DNA from: Phytoseiulus persimilis
Taxonomy: Eukaryota; Arthropoda; Arachnida; Mesostigmata; Phytoseiidae
Assembly (NCBI GenBank): GCA_037576195.1
Contig: CM075102.1
Span: forward strand, 17,852,745 to 17,916,744
Direction: 5' to 3'
DNA length: 64,000 nucleotides
Part shown: piece by piece, positions 1 through 64,000 of the stretch
How positions within the stretch are numbered: the first letter of the stretch is position 1
Layout of the letters: every line of letters begins with the position of its first letter
The notes under the pieces: model-generated
What the model saw: the letters and a program-made list of their open reading frames with translations, nothing else
The model's database searches: none
Told to the model about the DNA's origin: nothing
Made by a program: the position numbers and the translations under genes

Positions 1-524
1 TTTGAAGGACCCGGTCATTTGCGAGCAAATACGTGATTCGCTTTCCCTGATCGAAACACGGGATTCTGAGAAGCAGAACTCGACGACATTCCTCCTTCTT
101 GCGAACACGGAATGCCGGAAGTGGGCAGTCATCGACTGATTTGAGGCATCTGGATCGGGAGGTCAGCGCGGGCGGAATAGGAGGGAACGGTTGCGCAGGC
201 TGGGGATGGATGCTCTTCGAGCCATACGTTCTAATCGAAGCCGAGGCTGGCGTTTTCTCGTGCTTGGAGAGCGAGTTAGGCAGAGTGGATTAGAGACAAA
301 GCCATCAATCGAGGACCTTACCTGTCGGCTCAGGAGTTCTTGCTCTTTCGTCCATTTCAATAATGGTCGAATCATCGAAGGAACCTGGAACAGCGAATTC
401 TTGTAAACCTCACTCCATGACTCGGATCCGATCGGGCTCGATTCGTGGAGGTGCAAGCTTTAGTCCAGAGCGATCCGGGGATCTCTTCCGTCTTGCACCG
501 CTCGATTCTGACGTGATGGAGATA

Positions 525-540
525 GGGGGGGGGGGGGGGG
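525..540. repeat. G16 homopolymer
   Basis: Sixteen consecutive G after gata, in a region without a supported gene. Confidence 0.95.
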
Positions 541-2049
541 TCGAAGGTACGCTTGACACTTGTGAAGTTCTCGAGGCCAGTCTCCGCATGGGCCAGCAGC
601 GGCACGGAGCGCAGCTCCGAGGTCTGGAGCAACGGAGTTGCAATAGATTGCCCGCTTGGAATTCGTGCAGGCTTAACAAGCTCTGTGCGTTGACCGCATC
701 GACGTGGGCGGATTCCCTCCAGAAAACCCCCTATCCGATGCTCCCATTCCCCGTTCCCGGCATCGTGGGCTGGGTTTCCGTCGGCTCGTTCCGAGAGTAA
801 TCGCTCCATACGCTCTGCATCCTGAATATTGGAATGTTCGAGCCCATTTCTGATGAAATGAGCTGGATGAGTCGCGAGCTCTCATGACAACTGTCCCGGG
901 TCGAACCATGAACCCGCAGCTTGGATATCGGAGACCAAGGGCACCGTATCCGACGATTTCGGCGTGAATCAAAATGAATTTCCCGCGACGCAATAATCGT
1001 GATCGACCGATCACGGCCCGAGGATCAGCAATTGCAGCAAAATGAATTTTTGCGGGCAGTCGATCGGGTATCGAGCGACTGAGTCTGTCTCCGAAAGATT
1101 AAGGCAACGCTAAGGCCAAACAAGACGTCATCCCGACTTCGACGGAAATACTGCGACCGTGGGCCCCCCCGAAAACTTCGGAGCCCGCCGATATAGCTGT
1201 CAAGGCACCGCTGAGAGAGCCAACCCGAGTCGTCGCTCTCAACTCGCCAATCGGAATGATGGAAGGTTTGTGGTTCGCGTAGCTCAGGGGCTGAAGCCGC
1301 TGCTCCGCAACCACAAGTTCCCGGAATGCTTGAGTGACAGCATCCCGGAATCATGATCGTCCAGTTCGCGCGGGAACATCTCCTCCTCTATGACAAAATC
1401 CTGTTTTGGACGAATTTCTCGCTGACCGAGCGGAATGTTCGTAAAGTCAACTTGCAGACAGGCGACATGCGGATAGCGGGAGCAGGCGAGCGCTCGTTGC
1501 CCCGTTTTTCTCATTCGTTCATCGATTGACATGACCGTCTGTCAGTTGGAAAGAGCCTGACGTCATCCTTTTTCCTCGGCACCGTGACCAGTGACTGCAG
1601 AGCCCACTCGCTCTCGAAAAAGGAGGTCTGGCCACGGATGAGAATATATGGGCTGGTTGAATGGTATGATTGGCGTGGTTTGTAGCGAAACTGAATATCA
1701 GCTTGCCTAACCGCGTGCACCGTCTTTGTCGGAGCCAGTGAGCTTGTCGAGGAACTTCGCTGCCACAGGCACCTCACGAACGTAGCATCTCGCGGCATAT
1801 CATACAATAGGAAGTAGCTTCCTTTGAGCGTCCACTGTGAATCTTACATGAGACATCAATAGGAAGTTCGGCGACAGACCTGCCGAATTCGCGCAGAACG
1901 ACGCAAATTACGGATTGGCTTCCGGCTGGGAGCGTCGAAACTTATCATTGACCAGCTTCAACAGCCGTTTGCACAGCAGCGATGCGGGAGACGCTCCGGG
2001 TGGATTTGTCAACAAACGCTCCGAGCTTGCACTGACGTCTCACTCACCT

Positions 2050-3397
2050 GCTGCTCGATGCAAACTGAGACACACTTCCTCTTCCTCCAGCCGCCGATCA
2101 GACTCTGGGCTTCCGTTGGGAGTCACAGAAACTTCTTCGATTCGTTCTTCTGCACAATGCACGATATCGTCTCTTTCGTCAACCGTTTCTTCCGTATTTC
2201 CAAGCAACGGAGACAACGTCCCCTCCTGTCGCGGAACATCTTCAGCACTTTCCTCGATGTCCACCACCGTCTCAAAGACCTCTGGGACCCCGGGATCTTC
2301 GCTCTCGGCCGTCATGGCGTTGATACAGAGCTCCTGTGTTGTTGTGATGAGGTGAGTCTGGCCGTAGCAGCCAACAGGTGCTCGGGTCTGTGTTTGGAAT
2401 GTTTCCGTGGATACCGAGGCGGCTCGAGGTCCTGGGAAGGTCCAGCGCGGAATCGATCTGGACAACACCTCTCCGTGCCGACTGTGTTCTTGATGGAATC
2501 GTTAGCTTCTGCCCTGCTGCAGCCTTCAGGGTCCGTCAAAAGCTGGGCCGTTGCGAGCTCTTTCCGTGACCGCGATTTACCAGGTTCCACTTCCCATGGT
2601 CTACAACGAACGATTCACTATTTTCTGGGCATATGCGGAGCTGAGAAATTAAACGTCTCGAGCTGAACTGGTGCAGAGGCGGCTCACGTGGTCCACAATT
2701 CCTCGTTATCAAGGGATTCTGAGGCCGTCCCCTAGTTGGAGGTCGGGAAAAAGATCGCAGTCGAGAGGAGCAGTTGTAGTTGCGGCGAGGACTGTTTTCG
2801 TCAACACCCGTCATTTTGCTTCCCTCCCGACAGCACCGTGAATTGGTGACTTCTCTCTAACTCTCAGAATAGGCCTCTTTCTTGTCGTTCCCGTTTCCTG
2901 ATAGCTGTCCTGATGCGATGTGAACGAGGAATTCCTGAGCACCTCAGCCATCGTTCACACTTCCCCTGCTGATCACCTCCGCGCAACAGGAATGCGCCGG
3001 TATCGAAGGCACTCTCCGCGCAGGCACGTTCTCAGGCAGCCATTCCCGCGTGGAGACTTCTCTGATGGAACCGGAGCTACGGTCTTGAGATGATCCGTCG
3101 TTTGAGCTACGGAATCCGAGAGACTCTTCAACCGGGATTCTTTCAAGGATCGATCGAATCTCGAACAATCCCTCTTCCGACCTTGAATTAGAAGGATCAT
3201 CATTTCCCGAGGAAAAATGAGGTTCCAGACGGATCAGCCTCTGCATGAGTTCCAATGTCATTGTGATCTGAGGCGCTTCTATAGTGGGAGAAGAAGACTC
3301 ACAGACCTCCTCACATAGGTGTACCATGAATACGAGTGTTCCCTCCACTGGGAGTGTCATGTACGAGACTGTTGGAACAAAAGAATGCCTCCGACTG
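2050..3397 (-). CDS. Possible unidentified multi-exon gene (fragments)
   Basis: Three neighbouring minus-strand stretches look coding. (1) 2944-3397 is open after a good acceptor (tttgttccaacag) and contains LELMQRLIRLEPHF and EEGLFEIRSILERIP. (2) 2581-2640 is a 60-base exon with acceptor aatttctcag and donor GTAAAT, phase 0 at both ends, containing CPENSESFVVDHGKW. (3) 2050-2330 holds an acidic frame, MTAESEDPG to SDRRLEEEEVCLSL, ending at a GTGAGT donor. How (2) joins (3) is unclear because all three frames are partly open between them. The peptides are acidic and Ser-rich, probably disordered, and match no family I know. The direction is supported by splice sites only. Confidence 0.3.
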
Positions 3398-3689
3398 AGA
3401 AGAAGTCTCATCCGACGAACAGAATAGTAAAAGGTTCAAGCGTTGCAGGATCAAGTTTTCCGCGATTCTCCAGAACTAGCCTTGTGGGGTCTTTTTTCGG
3501 CTAGATCGGCTAAATTTCGCGACGATTATGACGTTGAAAAGCTGTCTCGAATACAAATGCTTTCTCGAATTGAAGTACTTCTCACTAGGGGTGTGAATAA
3601 TAGAGTGCTGCAGTCTTTCCGAAGAGAATACGATATGCAGAACAACCTCGATCGGGAATCGATGCGGAAAAAAAATAATACAATCGGAA

Positions 3690-3880
3690 GTTGAAGTTTT
3701 CGAGGTTGGAATGATTGAAGTTGTACTGTATTTGAAATTGAAATAATTCGGGTCGAATCGTGATCGGAGTTGAACTTATCGACGTTTTACTGTGATTGAA
3801 GATGAAATGATCGAGCTAAGAATCTAAATGGCTAAAATAATCAGGGTTGAAATAATCGAGGTCGAACTGTGCTCCGATTT
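3690..3880. repeat. Degenerate short repeats rich in ttgaa/aatcga
   Basis: A roughly 60-bp pattern recurs imperfectly: tgtactgtatttgaaattga near 3721 and tttactgtgattgaagatga near 3786, among many ttgaa and atcgag words. It looks like an old, diverged tandem repeat. Confidence 0.35.
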
Positions 3881-5828
3881 CCGGCGATGGAACCCCTCCT
3901 ATCTTAACCAGCAGGAGCAGTCCATTATAGCACAAATTTCCAAATCATCACGGTCAAGTAAGCCTTGGCTACCTTTGGTTTGAGTGCGTCTCTTTTACAA
4001 CACAACGACGAGCACCTTCGAATAATCAAAACTCTTGACAGAACCATACAGGCTGCGAAAGCGAGTCGCATGAGAGCCCTCAAACGGGGGGAGCTCCTAG
4101 GTGCCAGAAACCGGCGAAGTTCATATTGGATTGGGAGAGCTCGTGACCTAATACAATGTTCTTGAATGAGTTCACTCCCGTTGTCAGATTTAACAGGCAT
4201 CGAGTTCGAACAGATGTTGATGATAGGTTATCCTTCACCATGTTTCAACGGCTCGGTGTGTCTCTCTGTCAACAGAAGGTCCCTCCGATCTGGCTGGAAT
4301 TGAAATTCCATACACGGATAGTGGTTCCGGCCGTGAGGAGAAAACACTTGGCTCTGGGACGGTCGGGTGATGTCCCCAAAATGACTCCGAATTTCCCGGG
4401 GGACGATTTTGGGCTGTTATCCCTCGAAGCTTGAGATAGAGGTTGGGGTGTTCCGGGAGTTCTTCCAGTCCGGTCTGGGGACGGTTCCGAGAATGATGGA
4501 GGGGAAATGTTTCTCAGAAAACTCAGAGATGGAATCGGGAGGATTCTCAGGATAAAAACACCTCAGAGAATATCAGGGAGCAAGCCGAATAGCGGTTGTT
4601 CACAGCAGGCCTAGGGCCGGCAAATGCTTGTAATTAAGGATCGCCCATATTTCCGTACTCCGTGAGTCGCTAAGAATGGTGAACATTTTCTGCCGCCAAC
4701 AGCTCGCGCACAGGAAAGGGAGATTCCCGAGGATGATTTCTCTCTCCGGGATCTCCAGTGACGCGGGTCTGCTGCCAAGAAGAATAACCACGAAGCTCAC
4801 CACAGTATGTCGGTTGGTTCCCGCTTACGTACTCCAAAGAGCCGAATCGAGCGAGTGCACATGATGGCGAGTGAGCCTCGAAGGGCGATCCCGAACGGTC
4901 GCGCGGAAATTGTTGCACAGTTGTCGATATCCGGGTTATCTCCACACGTCGCCGATATGGTTAAGCGCGTGATTAATTGAGCATGCCTCCGAGTGATGCG
5001 TCTTCCGCGACTGCATGACACAGATCAACAGAGGCTTCCCTCGCTTTAGCGAATGCAGGTGATTTTATTATCAAAATCGGTTTCGCCGTAGGGACGGATC
5101 GGAGCCGGACTCGATCTGGCAAATGCATGGAGAAATAATTTGGAACCGAATGACTTCGTGGAGTGAGCGGCAATTGCTTCCCGAAGTCTATGCATTTTGG
5201 GTAAAGTTTGCTTCCGTCTCGATGAATACGCTGCGCATACATGGACTAGGGTGCTCACGTTCCGATCCTAGGAGAACCTCTCAATGTCTCTCAGCCGGCA
5301 GTTCAACAAACCCTCTCTTCAGAACGAGACAATCGGCGGAGGAGTGAATTCAGGGAAATACCATCCTTCGTGCAAGGGCGGAACCTATTCCCATGTATGA
5401 TAAGAACTCGACTTGTTGGACCCGCTAACTTGTCGAGCTGGACAGAACCACCCGGAAACTCGATTCGGGGTTCCCGGCACATTGAATTCCGCTTACAAAA
5501 ATAATCACATTTGATGGTCGTTTGCGGTTGTAGCGCTCGTTTAGATTCCTGGCAAGACCATATAGAGGTTCATACTTCCAAAGAGAACAAAGGTTTATAC
5601 GTGGTTCGATCGATGAAATCATTAGTTTGACCAGCCAAATCTCCGACACTCCATTTGATCGGAAATTACTCGACGCTGTGGGCCGACGGTGTTTACGACG
5701 GTCCGCAGCTCACGGACACTGAAAACCTTCGATGGAAGTATCGAGGAAGTAGTCACCCCAACCAGTGAACGAAAAGTCCCAGATCCGTGAAGTGTTCGTT
5801 GACATTCGATCTAGCCTGCTGAAAGTCG

Positions 5829-5870
5829 TCGACTCAAAGGCAGATATCATCGACTCAAAAGCGGATATCA
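5829..5870 (+). repeat. Two tandem 21-bp copies within a short open stretch
   Basis: Positions 5829-5849 and 5850-5870 are near-identical 21-mers. On the plus strand they read DSKADII twice, inside an open stretch of about 55 codons that looks like an amphipathic helix (REVFVDIRSSLLKVV). No convincing splice sites flank it, so whether it is coding is unknown. Confidence 0.5.
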
Positions 5871-6314
5871 TCGACCGGCAGCATCTTTCAATTCCTGGAC
5901 TTTGCTTCTGTGAATCCCGATGAAAACATTCAGCTGATGAGAGAAGAAAGCAGGAATTCGACGTTGTTTCGCGACGCGCCTGCGTCGAAGCTGCGATGCG
6001 GATGTCCGAATGCCGGCGTTCTTGGTTACTGTTGGACGCCTCTCCAGGATGCTTCTGGGTACGGGATCCAGCAGTTGGTTTTCGACTTCGATGGATGGAA
6101 GAAAAGATGACTAATGTTTGAAAAAAGTTCGAATGGAACCTGAACGTACTCGGAGGGCTCACAAGCTCTGCCGAGGCACATTTCAGATCTTCGACGAATT
6201 TCTCTCGCGAATGCCTGATGGAACTGACGACGCACATATGTTCGCTCTCATTTCAGGGGTGAATCGCATTGCTTTCACAGATCAGACTTCGTTGGTCTCC
6301 CATCGCCTTGGGGT

Positions 6315-6566
6315 TTACATCGTCCTTCTAAGGTTCCTCGCTGTTGAATCAGGGTGAAGTCCAAGTCGGTACGAGAACTCCGGTACGAGAATGACATGTC
6401 TGTCGGTTTCCGGGGCTCCACATCGAGCGCATTTCATATCTATGGAAGGATTCCGGGAGTATTGCCGGCTCTCGGTGTTGAGCATTCCTGCTCTGGCTAG
6501 CGCCAACAGCCGACTCGGCCGCGAGTTATCGTTCAGTTCCTTGTCGAGACCTCGAGTGTCTTTGAA
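6315..6566 (-). mobile_element. LINE-like fragment with a Cys/His zinc-knuckle motif
   Basis: A minus-strand frame open from 6566 to a stop at 6315 reads LLALARAGMLNTESRQ and then MKCARCGAPETDRHVIL. This resembles the C-rich segment after the reverse transcriptase or RNase H region of many LINE polymerases (CxxCGxxET..H). No reverse transcriptase motifs were found nearby, and the usual final cysteine of the knuckle is missing, so this would be an old truncated scrap. Resemblance by motif only; a chance frame is possible. Confidence 0.3.
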
Positions 6567-6891
6567 CTGTCAATAAACAGTCAATAAGGATCTGGACTCA
6601 ATATTTCGTCTCCATTATGATGTCCAGCTTATTCCAGAAAGTGTATTTCGTTCGACTCTCGATCAAGTTTCGCTGAGCCTTCATTTCAGGGGGACCCTTC
6701 ACTTTGAATTTAGTCGGCTCAGAGTTTTCCCTATCCGCGCTAAAAAGGAGATGCGTTCGAGCTTTTTGTCGCGAATGTTGTCTCTGTGACGCCGAATGCG
6801 AGACCAACAGATCAGAAGCAGAAATCCGCGAAGTGCACTCGTTCCAGGAGATGGGTCACACGCGAACCGTTTATGAAGATATGCATACATA

Positions 6892-7558
6892 CAGGGTGGC
6901 ATTCTTTAGTCGGGAACCTACGAGCTCGATTTTGTTTTGGCCATATTTTGTAAATTCTTGGTTTTTTTTTCGAAAATCGAAGAGTGGTTGATAGCAGCCG
7001 GCAGGAGGATTTGAGAATTACCCGTTTTTCTTCAAGGTTCTCCCGAAAGTTATCGGAAAACGGATTTTATCGGATAAGCCGATTGAAGTTATTTCGTTTC
7101 CTCGAAGAATGTCAACCGATCTAGTCATGGATTTCTTTGCGGTAAAGGGTGGTTTCGGGGACCGAGAGCGGGAAACTCAATGAGGGTGACTCCCGGTGGA
7201 CATCAATAGTTGTAACCGACCTTGCAGGTAAATATTCGAATCATTTACCCATTTCTGAGTAATGTCCACCGAAGAAGATAGCTTCAATTCCGCCTCGTTG
7301 AGGAGTTGCGAGAGGTAAAGCGGGTAAAGCAAAATCAGCGAGCGGGATCGAGATAGCTTCAATCGGTTTTCTGGCGAATGACCGGCTCCCTTTTGCGCGT
7401 CGGAGGCGACCCCCATGAGTCAGATACCATGTATCCGCCCAAAGGGGTCATCCTCTATCGATCACCCCTTGGTTCTCGGATAAACTCAGAGAATTGACAA
7501 AGTTATGGCCAAAACGAAATAGGGCTGCGAAATTCTCGAGTAGAATATGCCACCCTGT
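6892..7558. mobile_element. Non-autonomous TIR DNA transposon (667 bp), TA-flanked
   Basis: The plus strand at 6892 begins CAGGGTGGCATTCT. The reverse complement of the other end begins CAGGGTGGCATATTCT. Both sides continue with related sequence for about 70 bases, including GTTTTGGCCATA about 45-55 bases in, with scattered mismatches and small gaps. TA lies directly outside each end (6890-6891 and 7559-7560). No transposase-like frame is visible inside. This fits an old, inactive MITE-like element of a TA-targeting superfamily such as Tc1/mariner; the superfamily is inferred from the target site only. Confidence 0.75.
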
Positions 7559-8643
7559 ATATGGCATGAGAGGATCGATAAATACGCATATCCATGATAG
7601 TCCTCCTCGATAGTGAGCAATGCAGGATCTGTGAATACGATTTACCCTCCTGCCGTCCCCGGTCGTGTCCCTCCAAATGATTCCGATCGCTGTCTTCAGT
7701 ACTTGTGGACATCAGAATGGTGTCCAGAAAGAGAGAAAATAGTCCGGAGCGGTTGGAGGGGATGCTCAGGAAAGGCAAGGCTTGCCTTGCGTATGGTTCG
7801 TCTCAGCAAACTTCCGCTCTCGGGAGGCCACCAGTAGCCCGTGCCTGAACGACTTGAGTGCGGGCGATGAGTAGCGGACTCTGGAAGCGCACGGGATGGG
7901 ACGCGAGCAAACTTGGAGGAACCTCAATAACTCCTTAACCCAATCACACTCTCGATCAGCTGGACGATACTCTCGGATCTGTTCACTTGGACTATCTCGT
8001 GAGTCGTTTCGAATCACCGCGCTAGAATCACCGAGCACGGAGGAAGTCATAGCAGGGTCAGGGAGTCAGTCCTCGAAGACCCGGGGAGACGTACTCAGCT
8101 GACTGCTGGGAATGGAAGAGCATCGGAGTTCTTGTCGGAGCGACTTACAGTCGAGGTCCCGAACGGTAACAAAGCTTTGGTTGGTGGTTCAATGGACGTC
8201 CGGGGCGGACTTCAGCAGCATCGGGTGGGGAACTCGATAAACATGCACCGTAACAAATTGATCCACAGAAAGAAGCTGTCGTTTCGGAATCCTATTTCTT
8301 CATATTCGACACGGAAACGATCCGTAGTTCTTTACCTCCACACATTTCTCCTTTCTGGCCATCACAGCTCAGGCCTCTTCTCTATTCCTGTTCATAAAAA
8401 TATTTACGTGGAGAGCTAGACTACTACAGAACACAGGAACCCTAGACACATGGACAGTCTTAAAGATGTCTCCACAAAATGAGACGTGAAGACGACATTG
8501 AGCTGCGAGCAATGTGAGGAAGGTGTAGATCATACCGCCAATCAAACGATTTCTCGATGCAACAAATTCATCTCATTCCGGAGAACAACCGTGGGGGGAC
8601 AGAACGAAATCTTCGCCATGATGTAGCAGAATACGCGAAACTA

Positions 8644-8674
8644 TTAGGTAAGTCAAAAAGTTCGTAGCGTTTTT
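8644..8674 (+). repeat. Left terminal inverted repeat of the mariner
   Basis: Thirty-one bases, beginning TTAGGTAAGTC, identical to the reverse complement of 9434-9464. A TA lies directly outside. Confidence 0.95.
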
Positions 8675-9433
8675 TACCTATTTTTCAAGAGCCGAATTCC
8701 TGTACACAAGAGTCTTTTTATTGAATGATATATTGGCCGTTTTGTTCTATGACCTTCGCCCATCGGTCAGGTAAATCGAAGATTCCCTTCTCCCAGAACT
8801 TGGTTTCCTTCTTTCCAAAAAACTGATTGAGGTGATTTTTTATACCCTCCAAAGATTCGAATATTTCTCCATCAAGAGAGTTTTGAAGAGACCGGAACAA
8901 GTGATAGTCTGGCGATCGGTGAGGTCATGAGGCAGCCAGATATTCCTCTTGTTTGAGAAGCCAGCTTGATGGAGGCGATTCCAAACGGTTCCATGAGAAA
9001 CTCCCGTCGAGTCTTCAATTTCTTTGATGGTCAGGCCGGGGTTTGAAGTTACCAGGCTAATGATTTCATCGGGTTCCACAACTTGTGGTCGTCCTGATCT
9101 GGGCTCATCTTCAAGATTAAAGTTTTCAGCCTTGAAACGGGTAAACCACTTTCTAACCGTAGAACTTTGAAGAGCATTCTCCCCGTAAACTGCAGATATT
9201 CTTCGAGTGGTCTTCGCTGCATTCAAGCCTTCGCGGTAGCAGAACAACATTATGTGTCGAAAATGCTGCTTTTGGTCCTCCATCGCAAATTCTTCCTGAT
9301 TTTACGAACTCGACGATAAAGTCTGAAACGATACACCGGTAGGAACTCTAGAGCCCGCCTAAGAACGTAAACGAACAACCACTGTAGTAGGCGGCTCTTG
9401 TGCGGAGCGCGGGAATTTCAAAAATGTCGGATC

Positions 9434-9464
9434 AAAAACGCTACGAACTTTTTGACTTACCTAA
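9434..9464 (-). repeat. Right terminal inverted repeat of the mariner
   Basis: Mirror copy of the left end, followed by the TA target duplication at 9465-9466. Confidence 0.95.
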
Positions 9465-9466
9465 TA

Positions 9467-12400
9467 GAAGTTCATTACAAACTGGTTGCCGGTCATAGTT
9501 ACGATCTGAGGAGGGAACAAACGTTATTCAGGAGGGAAAACTCGCAACGCTCCTGAAACTGCCCCCCACTGAGGCGAGCGTCCCTCGGCCGAGTTTTCGG
9601 AGAGGAATGAGGGCACCAGAGCTTGAGCCGCGAAAAAATAGGAAGGGACCCGCGGTCGCGAGTTGTAAACGACCGCCCCTCACACTTGAAGAAAAAAGTG
9701 GGCCACAGACTTCCCAAACCGTTTGTCAATCTTTGTACTCACTGTCGGACTTTCCTGAAGATTGTGAAATTCGAATTTTTAGAGCTGCTCAGCTTACATG
9801 GTAAGGCATAGCTTTCGGGAACTCCTTTCTCTTGATTTTCCCGAGCGAGGATCATGTCCTCAGAGCTCCAAGAGCTGATGGAGCTCGGCTTCGACATATC
9901 CGTTCAGATGGTTATTCAACGGAGGATGAAGGCAACGTCCTAACCGAATATCCTCGCGAGAAGCTCATCTTGGAGTCGAGAGCTGACTCCGAAAATATTC
10001 GAAACGCGATATTTTGAGGCCTCGAGCTTCCTCTACAGCCGACGTTCAAACGGAATGCATATATGTTTCCCTTGAAACTGGTTCAGCGTTGTTCGCCGAG
10101 AATTCGCTTAATCATGCGTCGGGGGTGGACTCGATAGGAACCAGTTCCCCGCCCCGAAGCATGTACATACATCCGCTATTGCAGAGACACGCCCTGCCGT
10201 TGGTCTGCCGATACCTCGAGGCAGCTCGTCCATCCGTCATGTTCATGCTCGAGTCTCCAAATCCTCTACCGAAATAAATGTGCAGTGATTTCTCTCAACA
10301 GTAGAACTTTTTGACTGGCTCAACCTCCCGGTAACTTCGGCGGTCAATTTCAGCTCCCTCATTCATTTCGATGAATCAGTAGTAGAACTACTGTGCGCCT
10401 TGCCGTGTCCATGATCTGAGTTTCTGGCTCTGCGGCCGGAGTTGAATGTCTCGTTTTGGGTTTAACCCACTGCCACCAGCGACCAAAACGATAGCGTCGG
10501 GTCCGGCTCGCCACATCGGACGGAAAAACGAACGATATGTATAACTGAGACACTCGGAATGCCTCTGTATAGGCTTGGAGAGGCGATGGAAGTAAGAGCA
10601 GATGATCGTTCGTTCTTGTATCTGACTCCATCGTATTGAAAAAATACAAGTTTTCGCTCGCTGTCCCTGAGAGGTTTATTCAATGATCGATGCGCGGTCC
10701 TATCTGACTGTAGGCCTAATGGACACCTGTTCGAGACGGCTTCCAGCCTGCGGATCGCCCTAGTCCTACGTTTCTGGATCGATAGATGATCACCGATTGC
10801 AAAGGCCGGGAACTGCTGCCAAGACTCTCCCGAGTTCTTTTCGTGACATGCGCTCAGATGTCCTCAGCCCGATCCCCGAAGTGCGGTGCAGGGTGCGGGC
10901 GGAACATATCACAGAGTCAAGGCCCACATAAATCACGTGCATTGTCTTGAGTGGAGCAACAGTTCCACAGGTCGTCATTTCCAGGCTGAAACGCTCCGTA
11001 GATGACGGACAACGGACGATGGATCGGCGTCAACAGATTGAGCCGCCGTTCCGCGGGGACAGAGAAACGCAGCCAAAGATGTACTGACGCTTTCCCACGC
11101 ACCACCGTTGGGACTTCGGCTTTTCGAAGAATACCCCTCTATCCGGGTCCTGACAGCTTTTTTGAAAGACCCTGCCAGTGTTTGCTGCTGACAACGAGTG
11201 TGAGTTCTGACCTGTTTGACGGAGACGTATGCTACACCTTGCCGGGTAGCTCTCGAGTTTGACATCCTTGTTGCCTGGGGTGCCAAAGCCAACGAGCTGA
11301 GTGGCCGAACAGGCTCGCAAGCCACTCTGTGAGCCGGAGTGGCTCTCCGAGCTACGAACCTCGACACCAGCGGCGAGAATGGAGTCGCAATTGAACTCAA
11401 CTCGCGACTCGAGGGTTGGTGCTGCGAACGATATGATCCACCCCTTCACCACATTCTGAGTTAACAGATCTGGGAGGACGCTTCAGCTCTACCGCGGGGC
11501 TCGTTCTCAGTCGGGGAGATCAGCGAGCGGTTAGCACGGTCTGCGTCGTGCGAGTAAAGATTCACATTGAACCCACGTCGACGCCGTCTAGCGCAGCAGG
11601 TCGGATTGGATGACCGGAAGACACTTCGTCCGAGTGATCGCGATGCGTGGCCTTTCCGAGTCTCATTGCCGGGAAAGGGCATACGGGAAGAATACATACA
11701 GACCTCACCTCCGGGTCTCGAACAGCGTCAGTGTTTGTTGTTCACTCCTTCTGGTACCGCGGAGCATATATCATTTAAAAGGCATCGGAATCAGTCTCCT
11801 GGTGCGAGTCTCAAGGAATCCTATTTCTCATCGCTTCTTCATGCATCCTTTGCAGTTGTCGTGGACCTTGATGATGAAGCCGACGGACTCTGGCACTGCG
11901 CGATGACGGTACGAGCATTCCTGCTCGGAGGCACAGAGTACTTCGAGATTGAGAACGGAGAAAAGACAAGATCACTCTGGGTGCTCAACCTGCACGTTTC
12001 CCCACGAGGTGGAGGAGTTACACAGCCGGGAATACGCTGGCTCTTAACGTGGTTATCTTACGCGAGTGGAGCATGTCATTGAATTTCGTGGCAACTCCGA
12101 ACTTGCGTTAAAGGCTGGTTTTCGAGCGGCAAGAAGTCAGAATGGATTCCGAGACTGAATCGACACCAGTATCCTGCGACGAATGCATAAGTTCTGCGCA
12201 ACCGCTGTCGACGGCTCGGACGTGATGAAGGGGACCAGGTACTCAGGTTCTGAATTTTAATTGAAATTTCTCCAACACCCAAGCTCGTGATGTCTGAAGG
12301 AAAACTTCCGAGAGTTTTCGGGCGAGTTTGGAGAATGCTAACAACGACTAATATCCAGCACCTGGCACCTGCGACGTCTCTCCGCAAGGCTTCAGCCAGT

Positions 12401-15400
12401 TGGAGCCCAGTGACCCGTACAACGCGCTGCGGCTGAGAACTGCTTCCCGAGAGGATCCTCGGAGTCGGTAGCCTACGGAGTAGATCTCCGAAAATTTCTC
12501 AAGACCTCGACCGTCAGGAAATGACGGGACGGCGCTACAAGAAACGCTGTCATAGTGCCCGCTGACCCGCTATAATGAGCTAAACTCGATGCTGCTGAGA
12601 CCTACATAAAATGCTGTGAGCGTGAGAGAGCCTTTGCTAATGCTCACAAGGCACACGGATCTGCCGATGTTCCTCTTGTGTGGAAGTATTCTATGCACAC
12701 GTGACCTTCCCGGACCTGAAATTTCCAATTTTCCGCTTCCATCGCCGCGCCAGCCGGACTCCGGCGAAGGGAAGCGTTATTTTGAACCAGGGACTATGCT
12801 CCCCGGAACTGCCGGGGAAAACAGTTCCGGATCGTGAGTACCAGGGCCATTCAGAAGCCATTCGAATCCAGAGATGAATAGCCTCCGCGCCCGAAGCGGC
12901 GGCAGCCTTGTCTGAAGAAGAGTTATGCGATCGGTGACTTCCTCATTGTATGCGATAGTCGATACTTGGCGGAAGTCCTCGAAAACATAAAAGAATCACG
13001 TGTACACGGCGCATCGTGTTCAAACAGGATGAAGCTCCACTGATCGAAGATCGATGCTGCGGCTGTTCGCGTCGAGAGTCCGCCACGAGTCAAACAACCT
13101 GGAATCACGTGACTGCTGATACATAACATAACTTGATATCTCTTCCAGGATGCCCAAGGAATCTCATGCGACCGAAGAGCTGTTTCAGCGAATACCTGCA
13201 TATGATTTCTGAAATCCTTTGCTATTCGGCTGCTCCAGCTTTGTGGGCTTACTCTCCTGAAGGGGAATCCACCGTGGTCTATGCCGGTTCAACTTTGTCG
13301 GCGGAGGCAAACTCATCTATATTTCGAGTCGTTTCCGACATGATATCTCGGGGGGTCATTTCACGCCACAGAGTTATGGGACGACGAATCAAGGCGTATG
13401 AAAATTCAGCTGACGGACCCGTTGAGGCTCATGATTCCTGCGCGGCGCAAAAAACAGCGTTTCTGACTCCGGGTCGCAAAATATCCCTGATCCTCGTACA
13501 AATTTCACAACTCTTCTCGAAGTTCACAGTACCATAACCATGCTTCGTTCTTATGGTCTGTCATCCTCGATTGCGTGACTATGGAGGGATTGTGGATTGC
13601 AGATAGGGCAGATTCTTCATTTGGCATCCGTGAGAAAACATTCCAGACAAGAGTCGGAACATTTTTATCCTGTTCGCTCACTCGACAATCACGTACGTTG
13701 ATGGCGTATTCCGTATCGCGAGACGGTTCCGTTTCCCGCGATACAGACTATGATGTCGTATGAAGTTTCTCTCTCATTTCTCTCAAACGCCGTGACGTGT
13801 GGCCAAGCTTTAGAGTCTTCGAACACACATTCAACTGAGCAGAATGAATTCTTCCGGGGAGTCGTGCCGCGGGGCACTGGAATGCGAGGTCGACAATCGA
13901 TTGCGACAGTCGAGATCGGTTATCGGTCGCGAATCTTGTTGTCTATTGCGTCTCCAAGTCATGTCTCGCTTCAATGCTAAGCTCCCGGTGATGCCGATGC
14001 ATGAAAAAATGGGGATTCCACGTCCGCCCCTCACAGAACAACTGTCAGAGTGGAGGTCACTCATGGGACCTGAGAGCAGCTTCTGCGTCCCTTGTTCTGA
14101 GACCACGCCGAACGTGACACCCGGGACGATATTGATCCAGAGACGAACATTGACGACTTGGAGATATTCTTCGTGCAGTGAGCGCTCCCAGTGCAAGCAT
14201 CCATCACTTCTAAGAGTTTGGAGTGGGAACCTGCTAGGCGTGTTCCTCGAGAACTAGTCCTTCGAATGAGTGGATCTGGCTCCCTCATAACTTTCGGAGC
14301 GAAGCTTATGGAAGGCTGGGTTGAAAATCCAGTTCCGGGTCCCCTCTCGGAAGGCTAGTCCACTGTGTCTCATCGGATTCCGGAGGGAGTTATTATGACA
14401 CTTCCTTCTCTAAAAATCATGCGTCGCGTCAAAGCGAGAAAACCGACATCGGCAATTCTGTGTAAGCCACTCCTAACGAAGGAGGCAAGAACTCCTTCCG
14501 CCAGATTTTGTGTAGTTTTTGATAGATCATGCTTTTCCGCTGTTCACTGATTCAAAGCCCAGAGTGAATGAATGTCGCGAAATTGGTTAGGATAACTCAA
14601 CCGTTGTATAGGGAGCTCTCCGATGTCTCTGACTCCTGGGCACAGCAGCCACACTCATAGATCTCGCCGGCTGGATCATCGTCGACAGTTGACTCAACTG
14701 AGGCATGGCCCTACGATCTTCGGCGTTCGACAATATGGCAAGACGCGATTCAGTTCCCACAATGCGCATTTGAACAACAATCGCTAGGAAGAAGCCCGAA
14801 TGGCGCTCACTCTCCCCGGGAGAATCCTCGGACTCGGGAAAGTTCCCGGGGAATCACCGGAAAGAAGGCTGAGGCTGTGCACAAATCATGCTCCTCGGCG
14901 GGTCCATCCTGACAAGTATACGTGCCGTATGCAATCGATTGCTGTCCCGAGCGAGCAGTCACGTGGAACTACACTGGTACAAATGGAACTTTATAATCCA
15001 CGAGCTGCATATGGAGCTGGATGGTCAACAAAGGGGAGCCCCAGAAGATGTGCTTCATGGAGTATCTACACGCGCTCTTCTCTTATGCAAAGCCATCGAA
15101 TCAGTTCCGTGTCGTGGATGATAACCTCAATAGTTGTCGGCGCATCGAATCGAGGTTGATTGTACACGATTATCCCAATGGACCGCGCTAAAAAACACCG
15201 GGTTGTTCGAAAAATGTGAGATAAGCGTGTGCTCTGCTGTCAACTTCGTACATCGGAATTTCACGCTCTTAAATTATCTTTGAAGGGACGGATGAAGATA
15301 TGGTGCTATGTTCGAGTCTGATCCCATGCCTTGCATGCAGATAGAATGAAACCGTTCAACTAAGATCCGTCCAGGATCACAGTGGAAAGCGGACCGAGGA

Positions 15401-18375
15401 TTCAACGTAAGCGGATCGGAGACGTGAGAAAGTATGCCTTTGCCTCACGGTCTTCTCTCCTGCCGAATAGCTCTACGCAGTGCGTTGATACGAGTGGACT
15501 GATCAGATGGTTGGACGTCACCTCAGATATCAGCGGACTCCGGTTTCACTGCACATAAAACTTCTCTCTTCGCCTCGATTCGAGCAGTCTGAGGGCGCGA
15601 GTTATTTTAAGTGTGCGATTCCTCAAGCCTGTGGCGCGATGATCAGCTAGCGCAAGTCCGGTGGGTGGAATGAATATCATGGAAATGACCTGCATCCAGT
15701 AGGATCGCAGCCTGGAAGCCCGAACCCGCCCCTTCGAAAAGGAGCCGCCCTTTATCGGCCATTCCCTGATACGCCATCGCGCGAAGTGCTCACACTCCGG
15801 TGCTACGAGAGAATACGATGATAATTGGAGCTTCGTGAATCACTTTCTCTGTGGAAGCGCGAGCGTTCTGCGGCCAGCCTCGAATTTACCGCTTGCACTT
15901 TAACATCCGAGTCAGCAGCGCAGTTCGGGACACAAGGCGGCCCCGACGAACCTCGGTTAGTTTCACTTGGCCCCAACTCGCCGCCTCAAGCTTCGAAGAA
16001 GTCGCGCCGTTCGGAGAGAACTGCTTTGCTTCGCCGCATGGCCGCTCGCGCATGACTCGCTGATGGTCGAATCATGCAAACTAGGATGAAAAAGCATCAT
16101 GCAACACAAAGAGCCAGATCGGGGAATCCCTCGGCGGTCTGGGCGAACCGAATCAATGACGGCAGGCATTGTATTCATTTTCCGGAATGTGTATTCTGGT
16201 TGAGATGAAACTTTCGGAAGAATCCACAGAGAGACAGATCTCGAAGGCGCGGATTCAGGCTCTGGGGATGTCCGTCACACGTTGGACCATTTTTTATACT
16301 CATTTAGGGAAATGATGAAATCAAAATCAAGTCAAGTTGAGACCTGAAGAGTCTTCTGAGCGGCACATTTTACACAAATTCCGATCCTCCCTGCCTCCCA
16401 AGGTATCTGGAATGATTCCCACCCGGACGACTGAAATCAGGCGCTAGCTCCGAACCCGCGAGTGAGGTGAAGCTCCTGGAACAGAGGCAGTGAAATCACC
16501 TGACTCAACGCTGTGTCCCAGCTGATGATTTCCATCTCCCGAAATTTCCAGCGAGGCAAGCAATCTAGGCTGAGCTAGTTCCGGATCCACGCCATTCGGA
16601 GATTCTGAGAAGAGCCGAAAGTGTTTTTAGATCTTCCAAACGCCTAACGGGTGTCCGTTCCCGCGAGTTCGATCGGTTACGAATACGGGCATGGCTTTGT
16701 CTCCTCCCGGATTTCTCCAATTTTCGGAAAAATAACGGAACAGGACGGGAATCCGAAAAGAAAAGATTTGTTTGTTCGTACGCCCCCACAGAAACGATGC
16801 GGACGAATTCGGGAGACTGCGCAGTCACGGAATAGTGGCTCTGTAGAGGCGTTTCGATGATTTCGAAGAAGAGCGTCTCCACATTTTCGTCCAGTTTTGC
16901 TTCCGCTCTTCTTCCGACGCCAACGATTCGTCATCAGTTCAGCGTCTCGATTTTCCGGAGATCGTATTTGCTGGCGCGTTTGATCACAAAAGCTTCTCCG
17001 CGTTTTGTTGAGCGAGGAGGCCACCGAGGGAGATGTTTCTGTTGCAGCCGATGCTCAACCCGATGACTCAGTGGGTCGCGCGTTGTTGCTGTAGTTGTGG
17101 TCATGGCCGTGGTAACGCTGACTGGACCATAGTATCGGGATGGTGCGCGGCCCCTCAGAAGATCAATCCGCCGCGGAAAACCATCGCGCGCTCGTTCGTC
17201 TGGGTCTTCCGCCGTGAGTGGAAGTGACCTTAATCTTATCTCTTGAACTAGCTGACAGCGCTCAACTAGCGCCGTCTATCCGCTCCGAGAAGCGCTTTTC
17301 GGCAATTGGCTTGAGATCACGGCCTCATGCGATTTCGCGCATCTCCTCTCTCTCCGGCTTCGGTGGTCTGGCCGACGCGGCACTTCCCTCCGAGGTGAGG
17401 ATGATCGGGGAGAATCCCCGGCGATCAGATCCGATCGCCGCGCAATCTTTCAGTTTGCTCGCTGAGCTGTTATTTCAGTTGGCGGAACAGGCCTCCCCAT
17501 GGATCTCAGATCTACCCCAGAAGCGCGGATAAGATGACCGACATCGGCTGGAACCGCGACGAAAACCAAAGAAACCGACAATCGCGTCTCGTCTGAGAGT
17601 GATTGCAGCTTTGAACAAGTGTGAAATGTCTAATAAATATTCTCCGGGGAGCTGACCGGGAGCGCTAATGGTTCCACGGATAAGTGGACAGAGCTCAGAA
17701 TCGCTGGTGTTGAGGCTCAGAAGAGGAGGAGCTCGGCATAATCGATGAAGACAATGCGATCGTTTCGGAGCGAGGCTGAAGGTGTTTGTTCTGTTCGAGG
17801 CGACGCGTCGATTCTCGCAAACACGCAGTTGTCTTTTTCGTCTCCATTTTCGTCTCGGAGTTTTCAAGTTCGCTCGTCGAGTTGATGACATTCATCCTCA
17901 ACTGGAATGCCTGTTTTCAGTTCCAGTTTCGGATTCTCTGTTGTCCGGCGCGCTGCGTCCAGCCCGCTCCTAAAACACAATGCAATCATCGCGAAGCGCC
18001 GCTTCCCCTGACCACAGGAGCTCCGGTGACCGCGGATGGAGTCAATGGCAGATCTGGGTTTACAACCAGAAGCCCGGCTAAGACCGAAAGCCCGATCTAA
18101 GGAAGCCAATGCCGATGGAATAGGAACGTCGCCGAGACCCATGAGGAGAATGGAGAAAAATAACGATCCTAGAGGATCGTAAAGGTGTGGGCAGCGGTCC
18201 CGGCCGTTCTGAGGCATCACGCGCCTCACGTCGCTCGCGTCGACTCCTCCTGAAACAATCGGGAAATGCCACGCATGTTTGCCCGAAAGTGAAACCTCCT
18301 TCTCCGGAAAGTTTCCTAATATGAACGACGTCAGCGGTGGAGCAACGGAGCCATGGCTACACGCGGAACCTTGCG
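9467..18375. other. Gene-poor stretch, nothing supportable
   Basis: Open frames up to about 171 codons occur on both strands, but none shows a known motif or a phase-matched exon pair. I saw no tRNA-like A/B boxes and no tandem array. It is best read as intergenic or intronic DNA. Confidence 0.5.
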
Positions 18376-18786
18376 TTACCGTGTCTTCTCCACGACGATA
18401 CCGGCGAATGTCGCCCGGAGTCGATCATCTCTCGGGGATTCTCTCGACCCGAATTCATCAAGTTCGATTGGCCTCGACATCACGTTCGCCATAACGTTTC
18501 GTGAAAGAGTATTCACCGAAGCGTTTGTGTTCCCATCGAAGATCCCAAGTCTCGCAACCAGTATCTCGCACGTGAGGCGAGCACGGTCATACTTTCGTAG
18601 AGTGGACCCTCGCCACAGATCCCTGCCGTTATCGATCTTGGTCTGTTTGAACTCGCGGCCGGCGATCGGTTCAGCTGGATCAATCCGATCGATCGCTGAC
18701 ACTCTTGCGGAAACACTGTCGCTTCGGAAAACCGTGTGAGCCGAGATAGAGGCCGGATAAACGACCAGAAGAAAGATAACTTCTGT
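18376..18786 (-). CDS. Open stretch of about 137 codons, unidentified
   Basis: After a possible acceptor (attgacag) the minus strand is open to a TAA at 18376. It begins with a hydrophobic run VIFLLVVYPASISA, which could be a signal peptide or membrane segment, and continues hydrophilic (GREFKQTKIDNGRDLWRG). There is no in-frame ATG at the hydrophobic start, so if real it is an internal exon. The opposite strand is open over the same bases. Confidence 0.2.
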   Translation of the reverse strand, partial: TEVIFLLVVYPASISAHTVFRSDSVSARVSAIDRIDPAEPIAGREFKQTKIDNGRDLWRGSTLRKYDRARLTCEILVARLGIFDGNTNASVNTLSRNVMANVMSRPIELDEFGSRESPRDDRLRATFAGIVVEKTR

Positions 18787-18789
18787 CAA

Positions 18790-21700
18790 TCATGAAGCCG
18801 GCACAAGGGAAGTGAAAGTGGATCTTCTGCTCTGAGGGGGCGGCAGTCCGTTTTTCAGGAAGATGGAAGACTCCGATCGCGGAACAGGTTCGCGTAAGAG
18901 TAATGTATGTATAGCCTACAACTGAGGAGCGAACGACACTGCGCGACTCAGATACGACAGATTTTTAAGCCGCGGGCCAACTTCCTGGGCCGTTTCCCTC
19001 CGTGGCCCGGTGTGGCGGATCGTTGACGACGTACAGCGGCCGACAAGTGATCGAAGCTTCTGGTTGAGATCTGTTTTCGGCCGAGCGGAAGTCGGCGATA
19101 TTAAATTAGCAGCATCGTAGCTCGAGCTATCACTCTCATCTTACGCTTCTGATGAGCCCGATGTTCTGAGCAAGAGATCCCGAGGCTCAGAACAGTTCGC
19201 AGTACTTCACAAGAGGTCCGCAACGGAACTCAGTGCTCCTGAGTAACTCGGATCCCATCAGCTGAGCTTCTCGGAGGTGTCCAGAACTCGTGGGAACGCA
19301 TTGTGGAGAGGGCCGACCCCATTCGTCACAGGAAGACCTTTCCTCGGGTTTGGACGTATGCGTGGACACCTCATGGTGGAGACTACACCCATTTGGACGA
19401 CATCGACACTTGTGTGATCGATGGCAGAGGCGATCAGCCAAACAACAACCTCGATTCAGAATGCAGAAAAGAAGAAGAGAACATCGATCGCGGGACGAAT
19501 AATGTCTTCATCGCTGCCGTTGACGTTTGGCGCAGGCACGGACGCCGGAACGAACAGGAACGGAGCCGCCGGAAAGAAGTGTTTGAGCAATCATCGTCGA
19601 TGAGTCAACTCGGGATCTAAGATCACTTGTCAGATCGCGATCAGAAACTCCGTCCATTGAAGAGCGCGACTGGAAAATGTGACCGACATTCTTGGAAGGG
19701 AAGGAGGAACAGAGAAAGTAACAAAACCATGACCAATAACGAGCCATATATGAATGTCTACTCCACCGGCAGCCTTATTTATTCGTCGAAGATTTTTCCG
19801 GACGCTTTCTCTGCAATTGCAGCGTTTCTGGACCCATAGCTCTGATGCTCCGAAAGCAATTTTTCCAAAGCGATGTCTCGAACATCTAGTCCGGTGGAAT
19901 GGAAAAACCCTCGAGCGACAAGGAGAACTAGTTTTGCCGAACCTCCTCCCAATTAGTCAAACACGGGGGCACTTCTGTCGTTCGTGCAACGAGCTCTTGA
20001 ATCTCGCAGAACCTCATTTGAGGAGCTCCAGGACCTCACAGCGAAGTGCAGGTCTTCTCCGATGGCATTCCGACGAGATCACATCGAATGCTTCGTAGTT
20101 GGGATCGAGTCCAGAGCTATTCCACGAGGAGAATCGAATGCGTGCTAACGTGCGCGTCCCACCTCATATTTGGCTATCGTTCCGATTCAATTCTAGTGAA
20201 TATAGGCGAAGTCCGTTCCAGTGTTTGGAGGCTATCATTTCGTGGCTAGGACCGTCCCAGAAATACTTCGTTTTGCTTGCTTTTTGGCTTTGACAAACCG
20301 CGGAACAGCCCGGCGACACTTTCGCTTCGCGCAGCGGCGTTCGTACAGCTGATCATCGATGACTCTGGCCGGAGCGGGACAGCCACAACAAGAGCATCCG
20401 ACGGCGGGCTAACTCCACCCGCATATTCACGACATCTGGACTTCGGATCGACCCTTCCCATCCGTCCCAGATACTTGAAAAGCCTCACGACTGATGCACT
20501 TGTAAACCTGTAAAATCTGATCGACAGCAATGTTTACTCCTGTGATTTCGCTGCTGCCGCCACACTTAAGCGAGCATATCTTTAAAAGTGAGCGTGGGCG
20601 TACCAGAATACACGGGAAACGGATAAGACGGAGGAAGAGGGGAAAACAATACAAGGAAGGGCGGTCTGTCGACCAGCCTTTGGTCCGTTTGTGACTCTAA
20701 CAAGCGGTCGCCGATAGTAAGCGTGGATGTCAGCTCTGTCCGAAGGACTCCCCGGAATTCAAGTCGTTTATCATTCTTAGTTTCGGTCATGTGGACCAGT
20801 TGTGTACGAACATCCGAATTCCCAAGAACGGCCGGACCGTTTCCGATTTCCAGAACGGACTCAAACCCCCGTCGGGGCGAAGTACTCCCCTAGATTCGAG
20901 CTCCCGGAGAGTCTCCTATCTCGATGAAATCTCCTGTTGTTGCCCTAGATGCGACGGTCTGTGGAGTATGAAAACCCAAGACACCGAAATGTAGCGTTTC
21001 AAAAACGTCAAAGGAACATGGCCCATATTTGAGATGGGGCTCCGATACTCACTCTGTCACTTCACTTCGCCTAGGAGCAGCGAGCGGAGATCAAAAGAGA
21101 AGACTAATGATGTTAAATACTAATGACTGTAGCAAAATGACTCATCTGTAAGTCCTCGATAAGCAGCGGAACATTTCTCCAAGTTTCAGCGACGCGTATC
21201 TGGCCGATATCGCGCTGAGCCGTTCCGTCGTCTTCTTACTTTCGTGTCGACAAACTGAGAAACGAATAGTCCGACGGACAACAATTTGTCCCAGATGGAT
21301 GATGCGTTCGGTGTGAAATTGCAGTCTGAGCCACAGACGCGGAGCGAACAAGCAGAAAGCAGCAGAAAATAAAAAGTTCACAAGTGAAATCACAAATATA
21401 CTCGGGTCATTTGGATCGCAGCGGATTCCGGTCAGCGCGGCTTCACTACACAAAAGGAAAGATGAAGTCGTGATATCAAAAAAAGGTCAATCTGAAATCC
21501 GTCAATCGTTCACAAAGTTTGAACTTTCACGACGGTTCCTCGTGCACGCTCGATGCGCGTAGATGTCGGTGGGGATCGGCACCGGATAAAGACAGGCGAG
21601 AGTGATGGAGAGAAACACTGTAAGACACGGCGAGAGCGCCAGGAGTCGAATATTCCTTGCAAACGGGAAGCGGGGAATAACTGATAATAATAATGGATGG

Positions 21701-23640
21701 GACTCTAATGACAACACTCCTTATAGACGATTCAAGACGGAAGTCTGGTCGCGCGCGGGCGCAGCAACACAACGACGAGCTCTATGCGGGCTTCTCAATC
21801 AATGGTCAATCACCAGCAGAGAAACGGGGGAGCGCAGAAAACAAGAACACCACGGCTGAGACGCTGGAGAAGATAGCAGAGCCGAGAACCAGAAGAAAGT
21901 GTTCCAGAATCTAGAACCGTTTTCCATCAGTTCCCAATAGCTCACATCGTTTGCACAACGACTGCCGAACGTCTTCGGTGTCTTGATTCTCTTTGACGCA
22001 CGTCACTCACTCACACTCAGCAGCTGATGGATTCGTCGACGATTCTTTCTCCGTGTTTGACATTTATTCACAAAACAAAAAGAAAAACATGAAATTCCAT
22101 ATGGTGTATGATCGTGTATGTGTTTTCGATTCTCGACCTTTCTGACAAGTTTTCTCTTATTGTCGCGGATATTCTCGGACGACTCTCCGTCGAAGCTTGG
22201 GAAGACGGAAACAGACAGAAAACTGCGGTGGAAACTTTGACCCGAAATCCGTGTACCGTGTAGCTCCCAACCTGTTAACCGGAGCTTGAACTCTGTCGAG
22301 ATTCTGGAATATCGGGGGTGGCCTACAGAAATGAATGCAGATTTCCAGACCCGTTCTGAGTTTGAGCTCTCGAAGGAACAAAATAGTGATAAATCGTTTC
22401 ATCTGTACGGAATTCCGTGCTCATAAGTCGGGCCCTCATTTATCTCTTGTTCAGAAGGAACGAAGGCTGTATCTGATCTCCGAAACATCGTGTATTCAGA
22501 GCTTTCCTTGGAATAGTTCCTTGCAACTGCGATGGACTTTGGAACTCGAATCGTTTTGGACCCCGTCACGTGTTCCTCCACGTGAACTCTCATAAATCGA
22601 CGGAGTTGTCCACCTTGTTCTCTATCTAGCGATTTCTGTGGGTGGACGCTCGAGTGAGTGAATATAAGGGCCCGAAGTGGCCCCTCATTGTTCTCGGAGC
22701 TCGAGCACTCATGAAGAACGAAAATATCGATTCCCTCCCCCTGCCTCGATGACGTTGAGGTGGAAATTCCAGCATGTGCTCGATGACTGCTCTGGCATAT
22801 GAATCGTTTCTTCTTCGACGACATTGTGACATACCGTAACGGCGTCCGTGCCCGCGGTTTGCTGTTGAATGACGCTGTGGCTTCTAGGAATCGACGGAAT
22901 GCCCCGTTGAAGCGTTCTCACGCCCCGACTTCCTACTCGAGCTATTGTTTCAAGTCAATATCAACGGCTCTCATTTTTCCGTTTTTTTCTCTCGATTAGT
23001 TCGCGTCGTTCATCAATTCCATGAACTGTTGATAACATTACAAAAGAAGAAGCTCCAACGGTGTTTCCCGAGGTATTTCGACACTTATTCCGACGTGATG
23101 CGCTCCCGTCTTGCCCGGCTTTGCACTCCCGATCGCGATGTCGATATCATGCAGCGATAGCTTCCTAATACGACCACCAGTTCTCAGTTGGAACTGTCGT
23201 CAGTCTGACGGGTGATCTAGGAATCGACTCAGATCTCGAGGGGGTCCCGTTCCGAGGCTCGAGCTCATCCGGGCACCCGCAGTCGAGTTTTGAAAAGAAC
23301 CGAACAGGGAAAGTCGCTCTGGGAGTAAAGATTCGGAAGAAGTGTGAACTCCCGACGAATATTTTCGGAAAAGAAATGCGCATCCTGCGCTGTGACCTGG
23401 CGTCTCCACTCCGAAATGCAGTCTATCAAAGACCCCGCTCACCGCATTTCTAAGTGTCAACAATCGTTTGTCAATCTTCTCAGAACTTTTCAGAAATTCT
23501 AGCTCTTCGATAGCGTCCTAACGGTGTTCGATTCCTTTTTCTTCCTCTTTCGCAGCCGTCGCCGCCACCGTCGACGTTGTCGTCGTTGTTGTACGCCTCC
23601 TCTCCCGTAGCGGTTCTTCTCGCTGACGGGTTCTTGCGCG
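18790..23640. other. Largely featureless stretch upstream of the LPMO gene
   Basis: Apart from the weak membrane-like frames at 21142-21717, I see no gene, RNA or repeat. A 105-codon frame at 19303-19620 with HGGDYTHLDDIDTCVIDGR faintly recalls endonuclease domains of LINEs, but the match is too weak to call. Confidence 0.45.
21142..21717 (-). CDS. Possible membrane-protein exon pair, unidentified
   Basis: Minus strand, about 21540-21717: an open stretch with a hydrophobic run LLALSPCLTVFLSITLACLY. Minus strand 21142-21450: an open stretch after a fair acceptor (ccttttgtgtag) with IFVISLVNFLFSAAFCLF followed by a basic tail RRTIRFSVCRHESKK. Two hydrophobic segments about 150 bases apart could be exons of one membrane protein, but no clear donor joins them and no family signature is present. 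The first stretch has no ATG. Confidence 0.22.
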
Positions 23641-23646
23641 AAGCTT

Positions 23647-23653
23647 TATAAAA
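23647..23653 (+). promoter_or_regulatory. Possible TATA box of the LPMO gene
   Basis: TATAAAA lies upstream of a short candidate 5' UTR exon that ends at a strong donor (GTGAGT at 23716). A TCATTC initiator-like match at 23692-23697 is about 45 bp downstream, farther than the usual 25-35 bp, so either that initiator or this TATA box may be wrong. Confidence 0.35.
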
Positions 23654-23715
23654 CGTCCGCGTTCGGGGTTTGAGCTCCAAACTTCTTATCCTCATTCAGA
23701 CACTCACAGCTCGCG

Positions 23716-24537
23716 GTGAGTCTTCTCGGGAACGAGTTCGTCGGTTTCCACTTCCGAAGCGTGAAAAGCTCTCCAGTATGGTGACCTGTGTGTGATTCCT
23801 CCTCATCCACCGTCTGCCTCGGTCAAGTGAGCTCCCGCGGACCTCGAAGCGCGCGAGCCCGCTCCGGCTCTCAATCTGGAGCTTGGCTCGGACTGGCCCT
23901 CTGGATTTGTGACAGTTGTGCGTTGACTCTGGCGGGCACCTTACGACCTGTAACACACATGTCTACTTGTGGGCGGCCTTGATCGAATCTGCGCCGTGTA
24001 TCGAGCAGAGCCGGCGGAGTCTGCCAAGCTCGGCTCGAATTCGTTCGTTCGAGATTCCTTTCGTCCCCCTAATCCAGATTGTCTCATTCAGATTCATGAA
24101 ATGCAATCATTGGTTTTCTGTTCGAGGCCCGTCGTGAAGCTCCCGAACAACGAGGCCGTGTTCGCGGCGTGCCAAGATTCGTCTCGGTTTTCGGTGAATG
24201 CAACGAGTATTTTCCTCTCGATAGCATCATACGTCAGCGCGTGCATCGGTGAATTCGTGGAAATCAAGAATATATGCAACTTTCTCCTTCTTTACATTCG
24301 CATCAGTGATTCCGATCGCCGTTGGGCCAACTGTTTGTGGTGTCACACCTTGCTTGTGCCACGAAAGATCGCGAAAAGAAAGAAACGTTCACTCTCGCTC
24401 TTTCCGTCGACTATGCATCAAAACTACATGCAATGGAACATTTTGTCGAGCACACCCCAGCTCAAGCGAGGCTCTCGCGCGGCCGCATCCTCACCAAAAA
24501 GTGACTCCCTATTAAGCAAACTATTGACTCGTTCCAG
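23716..24537 (+). other. Candidate intron in the 5' UTR of the LPMO gene
   Basis: A GTGAGT donor at 23716 and a cgttccag acceptor ending at 24537 bracket 822 bp. The acceptor sits 8 bases before the LPMO start codon, a common arrangement with a short non-coding first exon. A 231-codon frame (23969-24664) crosses this interval but has no ATG at its listed start and overlaps LPMO exon 1 in another frame, so I treat it as chance. Inferred from splice-site sequence only. Confidence 0.4.
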
Positions 24538-24545
24538 CGGGCGCG

Positions 24546-26885
24546 ATGCTTTCCTCACATTCAACCCCGCTTTACTTTCTGCTTCTGGCTGTTCTATCGA
24601 AGATGCCGACTGTTCGCTCGCACGGACGACTCATGGAACCTCCATCAAGGTGAGGGTGACCTAGAACGCGAGTTTTCCAATTGTGCACTTGGAATCGAGT
24701 AGAGAACTTGGTGATGGTCTGTGATCTTTCGGTTGGAAAGCCTCCACTGCACGATGTGGATGATCTGCTGTTGTGCATAAATCCCACCACGCTGTGTTTC
24801 GCTCAAGTGAACTTATTTTTAGGTCCTCCATGTGGCGCGTCGGTTTCAAAACTCCGCGGAACTACAACGATAACGAGCTTTTCTGTGGAGGCTTCACGGT
24901 AAATATTCTGTCCTCCGAGAAGACACAAAACATGTACCTAGTAGGTCGGAGTGTGGGCGAAATATTCAGCAAACTTCAAGGAGGAAGTGTGGAGCAGCCG
25001 TTCTGAATGATGGATTCGTTGACCTTCGATCATGAACCCCCTCTTTCCGCAGCGGCAACTCCGTAACGGTATGAAATGTGGAGTTTGCGGTGACCCATGG
25101 GACGTCCCACCTCCACGCGCGAATGAGGCTGGTGGGAAATACGCCACAGGAATGATCGCTCGAAGGTAGCTCGCGGGTTTGCCATTTATCTATGTCGATT
25201 CGGTGTTCCTCCAACAATGGAATAAATTGCACAGCCTCAAGAATTCTTCGATTGCAGATACCGTCCGGGTCAGGTTATCGATACCGCGGTTGAACTCACA
25301 GCGAATCACATGGGACACTTCAGATTCCGACTCTGCCCCGTCAACGATCCCTCGGTCAGTATCTCTCGTTCTCTCTCAACAGAATTCGTCCGCATCTTGC
25401 CCTCCGGGACTGAATTCAGAGCGCCGGACACTTGCTTTAGAGCACTCAGCATTTAGCGGCGGTGACGCATCCTTGAATGTCGAGCCGCATTCGGTCAAAG
25501 TCAAGGGCACGCAGCCGGCTGAATTTCCTGCGATTTCGGGAGGTGGAAGTCTTGACTACCGATGGGACGACTTTTTCAAACACGTTGTCTTGGGCGCTCG
25601 GAGCTCGTTGCCCTCCCAATGAGAAGTTAGTTAGTCGCCGCGAAGGCCACAGCTCCGAGCCTGTATCTTTTCGCGAGGGGCGCCCCGTGCCCTGCATTTC
25701 GTAGGGGGGCCGAGCTGCAGCATTTCCATTGCAAACGGAGTCGGGAGTCCACCCAGGTTCCGTGAAGCATTTGAGACTCATTTCCTCGTTCGGCACGCAT
25801 TACAGGCCAAAGCCACGGATGAATGCATGGCCAAGTATCCTTTGGAAATCATCGAAGCCTCTGCCAACGATCCCTTCCGCTACGTTCTCCCAGATAGAAA
25901 CAACAGATACCGAGTTCGAGTGAAACTGCCGTCCAACCTCACTTGCACGCAATGCGTTTTCCAATGGACCTACACCGCTGGTACGGAAGTTCATAAGTCA
26001 ATCGTGATTCATAAAAGTCGACGAACTCACGTGCGGTCGATAATAGCACACTCGGAATTGCCTTCGATCTCTTCTGGATTCCGTCGTGAAATGTTCTGTG
26101 TGTGTGTTTCAGGAAACAATTGGGGCCGCTGTCCGGACGGCGTGTCCCGAGTGGGATGCGGACCGCAAGAGACGTTCCGAGGATGCTCGGACATCGCGAT
26201 TTCTGATGGAGCCACCGGAACGGGTTCGGTTCCTGTCGGAGTTCCTGCTAGGAAGCCTTGGAAAACAACGGAAGAGCCCTCTACAGAGCCCGGTACAACA
26301 TTCCGACACAAGCCGAAAACCACTCCGAAGTGGCACAAATCCACCCACAAGTGGAACGACAAACCTCAGCACAAGAAACCCCTCCATCCGAAAGGGAAAT
26401 ATCCTTCCTCTCCCAAGTACTGGACCAGATCAACTTGGAGAACGACGTCTAAACCCACTTGGAGCTCGACCCCCGGCCTCGAGAAAGAGGAGGGTCCCCT
26501 CCCCATGACACCGCCAAGAACAAAAATGCACGGCCACTATCCGGAACCCACGACCGCCCGACCAAAGAGACACACAGAGGCCATGACTCCCAGGATGTCC
26601 TTCCCGACCACACCGCGCACGAGATTCACTCCAGTCCTCAAGTCCGTTACCGGTTGGGTCGCAACAACAAGAAAACCGACAGCAACGCCGACCACGACGG
26701 CGAAAGCCGTAAAGACGACCGCTAAGCCCGAAGCTGAAAATGAGATCCCGAGCAAAGCTCCTCCGAAACGCTTTTGCAGTCCGGTCGGTGTTTACGCAGG
26801 CTCCCGCAAAATGCAGCAGTGGTGCGACCTGAACTGCCTTGACGCGCCGTACTACTGTCCACGAACTCACTGCAAGTGTGCATAG
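24546..26885 (+). CDS. Secreted AA15-family lytic polysaccharide monooxygenase with Thr/Pro/Lys-rich linker and C-terminal Cys-rich domain, six coding exons
   Basis: Copper-dependent oxidase of the AA15 family (former chitin-binding type-4 domain), expected to cleave chitin or related glycans outside the cell. Coding exons read from the sequence: 24546-24649, 24823-24898, 25053-25165, 25258-25354, 25806-25980 and 26113-26885 (TAG at 26883), all with GT/AG ends and agreeing phases; 445 aa. Residues 1-25 are a signal peptide. His26 in SHGRLMEPPSR becomes the mature N-terminus and the first histidine-brace ligand; His115 in TANHMGHF is the second; Phe210 in QETFRGCSDIAI probably fills the axial site. 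Family motifs NYNDNELFCGG (48-58) and KCGVCGDPWD (68-77) are present. The catalytic domain ends near residue 220. A linker of about 190 residues rich in Thr, Pro and Lys, probably O-glycosylated, follows, then a final 36-residue Cys-rich block containing QQWCDLNC and ending HCKCA, as in other arthropod AA15 proteins. The start is the only ATG giving a signal peptide before His26. Confidence 0.93.
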
Positions 26886-27259
26886 ACTGACGCGACTCTG
26901 TGAAGTCCACGTGTCAGCTCCCTCCTTGTATGTCTTCATACTCCCCCAGTTCGGTGACTCTGAGATGCCATTTGTACATGTTTGGGGCATGATAAGAGCC
27001 GGTCAGGCAGCCTTACAAGTTTGTATATATTGCCAAGCGAAACCATGTTTCCACTATTTATTCGGGCGCTATTTATATCGGCGAAGGAAACGACGCAACT
27101 GAGCGGAAGCGACAGAGATCTTCGGAACCGGGAGGGTGGGAACCCTCCCGGAAAATCTCCGAACTCCGAGAGGAGAGGAATGGTTCGAAGGGGAAACGCG
27201 GCTCCCTTGATCACCGCTCTCAGAATCTCCTTCCGAAATCGGCTAAGGTGCCGATGAGG

Positions 27260-27265
27260 AATAAA
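27260..27265 (+). terminator. Possible poly(A) signal of the LPMO gene
   Basis: AATAAA, 375 bases after the LPMO stop codon, is the first canonical hexamer I found downstream on this strand. Confidence 0.5.
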
Positions 27266-28390
27266 CTTGACGGTTTATGTTCGAAAGGACGTTCTCCTGA
27301 TTCAATTCTTCTCACTGATTGGAATTTGGTGGAAAGCTGGTTTTCACTCACTGCTCACTCGGGGACTCCGAGTAGCGACTCTCAGAGAGGGTCTTTTTGG
27401 AGTTCCCTGTTTGCACACTGCACCGATTTTTCTATGACGAGTACTAGAAAGTAAGTTTGTGTGCTCTGATTCGTCATCCGGGACGAGTGGACAGCTGTAT
27501 GAAAAGCTATTTGATTTCGTCGCGGGTCTGCAGGTTGTCAAGTCTTATCAAAGCTAGGACATAAGCTTTCCCACAACGTTTCCTGAACGTGGACTCGTGA
27601 AAGGAAGTTGTCTGCAAATATCTCAGAAGTGGAGATTGAGCCCTGAGCCACGAGCCCGGAGCTTGGACCATTCGACTCTGATTCGTAAGCTTGTTGTGTG
27701 CTCTCGCCTCAGCCCCACCCTTTTGACAACGTTGCAACTATGAGTAGCGGGGCCACCGCAGCACCGAGGACGCCTCGTTCCGAAGTGGTTGGTGTCAAAG
27801 CTGCGCTGTCGTTTGGCACACAGCCCCGAGCATCGGACGCCTGACTTCAACAACCAAAAGATGAAGCCGCTTCCCGGGCTCACCTTGTCAAACTTGGCGA
27901 GCGTTCGCGCCGGGGTGAGGTGACTCGCCGTTGGCTGACAATATTAAAATTCAATCTCCGGCTCCGAGCTCGAAAAACCCCCTCCTGTGTCGTCGCTCAT
28001 GCTTATGGGTCGGCTGCGAGCAAATCTTTGGGAAAGTTCCCGACTCGGCCTTCCGTAGCACAGCAGCCACAAAGCGTGGTCAGATCCGCTCCACCTCGAG
28101 TCCATACCGAAAGTCGCGTTCGTCAAGCGCGGAAAGTAAATTGATTTTGACATACGCCCCCATTAACAGGCCCGCGTTACCTCAGCGGGTACATGAGTAA
28201 TTTGCATCAATGCCTCGCCAGGCACACCCTTTTGCTAACCTATTTCCTTCTCGTAAACACATCTGCCGTGCACATTCGGGCACGCACGAATACACGGAAC
28301 TCAGTTCCGGGAGCTCGGATGTGATGCGTCCGGTTCAATGTGGTTGAGAGATATTAGATTACTTCTGTGAACACCCCTGCCGCAGACAAA

Positions 28391-28403
28391 GATGGCTGCC
28401 GGT
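28391..28403 (+). promoter_or_regulatory. YY1-like motif or short first coding exon
   Basis: aaagATGGCTGCCGG matches the YY1/Pho-type core AAnATGGC and also gives a good start context (MAAG), followed directly by GTAAAT, a possible donor. It sits about 250 bp upstream of the TATA box at 28640. Either reading is possible; neither is proven. Confidence 0.2.
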
Positions 28404-28639
28404 AAATCGCCGCAAGAGGAAGCTCAACTTCAATGACAAGAACTCTGAGCGTGGAGAACTCCTAATGCATGGAGGGCGCCGGTGACTTTTTGTCTGTCGC
28501 TTCCAGTAATGTGCTTGCATAGGACTTCAGCTTTCGTTATCCGCCGCTTGACCGGGGGGTCTACGAACTAATGTCATAACGTTGGAGCGAAGATTATTCC
28601 ACCAGCTTGGCGTGTTAATAGGATTTCCTACTCAGCACA

Positions 28640-28647
28640 TATAAAAG
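28640..28647 (+). promoter_or_regulatory. TATA box of a probable plus-strand promoter
   Basis: TATAAAAG is followed 30-31 bases later by an adenine in a pyrimidine-rich setting (tcgtccacag, A at 28671), the normal TATA-to-start spacing. A pyrimidine-rich, ATG-free leader follows to ATG 28853. That ATG opens 17 codons (MCSQILSGSLRILNVNT) up to a possible donor at 28905 (ACAG/GTTAGG). The downstream exons of this transcript were not identified. Confidence 0.45.
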
Positions 28648-28909
28648 AATTTCCGCTCTCGATTTCGTCCACAGCACCAGTCACTCCCCGTCCACCAGCG
28701 CCCCGCCTCTTCCCCCCTGCCCTCGCCCTGCTCCCCCGGAGTCCATCACCCGAGAGTCCACCTGTTGTCCACTCCGAGCCCCGTTGCACGGCCGATCCCT
28801 ACCTCGATTTTCATCTCGTCGATCTCCACCTGTCATCAGAGTTCGCTCAGCGATGTGCTCTCAAATTTTATCCGGGAGTCTCCGTATTCTGAACGTGAAC
28901 ACAGGTTAG

Positions 28910-31070
28910 GGAAGTAGATTACTCAGTCGGGAGAGTTTGAACTGGAAGAAAGTGGATTAGATGCGAGACAAGATCAAGGAGGACTACTTTTTCCCTCGTG
29001 AAGTACTCCGAACGGAATAGGGAGACAATGAAAGCTCTCTGCACCCGACGCGAAACCTGGAAGTGGGATTAACTCAAGCTTTCTGAAATCGTGTCTCCTG
29101 ACAGAGCCCGGAGGTTTTTCCCGAGTGCCCAGAATGTCTGCGGTTGCTCCCGCTTCGTGCGGCAATCGCTTCATCGAGACTCTGTTTCCAGGCCCGGTTC
29201 CATTCATTCGAAGAGTCAAACGAAGATAATAACCACCCTCGACTTCCGTCGAGAGTCCCCAAGGTCTGACAGAATCGACCGGATTCCAAGGTTTGGAGCT
29301 CTGAATCCGGATTCTGTTGAGGAAATTCAGCTGCCGCCCTCATTAAAATGTTTCATCCGAATTTTCGATTTTGTCTTTCTAATTGGCCCCAAGCTCATTC
29401 CGATTCGGGCTCGAGCAGCGGCGCGGCGCAGGCGGCAGGGAACGACACCCTGCCCTGAACGAATCCGCGCGCAAAATACTCGAATATACCGTGCCAACAG
29501 CGGGGCGCAGCGTGCGTTCGGGGTAGCGAGGGGCAGGCAGCGAATCAGTTCAAAGTCCAAACTCGATCGGAAGCACCGCTAGTCATTCAAGAAGCAATCA
29601 CAGTCAATGTGTTCTCGTTTAGCGACAGGAAATCGAGCTGCGAACATCAACATCCGGGCGACAGTTTGGCAAAGAGCAAGAAGTAAGACGCCGGTCTGCT
29701 CCTGTTCCTACAGCTATCAGACAGGGCAACCCGATCGGGTGAACTGCGATTCAAATGAAGGCTGTATCACCTCGTTTAACCGTTCTCCGACAGGGCTTCC
29801 AAGGGCTGTGACGCCGAGGGTTCGGGCCCCAGGAGTTCCCGGGTCCTCGGTGCTCACGATTCCCGGGAACAGCATCACCCCACATATCCTGGGAATCTGA
29901 CTCGGAAATTATTTCAGCTCCGGTGGCATCCCGTGAACTCCTGAGGGACCCCTGCCAATCGCTGGCTTTACTGGAGCTCCTGAGTACGTATCGAAAACCC
30001 GCTCTCTCATGCCCTCCGAGCTCTTCGTCCGGGAGGAGTTTCGCCAGGTCAGGATAACAGTTCCGCGCTCTGATCGAAACTGCTCCTGTTGTTTCCCATC
30101 AGAATATGGCCGTTGCCGAGAGTGCTGCGAAGTAATTCCTTCGAGGGTGTTTGACGCGGAGCGAGTACAGGGAACTGGACGACATTCCTGGACGGTAACA
30201 AACGCCGCCGAGTTCAGAGCGTTGTTTCCCTTATAGTACCATCCCCGAATGAGATAGCTGTTCTCGTAAATCGTAGAGGCCGTCCATTCAGATCTATCGG
30301 CCAGGAGGAGATAAGGGACCGGGCATTGGATCTCGGTCGACCTGCTATCATTCCTACTCCCTTCGGGGCACCGGCTGAAGACAATGATCATTGCTTAATT
30401 CCGAGAAAGACGCGGCGAACTCTCTCAAGGCCTTGTTCGTCGACTGCTTCTCCTTCCCCGAAAAAACTCGACCCGATCGCCAGCCGGTCGAGGACTGAGA
30501 CGCGCTTCGGCCAACCGGCGCAACGGCCTGGAAAATCCCTGAGCTCGTAAGAAAGAAGCAAGCAAATTTTGCAGTCGTCGTCAGCGGCTGATTTCTCCGC
30601 CGTCCTCCGCTTGGTCGGCCATCGAACTCGAAGCTTCCTTTCCGGATACCTATCAACGGACGCCTCGTTAGAGGCTCTGGTCCGAAATGGCTGCTGTGAA
30701 ATCTCGGGACTTACTCGCAATATTGGGGTCTGGAGTCGAGAATACAAAAAACAGGTGCCTAGGCCAAGCAGTTTGAATACTAAGTGGCCTATCAAGACTA
30801 CTGCTCGTGACTTTCGACGAGCGAAGAAACCCTTCAGGCCCATCGATCCGAAGTCCTTCGGGGGTGCCTGTGGCCCAAACCAGAAATGGGCCAGGGGAGG
30901 AGGCCGCTCCGCGGAATCGGGGTCGCAACGGTTGTGTTTTTCAGGTTCCGTTGTGCTCCCGCCACGATACCAAACTCGGCCATGTTGAGCAATGAGCGGA
31001 GCAGTCGACCAAGAACAAGCGGAGAAGGGACACCGGCGGCGATAGAGGAGAGCCATAAAGCCTTTATACG
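28910..31070. other. Stretch downstream of the 28.64-kb promoter without a resolved gene
   Basis: It should contain later exons if the promoter is real. The plus strand around 30569-30988 is open for 139 codons (ends SGSVVLPPRYQTRPC) and the minus strand 30388-31080 for 230 codons. They overlap, neither is recognisable, and no joined exon pair could be made. Confidence 0.35.
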
Positions 31071-31574
31071 TCAACAACACGCAAGTCCTTCTAATGCCTC
31101 GAAGGTCCTTACTCCGAACAAGCGGCGGGGCTTAGTGTAATAGCAAGCCATGTCAGTGTGTAGCGCCCACTCAAGCTTGGGGTCACCGCTCGCCGAGACG
31201 AGGGTGTTAGGTGGACTTTGGATATACCTGACCTGACAAGTACGGAGAAACGACCTCGCCCGGTGAAAGAAATATGAATTCCCTCTCCGCATCGTCCAGT
31301 AGGATACAACAGGGAACAGGCGAAGCCCATTCGAAATAATGACCGTATAGACAACGGTGACGAGGACAACAATCCGCTCAATTCTCTTCGATCGGCGCAA
31401 TCGAAACTTCCCCACGAATCCGGACACTCGTAACCGAGATAGAACAGGAACTGAGATCGATGTCGCAATGGATCTGCTCAAAGTTTTGGTCGATTGAGAC
31501 AGTTCTTGTCCTCCTTGTTCTATTCCGTGCCGGACGCATTGAGTTGCTTGATAGCGTTCAACAGCTCCCCTCAT
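31071..31574 (-). CDS. Unidentified 167-aa ORF with one likely membrane segment
   Basis: Starts at a true ATG (31572-31574) and stays open to 31071. It has a basic stretch (GKFRLRRSKRIER), a hydrophobic segment IVVLVTVVYTVIISNGL, then a second basic stretch. One helix between basic flanks could be a fragment of a larger membrane protein. No family motif is seen, and the overlapping frame at 31109-31468 is also open, so chance is a real alternative. Confidence 0.25.
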   Translation of the reverse strand: MRGAVERYQATQCVRHGIEQGGQELSQSTKTLSRSIATSISVPVLSRLRVSGFVGKFRLRRSKRIERIVVLVTVVYTVIISNGLRLFPVVSYWTMRRGNSYFFHRARSFLRTCQVRYIQSPPNTLVSASGDPKLEWALHTDMACYYTKPRRLFGVRTFEALEGLACC

Positions 31575-32975
31575 ATGAAGCGCTTGATCTTGCGCAAATA
31601 TTTAGCATGTTTCCAACTCCATCGCATTGATCCATTCTGGGAAAAACTATTTTCTCTGGCTCCAGGTCTGATTTACCGGCCTCTCGCGATTTCATCTCTC
31701 CGAATCTCTTCCTAATTTTCCCCCGTAGGTGTGGGACTAAGATTGTACCGAAACTTAGACCGTCCTCATTTGCTGCATGTTTACGCAGATCCTGGAGAAC
31801 GAAAGAGCCGGCTTCGAAAAGGCTTTTTTTCCGGGAGATTATAACTCTCATTCTGTAAACAGCGAATCTCACACAGAGTCTGAGGCTCTTTCAAGATCAA
31901 ATGCGAAGTGATTTCGTCCTTTTTCGTCAATGGGGTCCTGATTATTCTGTCTCCGGAACGCTGTGAAATTCATCTGGCTTCCATAAGGTCATGATGGATC
32001 GGAGACCCGCCTCAAGAATTGACTATTCTTTCGTTCCGCTGCTTTTTGTTACCTCAAATTTTCGATGCGTCACCAGCGGGTGTACTCAATTTATTACAGA
32101 GAGTTTTCAAACTTCCTTCTTTTGATGGAATCCGATAGGAATAAATCGGTTGAATTTGGGCTCGAGAATGGGAAAGAAGAATTTCTCTTTAGAAGAATCC
32201 GCTACCAGCAAGGTTGGAAAAATCGAATTTCCGAAAAATATTCGTTCACATAGAATTGTAACGATCTCAGTCACGAGGGCCGGCATAGGGCACGCTCATG
32301 TTTCCCCCCACCAGCCAGTGCTTGAATACAGCATCATAACACATTTTGAATCTTCGTGCAGCTCCGTTCTATTTTCGGTCATTCCCGAACTTCTGTCCAT
32401 TGAACCTTCCATCGAATCGTCAGAGTCACCCTTCGAGGAGGAAATGTCGTTCCACCAGCGATCACGTAGATTGCAATTGCGAACGTAACAGCCGCTGGCC
32501 CACCAACGGAGCCGGCCAAGAGCTTTGTGTGCCGGCCGCAAGCTTATCAAGCATTACACATGAACTCGATACACTCAGGGGACTTGTAACGACATCTAGA
32601 TCTTTATCTGTAGGAGGAATAGATATCCTGAACTATTGCACCGATGGGCTGCCATAACAAATCGTTAGCGCAACCATATCAAGCAAGCATCCATATACGA
32701 CAGAGGCCTACTGACAGCCGTTCGATGTTAACGTTCACTGCTCGCATCAATGCGAACGATTTCGGCTTTGAGACCCCCACTGCACTCTTGCCGTATCTCT
32801 CAGCTCAGTCTTCTGAGTGACCAACGCTGATCTTCTACTTGCAACGAACGCTCACCGCAGCGATGGATACCTGTAACGTCCATGATGAGAAATGGAGATG
32901 GAAACCAATCAAAAGACCGACGCGATCTATGCCGGTCATGTGAATGCGATAACCAGACATTGAGAATTTCCAACA

Positions 32976-32981
32976 TTTATT
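32976..32981 (-). terminator. Possible poly(A) signal of the SLC22-type gene
   Basis: AATAAA on the minus strand about 240 bases after the transporter stop codon, a plausible 3' UTR length. Confidence 0.5.
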
Positions 32982-33220
32982 TACACACTCGGCATAGGGC
33001 ATAGACTAGAAATTTATGTACAATTCATCCATCTAGATATCGGGTTGAAATCCGCCTCGAGAGGCGTTGACGCGTTCAACACACCGCTCACTCCACCTTT
33101 GATGCTCATCCTTCCGTACAGGAGGCCTCTGGGCTTTCGAACAGAACTTTGCGGCTGAACATGGCACATCCTCGCTCTTCTCCCGAAATACGGGATAACC
33201 GAGATCATGGGTGCTCGGCA

Positions 33221-36200
33221 TCAAGTTCTCGGCAAAGATTGGCTCCGTCGACGATTCCTGAGGAAACTCTCGAATAGGCTGTCAGGCAGCTGAGCGTTCA
33301 GGGTTTCGGGCAAGAAAAACACCAAGACCGTTGCTAGAAATGATCCGCTGCCGACGATGACGAAACACCACTTCTGATTGGAAACCGATGCGAGGGCCTG
33401 AAATATCGATGAAATTCTTGGTAAATGAAGTGGATGAGTCCCGAATTCGTCCCTGACGCTCTGGGGATCAATTCAAATTGTTCTGATTTCCCACCAAATC
33501 TCGGATGAATGGTGCGAGCATGCCTCCGATGCGTCCGACCGCGAAAGCCAGAGCGAATCCAAGAGATCTGATATTCGTCGGCAAAAGCTCAAGTGTGTAA
33601 ACCCATTTGATCGAAGTCGCCAGTGTCAAGAAGAAGCGAGTCACCGAGCTCAGGGCCAGCTTCAGGGTGGGTTCTCCTGGAAGTGCGAAGAGGCGACTGC
33701 AGCTAACGACGGGATGATTCTCATTCGCTGTTCACGATCCGTGTCCCAATGTCTCATCCACCGAACAAGAAACTGATCTTACTCAGGGGTATGAATGCGG
33801 TGGCGATTGAACATGCCGAGCCGACGGCGAGAGAGCCAGCCATGGAGGATCGTCGATTCAAAAACCTGAGTAGAAACATTCCAACGAACCCTGCGGGAAT
33901 CTCAGCGGCCGCACCGATGGCGAATGCACTCCTTGGGTCGTATTCTGTCACAGAGATATGGATTGTTTCAGTGAATGAAGGCGAGGTTCCGCCTGTGCTG
34001 TGGGAATATTTCCATACAATCCGAGTGAAGTTCCTCGATCCTGTCTCTCGCGATGGTCCATCCAGATCAGGCCGTTTGTCAGCCTGCGAGCAGTTCAAAA
34101 GCAATTCGAAGCAGTAATCAAATTCACCTGGGATATGAGCGGAGAGGAAGATGTCGGCATAGTAGATTCCGTTCTCAACTAGCCAATAGAGTAGTATAAT
34201 AATCAGCTGACGTCTCAGTCTCGAATCGCCGAGCAGCACCATGATCCCTTGCGATTCCGAACTCTGGAAAATAACTTCGATCAGGCCCCTCATCTTGTAT
34301 AATTTTTCCGGGAATCGTTCCATTCATCCATGGCATGCCGAAAATCCATCGCTCCGACTTCCGCTCGCAATCGGACTGTTGTATTATGAGGCGAAGTTGA
34401 TCCCTCGTTGTCGCGCATCCCGAATGGATTACCCACCTGCGTCCGCTCAACGAGATTGCTCATGACGTAGGTGAAATTCGGTATCGATCTCCGGTTGGTG
34501 GTGAATATCGAATTCAGCACTTCCCTCGCTTCCAGAGTTCGCTTTTGATTCACGAGCCACCTCGGAGACTCTTCGACGATTCTGCGATGGAAATATCTGC
34601 TCAGACAGTCCCGTTGAGCAGTCATGGAGCTAATTTCATTGTTTTGAACGGCTGGACTCGAGCAGTGCTCTCTAATTGCGTGCGTCGAGCAGAGCCGCAA
34701 TCGCATGGAGGGACCGCGTTCAGCGGACGTAATCAACACTGAATCAACATTTGGAAACGTTAGACATTTCTGGAAATGACTCACAACAATGGCGGTAAGA
34801 TGCAGAGCGCGCAAAGGCCACAGACGAGCTGGAAAAGCCTCCACGAATTCAGAGCTTGACTCACGTACGGCACGGCTATGGTGCAAGCCGCAAACGCGAT
34901 TGTGAAGCCAATGTTCATCAGGTACCGATCGCGAGGCAGCAGGAGCTCCATGACTAGAGATGTCGGGAAAGATTCTGTGTTATTCATCAGCAGCCCCCAG
35001 ATCTCAGTGGTGAGACGTTACGGCACGAGGAGCGTTCCTAGTCGGACGTGCCTGGACCAGGCCTCGGAGGTACTCCAGCCCTACTCGGAGAGAATAGAAA
35101 CTATTCGCCGACAGGAGCGTCCGCGGGAAGGGGCGAACCCAAAACGTGCGCTCACACCTCCCCCCCCCCCGAACAGCAAACGGTTGGAGGAGACCGCTCG
35201 GCCATCCGCGCGAAATACAGTTGCGCGGGAAACTCCCGATTCGGAATACAACTCGGAACACTCACAAAGGGCAGCGCTGGTGACCTGGATTCCGGCCACT
35301 GCCGCGGCCTGGACGAATCTCAACAGGTTGAAAGCCCAGAGCGCCGGCACAACTGAAGACCCTATGGAGAAAACTGAGAACAGGACGGTGCTCACGAGTA
35401 GACTCTTACGCCGGCCCTGCCTGAAACGGGAATTCATTCTAAGATGCAGGCTTCGATCAGGGAGGGCAGGAATTCACGTCCAGCACACCAAATCGCTCGA
35501 CCAGGCACAGCGAAGGAGGAGAAACCTCGAGATTCTGGGGAAAAAAGCTTTTTACCAATCTGAGAGTAAACCGAAAACGATGGCGCCCACGAAGCAGCCG
35601 CCGAATACCACGGTTTGCATCGCAGAGCTGATCCACTGCCTCCTGCAGACCAGGTTCCACTGAAATATTTCGAACGAGATGGTTTTTCCAGCCTGACGTA
35701 AGCCCTCGGTTCGTCGGAGGCTTCAATGAATGGAAACTATTGTACATGATCTCACCCGGAAGCACAGAACGTCATAGCAATGCGAGCCCGATAAGACTCC
35801 GTTCAGTATGTCGTTTGACTTTGTCGAGTGTGAGTGAGGCACGAAATTCAAATCACCTATCCGAAATTCGACGCTCGATTCGAGAACTCTGAGTTTAGGT
35901 TGAGGTATAAACCAGAATTTGGACTACTGGGTGGGTCGAAATCGAGAAGTGATGCGAACTCGATGACGCATCGTTGACGCATGTTCTCGTCTCTCAGACT
36001 TTCCCGAGAGTTGCGGAGACGGAGAAGTGAGGAGAAGCAGAAGCAATTCATGCAATCCGTTCTGATCGTCATTCCAGAATTTCTTCAGGTTCACTGAGCC
36101 ACCCGATACAACTTCGGACCGATACTACTGATTCATCCATTCAAGCTCTCATCCCAACCTGGATTTGATTCAGTTTTACTGTTTAGGATTGTTGCGGGTG

Positions 36201-36831
36201 ATCAGTCTAAAATGTCCTTGGAGCGCATCTGTTCGAACCACGGTTTCCAGCTGACGGGGCACGCTGACTAACGGCTTCCGCTCGCCGTCCGGGCCATGCT
36301 CGGATGGCACTCCGGCTGGTTGTTCTGTTTCTCGAGTGATACCGAGGAAGGCTCCCTGTTCTTACCTCGGGCACGACGGACCAACCGATATCGGTCGCAC
36401 CGTAGGTGAAGTTCGTACACTCCACCCAGGCCGAGGTGTTGGTGAAGGATCCATTCGTCGGATGCGTGTAGCACCTCCCGAGTTCCGCGTCGGAAGAGTT
36501 CGGCTGAAAGTTCAAAACCAGATTCCACTTGATATCACTCGATCCCTCGAGAGCTCCCAGGCGGTTCCGTTTCCATGACAAACAGGTTCATGTGCCACCC
36601 TCAAACTGTGAAAATATAGCTGTTGTGCATGATGTGTGGCGAGAACCGAGAACCGTTTTGCCTTACATGATCTGCACTTCCATTCGCACACGACACGTCG
36701 AAGTCTCCCGTGAGGAAGTCGATCCCGGTGAGAGTCCAAGCCGAGGGGAGGGCTCGCAGGATGGTGACCAAGAGCACGATGAAATGGTAAATGCCAAACT
36801 CACCGATCACGTCACTGATGTCGAGGAGCAT
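33221..36831 (-). CDS. SLC22-type organic ion transporter (MFS), ten coding exons
   Basis: Twelve-helix plasma-membrane carrier of the SLC22 (organic cation/anion/carnitine) family; substrate not predictable. Minus-strand coding exons in order: 36667-36831, 36366-36503, 35556-35659, 35266-35420, 34785-34953, 34437-34581, 34128-34263, 33783-33944, 33495-33727 and 33221-33397 (TGA at 33221-33223). All have GT-AG ends and matching phases; 527 aa, normal for the family. Family marks: DISDVIGEFG at the N-terminus; TM1 near 15-33; a large extracellular loop (about 45-100) with glycosylation sequons NSS, NGS, NTS and NFT; WNLVCRRQW at 102-110; GLLSDWQGRRKSLL after TM2; EESPRWLV at 247-254; LELLPTNIRS at 437-446; FLPETL near 500. 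ATG 36831 is the first in-frame ATG after an upstream TAA. Weakest junction: the 55-bp intron 33728-33782, whose acceptor is poor. Intron 33945-34127 is a multiple of three without an in-frame stop. The subgroup cannot be fixed from motifs alone. Confidence 0.92.
35160..35170. repeat. C11 homopolymer in a transporter intron
   Basis: Lies in the intron 34954-35265 of the SLC22-type gene, so it does not affect the protein. Confidence 0.9.
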
Positions 36832-36999
36832 TGTGCCGCCGTCGACGGCGTAGCGTTTCGTGGTTGTTTTCAGATCGCTCTCGTCTGAGAAACCACTTTT
36901 TTATTTGCTGTGATACTATTCTCTAACTGTTCTACTCCGTTCTGATTCGCTCTTATTCGGAGAACGTTTTCCCCTCCTAGCTCATGGTGTCAACTCCGG

Positions 37000-39990
37000 A
37001 ATGGCGACGTCGAGTGACAAACGGCATGCCGTCAATGGAAGTGTTTTGAGCCACTGAATGTTCTCCTACCAAAGTGGAGCGAACAAGCATGCCGGGGAGG
37101 GAGCACTTGACGTATTGGTCCAGGGAGCCGCCTAGTTTGACTTGGGATCGGCGACCGATGCGAGACTCCGCGGCGATTCCGTCTGCCCTTGTGGCTCTCG
37201 ATCTGCCAGTCCCGATGCACATAGGAACACCGGCTCTTCAAGAGAAACTTGAGCGTCGGAGACGCAGTATTTGCCCGTGGTCCACGCTTGCTCGCCCGGA
37301 TTTCCGCCGTTATTTCAGGATAACGCTGTTGCTTGTCCAGAACTCCACTGCTCACTCAATGAGTGATTCCAGATCCTTCCACTGTTTACACGAAGCGTAG
37401 CTTATGAGGCACGCCAGGAGACACAGGTTGACACATGACCGCGAGCACTTGCGGCGTTGATTGAATCTAAACTGACTACATCTGTCCCGGATAGTGGGGA
37501 ACGCAGAGCAAACGAGCGCTTGCACGCGCGCACGGATCGACAAACTAGCGGACGGACTGGCCTGTCCGGTGAACGGGTATTCGCAGTGACCAACTGACTG
37601 GCCGAGGGACTGACGGATGGACGAACTCTATCGCGCGCCGCTCAGCGAACTTCTATGGAAACAGTCTTTGAGAAAGGTTTTGATAAACAGAACGGCGCGC
37701 CAGCCTCTCGCCGGTTCGCTGCTCACTCACAATAGATGGACGCTTAACGCAAAGCCCTCACGCTGTACGACGCCGGCCGCTTTCCCGCCAGCTCTCCTGC
37801 CTGCGTGGTCGAGAGCTAGGCGAACTAGACGTCCAGCTTGTCACTTTCCGGAGGGCATTGTTTTTTCTAGCTGAGGGAAACGCACTTCTCGAGCACATTT
37901 ACCCTGCTCATCGAGGAGCAAATGTTTTTTCAACGATTAGCTCTCGGATTCACCCCGTGGAACGTGGCTCAGACTGCCAGAATTCCGTCCATGCTCCTCT
38001 CTCCAGCCGATCCGCCCGGTGTCAGGATGGTCTTCATCGACATTTCTTCATCGCTCTTTGAAACTGATACACTCCAAAAGATCACTCGGAAAAGTATGCA
38101 TCTGCTCTCGTTCCCTTGGCCCCGGAGGGGTGACAGAACTTGTCGGAAACACTCGGGGTCAGATTTTCAATTCTAACGGCAATTCCTCGGCAGCAAGCTA
38201 CATGAGATCAAGTCCCAGAGGTGACGCGGGGAGACCCACTTGTGGCTGCGACGCACGCTTGGAAAGAACGAGAACCATGGTGTCCACCCTCAGAGCTCTT
38301 GATGTGATTCATGCCGAGGGTGACCTATTTTGATAGGGTCAGTTCTACATTCTGTCGAGACCGGGAACAGTCATTTCGAAAGATCCAAAGTGTTCACAAA
38401 AGATGCAATCAGGTCGGCGTTTCTCCGTTGAGATGAAAGCCTATGACGGGAGGAAGGAAAGTAGGACTTTTTCTCAGTTTCGTCAGGTCCTCGAGCGGAG
38501 CCCCGACTCGAGTCGAGATCGTGACCGTCTTGAGCTGCCGCCTAGAGGCACTTTTCCGGCCTTTTCCTGGGAAATGGCAGACGTCCAACGCCCTATGGCC
38601 CGAGTATCTCTAAGTCTCCTGCCCTAGTGCCTGAATATTGTTCTATCGGCCCCGATATTCGTTTCCGAGCCGCGGCGTGAGCCCCGACACTTCTCGATAT
38701 ATTCCTGTTCTTTACTCGAGGTTCATCATCTGAACCGGGGGCACAGATTAAAGTTTTAACAGGGATTCGCGAGCTGGCTCGTTTCCCAAGGTGCACCAGA
38801 AGAAGACGCTGCGAAATCCGTTCGAAACTTTTTAATAAGCGCCCACCTTCGTTCATAAGAATAGATAGCGGCCCTTTCTTCAGCTTATCGGCTGCAAGCT
38901 GAGGAAGTGAGGAGAATAGATCGTTCCCCGCAACAATAACATTCTCCTTCGGTTGAGATGTCGGAATTCCGGCGCCGGATGAATATTATCAATTCATATT
39001 CCATCCGAGAAAACTCTGAGCATTCTTGAATTGAAAGCAGGATTTTATTCACATCTCTCCGACAGAAATGATGACAAAAGAACAATCGGGAGAAATATAC
39101 TCCCCGCCATTCATACTTTGTTACCTAAATAACTTATTAGGGAATGCTTCTGCTACCGTTGATAGTCTTGAACGAGGTTCGCCTAGGGTAGGTTCTGATA
39201 AGTACAACACGATTTTCAGAACTGTCTCAATGGAAAAAACCGACTGATTTGGGAGGAGTCCTCTGAAGATCTCCATGAAACGGGGATGCTATGTGGAGAG
39301 CGCTCCGAGGGATGAGTTTCCGCAGAGTTTGAAGTCCCCAAATTCCGACATAAATCGCGAGGGGAACGCGTCGATATCGGTACCCGTAGGCCGATAAATC
39401 CAACATTTGCAGCAGAACCTTCGAATTCGGAAACAAGGAGCCGGAACCCGCCTGACGGAGACTCAAAGTTTGCACAGGAGGTGAAACGCAGAGCTTCTTT
39501 GAATTTCAAGGAATGAAGGTGTCTAATCGAGAGTTTGGGTACGCTTTTGCAGAGTCCGGTATTCGCCCAGCCCACCAAGGAACTGTGGGAAGTCACGTGT
39601 CTGAAAGCACAGTGATGGTATTCCGAACACTTTGAGAGGTATTCCTGGGAGAGAGAGTAAAACTACATGAAAGATCTCATTCATCATCATCGTTATCTTC
39701 TCAACCATTTTCATCACATTTGGCACACGTGGCACTTTTTACCGGACCAGGTTTCGTATTTACAACTTCCTTTCTCCCAAAGTTTGCAGTCTTTCATCCG
39801 CCTCAAGCGTTCCTTCAAAGAGTAGTCTAAGCTAGACGCTAAGTATGGTACATCATTTACAACGATATCATCTTGCCATAACTTCGTAGGCCATGAAATT
39901 GAAAGTTTTCGCCGCTATCGTATGCGGGAAAATTCCTCGAGGGTGTTGCTGCGTTTCCATAGTGCCAGTGCTACAAGGTTCGAGCGACGG
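37000..39990. other. Stretch between the transporter start and the ephrin end
   Basis: Contains the presumed transporter promoter side (above 36832) and, at its right end, possibly the ephrin 3' UTR. Minus-strand frames at 39216-39735 include a hydrophobic start (EIFHVVLLSLPGIPL) but cannot be joined into a convincing gene. No TATA box stands out upstream of the transporter. Confidence 0.4.
39044..39049 (-). terminator. Possible distal poly(A) signal of the ephrin gene
   Basis: AATAAA on the minus strand, about 1.1 kb beyond the end of the extended ephrin frame. It would suit a long 3' UTR; no direct evidence of use. Confidence 0.25.
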
Positions 39991-40154
39991 CTTCATCCAC
40001 GCTGCGACCGATTTTCTTCCAAAATAGGCCCTCCCATCTCGGGAGATCTTTATCATATGTACAGCAACTGAGCGATCAGTTCGATTGACGCTCGATCAAC
40101 TGACTGATGAGTGAGTGTTCAACAAGGAGTCCTCTCGATGAATCCCATGTCACC

Positions 40155-42683
40155 TCACATATTCGATGGCTGCATGTAAATCTGAGAAGACGTCATCAAC
40201 TTGGGGTTGTGACTCGGCTGGGGCGTATACGTGTTGCGTACAACGCTGGCCGCCTCGAAGGTGTGACCCGGCGTTTTATTGAAGATCACCGTGTGCGCGG
40301 GAGGCATTGGGAGCTGCGTCCACGCGGAGACTCCCATCGGACCCAGGGTTCCGGGTCGCCCCGTGCGAAGCTGCCGCCTGTCTCGGCGGCGGAGTAAACA
40401 TCATCTGATCACAAAAACTGCCAATAAGACCGTTGCGATACCCACGGCGATCAGCAGCCAAAGACCGTAGCCGCAGTGGAGACATGATGACGCTGAATCT
40501 GAGAACGCGACTTCCTCTTGATCCTCAGGCCGCACCACGGGGTCTGGGGGAAGGAGACGGAATTCAGGGTTAGAACGCGCACGAGGGAGCGAATGCAGAC
40601 GAAAATGAAAAGAAGCTTCATTAACTCGGGAAGCCTCGCAAGATTAATCGTTGCCCAGCCGACGCAGGAAAAAATCTTTCCGCTCATCAGGGAGAAAATC
40701 TCTTTCCGCTCATCAGGGAGAAAATCTCTTTCTCTCGAGAGAGAAGTAACTAGTCGACTCAAAATAAGCCCCGAGACAGAACTGTTCCCCCAGAGTAATT
40801 TGTGAGGAGCTCAGTCCACGCAAAAGCTTTAAGAGGAACCTGAAATCGTAGCCGTGCTGAGGGAAGCCCAACATCGACCGGGACTGGTCGTTGCTGCGTT
40901 CATTGCTGGTCGGCAGCCGAAGATCAGCGCAACGAGTACGACCGCGATTTCGAGAATGGAATTCGACGACTCCTCAGGAACTTACAGATTTTGTTGAAGC
41001 CACCAGGAAACTTTTCCGTTTCTTCTGTGGTGAAAATCCGAGATTCTGGCAGCTTTGCCCGTATGCTAGGTCGGAGTGTTCTGAACACCGGATTGTACGA
41101 CACCGTGGTCGACTCCGGCACCTCAGATGACGCGGTTGCTTTGACAGGTTGGCTTTTGCTGACTCGCTCATCTGAAATTGGAAGCAATAATAAAATAACA
41201 AGTCACCATAACGTCTTGCGGTGGGAACTGTCGTGGCCCCTTCGATCGACTGTAAGCCTCCGACATCGATCAAAGCTAATAATCTGTTACATCGGACGCC
41301 CGATCCAGAATCGAGCTTCGATACCGGACTACAAAAAAACGGAAGCAGTAGGGGAAGGTTGGAAGCTCAATGGACATATCCGATCGCTTATTCGCGCGCG
41401 AAGCTCCTGATTCAGTTCAACACCCGAATCCGTCAGGTGCGACCAGACACTTAGTGAGCCGGGTATCTGTCAGTTTTCTTCTTTCTTTTGTGAAAAGTGG
41501 TCCGGTCTTTTATTCTCGCTCCCCGCTCTGAGAGAAAAGCTGTCAATTAGGTACTCCTATTCGGAGACACGTAGCAGCAAGGTAGGAGGTGGAGAGAAGG
41601 AATTCTCGAGGGATTTCCCTTACTGACGTGGTGCTAACGTCTCCGTCCGAGTCATCCCTCACCGAACTAACGTCACTGTCGACATATCGCTTCCGAAAGG
41701 TCTGCCTGCATTATGTTCTCCGCTCATGAGTAAGATTTTTAGACACGCTCGAGACGACGGAGGAATGCGATGACACCGGATCGGTTTCATCGCTGTACAC
41801 ACAGAGCGAGCAGTGGTGCGCCTGACGCAGGCTCAGACTTTCCCCCATCGCTCATCAAGCTTAACCTGGGCACTAAATAAGGCCAATCGTGGATGAGAGC
41901 ATTCGGGGATATCGAATAGAGACATCAAAAAGCTAATGTGATGATCGTTGACGGCACCTACCGAAATCTCTGCAGCACACTTTGAAAGTAACTTTCATAT
42001 TGTGCTGCCGGCAAGCGCCTCCGTGATCCTGATGAAGACCGCCAGGAGTTCCGCTCGACGTTGATATGAGGTAATAATCCTCACCGGGTTTGAATTCTTT
42101 GCCTCCAGGCTGCGGTGTGAAAGACCTATACACAGAGAATTTTTAGATGCGCGTCGAATTTTCAGTGGTAAAGGACGGGCCCGATAATTTGACCACAAGT
42201 CAACGTTTCGCAATTACTTGATATTTTGAGAATCGATACTTCATAGTTTTTCACAAATCGTGTCTTCCGTGGAAATCAAAGCCGCAAATGAGTCGAATGA
42301 GCTCACCTGAAGGTTATCGTGTACTTGAGGGCTCGGCCCGCGTTCCCATCGCATTTGGCGACAAGATTCGGGTTGTCCTTCCGTGAAAGAGTACAAGTAT
42401 CGTACTCTTGTCGAGACACCAGATATATTAGATATGTTTCCATTTCTGAAGGTGGAGTTCCAACTCGATAATGCGGACATATTAAATCAAGCTGTAAGAG
42501 GGAATCGTGCGATGCCGTGAGCTCGTTCAGGATCACAGTGAGATGTGAGATCTCCAACCTGGAGGAGATCGTCAGTATCCAAAACGACAAGAAAGACACT
42601 TGGGAACACTCACCTGGTCAAATTCGAAGTTTTGATTGCCACGGTTGACATCTATTATGTGGTCCGTGTTATCGATGCGGAAC
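40155..42683 (-). CDS. Ephrin, last five exons; 5' exon not found; in-frame TGA followed by an 81-codon open tail
   Basis: Membrane-attached ligand of Eph receptor kinases, used in cell-contact guidance. Minus-strand exons: 42614-42683, 42307-42491, 41962-42125, 40986-41171 and 40543 downward, all with GT-AG ends and agreeing phases. The ephrin domain is clear: FRIDNTDHIIDVN, FEFDQ, LDLICPHY, SRQEYDTC, LVAKCDG, KYTITF, FTPQPGGKEFKPGEDYYLIS and GGACRQHNMKVTFKVC. The four conserved cysteines (ICP, DTC, AKC, GAC) are present. A stalk of about 90 residues rich in Ser, Thr, Pro and Glu follows, then a hydrophobic segment GLWLLIAVGIATVLLAVFVI. TGA at 40401-40403 follows at once, giving 248 residues from the first exon seen. 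The same frame stays open to a TGA at 40155-40157: a basic run (CLLRRRDRRQ), then a tail ending QIYMQPSNM. The first exon seen starts in phase 2, so the signal peptide and first ephrin strand lie upstream; no matching exon end was found from 42.7 to 62 kb. Confidence 0.93.
40275..40280 (-). terminator. AATAAA inside the open tail after the ephrin TGA
   Basis: On the minus strand AATAAA lies about 120 bases after the first ephrin TGA and inside the 81-codon extension, where it reads as Asn-Lys. If used, it would give a short transcript without the extension. If the extension is translated, it is a chance match or an alternative poly(A) site. The next AATAAA found is at 39044-39049. Confidence 0.3.
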
Positions 42684-45600
42684 CTGGAATGAGACAAGAT
42701 ACGTCAGGTTCTACGATGGAATCTCAACTGATTGATTCCTCCCATTGGAGGTGGTCAAGCTCATTTGGAGAAAACTAGGCATTGCGAGAGTCGTGTATTT
42801 TCATCTGTTCGTGGAGTCAGAACCTCTCAGTGAGAAACTCAATCGTGGATGGTAATACGTGTGATGATCGTCGGAGCCCAAACAGAGGCTCCGGAAGACC
42901 ATTTTTAACGAGGACCGAGACGCTGAAAAACTTTGCAGTCGTGCCACGAAGGAGAACAAAAATTTCGAAGATGAACGTGTGCTCTCGAGAGCGCCCCTCT
43001 CTGATTCTCCGGTCCGGGACGTATGACTTCCTCGATTCAGTATTGGAAACGCATTCGACTCGGTCATAGGGCCGACGATCACATTCGGGAAACGTAGCCC
43101 GATATTTTCCCTCCTTAGTAGTCATTTAACATCCCCTCGGATGCCGATTTTTTTTTTTTAGTGGGGAAAATCATTACCACTCAAATGTTTTCCACGAACT
43201 GTCGGTGCCGTGCTTCCCATGGGCTCCCGAGGTCAAGTGGTAACGAATACGAAAATGCTTCCGCTCAGAGAAAAAATCTGAGGCGGAGTCATAGAACACG
43301 GCGACAAAAAATCTCGCGACGACGAGCGAAGGAACTTCCAACGCGTGCAGAAGCTCTCACACAAAAATAACTCAACTTGGCGAATTCATGGAACTTTGTC
43401 GGAGCAGCACGAGATAATAAACGACCCATCCGTTTGAGGATGAAGCATTCCCCGTTGCAGAATTGTCTCAAAGATGGACAAGGTTGTGATGGAGAGACAA
43501 AATCATGAGAGATGATTCCCGCTTCTCCGTCTTCCACTCCGAAGCTGCTACGGCTCAAGAGTTTTTCCTCCGTTTTCCTCCCGCGGAGAACAGCAGAGCC
43601 CAGCCTTCGACTCGAAGAAGTGCATGTGAAGGTTATTCTTCTCTCTCCTCCTCCGAGGATACAAAATGAGAACTCCACGACCCAACTCTGGCCGAGGTAG
43701 AACGAATAAGAGGACGAACGGCGATGCGAAGCTCGGACAATGCAGCGGGTGCCGCGATCGGGATTCCGTCCGAGCAGGGTCATCCAGAACATCACTCTTC
43801 CGTGGTTCTCGATTTCACAGCTCGACTGGAGATTGGGTAGCTCCTGAGCAGATCTTGACAGTTTTAATTTCGCGCCTGGAGTAGGCGCTAGGTTACGTTG
43901 CGCTTGATTTTGTGAGAGCAGCATCTGGAGTTTCTGTGCTCCTCAGAGCTCCCGTTGAACCCTCGGTCGCTCCTCAATCTAGGTAGGGCGTCAAATGAAC
44001 TCCGGCTCCGCATGCTCTAGTTGTGAGCTTTGTTTGGCAATGACTCTGGTTTCGAGATGAATGGGAGATAACGGCGTTTCTCCTCCCCGGAAGACCTCTG
44101 AGGCTTCGCTATGCTTTCCCCACTCGTCGGCTTTCTGTGTATCAATCCGACGCTAATCCAATCACTAGGGTCAGCCTCACTACACAGAAACTCACTCAAG
44201 TCGAGGGCTAAGAAAGTCGAGGAGAAAAAATCCCGTTGGACGGCCTTCCTCTCCCAACAATGAATGAACGACCGACTGGCCGCCCGACGAAACCAACAAC
44301 GAGTGGCGTGAGCTATATGGGACGCCTCCTCTGATTATTTCCGGAATCATATTCATATCCAACCGTGTCTGCTGTTCAATTATCCCCACAGCGACACTCC
44401 AAGCGGACTCGGAAGCGGGAACTCAAGCTCATCACGCATCTCCCATCAAGGAATCGTCTCAAATCAGGAGCACAAAGTCTCAGCCGGAGCCGTCCGCTGC
44501 GATTCGAAAGGCGAACGCCACAACGAACGCCTTAAAAAGTCGTCCACGCCACAGGTGCCACTAGAGTAGAGCCAGCGCAGTTCACATCATCTCAGCCGCC
44601 GCCGATTGAGAACGAGCGCTTCCTACTTTGAAAATCAATTAATGTTTGTGTCGTCTTTCTCGAGCCCCGAACGCTCGATCCGCTCCCTCCTCACTCAGTC
44701 GAGGAGTCGCATCGGTCTTCCTTATCTCATGAAACGCGGCGACCATTTTAGGTCGAAGCAGAGAGTCAGGGCAAGATTTACATGAGATCTCGTTTAAGCT
44801 CATGTGTTTCTGATATGAGTTCGCTCGCTACCGCTGTCTCCTCGGCCCGCACCGGCTTTGAAGTCGTTTTTGAGCGCTTGTTCAGCGCCGGACAGAGAAT
44901 TAGGCACGGCTTGAATTAAACGCGGCGCGAAAAATCCGGCACATCGGACTGACTGGAGAGTCGAGTGAGTGAGCCGTAGGGACATACGTCGTGTACGAGA
45001 AACGGAAAGGGGCCGAAAAAGGAGCCGTGCCGCTCTTCGAGAATGAACGGACGACGAATGGCAAACGACGCCCTCGCACGAAATTCTTCATGACAGCATC
45101 AACGACAAACGTCCGACGGCGAGATCGCTTTACAACATCCTTAAGCGAAGGGAGTTTGAAAGCGCTCAGAAGACGAATCGTCTCTTAAGAGCTTTCAGTG
45201 TTCGCTCGTTTTCTGTCTCGCCGATGTTTTCTTGCTCCGCTCCAGGTTTTCCGTCAGATCCTCCGAAGACCGAAGCGAGTGGACAAAGCGTCTGAATTTG
45301 GCGTCTCCGGCATGAACTTACGCATCGCGAAGTCGTCCCAAGTATTTTGTCGACTCGATACGTTCCCCATTAGGACATTTCCCAATCTCGAATGGCCTGC
45401 GGAGACTCGGAGAAACGCAGCAAAAACCGGTGACGGTTGTCCTGGATAGTTTTTTCCACCCTTGTGTCCGATATAATTCTGCTCTCGTCCGGGCGTCTTA
45501 GGTCTGGATTCTGTGAGGGGTTTCCGGCCGGGTCAATTGCTCCTTCTGTCGGCGAATATCACGAAGAAGAAAAGGTGTTGTTCATCTCATAGCAACAGCG

Positions 45601-48072
45601 CCAGAAGCAGCCGCATGTGCGAGAACGCTCCGACCGGCATTCCCAGCCGCTTTTTGTGAGGGGACTGTGAGCCTCTCGGAATGCCGCTCGCGCGTTAGAA
45701 TCTGTCTGGGTGTCCGTCTGTCTGTGAATCCACCTACGTCCTGTCTGAGGCGGCTGAACATCGATAGAGCGAACAGAACATGGGGCGCCCGGAAAGTGAG
45801 TTTAAACCACCGGCGCGAGTTCACATCGTCCCAACGCCCTCTGTTCCCGCCGATGATCAGTTCGATGAGGCCGGACGAACCATTCTGTGACAATCCTTGG
45901 AAACTAGAGACTTCGGTGTTCGGAACGATTCTTGTACTCGATCCAGAGATGGAGCGCAATTTACACTCGAACCGCAGGACAATTTTAAAATTTTCTAATC
46001 TTTCGAGGGGAAATTTCTGTCTCGCGAGGCTACGGATGGCCAAACGCAGTTGTGGGCTTCAAAGAGTGCTCCACGATATGTCACGAAGAACCGGGAAGCA
46101 TGAGCTGATCAGGCAACCTTTAAGAGACGCTACCCGCAACGCTTGGAACGATGAATCGATTTTTCAACGCTGTGATCATACTCTGTCACGAGCGAGACCG
46201 TGAGCACGCCTGTCTCAGTTAGTCAGTCAGTGGTGAAAGTGAGAAATGGTTCGAAAATACGATCGCGATGGAAGCGAGCCGATGAGAGGCGAAGAGCATG
46301 TCATGGGATTTTACAAGTGGACTCGAAGGCGACAATTTCAAGCTCAATAAACCCGGCGGTGACTTCCATGGAATGGAGATCGAAGAAAGAACCCCTGGTT
46401 CTCTCGATGAGGCGAAAACAACGACTCGTTCCAAAATTTCCAGCAGTTCCATCGTTTGACTATCAACTATCGGTCGAAACGCTCGTATCGGTCGCTCCTC
46501 GAGAGATGCATGACACGGAACTGGATGAGGCGAGGTTCGAAGAATCCATTTCTTGGTGTTTCGCTCGTGGTCTACTCTGGTGAATCGGTTGCGTGCAGCC
46601 CCCGTGCCCAGCCGTCCCGCGGGAACGAGACATCATCTTTCTCGTTTTCCTTGTCAACTTTGGAAACGCCCTGGACAAGGTCAACTCGATTAGATCGGAT
46701 CCGACTTCCGGCCCGGAATCTTTCCCAGGATTCGGAAGTCGTGAGCTGCAACAAGATCCGAGGCGTCGCACAAGCTTCATGCTAACGACGTCTGGCGGCT
46801 CTCGCATCCTTCCACTCAAACTTCACTCAGTGCGCGGCACGCCGCCGCCGCCGCTCGCACGGACAGACGGACGGCCCGCGTTTGATGTGTCTCCTTGTCT
46901 CATGGGACAGAGATGACGACACGATGATGGTTGCCGAACGACACCGTCCACATACGGAAGCGTCTTGCTGCCGCAGGTCATAGCCGCGCTCACTCGCGGT
47001 CCGTGATTAGCGACACGCAACGGAATTACCATTCCAGAGCAGACGCCACGGACCAATTACCGCTGCACAGAATCACTACGAGCGGAGTTTTTTTTGACAT
47101 ACATCGCGGTAATACCACCGCATATTTTCACGGATGCAGATGCCACCCAGAAGTCTCATCAGAACCTCACTCAAGATGTTCGTTTTTCGTCGTCACAAGG
47201 CTCAAAAGGGTTGGTGCGATGCCGGGAAGCACTTGCGCGTTCACTCCACGCTCGACGAGGCAACCTCGCGCGTCCGGTCCACAAACCGAGATACCGCAGC
47301 AGAGCCGAAACTGGATTATCCGTGCAAACGGGGTGGAGAAGGTTCACGACATCAAATTACGTCTTCAACCTGAAGTCATAACTCGTCGGCGTGCTTTCTA
47401 ATGAGGACCCTGGATGGGTCAGAAGAACTTTGTTGGCCGGCCGGCCGGCGGCCTGTCCGTTCTGGATCGGATGATCGAAATTCACATAATTCACGCTATC
47501 GCGAGCTGTGATCTGGCCGCGTCAAGCCGGAGCACATGGAGTGAGTTGATTGAGCAGCAGCGAAGATCGGAGAGATTCTGTTTTCCCCCTTTGCGTACAG
47601 TTAATTGTATCTTATTAACATTGAATCGATCCGCTGCCCGTTGTGTGTCCGTCGGTGTGTTTCTCTCCCCTGCTGGCGCTATCTGCAGGACTTTATCGGA
47701 ATACGCTCATTATCATCAGGCGATGGAAAGTCGAAACAACGAAGCCGGAGATCGAATCAATGACAGATCGAGGTGACTTCGGAAGCTCTGACGTCGACGT
47801 GCCGCTCGACCGCCCTGCTCACGAATGAGGCGTCCGAGGAGCGAACGAGCCTACCTGCCGCGTTCGCTCGAACTCCGACATCCTTGGATAACGAGTTCTC
47901 ATCCGCTTCCAACTGACTCCGCCGGATCGGGAACCGTTGCCTCACTCACTGTCGGTAGCGGACATCGTTCAAGTGTTTGTGCGGACCCGAGCCCGACGCT
48001 CGATTGACGACGAGGCGCGTGTGCCACCGACAGAACAGATGACGTTCGAGCTAAACGGCATTGTGAGTCCTT

Positions 48073-48099
48073 CCCCCCCCCCCCCCCCCCCCCCCCCCC
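48073..48099. repeat. Poly(C) tract of about 27 bases
   Basis: A long C run preceded by gagtcctt and followed by gccttcct. It makes the short open frames around it (Pro-rich in one frame) unreliable. The exact length is uncertain, as in any homopolymer of this size. Confidence 0.9.
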
Positions 48100-48612
48100 G
48101 CCTTCCTAAACGATTTCAGAATCTCTCCGCGCTCTTAAAAGATATACGGACGGACTCGCGTGCCGATCGGAGCCCCGAGGCACGTCTCCATGCATCGGCG
48201 AGCGAACCCGTCATCGCGAATTTTCCAGGTACCCTCGGAGCCGAACCCGTTCTGTTTTTGACAGCCTGATTTCTACTCTGATCGCACAACACTGAGAAGC
48301 TGCACGCGGCCGGATTCTCCGCGCTCCGGATTCCTGCTTTTTGATCTATTTCAGGGAATGGATTCGCGTGAGACGGGAAGCGATGTAGGAGCTGTCGGTG
48401 GTGGAAATGATTCGCTCAGTCGGTCGCCCGGCTGGCCAGCAGAATTTTCTCCAGATCGATTTCGCTGCAATAGCTGACTTCTCGTGATCTGGGATCGAGA
48501 ACGGTGACGACAATCATCTCTCAGGATGGTGCCGGAGCCGCGATTGTTTTCACACCGTGAGGGCCGTCGACGGCGAAGCAAAAAAAACGTCCACTGAAGG
48601 AAAGTTGAGCGC

Positions 48613-49434
48613 TTAGTGGAGGGCCGGATTGTCCGACAGCCGCCAAAGGAACAGTTTCCCTGTTAGGCCGAGAATAGCTCGCGGAGCCCTTGCGCTCGGC
48701 TGAGCTGTGAGCTTGAGAACAGGATCAGAAAACAGCGAACGGACAAGCTTTCTGGACGGAAGACGGGGTCCAGTTGCAGCAGTGATTCGAATCAGGCCGA
48801 AAGTTGTGAAGCCTCGTTGCTGTCGTGGGTTTCCACGTTTATGCAGAAATGTCGTACCAATGTTCATCCGTACGGAAGAGCGACGATTGAAGGATTGAGT
48901 AGGACATTGCGGGTCAGTGGCTACCATCGTTGTGAATGGCATGAAGCGCAACGAATTGTGAAAATTCTCTAGGCCGACGTTTTCGCGCAGGAGGGCGTCG
49001 GGTATAACTTCGTCTGTGAATTCTGCGGCCGAATATCCGCCATCGGGGCTGATGATTGAAATTCCCTTGACCATTCTCCGATCGAATACCAGCAACCACT
49101 GACACCGCTCTTCCGAAGGATCGTTCGGCCTGCTGGTCGCTTGGCTCGGTCGACCCCCGGCCCGATCGCCACATGATCGAGGCTTCTATTCGCGCTGAAA
49201 CGGAGCGTCTCGGTGATTCTAAAGAACACCATGAACTGAGAGCTCCGGAAGCAGTTTAAACACTTGCAGTGGAGTATCGCTCAGCCACGTTGCTTCCCCC
49301 ACGACAGGACTCTGATGCGGCTGACCGAGAAGGATGACAGAGTGAACATGAAGAATCGAGTTGAAACCCAGATACGCCAACTCACAGACGAAAGATGTTC
49401 GGAGAAATGACGCTTGGGAGGAACTTGGCGACAA
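48613..49434 (-). pseudogene. Stretch with coding-like segments in different frames, unidentified
   Basis: On the minus strand, 49434-49219 reads FVCELAYLGFNSILHVHSV and VFKLLPELSVHG. Next, 49232-48969 reads ETLRFSANRSLDHVAIGPG. Then 49095-48613 reads ISPDGGYSAAEFTDEVIPD and FHNSLRFMPFTTMVATD. These follow one another in order but in different frames, as in a decayed host gene or a gene with short introns. I recognise no family. Chance open frames in GC-rich DNA are the main alternative. Confidence 0.2.
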
Positions 49435-52400
49435 AGAGCGTCTTTGTCTCCCGCTTCCCTGTCTAATGTCTTGGCAATCGTGGACGAATTGCTTTGCTTT
49501 CTTCGGTTTGTTCGCGTGCGTACCAAAGAGAGCGACGATTTAGTCAGTGAACAACTCTTAGTCGGGTAAACTCGTCCCTAGGTTTCTTTTTCTTCGAAAA
49601 AACTCGGCTGCGTTCAGAGGATCGTTTTGCTCTGAAGCTCTGACGGACTTGGAGAGACCGCGCCGCTGCTGGGTTCTTCCCTAACCTCTCGACACCACAT
49701 CGAGGTTTCAGATGAGATCGAGAGTTTCATCGAAACGAACGATTTCATCGGATGGATCGGGTCGAGTCGTATTCAGAAGAGAAGACGAGAGCTGGAATTT
49801 CCCTCCCGGCAGTCGTTAAGAAGCATTGGGCATGCGCTCGGAGCGGAGCAGAAATCTGCGGGAAACGGTTTAATCCAGAAACCACGAACAATTTTCCATC
49901 ATTCGAACGAGGCATTGTTCGGAAAAAAAATACAGGAGCTGAGAAAGCGTTCCGAAATCTACGAACAATCGTTTCCGAGGGGGGAAATCGAAGCCTTGAC
50001 ATTTTGTACGGATGACTGCTCCGCACACAGATCTTCAGAGTTCTTCTTCTTAAACTTCTGATCCTGCTGCAGCCGTTTCTGAGGCGAGCGATTCGCGGCA
50101 GTTTTCTCCGCCGTTGAAGGATGCAGGAGCCGCCGCCGACAACGACGAGGATGATGATCTATCGCTTGGTCTTCTGTGCGATGTCATGGCAGGAGGAGCG
50201 GGCGGTGTTTTCGGGAACTTTGTGCGGTCGCTCCGAAGAATTGTAGAGGAAATCCTTGCAGCGATCAGAAGGACACTGAGGTGTTGAAACGATCCTCGCC
50301 CATTGTAACAAGCGGGTGGGCAGGTGCCCGACATGCCACGGTGCGACTACCCGCGTCTTTGCGCGGTGACATCGCCCGCTTCGTTTGTATCCGTCATTTG
50401 TTCCAGCCTTCAAGAGCGAATCCATTCGCTCGCTCGCTCCATCAGTCCATTCCTCCGTCAGAGTCGGTCGGTCATCTTAATTCTCATACAATGTTGGCAA
50501 GTTCCCTCCGTTTCGCTCCGGGGGCATCGAGCGACAAAAACTTAATTGAAGAGCCGCCGCGACGCTGGCCATTTATGGAGGTTGGTCAACCTAAGACAAC
50601 GGTTCCAGTGGTGATCGTATGGCGATTCCAGAACCGGGAAAACCCGAAAAAATCAACAGAAAATCGTTTTTTTCCCATCCGGGAACACGACGTGCTGTGC
50701 TGCATGAACTCCGAATAACGAGCTCTGAGATGGGACGCGGACATATCCGAGGTAAATTGGGACCGGACGAGATTCGCGATCGGACCCCGTCGATCCGGGC
50801 CATTAGGGACCCAGATGTGACCGCGTAGTTTGTCGAACAGAGCACTCGACGGCTAAACAGCTATTGGTTCACTGTTAGCTCCGATGCGGTTTGTTCTCGC
50901 GGTTTCGATGTCAACTGGAAACTTGAGCGAACCCACCCGCATTGTTGGAACGGTTGGCTGCCGGCCGCTGCTGTTCGAAGGTAAACACGGCCAGTGTTCC
51001 GTCCTCAAAGGGTCTGTGCTATCGCGCTCATGCGGAACAACCCTTTCTTTCGGTTGATCTCGACGGCGGTCCGAGTTGGTCTTAGTTCCTCTGTTGGTCC
51101 CGAGCGCTGAAATCCTCCGCGAGTTCGGATCCGTGCGGGCGCCCTGAGATCTCACCGGGAAAGCCGGCGGCGTTCATCGCGCTGTATTCGATACCCGTCG
51201 AAGCGATGATTTAGTTTGTAGTCGTTATGCATGCCAACTCTCCGGTGGAGGGCCGACGCAGCCGGAGCCACCTCCATGAGGCCGTCGCTCATCTTCAGAG
51301 CAAACACTCGGATTCCAGCGAGCCGACGGCGAGCAACTACCCGTTCTCTGGTGGAACCATTGAACAAACAAAGCTTGCGAGTTCGTTGATTCATCCCAAA
51401 ATCGATTCGTCCCGCAGAAATGTTTCCAAGTCAAGACGACTCGTTCGTGCAATCAGAATCGGCTGGTTTCGTGTTCCTCGTCGCTCCCCGAAACAAACGA
51501 TTATTACGGCAACAGGAGTCCCGCACTCGGGGGATCGCGGGAGCCGAGGAAGGAGGAACCTAACTCGAATTGACGTTTCCCTCCCGCCGGTCGCAGAAGC
51601 AATCAGGAATTGGATACAAAATACAAATCGCACTTCGTGGGTAAATCCCTAAACAAGAAAATTGCGATTTCGTGTGCGGGTATTGGCGAGGGAGCGTCGG
51701 CGTCGTTGTTCCTCCCCGGGGCGGGTGAGCGAACGGCTCATATCGCAGTGGGAAAAATGTCAAAATGACATACTCGTTTTCGAGATGCAGCTGCACCGCG
51801 GAGGAGGACCTACTACAGCAGTAGCTCCAGGACCGGAACGACGCAGAGAATATTGAAGGAACGAGGAGGAGGAGGAAGCTTCTCAGGAACGTGTTTGAGA
51901 AAACAGAGGACAATTTCGAGAAGATGGCGAGAGAGAAGCAGCGCTCTGGGTGAGAGTTCGCGTAGAATGGAACAAGTGTTTCTCGAAGGAAGGACAAAGT
52001 GGGGGAGCTCGACGATGCTGAAGACTCTCCTCGCCATGTCAACACACCCGGTGGATCGGCGAACAGCGATGGTTTGGTCAGCTCGTCCGACATGTCGAGT
52101 GCTGTCTACAGAAACCGTTAATTCGATTTCCGCCCACGCCAGTGGTGCTTGACTTGAGCTCTTGCCGGCGGCTCGCATATCAACAACGAGCTCGGTTCCA
52201 TCTCTGGTCTTAACGGGGGAATGTCCAACAAAAATGCTCGACCGCGATTCGCCAGGGTTGACGAGGATTCAGAAATCGTCTCCAATCGGAGTCAAGTGTC
52301 TCCAAGAACTGAGATTGTCTTCCCGTGGATCGCATAACGTTTTAAATGCAAGAAATCACGGGAGATGGCTATCGAATGACATTTAATCGTCCGGACTGCA

Positions 52401-53197
52401 AACACCCGGAACGTGGGAAGTCTGATTCGATTTCGTCGGATCGTAATGTTTCCCCGTACAACCAGAAAAAAATCAAGCACAGCTCATTCGGTAGGGGAGG
52501 AGCTGCCAAACGAGGAACACTGTGGGTTTCGACCACGGTGTCGCTCCAGAAGTGGGCGAAGGAATCGAACCGTCCACCGATTCGAGCAGGAATACCTTTC
52601 CCGGGTTACGATCATCTCAGATTCGATTCTCCAGATCGAGTTGTGGAGGGTTAATTGTTCCGACGCGAAGGAAGAGATGCCGGAGGAAAGGAGCTGCCGT
52701 GGCCGCACTGAAGCGCGGAAAACCGAAGGGTCCACTCGAGTGCACGCCTCTCGGAAGCACGTGTCACACGAACGTAATGAGCGCTTGACGAGTGGCCCGC
52801 TTGATAACGAAATATTGACGGCTTGGAGCCCGATTTAGCTCGCCTGCTAAAGGGTTTCCCGAGGGCTTCCTTAAAAGGCTCCTGGCCTCCGCGAACAATT
52901 GCTTCGGGGAAACGCGCCCGTGCCACAAAGTGAGAGATGCGTGTCCGCGTGTAAATGAGCTCTCACAGTGTTGTCAATGATACGGACGCCTAAAGAAGCG
53001 AAAAAGATGGAGAACAACGACAGCTCCAGCAGTCGTCTGGACGCACAAGGAACCAACAGGCCGGGGTCGAGCAGCCAGAGGGCCGAGCGCCTACATTCGA
53101 CGTACTCGATCCGTATTGAGATGGATCGGCAGATCAACACCGGAAGCAGCGTGTAGAATAACACCGAGAACCGAAATGTGTGACTGAACGATCGGAG

Positions 53198-53215
53198 AAA
53201 AAAAAAAAAAAAAAA
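53198..53215. repeat. A18 homopolymer
   Basis: Eighteen A in a purine-rich stretch (gatcggag before, gagaaacgag after). No LINE or SINE body is recognisable upstream, so it is not clearly a retroposition tail. Confidence 0.9.
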
Positions 53216-56200
53216 GAGAAACGAGCCTCCTCCATTCGTCCTCCGTTGTGTCCCCGAGACGACTGCGATCACCAACACTGCCGCCGCCGCTGCCATGATA
53301 ATGGATGTTCATTCGTCGGCGAGAAACCAAACCAGAGGAGCAGTCGACGAGCAAGCAGAGCGGGCGGGCGGGCGTGAAGACGGCTTGAACGCACCGTGTC
53401 CACGCGCTCTGGCAGCATATCACTCATCCGATCCATCTCTCCGGAGCGCGGCAGAACGACACTCAGAAGAATAGCTACGACTGTACACGAGTGTATTTCT
53501 TCCAGAGCTCCCCGGCCGAAGGCACTAGACGGCGTTGTTCCACCCCAACGGTCAACGGATCGTAAAGGTTCCGGCCGGTGGGAGCCGGGAACTCAGGTTT
53601 CGAGGTGAGCTTCTCCAGCCGAGGTTTGTCGATTCCGTCCGCTCCTACCTCTCTCAAAGAGCTGTCGAGGTTTCGAGTCCCGCGCCGATCGTGGGATGGG
53701 TAAATACCGAATATGTCTGTATCTGTGTTTTCGTTCTTGTCTCCCAGTTCGTGTCCAACATGAATTGTAGTCTGCTGTCTTTGATGTTGCCGTCGGATCG
53801 GTGCTCTGCGTGCTAAGTCGACCCGCTCAAGATGTATCGACCCTCCTAGGCGTAACGGCCGCCGGCAGTCGAGTGTTCTTGTTCAGACTGTTTTCTGAAT
53901 AAACAAAATTCTCTCGTTTGTGGCATCAGGTCGCTCAAAGGAAACCGCGCGTTCGAATCGACCGACCCGAACTAGCACCGCCGCAACAGCAAGGCCGCTG
54001 CCTCGGCGTCGGCAGCGGCGGTACCAACAAACCCATGCATTAAGATAGCGCCGTCGCGTAGTCAACAATGAGTAGTTTGACTCGTTTTAGTTTTTATGTC
54101 GGTCCGTCAGTTCTGAGGCTCGCTGCCTGCCTGCCGTGGCCTGATAGAGAGGGACCTTAGAGGATCAGACAGGGCGGTTGGCTTGAGAACGGGAGGAACG
54201 CTGAGTTTTTGCGCCGCGTCTCCAAATGAATGACATGTGAGCGTGTTTGAGCTGGTTCGTGTCGCCTGCTCGATCGAAAGATGCAACAAGATTCCGGCCC
54301 TTGGCTCAAAAGGCGGCTCACACGTCCGAGAGCGGCACTTGCTTCAGGAACACAGCTTCCAGGGCGAGACAGCCGCGCGCAGAAACAGAACAGAGAGATC
54401 GTTTGACAGCCAGCTCGGGGGGCGACCGGAAACGCTGATCCGCGCATCGGAACAGGATCCCCAGCCACGCGAGACACAGGGGGCGGGGGGAGCCAAGCTC
54501 ATGGTTCCCAGGGTCTGTTCGGGGGAGGAGCCCGAGCCGCCCGCCCGCCCGCCCGCTGCCCCGTTTCGAAGTTTCCGTGCTCGAAGTTCCAACGATCGAA
54601 GCCGGGAGGGAATGGCCCTATCGACTCATCGCTCGGAAAGTTGCTGTTCTTAGATTACACACCGTTGGGATGGATTCCCAGCGAACTTTTTCACTGTTCC
54701 GCACCAATCTCGGCGAGCCCAAGGCGACAATACCCCTCGCTGTCCAAGCCCATGCCTACCTTCCCTCGAGTGGGTCTGACCGACTGCTTGCCAGCTCGTG
54801 CCCGCTTCTCTCACAGTCCCTCCTAGGCTTCCACTTTCCGTGACTGGGTGCCGCCCACAATGCCTCCTGCGAGTTCGCTGTCAACTGAAAGCCCCAGGCG
54901 CAACACTAATTACTCAAGCCACATCCATCCATCGGAGCGTTCGCTGTGGCTTCGACAGTCGACTGTAGAGCAGAGACCCGTCCAAAGCAGGCTGTTCTCC
55001 CAGCGGCTCGGTCGCCAACCAGCCTCCCACCCACCACCGACAACACCTATTTCATTTATTTTGCGCCACTGACTCCGGCCGTCGTGTTAACTTTGTTGCG
55101 AAACGCCGAAAGGTAGTTCTGACAATTGTCGCTCTTCTTGTTCCGGAGATTCCTGGAGAGGCCTCCGAATTTCCGGCTCCTCCGTGAACCTTCATCGTGT
55201 CCCGCAACAGGCCAGCTCTGCTCGACGAGAACGTGTACTCGTGGACACGCACGTACTCGGCGACAGCGCCCCGGGAGGGAGAAACCTTGTTGTTTATTCG
55301 CAAAACCGTAGTGCATCGTGATCACGAACAGTGGAGAAATCCTCAACCACTCTGACTCCGCGTCGCTAACAGGGTATCAGGTCGTCTCGTCAACTCGCCG
55401 CCCGGGGCGCTGCTCCAAGGAGACATCATCTCGAAAACTGTTCTCGAGCGACGAGGTCGCGGAGAGACGGCAGCAGCTCTCCATTCCCTCTTTATGCCCT
55501 GGAACACCGCCGGTGCTTCTACCTGGGCTGAGTTCGCACAACGCGTTTGAGAGCGAGTTCGAGCCCAAGGAGCGGCCAATCGCTCGGCGTGTCTGAGCGG
55601 CAGCATCTCAATAGCACTCATCAGGCGACCAACCTCAGAACGGACAGATCTCCAGAGATGAGAGCAAACGGAAACATTCTTCGCTTTCACACATTGGAGC
55701 TCGCGTGGAGATCCGCACGCAGCCTGGGGAGGTCGGATTCTGAAGTGTGTAGTTTTCTCTCCGTGTGTATCAGACAACCTGCCGCGAGCTGCCGTCGGCA
55801 CAGATCTCACGCCGATAGAGTCGAGGATGGATAGGTACCGCGGGCCAGGATGTTGCCAACGTCGACAACAAGCAGGGAACGAGTTGGTAAATGCATTCCG
55901 CGCGAGCCGAGAGATCAGCGGACGGGCGACACACTCCCCATTTCCGATTCCTCGAGCCAGGGCTAACGAGAGTTCTAACGCTTCCGCCTCTGCTCTTCGA
56001 GCAGCGAGAGTCCCGACGGGCCAAATAAGTCGCAGAGATACTGCCCCTGAACGTTCCGTAACGCTCTCTGACGGAACCTTCAACGACAATCACGTCTACT
56101 CAAACTCGAGCCGGATTCCACACGGCGACGACGAGCATAGTGCTTGAGCATGAATATTGATGATCATGAACAGGATTCAAACCGGGGAGAACTTTCGGTC

Positions 56201-57649
56201 AAAAGAGTTCTGTTTGAGGAGTCGAGCCATGCATAGAATTGCTTCCCGAATAACTTCTCAGAGTCATCGTATCAGCTGCGGATGAGGAACTCATAACTAC
56301 ATTCGATGCCGCCGCGTAAGCGATCCGTCTTTGTAGCCATCTGGCTGCTTACCTGCAAGGAAGGAGGAACGTTGGTTAGCCTGAGTCGGCACCTGCGTCT
56401 GCCTAACTGTTCGACTGACTATGCACCTACTCTCGGCGCATGTTGCCAACCAAAGTGAGTTAAAGAAGAACGCTCAGTGCCCCAGCAACTCCCTGCGCAT
56501 TTCGGCGATGCTTCTATCCTCGATGATACATAAATCAGCTGTTGGTTCGAGAATGTTGCACGATGTTTGCCCGATAAGGGATCGGAGATTCGCGAGGGTC
56601 AGGATGCTCTCGCTCTATGTCGACGCCGGACGACCACTTCCGGCGAGTCATGCACCACCTTGCAAGTCAATTTGTGAGTCCTTCGGAAGCGGGCCATAAG
56701 TAGGCGGCTCTTTCAACGGCCTTTCAGCTGCTCGGTCGTCAGGGGCACCGCCACCAACACTTCTTCCCCTCCTCGCCCTGATTTTCGATCTGCGACCTCT
56801 ACCCCTCGTCTCGTTCATTCTCCTATCGCTGCTGTAACTCTTGCCTCCTCCATCGAGACACAGCCGCTCGGCCTTTTTATCACAAGTGACCTTGGTGGTC
56901 GATACGCCCTTCATACGACCTCTATTCCGTTCTATTGTGATGACCTCTATGGCCATATGGCACCACAAATCGCCCTCGTTGTGCGTTCCCCGCGGGGCTG
57001 GAGGACCGCGCACGCTCTTCCAAACGAGTCGCTCACGACTTGCACCGACTCCCAAAACTGTCCCGCATGTGTTGCTTGATACTTCGGATAGATGTCCTGG
57101 CCGACCGGACGGACCGACGGACGCACGACCATGATCTTCCTCAGACTCAGCGTGTCATCCACGAATTTCGCTGTTCTTCTGTTGCCACGTGACGTGTTCA
57201 TCAATTTCAGGGATGGTTACTGCTACGCTTCTCTATCATTCCATAAACTGCGCTGCTATGAAAACCGTGAAATTTCTCCTCGACTCCTCCCGATCAGCTG
57301 TGCGGTCGATTTGGTTCGGAAGCGAGAGGACGTCCCATCAAAGTCAGTTTGTAACACGTATCGACGAAAAGTAACCGCGTGGCGCCCACCGGCGTCGCGT
57401 CGCATTGTTCGGAGCAGAGTCGATCTTCAATTTAACTGGCTGTTCCTTCTCCGTCCGGTCCACTTGGTCCACGTGATTTCACCCCGATTATCATCAGTGT
57501 TTCTCCGACGCGGATGGGACGGACACGCGGCTTCACCGCAGATGCACACAAGAATGAGCGAGCATATCGGTCTGCGATATTTGTTCTCCCACGAATTCTC
57601 TCCCGCGGTCGTTCTACTGGCCACCACCTAGGATCTCATCCTTATTTTC

Positions 57650-57671
57650 TTCTCTCTCTCTCTCTCTCTCT
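57650..57671. repeat. (TC)n microsatellite
   Basis: About ten TC dinucleotides in a pyrimidine-rich run after ttattttc. Simple sequence. Confidence 0.9.
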
Positions 57672-60600
57672 GCTCGCCCGTGTTGTAACAGTTGGTACAG
57701 TTGCACAAACCATGAGCTGAGATCTTTCTACAATTTTCGCAAGGTGAATCTATCTCCCGCTTTTTCCACTTTTACGCAGGGAACTGTAAGTTCCCCTTCC
57801 CGATCTTCATCCCATCCGATCGCCATACCGATAATTTTGGGCGATTTCGTTCCCATGGTGGGAGCCTAAGGACAATTGCTGTTGCGACGGTTGGATGCAT
57901 CTCTTGTAAACTAAACATGAGAAGCAAGTGCGGCGGTGGACGCAGTCGAGACAGAAGGCAAGACGACAAAAACAAAGTAACCTGCTGAGGGCATCTATCT
58001 CGAAACCATGAGAAGCCTCATTAAGTTTTGCGGCGATATCCGAGCTGGAGGGCCTCTCTTTAGGTCGAGTTGCTCGTGGCCGAGTTGCTTTCGGAAGAGT
58101 GATGCAACGCCAAACGAAAATAGCGTTTGTAATACAAATGATCGTTCCTTCTTCTAGCTGTGAACGATGGAAGCGGAGGAGTTTTCCCGCAATCTACGGC
58201 ACCTGTCTCTCCGAGTCCTCGGTAACGGTTATTATTCATGAAATTTCCGGATCCAGTGACCTGTGAAGTTTCCGAATCATGCTTCCAAACTGAGAGCATT
58301 TCTATCAGCGCAACTGCTCGCGCTTCACAGCCGCCCCTCCCTGTCGTGGAAACCTTCCGAAACCCTGAGCCTTCGAAAGGTGATCGAATGCATCGCGCCG
58401 GCTTCCCTCCGAAACTCTGCAACCGATGTATGAAAATCAGCACACGTAACAATCTCGGAATGACTAAAAGGGGATATCAACGATCGGAGGAGCGTTCCTT
58501 CCACATTCCTTTGAATTGGACATTTCCCAGACTCACTCGCTTGATCCAGAATCCCATTGCGATTCCACTGAGGCAGGGAAGCAAAAGTACGAATGACCGA
58601 CTCCAGTCCGTGCGTCCGAATGCTTAACGGACGTCTGACACAGTTTTTGGGGAGTGCTTTGATTTATCTGGCTATTTTTCATTGTGGAGCTTGTACTTCT
58701 TTTTTTAATTGGATGCCTTTGCTCATGACGACATCAACGTAATTCACTAAAGTCCGAAGCCCGAGGGGACATCTGGTGTCCGCCAGCGGGGTTTCGTTTT
58801 TCTCACACAACTTTTCTGCTTCATTCATATGCCGATGCGTCATCCATCGCGCCATCTATCCACGTATGGATTCGTTTTATTCCAGCCGTGAGGACCCATC
58901 TGCTTGATCAGTCTCTACATCTGTTCATTCCGAACGTGCATCGGAAACCAGCCGTGCAGCTCGGCGCGACAAGACAGCGCAGACGAGGTCCCAGGTCGCA
59001 AACAACCTTCCCCAAAGGACGCCGAGCTACGTGAGCGATCCGGGAGCTGCGCGGGCGCTCTGGGAAGCCACTTGGATGTATACGACGGAATTTCTTGAAT
59101 GGCCAGAGTGAGCTCGGAACGTGTGACAACTCGTGCTCGGAAGTTGGAAGCACGCTCGAGGCCTCGGTACGCACGGAGTTCTCTCCGGACTCATTTCTGT
59201 GCTCAGCAAGCGTTCAAACGAGACTTCGCTGCCTCGACGTTTGTGTCCGCGTAGTCGTTTTCGTGAAGGGCGTCACCGTGGACCCGCCCTCGAACTTGGA
59301 CGTCTCCGACACTTGAAAACTTTGAGCAGCAGTCGCTCCGAGAAGTTTGACTGCACGGAGCCACTCGCGTCCCTTCGTTTATCTGGCCGGGTCGCCGCGC
59401 TGGTCGGATGTTTTGTGCGCCGTCACCACCCGCAGATTCGCACTTGGCTTTTTCTCTTACGCCCAACGGAAGATTGAACGGGAGAAAAAGAATTAAAGCT
59501 GCGAATCGGCGCGGCGTGGAAGTGCTCTACCCCGCTAATAATGCATGGGTGGCAGTCGCCGCCGCAGTTGTTGATGATCAGCGGCAGCAACACCGTCGCA
59601 GCCACTACCGGCATTCGGACTGGCCGACGACAATGAGAGGCCGGCGAATGGAAAAGATGATTTTACAAAGTGCGAAACCGGCCTACCTCGTCGTTTTCAC
59701 GTATGATGATATCACGTACGTAATTAGCTGCCCTGGCTGTCGTTATTCTCTGGAAGATTCTATTCGTTTTGGGCTTGAAATGGATGCGCGCTCGTCGGGC
59801 GTTCACTCGTGGCTTAATTTCGTTGGAGTCCGTTTCATCGAGAAGAATTAAAGTCGTGCAGGAGCAGCCCCTTCGAATCGCAGCCGCCCTGAACAAGATA
59901 TTCAAGAGATAAGGCTGAAAAATAGAGACACGTTCTTCACGGAGAAGGGAATCCGGTAGATAATTTTATAGGATGCTGCCTCTAATTTATCTCGTTTCTC
60001 TCGGTAACAAAGCCTTGAGTATTAGATCGAGTTCGATCGTACGCTTCGGCAGGGAGATATGCTTAAGCAAACGTGACGGCGCCTTGAGAATAAAGAAGAT
60101 TTCTGGCTGCTTGTTCAACGGAGTAATTATTACGATTGTGATCAGAATTTCCCGCGAGTTATTCTAACCTGTGATTATTTCATGATCGCGACGCCGCGTT
60201 TTGTAAAAAGAATGAGGAAGAAACCAAATTACAAACTAGCGGCTCATGGCTCTGAATTAAGAACGGAAACTTCTTCTGACTCCGCCATCTGTGGAAGCGG
60301 CGACTCGGTTTCCACGCGGCATTCTGAAACCTTATTCGGGTCCCCCACCAAACAGTCGTCAGTGATTCAGCCGGTTCTGATTGCAGTTCCTGTGAAGTAG
60401 AGCGACGTGGCTTGTTATCACTTTCGGAACTCTCGAGCTCGAGAAAAGGTGGGTAAGAGCCCATGATCGATTCGGCGGAAGAATGATCTCGAACATCTCC
60501 TCGAGTATGAGTCTGGATAATTCCAGTCCTCTAGTTCTACAGATGCGAATTCTGATGTCATGACCGATCGACAGACGGACTCAAAGATTTCTGATCCACA

Positions 60601-62063
60601 AAGACGCGAGAATCCGCAGAAACCATCGAAAAGCTTGATTGAAGGTGGAGTTTGCGCACCGTCTCTGAGCGATCGTGACACTCCATGCTGAGGTACTCTC
60701 AATATTCCGTTTCTTATATTACTTCATCTCGGATTCCGGCATTTTCCACTTCCATTTCTTCTCATCCCGGCATTTGTTCTCGTACCAGGCTTCATTCGTC
60801 GAGGGACGTCGACACGCCCAACAAGATTTCGGTTCGGAAAAAATTCCGGAATCGCTGAAAACGCTCTGCGCCTCTGGGGAAAATGCTCGGAACGAGCCCG
60901 TGATGCAACAAGAAACCTGATCTCCAGGAAGGCCTGAAGTTCCGAATCTGGCTTGCGTTCTGCCTGCCAGCACTGCTGATCAGCTCAGGGCGCTGGACCG
61001 GGCAAACTTCGAGATGAAGTCCCAATCGTTCCAAGATTTTCTCCAATTTTCCTCTGACTGCCTATTCTCGATGGAAGCTCCTGTTTTCCCTCACTCCTCT
61101 ACGGCAAAAGAATAGAAGCCCATCGATCCGGCCGGCGATCGAAGGGACGACCGACGCGGATCGTAGACAAAGGCATTTGAGAAATTGGGAGGGAGAGGAA
61201 AATCGACGCTGATATTCCGGGACAACGGCACCAACAGTCAAGGAAAGCCTCGAGATGGAAAAATTAGCTCGGTTTCTTCTTGACGTGCCGATGTCATGAA
61301 AGGATGACCAGCGTCTGTTGTTTTATTGGGTCACACGCAAAAGCCATCCAAAGCTCATGTCGCTTTCCGCTTCCTATCTCGTGGCAGAATTACACCTTTT
61401 TTTTTCGTTCGTTGTGGCTCGTATCGGCTGATCGCCAACGATGGCGAATACGACTATTTTAACTTAACGATGATGGATCGCTGCAGGCGAGAATGTGCGT
61501 CCCTAGGCTGACGCGGCGATCCGGGCGGGAGAACTTCCACAACCAACGCGTCGTGTCAACCTCATCAGGGATCTTCTACCTTTCTGTTAGAGAGAAGACA
61601 CGTCTCTTTGCTATTCACTCGATTCGCAGATGGCCAATTACTGACCGTTCCTTTCTCGTAGCCACAGAACAGCTTCATTTTATGTGAAGACATCGTCAAA
61701 TGGCCACCACTTCAATCTTATGATCCGAGGACTCATGATCTGCAGATCTATGAGATGGTAAGAAGAACTGATCGAGAACCACTCGGAACTCGAGTTTAGG
61801 CGGTGAACGCTCGGAATGAGTCGAGGCGGGCCATGCTCAAGGCAGAGTTTGTAGTTGAACAGGAATTTCATTTCTACGGTTTTCCTCTCGTCGTCTTTCG
61901 CTTTATAACCGAGAGACGCATCCTGCTGCTTTAATAATAAGAGGTCTTTTGCGTCATAAAAGGCGCCCGTTACGTCGTTCTTAGCCGTAATCCGACCTTA
62001 TAATAAAAAGCGCAGGACGCTGCACTTGGTGCTGGAGTTTCTACCCTCGCCGCCTTTATTATA

Positions 62064-62117
62064 TACTAGCCGGCCTTCGGCCGACTACGCTGGCCGACCC
62101 GTCCCTTGCTTCGGGAG
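62064..62117. repeat. Hairpin-bearing sequence at the left edge of the 45-bp array
   Basis: Just before the array lies a GC-rich stretch with the small palindrome CGGCCTTCGGCCG, then gctggccgacccgtccc. It follows an AT-rich stretch (61910-62063) with several TTATAATAAA-like runs. This could be the end of a mobile element beside or within which the array grew. I cannot name a family. Confidence 0.3.
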
Positions 62118-64000
62118 TCTACTGCTGACAGACTTGGAGAAGTATGTTCAGACTGGTCCCGGTATCACTCCTCCAAACTCGGAAAGTAATGGTCAGATTG
62201 GAGACGGAATCACCCCTCCAGGTTTTGGAAAGTACGGTCAGATTCGTCTAGGAAGCACCCCTCCGGACTAAGAAAAGTATTGTCAGATTGGTCCTGGAAT
62301 CACCCCCCCAGAGTAGGAGAGTAATGGCCAGACCGGTCTCGTAATCACCCCTCCAGAGTTGGAAGCTAATGGCCAGATTGGTCTCGGAATCACCCCTCCA
62401 GAGTTGGAAACTAATGGCCAGATTGGTCTCGGAATCACCCCTCCAGAGTTGGAAAGTAATGGCCAGATTGGTCTCGGAATCACACCTCCAGAGTTGGAAA
62501 CTAATGGCCAGATTGGTCTCGGAATCACCCCTCCAGAGCTGGAAACTAATGGCCAGATTGGTCTCGGAATCACCCCTCCAGAGTTGGAAAGTAATGGCCA
62601 GATTGGTCTCGGAATCACCCCTCCAGAGTTGGGAAGTAATGGCCAGATTGGTACCGGAGTCACCCCTCCAGAGTTGGAAACTAATGGCGAGATTGATACC
62701 GGAATCACCCCTCCAGAGTTGGAAACTAATGGCCAGATTGGCACCGGAATCACCCCTCCAGAGTTGGAAACTAATGGCCAGATTGGTCTCGGAATCACCC
62801 CTCCAGAGTTGGAAAGTAATGGCCAGATTGGCACCGGAATCACCCCTCCAGAGTTGGAAACTAATGGCCAGATTGGTCTCGGAATCACCCCTCCAGAGTT
62901 GGAAAGTAATGGCCAGATTGGCACCGGAATCACCCCTCCAGAGTTGGAAACTAATGGCCAGATTGGCACCGGAATCACCCCTCCAGAGTTGGAAACCAAT
63001 GGCCAGATTGGTCTCGGAATCACCCCTCCAGAGTTGGAAAGTGATGGCCAGATTGGTCTCAGAATCACCCCTCCAGAGTTGGAAAGTCATGGCCAGATTG
63101 GTTCCGGAATCACCCCTCCAGAGTTGGAAAGTAATTGCCAGATAGGTTCCGGAATCACCCCTCCAGAGTTGGAAAGTAATGGCCAGATTGGTCTCGGAAT
63201 CATCCCTCGAGAGTTGGGAAGTAATGGCCAGATTGGTCTCGGAATCACCCCTCCAGAGTCGGAAAGTAATGGCCAGATTGGCACCGGAATCACCCCTCCA
63301 GAGTTGAAAACTAATGGCAAGATTGGTCTCGGAATCACCCCTCCAGAGTTCGAAAGTAATGGCCAGATTGGTCTCAGAATCCCCCCTCCAGAGTTGGAAA
63401 GTAATGGCCAGATAGGTACCGGAATCACCCCTCCAGAGTTGGAAACTAATGTCCAGATTGGTCTCGCAATCACCCCTCCAGAGTTAGAAACTAAAGGCCA
63501 GATTGGTCTCGTAATCACCCCTCCAGAGTTGGAAACTAATGGCCAGATTGGTCTCGGAATCACCCCTCCAGAGTTGGGAAGTAATGGCCTTATTGGTCTC
63601 GGAATCACCCCTCCAAAGTTGGAAAGTTATGGCCGGATTGGTCCCGGAATCACCCCTCCAGAGTTGGAAAGCAATGGCCGGATTGGTCTCGGAATCATCC
63701 CTCCAGAGTTGGAAAGTAATGGCCAGATTGGTCTCGGAATCACCCCTCTAAAGTTGGAAAGTAATGGCCAGATTGGTCTTGGAATCACCCCTCCAGAGTT
63801 GGAAAGTAATGGCCAGATTGGTCTCGCGATCCCCCCCCCCCCCCAGAGTTGGAAAGTAATGCTCAGATTGCTCCCGGAATCACCCCTCCAGGTTTGGGAA
63901 GTAATGCTCAGATTGCTCCCGGAATCATCCCTCCAGAGCTGGAAAGTAATGGCCACATTGGTCTCGGAATCACCCCTCCAGAGTTGGGAAGTAATGGCCA
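62118..64000. repeat. 45-bp tandem repeat array (minisatellite), about 42 copies, running off the window end
   Basis: The unit begins ggccagattggtctcggaat and ends gagttggaaagtaat. Copies before about 62330 are more diverged, as expected at an array edge. The interior is nearly uniform, with variants at bases 11-15 (gtctc, gcacc, gtacc, gttcc) and near base 40 (aaact, aaagt). From about 62770 to 62950, gtctc/aaagt and gcacc/aaact units alternate, giving a 90-bp higher-order unit. Because 45 is a multiple of three, two frames per strand stay open for long stretches (for example 62248-63090 minus and 62369-63145 plus); these are by-products of the repeat. A C14 run at 63831-63844 has enlarged one unit to 50 bp. 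Confidence 0.97.

Follow-up and report, generated by a model that had tools for sequence, protein, structure and literature searches.

Introduction

Ephrins divide into GPI-linked and transmembrane kinds, and the gene described here raises the question of which kind it encodes. An in-frame TGA lies between its membrane anchor and an open frame that could be a cytoplasmic tail. A stop codon in that position would illustrate either how anchorage switches, the tail being lost by one codon, or how a single gene can give rise to both kinds. In an arachnid, should the organism be one, the locus would also test whether functional readthrough reaches beyond Pancrustacea. In this study, we have examined the gene, the frame that follows its first stop and the RNA around that stop within a stretch of 64,000 nucleotides (the window).

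Results

The ephrin gene and its neighbours

Five exons of an ephrin gene were traced on the minus strand, from 42683-42614 through 42491-42307, 42125-41962 and 41171-40986 to a last exon that starts at 40543:

42614..42683, minus strand: ephrin exon A, FRIDNTDHIIDVNRGNQNFEFDQ; donor GTGAGT, phase 0 at its end; read by eye, with the peptide located
42307..42491, minus strand: ephrin exon B, LDLICPHY...KYTITFR; acceptor TTACAG, donor GTGAGC; Pfam PF00812, E 2.8e-10
41962..42125, minus strand: ephrin exon C, SFTPQPGGKEFKPGEDYYLISTSSGTPGGLHQDHGGACRQHNMKVTFKVCCRDF; donor GTAGGT; Pfam PF00812, E 2.5e-13
40986..41171, minus strand: linker exon D, DERVSKSQ...GGFNKI; acceptor TTTCAG, donor GTAAGT, phase 1; an open frame read by eye
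40404..40543, minus strand: membrane-anchor exon, with a linker, the hydrophobic segment YGLWLLIAVGIATVLLAVFVI and one Arg; acceptor CCCCCAG

Judged by eye, the phases are consistent across all five exons, and those of linker exon D fit both of its neighbours. The Pfam matches on exons B and C identify the receptor-binding domain (Ephrin, PF00812). When the two exons were joined and compared with solved structures, 24 distinct ephrin sequences were matched, the best being ephrin-B2 (E 2.3e-20), with ephrin-A1 at 8.6e-13. By sequence similarity, the receptor-binding domain is thus nearest to ephrin-B. The Pfam matches, the exon phases and the matched structures together bear out the claim of an earlier note on this DNA that the exon before the TGA belongs to an ephrin gene. 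Upstream of exon A, a scan for a Met followed by a hydrophobic stretch and a donor gave no candidate for a signal-peptide exon, and a pattern modelled on other ephrins found only chance-looking places for one.

Relatives were sought in three collections in which a lack of matches is no evidence of absence. Scanning viral contigs, a non-animal collection, with the tail returned 26 stretches that matched a pattern, none of them confirmed; the same was true of 38 matches to exons B and C in bacterial and archaeal genome contigs. A distant DNA search of plasmids, also non-animal, with 40158-42682 gave no match.

Several other features of the window were recorded. Beyond the 3' end of the ephrin gene, and on the same strand, lie the exons of a transporter of the Sugar_tr superfamily (33495-36831; Pfam E 2.3e-5 for the whole frame, most exons being read by eye), which presumably resembles the organic cation transporters. 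A lytic polysaccharide mono-oxygenase gene occupies 25800-26882 on the plus strand (Pfam LPMO_10, E 5.6e-6); its product is rich in Pro and Thr over a long stretch and in Cys at the C-terminus. The HTH_48 domain of Mos1-type transposases (E 3.8e-18) is encoded in a 153-codon open frame at 8843-9301, minus strand. Finally, from 62129 to the end of the window at 64000, a 45-base unit is repeated in tandem (41.5 copies, 88% matches); a plus-strand frame of 561 codons is open within this array, and a match there to DNA_ligase_OB_2, weak and below the cut-off, was taken as chance.

An in-frame TGA and the frame behind it

The features around the end of the gene are the following:

40401..40403, minus strand: in-frame TGA; the next base is T, and the codon sits in a GATGATG period-3 run
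40158..40400, minus strand: frame of 81 codons, candidate cytoplasmic tail, in phase with the anchor exon; CLLRRRDRRQ...QIYMQPSNM
40155..40157, minus strand: second TGA, end of the candidate tail; coding score negative beyond it
40373..40390, minus strand: predicted RNA hairpin GCCGCC-GAGACA-GGCGGC, six GC pairs, starting 10 bases past the first TGA
40275..40280, minus strand: AATAAA inside the tail frame (codons AAT AAA), 120 bases past the first TGA
39044..39049, minus strand: AATAAA in a T-richer context, the better candidate for the transcript 3' end

The membrane-anchor exon translates as (Y)PVVRPEDQEEVAFSDSASSCLHCGYGLWLLIAVGIATVLLAVFVIR, followed by TGA. We thereby recovered the order that the earlier note had described, from a hydrophobic segment through VFVIR to a TGA, 81 codons and another TGA, with 40155-40403 on the minus strand spanning both stops and the tail. 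The hydrophobic segment is pronounced, its 19-residue mean Kyte-Doolittle value peaking at 2.92. Length by itself does not set the frame beyond chance: 326 of the 4103 stop-to-stop frames in the window have at least 81 codons, in a count that takes in known exons and the 81-codon frame itself. The combination of features is rarer. When all six frames of the window were scanned for a hydrophobic stretch that ends at a stop (19-residue mean Kyte-Doolittle of at least 2 within the last 24 residues) and has at least 60 open codons behind it, 2 places came out, this one among them; the other, at 56835 on the plus strand, has a hydropathy of 2.05 and 2 Lys/Arg in the next 10 codons.

A single-pass helix usually has a basic run on its inner side. 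Here 5 of the first 10 tail residues are Arg; of the 558 window frames with 60 codons or more, 10 have five or more Lys/Arg among their ten opening codons (tail included, known exons not excluded). The basic run is followed by Pro/Thr-rich text, the tail as a whole containing 10 Pro and 9 Thr. Its two Tyr are residues 58 and 75, and its net charge is +8. By its content, that is by the basic run together with the phase score described below, the frame is probably beyond chance.

Coding statistics of the tail frame

In the tail frame, GC at codon positions 1, 2 and 3 is 0.54, 0.54 and 0.73. The permutation value of this GC3 is 0.0036 for this phase and 0.012 for any phase, a GC3 this high is absent from all 95 open control windows matched for GC, and GC content drops where the frame ends. 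The ephrin's own exons have a GC3 of 0.51 (0.41 to 0.61), well under the 0.73 of the tail. Coding scores were trained on 966 codons with a GC3 of 0.62, taken from three genes of the window (the ephrin, the transporter and the polysaccharide mono-oxygenase).

The clearest signal came from a phase-specific dinucleotide score. The tail scores 4.4, the controls average -6.3 (sd 4.0), and none of 304 open control windows reaches the tail. The control windows of this and the other coding tests may contain unknown exons, since the Pfam gene search covered parts of the window only. The other two frames of the same strand score -15.0 and -8.6, and in 135-base windows that start past 40155 the same frame is negative. 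With one training gene left out in turn, 0, 6 and 6 of the 304 controls reach the tail; by comparison, 11 chunks of true exons, scored with their own gene left out of training, are matched by 0 to 80 of the 304. By this score the tail does at least as well as genuine exons. The earlier note's idea of a tail-like frame past the TGA is supported to the extent that the frame has a coding-like signal, which dies away once the second TGA is passed. When the training exons were bootstrapped, a median of 0.7% of the controls scored as high as the tail or higher, with 8.3% at the 95th percentile.

The signal is spread unevenly along the frame. Codons 15-81 are matched by 0 of 471 controls and codons 41-81 by 15 of 1339, while codons 1-40 alone are unremarkable (233 of 1405). 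It was also observed that the first 14 codons (40359-40400, minus strand) depress the coding score, which is 4.4 for the full tail and 8.3 for codons 15-81, and that the predicted hairpin falls within these codons. Either a constraint on the RNA or a non-coding start of the tail could explain their low score.

Other measures separate the tail less well. A single-base phase score is reached by 11 of 304 controls, and by 4, 58 or 16 of them when the ephrin, the transporter or the mono-oxygenase, respectively, is left out. The whole-codon model depends on its training, with 3, 5, 69 and 82 of 327 controls as high for four training sets; if only the choice among synonymous codons is scored, the counts are 37, 17, 73 and 114 of 327. 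One antisense frame of the tail block, which contains 4 stops, beats the tail in three of the four training sets (3.8 against 2.9, 3.1 against -11.7, 4.0 against -8.0), and in the fourth it scores 4.1 against 6.8 for the tail. A programmed readthrough gene would show a coding signature throughout its second frame but not beyond it. For the tail this signature stands at 0 of 304 controls by phase-dinucleotide score and at 69 and 82 of 327 by whole codons in two of the four training sets. Taken together, the trained scores are moderate evidence for coding and not proof of it.

Polyadenylation signals

The AATAAA that the earlier note had placed within the frame is present at 40280-40275 on the minus strand, in poor context. 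The surrounding GC is 0.62, and T makes up 0.15 of the next 40 bases, a value that 4 of the 17 minus-strand AATAAA of the window equal or fall below. At 39049 the corresponding figures are a GC of 0.38, a T fraction of 0.35 and 16 of 17 at or below. Because the context at 40280 is GC-rich and T-poor, early polyadenylation is a weak argument for an untranslated region.

Stop-codon context and RNA fold

The earlier note had also taken readthrough to be common in arthropods, which is too wide a statement: in the consulted part of PMC5100048 it is abundant in insects and one crustacean only, it is not abundant in a centipede, and it is considerably rarer in the one arachnid tested. The same part of that study reports that insect readthrough candidates prefer TGA with C as the next base, and in the portion consulted of a ribosome-profiling study UGA accounts for only 25% of readthrough events (PMC3840789). 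In the present gene a T follows the TGA, so that the favoured, but not required, TGA-C context is absent. A literature search on ephrins and stop codon readthrough gave no title or abstract opening that deals with readthrough of an ephrin.

The predicted hairpin at 40373..40390 belongs to a small class, as a GC-rich arm of at least six that starts 5 to 14 bases on is found at 7 of the 4095 stop triplets of the window, this TGA included. We compared the predicted fold past the stop with codon permutations that keep the same peptide, with a GC-rich codon null and with a null of window codon usage. At 60 bases, 20, 57 and 12 of 1500, respectively, were at least as stable; the same three nulls gave 44, 157 and 19 of 1500 at 101 bases, and 57, 108 and 32 at 51 bases. 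Between 43 and 95 of 1500 permutations form a hairpin arm of at least six. Among GC-matched windows 10% are as stable at 60 bases (67 windows) and 11% at 100 bases (44 windows), and dinucleotide shuffles of four stretches are as stable in 19, 19, 31 and 55 of 200 cases (z -0.57 to -1.44). One published criterion, as worded in the consulted part of PMC13170385, asks for one stem-loop of at least 35 bases with a loop of 3-10 and at most 2 bulges in the first 60 or 80 bases. Judged by eye, no such stem-loop forms here: the first 60 bases fold into three short hairpins and the first 80 into a branched structure. RNA structure was considered as proof of readthrough and set aside as not decisive, being only mildly unusual for the composition; it was kept as weak support. 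The predicted fold is compatible with readthrough, no more.

Discussion

A candidate tail behind the stop

Our results make it somewhat probable, in our judgement, that the frame behind the TGA is a present or recent coding frame. Based on the gene structure, the frame and its coding-like statistics, we infer that the 81 codons would be the current or recent cytoplasmic tail of a single-pass membrane ephrin with a B-like domain, laid out as a hydrophobic helix, a basic stop-transfer run and a short tail containing Pro, Thr and Tyr. In the mechanism that we propose, most ribosomes would stop at the TGA and yield a tail-less ephrin whose end may suit a GPI anchor, while a minority would read through it and yield a form with the cytoplasmic tail; the GC-rich folded RNA just past the stop could help this readthrough. 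Within the coding-tail reading we consider readthrough the likeliest mechanism, and hold it only tentatively. Against it speak the T after the TGA, the lack of reports of abundant readthrough outside Pancrustacea and the small z-scores of the fold in shuffles. It is a little more doubtful still that one ephrin gene uses readthrough to select either a ligand that lacks the tail and may be GPI-anchored or a transmembrane form whose Tyr-bearing tail can send signals back into the cell that carries it, possibly outside insects and crustaceans.

Other explanations of the TGA

GPI signals follow a pattern of small residues, a spacer and a hydrophobic C-terminus. At the first TGA the small residues SDSASS and a spacer precede the hydrophobic segment, which ends at the stop, and by analogy the TGA-terminated product alone would suit a GPI signal. 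For this reason, and because a moth ephrin, that of Manduca, is described as GPI-linked (PMC2990333, consulted in part), an ordinary terminator is a serious rival. The TGA would then end a GPI-anchored or tail-less ephrin, and the sequence from 40400 onward would be 3' UTR in which a frame is open by chance. For invertebrates, ephrins that combine a B-like domain with a GPI anchor have been predicted, and the GPI anchors of ephrins are argued to have arisen or been lost at least three times (PMC2405795, in the part consulted). The commonness of frames as long, the AATAAA 120 bases past the stop and those coding tests that fail to distinguish the tail point the same way. Against this stand the phase-dinucleotide score, which no control reaches and which falls at the second TGA, the scarcity of frames that open with such a basic run, and the poor context of that AATAAA. 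We give the ordinary terminator a substantial chance, short of an even one.

The remaining explanations are sub-cases of a coding tail, so that their likelihoods are contained in that of the coding frame and do not add to it. The gene may normally encode a product with the tail, the TGA being a nonsense change, a polymorphism or a sequence error; as it lies within a short period-3 run, the TGA could have arisen by a base change or by slippage of the repeat. The coding-like tail and a stop context that is not leaky agree with this, as does the argument, in the consulted part of PMC2405795, that the ancestral ephrin had a B-like domain and a transmembrane anchor, the Drosophila ephrin being predicted to be transmembrane. 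A random change would, on the other hand, fall anywhere in the gene, and this TGA stands immediately after the helix, at the point where cutting the protein short would do least harm; the objection is one of argument, and we regard such a change as rather unlikely but well worth keeping in view. Alternative splicing could join the tail to the gene and skip the TGA, and 61 frame-keeping pairs of a GT in the anchor exon and an AG in the tail, at least 40 bases apart, are available for it. These are weak candidates beside the gene's own four donors (GTGAGT, GTGAGC, GTAGGT and GTAAGT): the 12 donors inside the anchor exon score 1 to 6 where a full MAG|GTRAGT scores 12, and the acceptors have 6 to 11 pyrimidines in 16. 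We therefore think a splice bypass highly improbable. More improbable again is that the TGA encodes selenocysteine, as a UGA followed by an in-frame coding-like stretch would allow, since no SECIS element was among the matches in 37500-41000 at E up to 10, and no Rfam family matched in the window at gathering scores. We know of no ephrin selenoprotein. Even jointly, splicing and selenocysteine are in our judgement very unlikely.

Comparison with known systems

If the coding-tail reading with readthrough is set beside known systems, one likeness is to vertebrate ephrin-B1 to B3, with which the gene shares a receptor-binding domain closest to ephrin-B2 and, in frame, a helix, a basic run and a Tyr-bearing stretch; it differs in the TGA between helix and tail. 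By eye, the tail itself presumably resembles neither that of vertebrate ephrin-B nor the PDZ motif at the C-terminus of the latter. With the GPI-linked invertebrate ephrins (Manduca MsEphrin and, by prediction, those of nematodes) the gene has in common a stop after a C-terminal hydrophobic segment; in contrast to them, an open, coding-like frame with a basic run follows the stop here.

Among genes with RNA structure near the stop, Drosophila dfr/vvl offers a comparison (PMC13170385, in the part consulted): its structure lies at about +9 to +59, and that of the ephrin begins 10 bases on. The ephrin has an 18-base hairpin plus others instead of one stem-loop of at least 35 bases, and its stop is UGA, that of dfr/vvl being UAG. 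The insect readthrough genes of Drosophila and Anopheles, as described in the consulted part of PMC5100048, differ from the ephrin in having C and not T after the stop, and the organism studied here may lie outside Pancrustacea. They resemble it in the TGA, in a long coding-like second frame and in stable RNA 3' of the stop.
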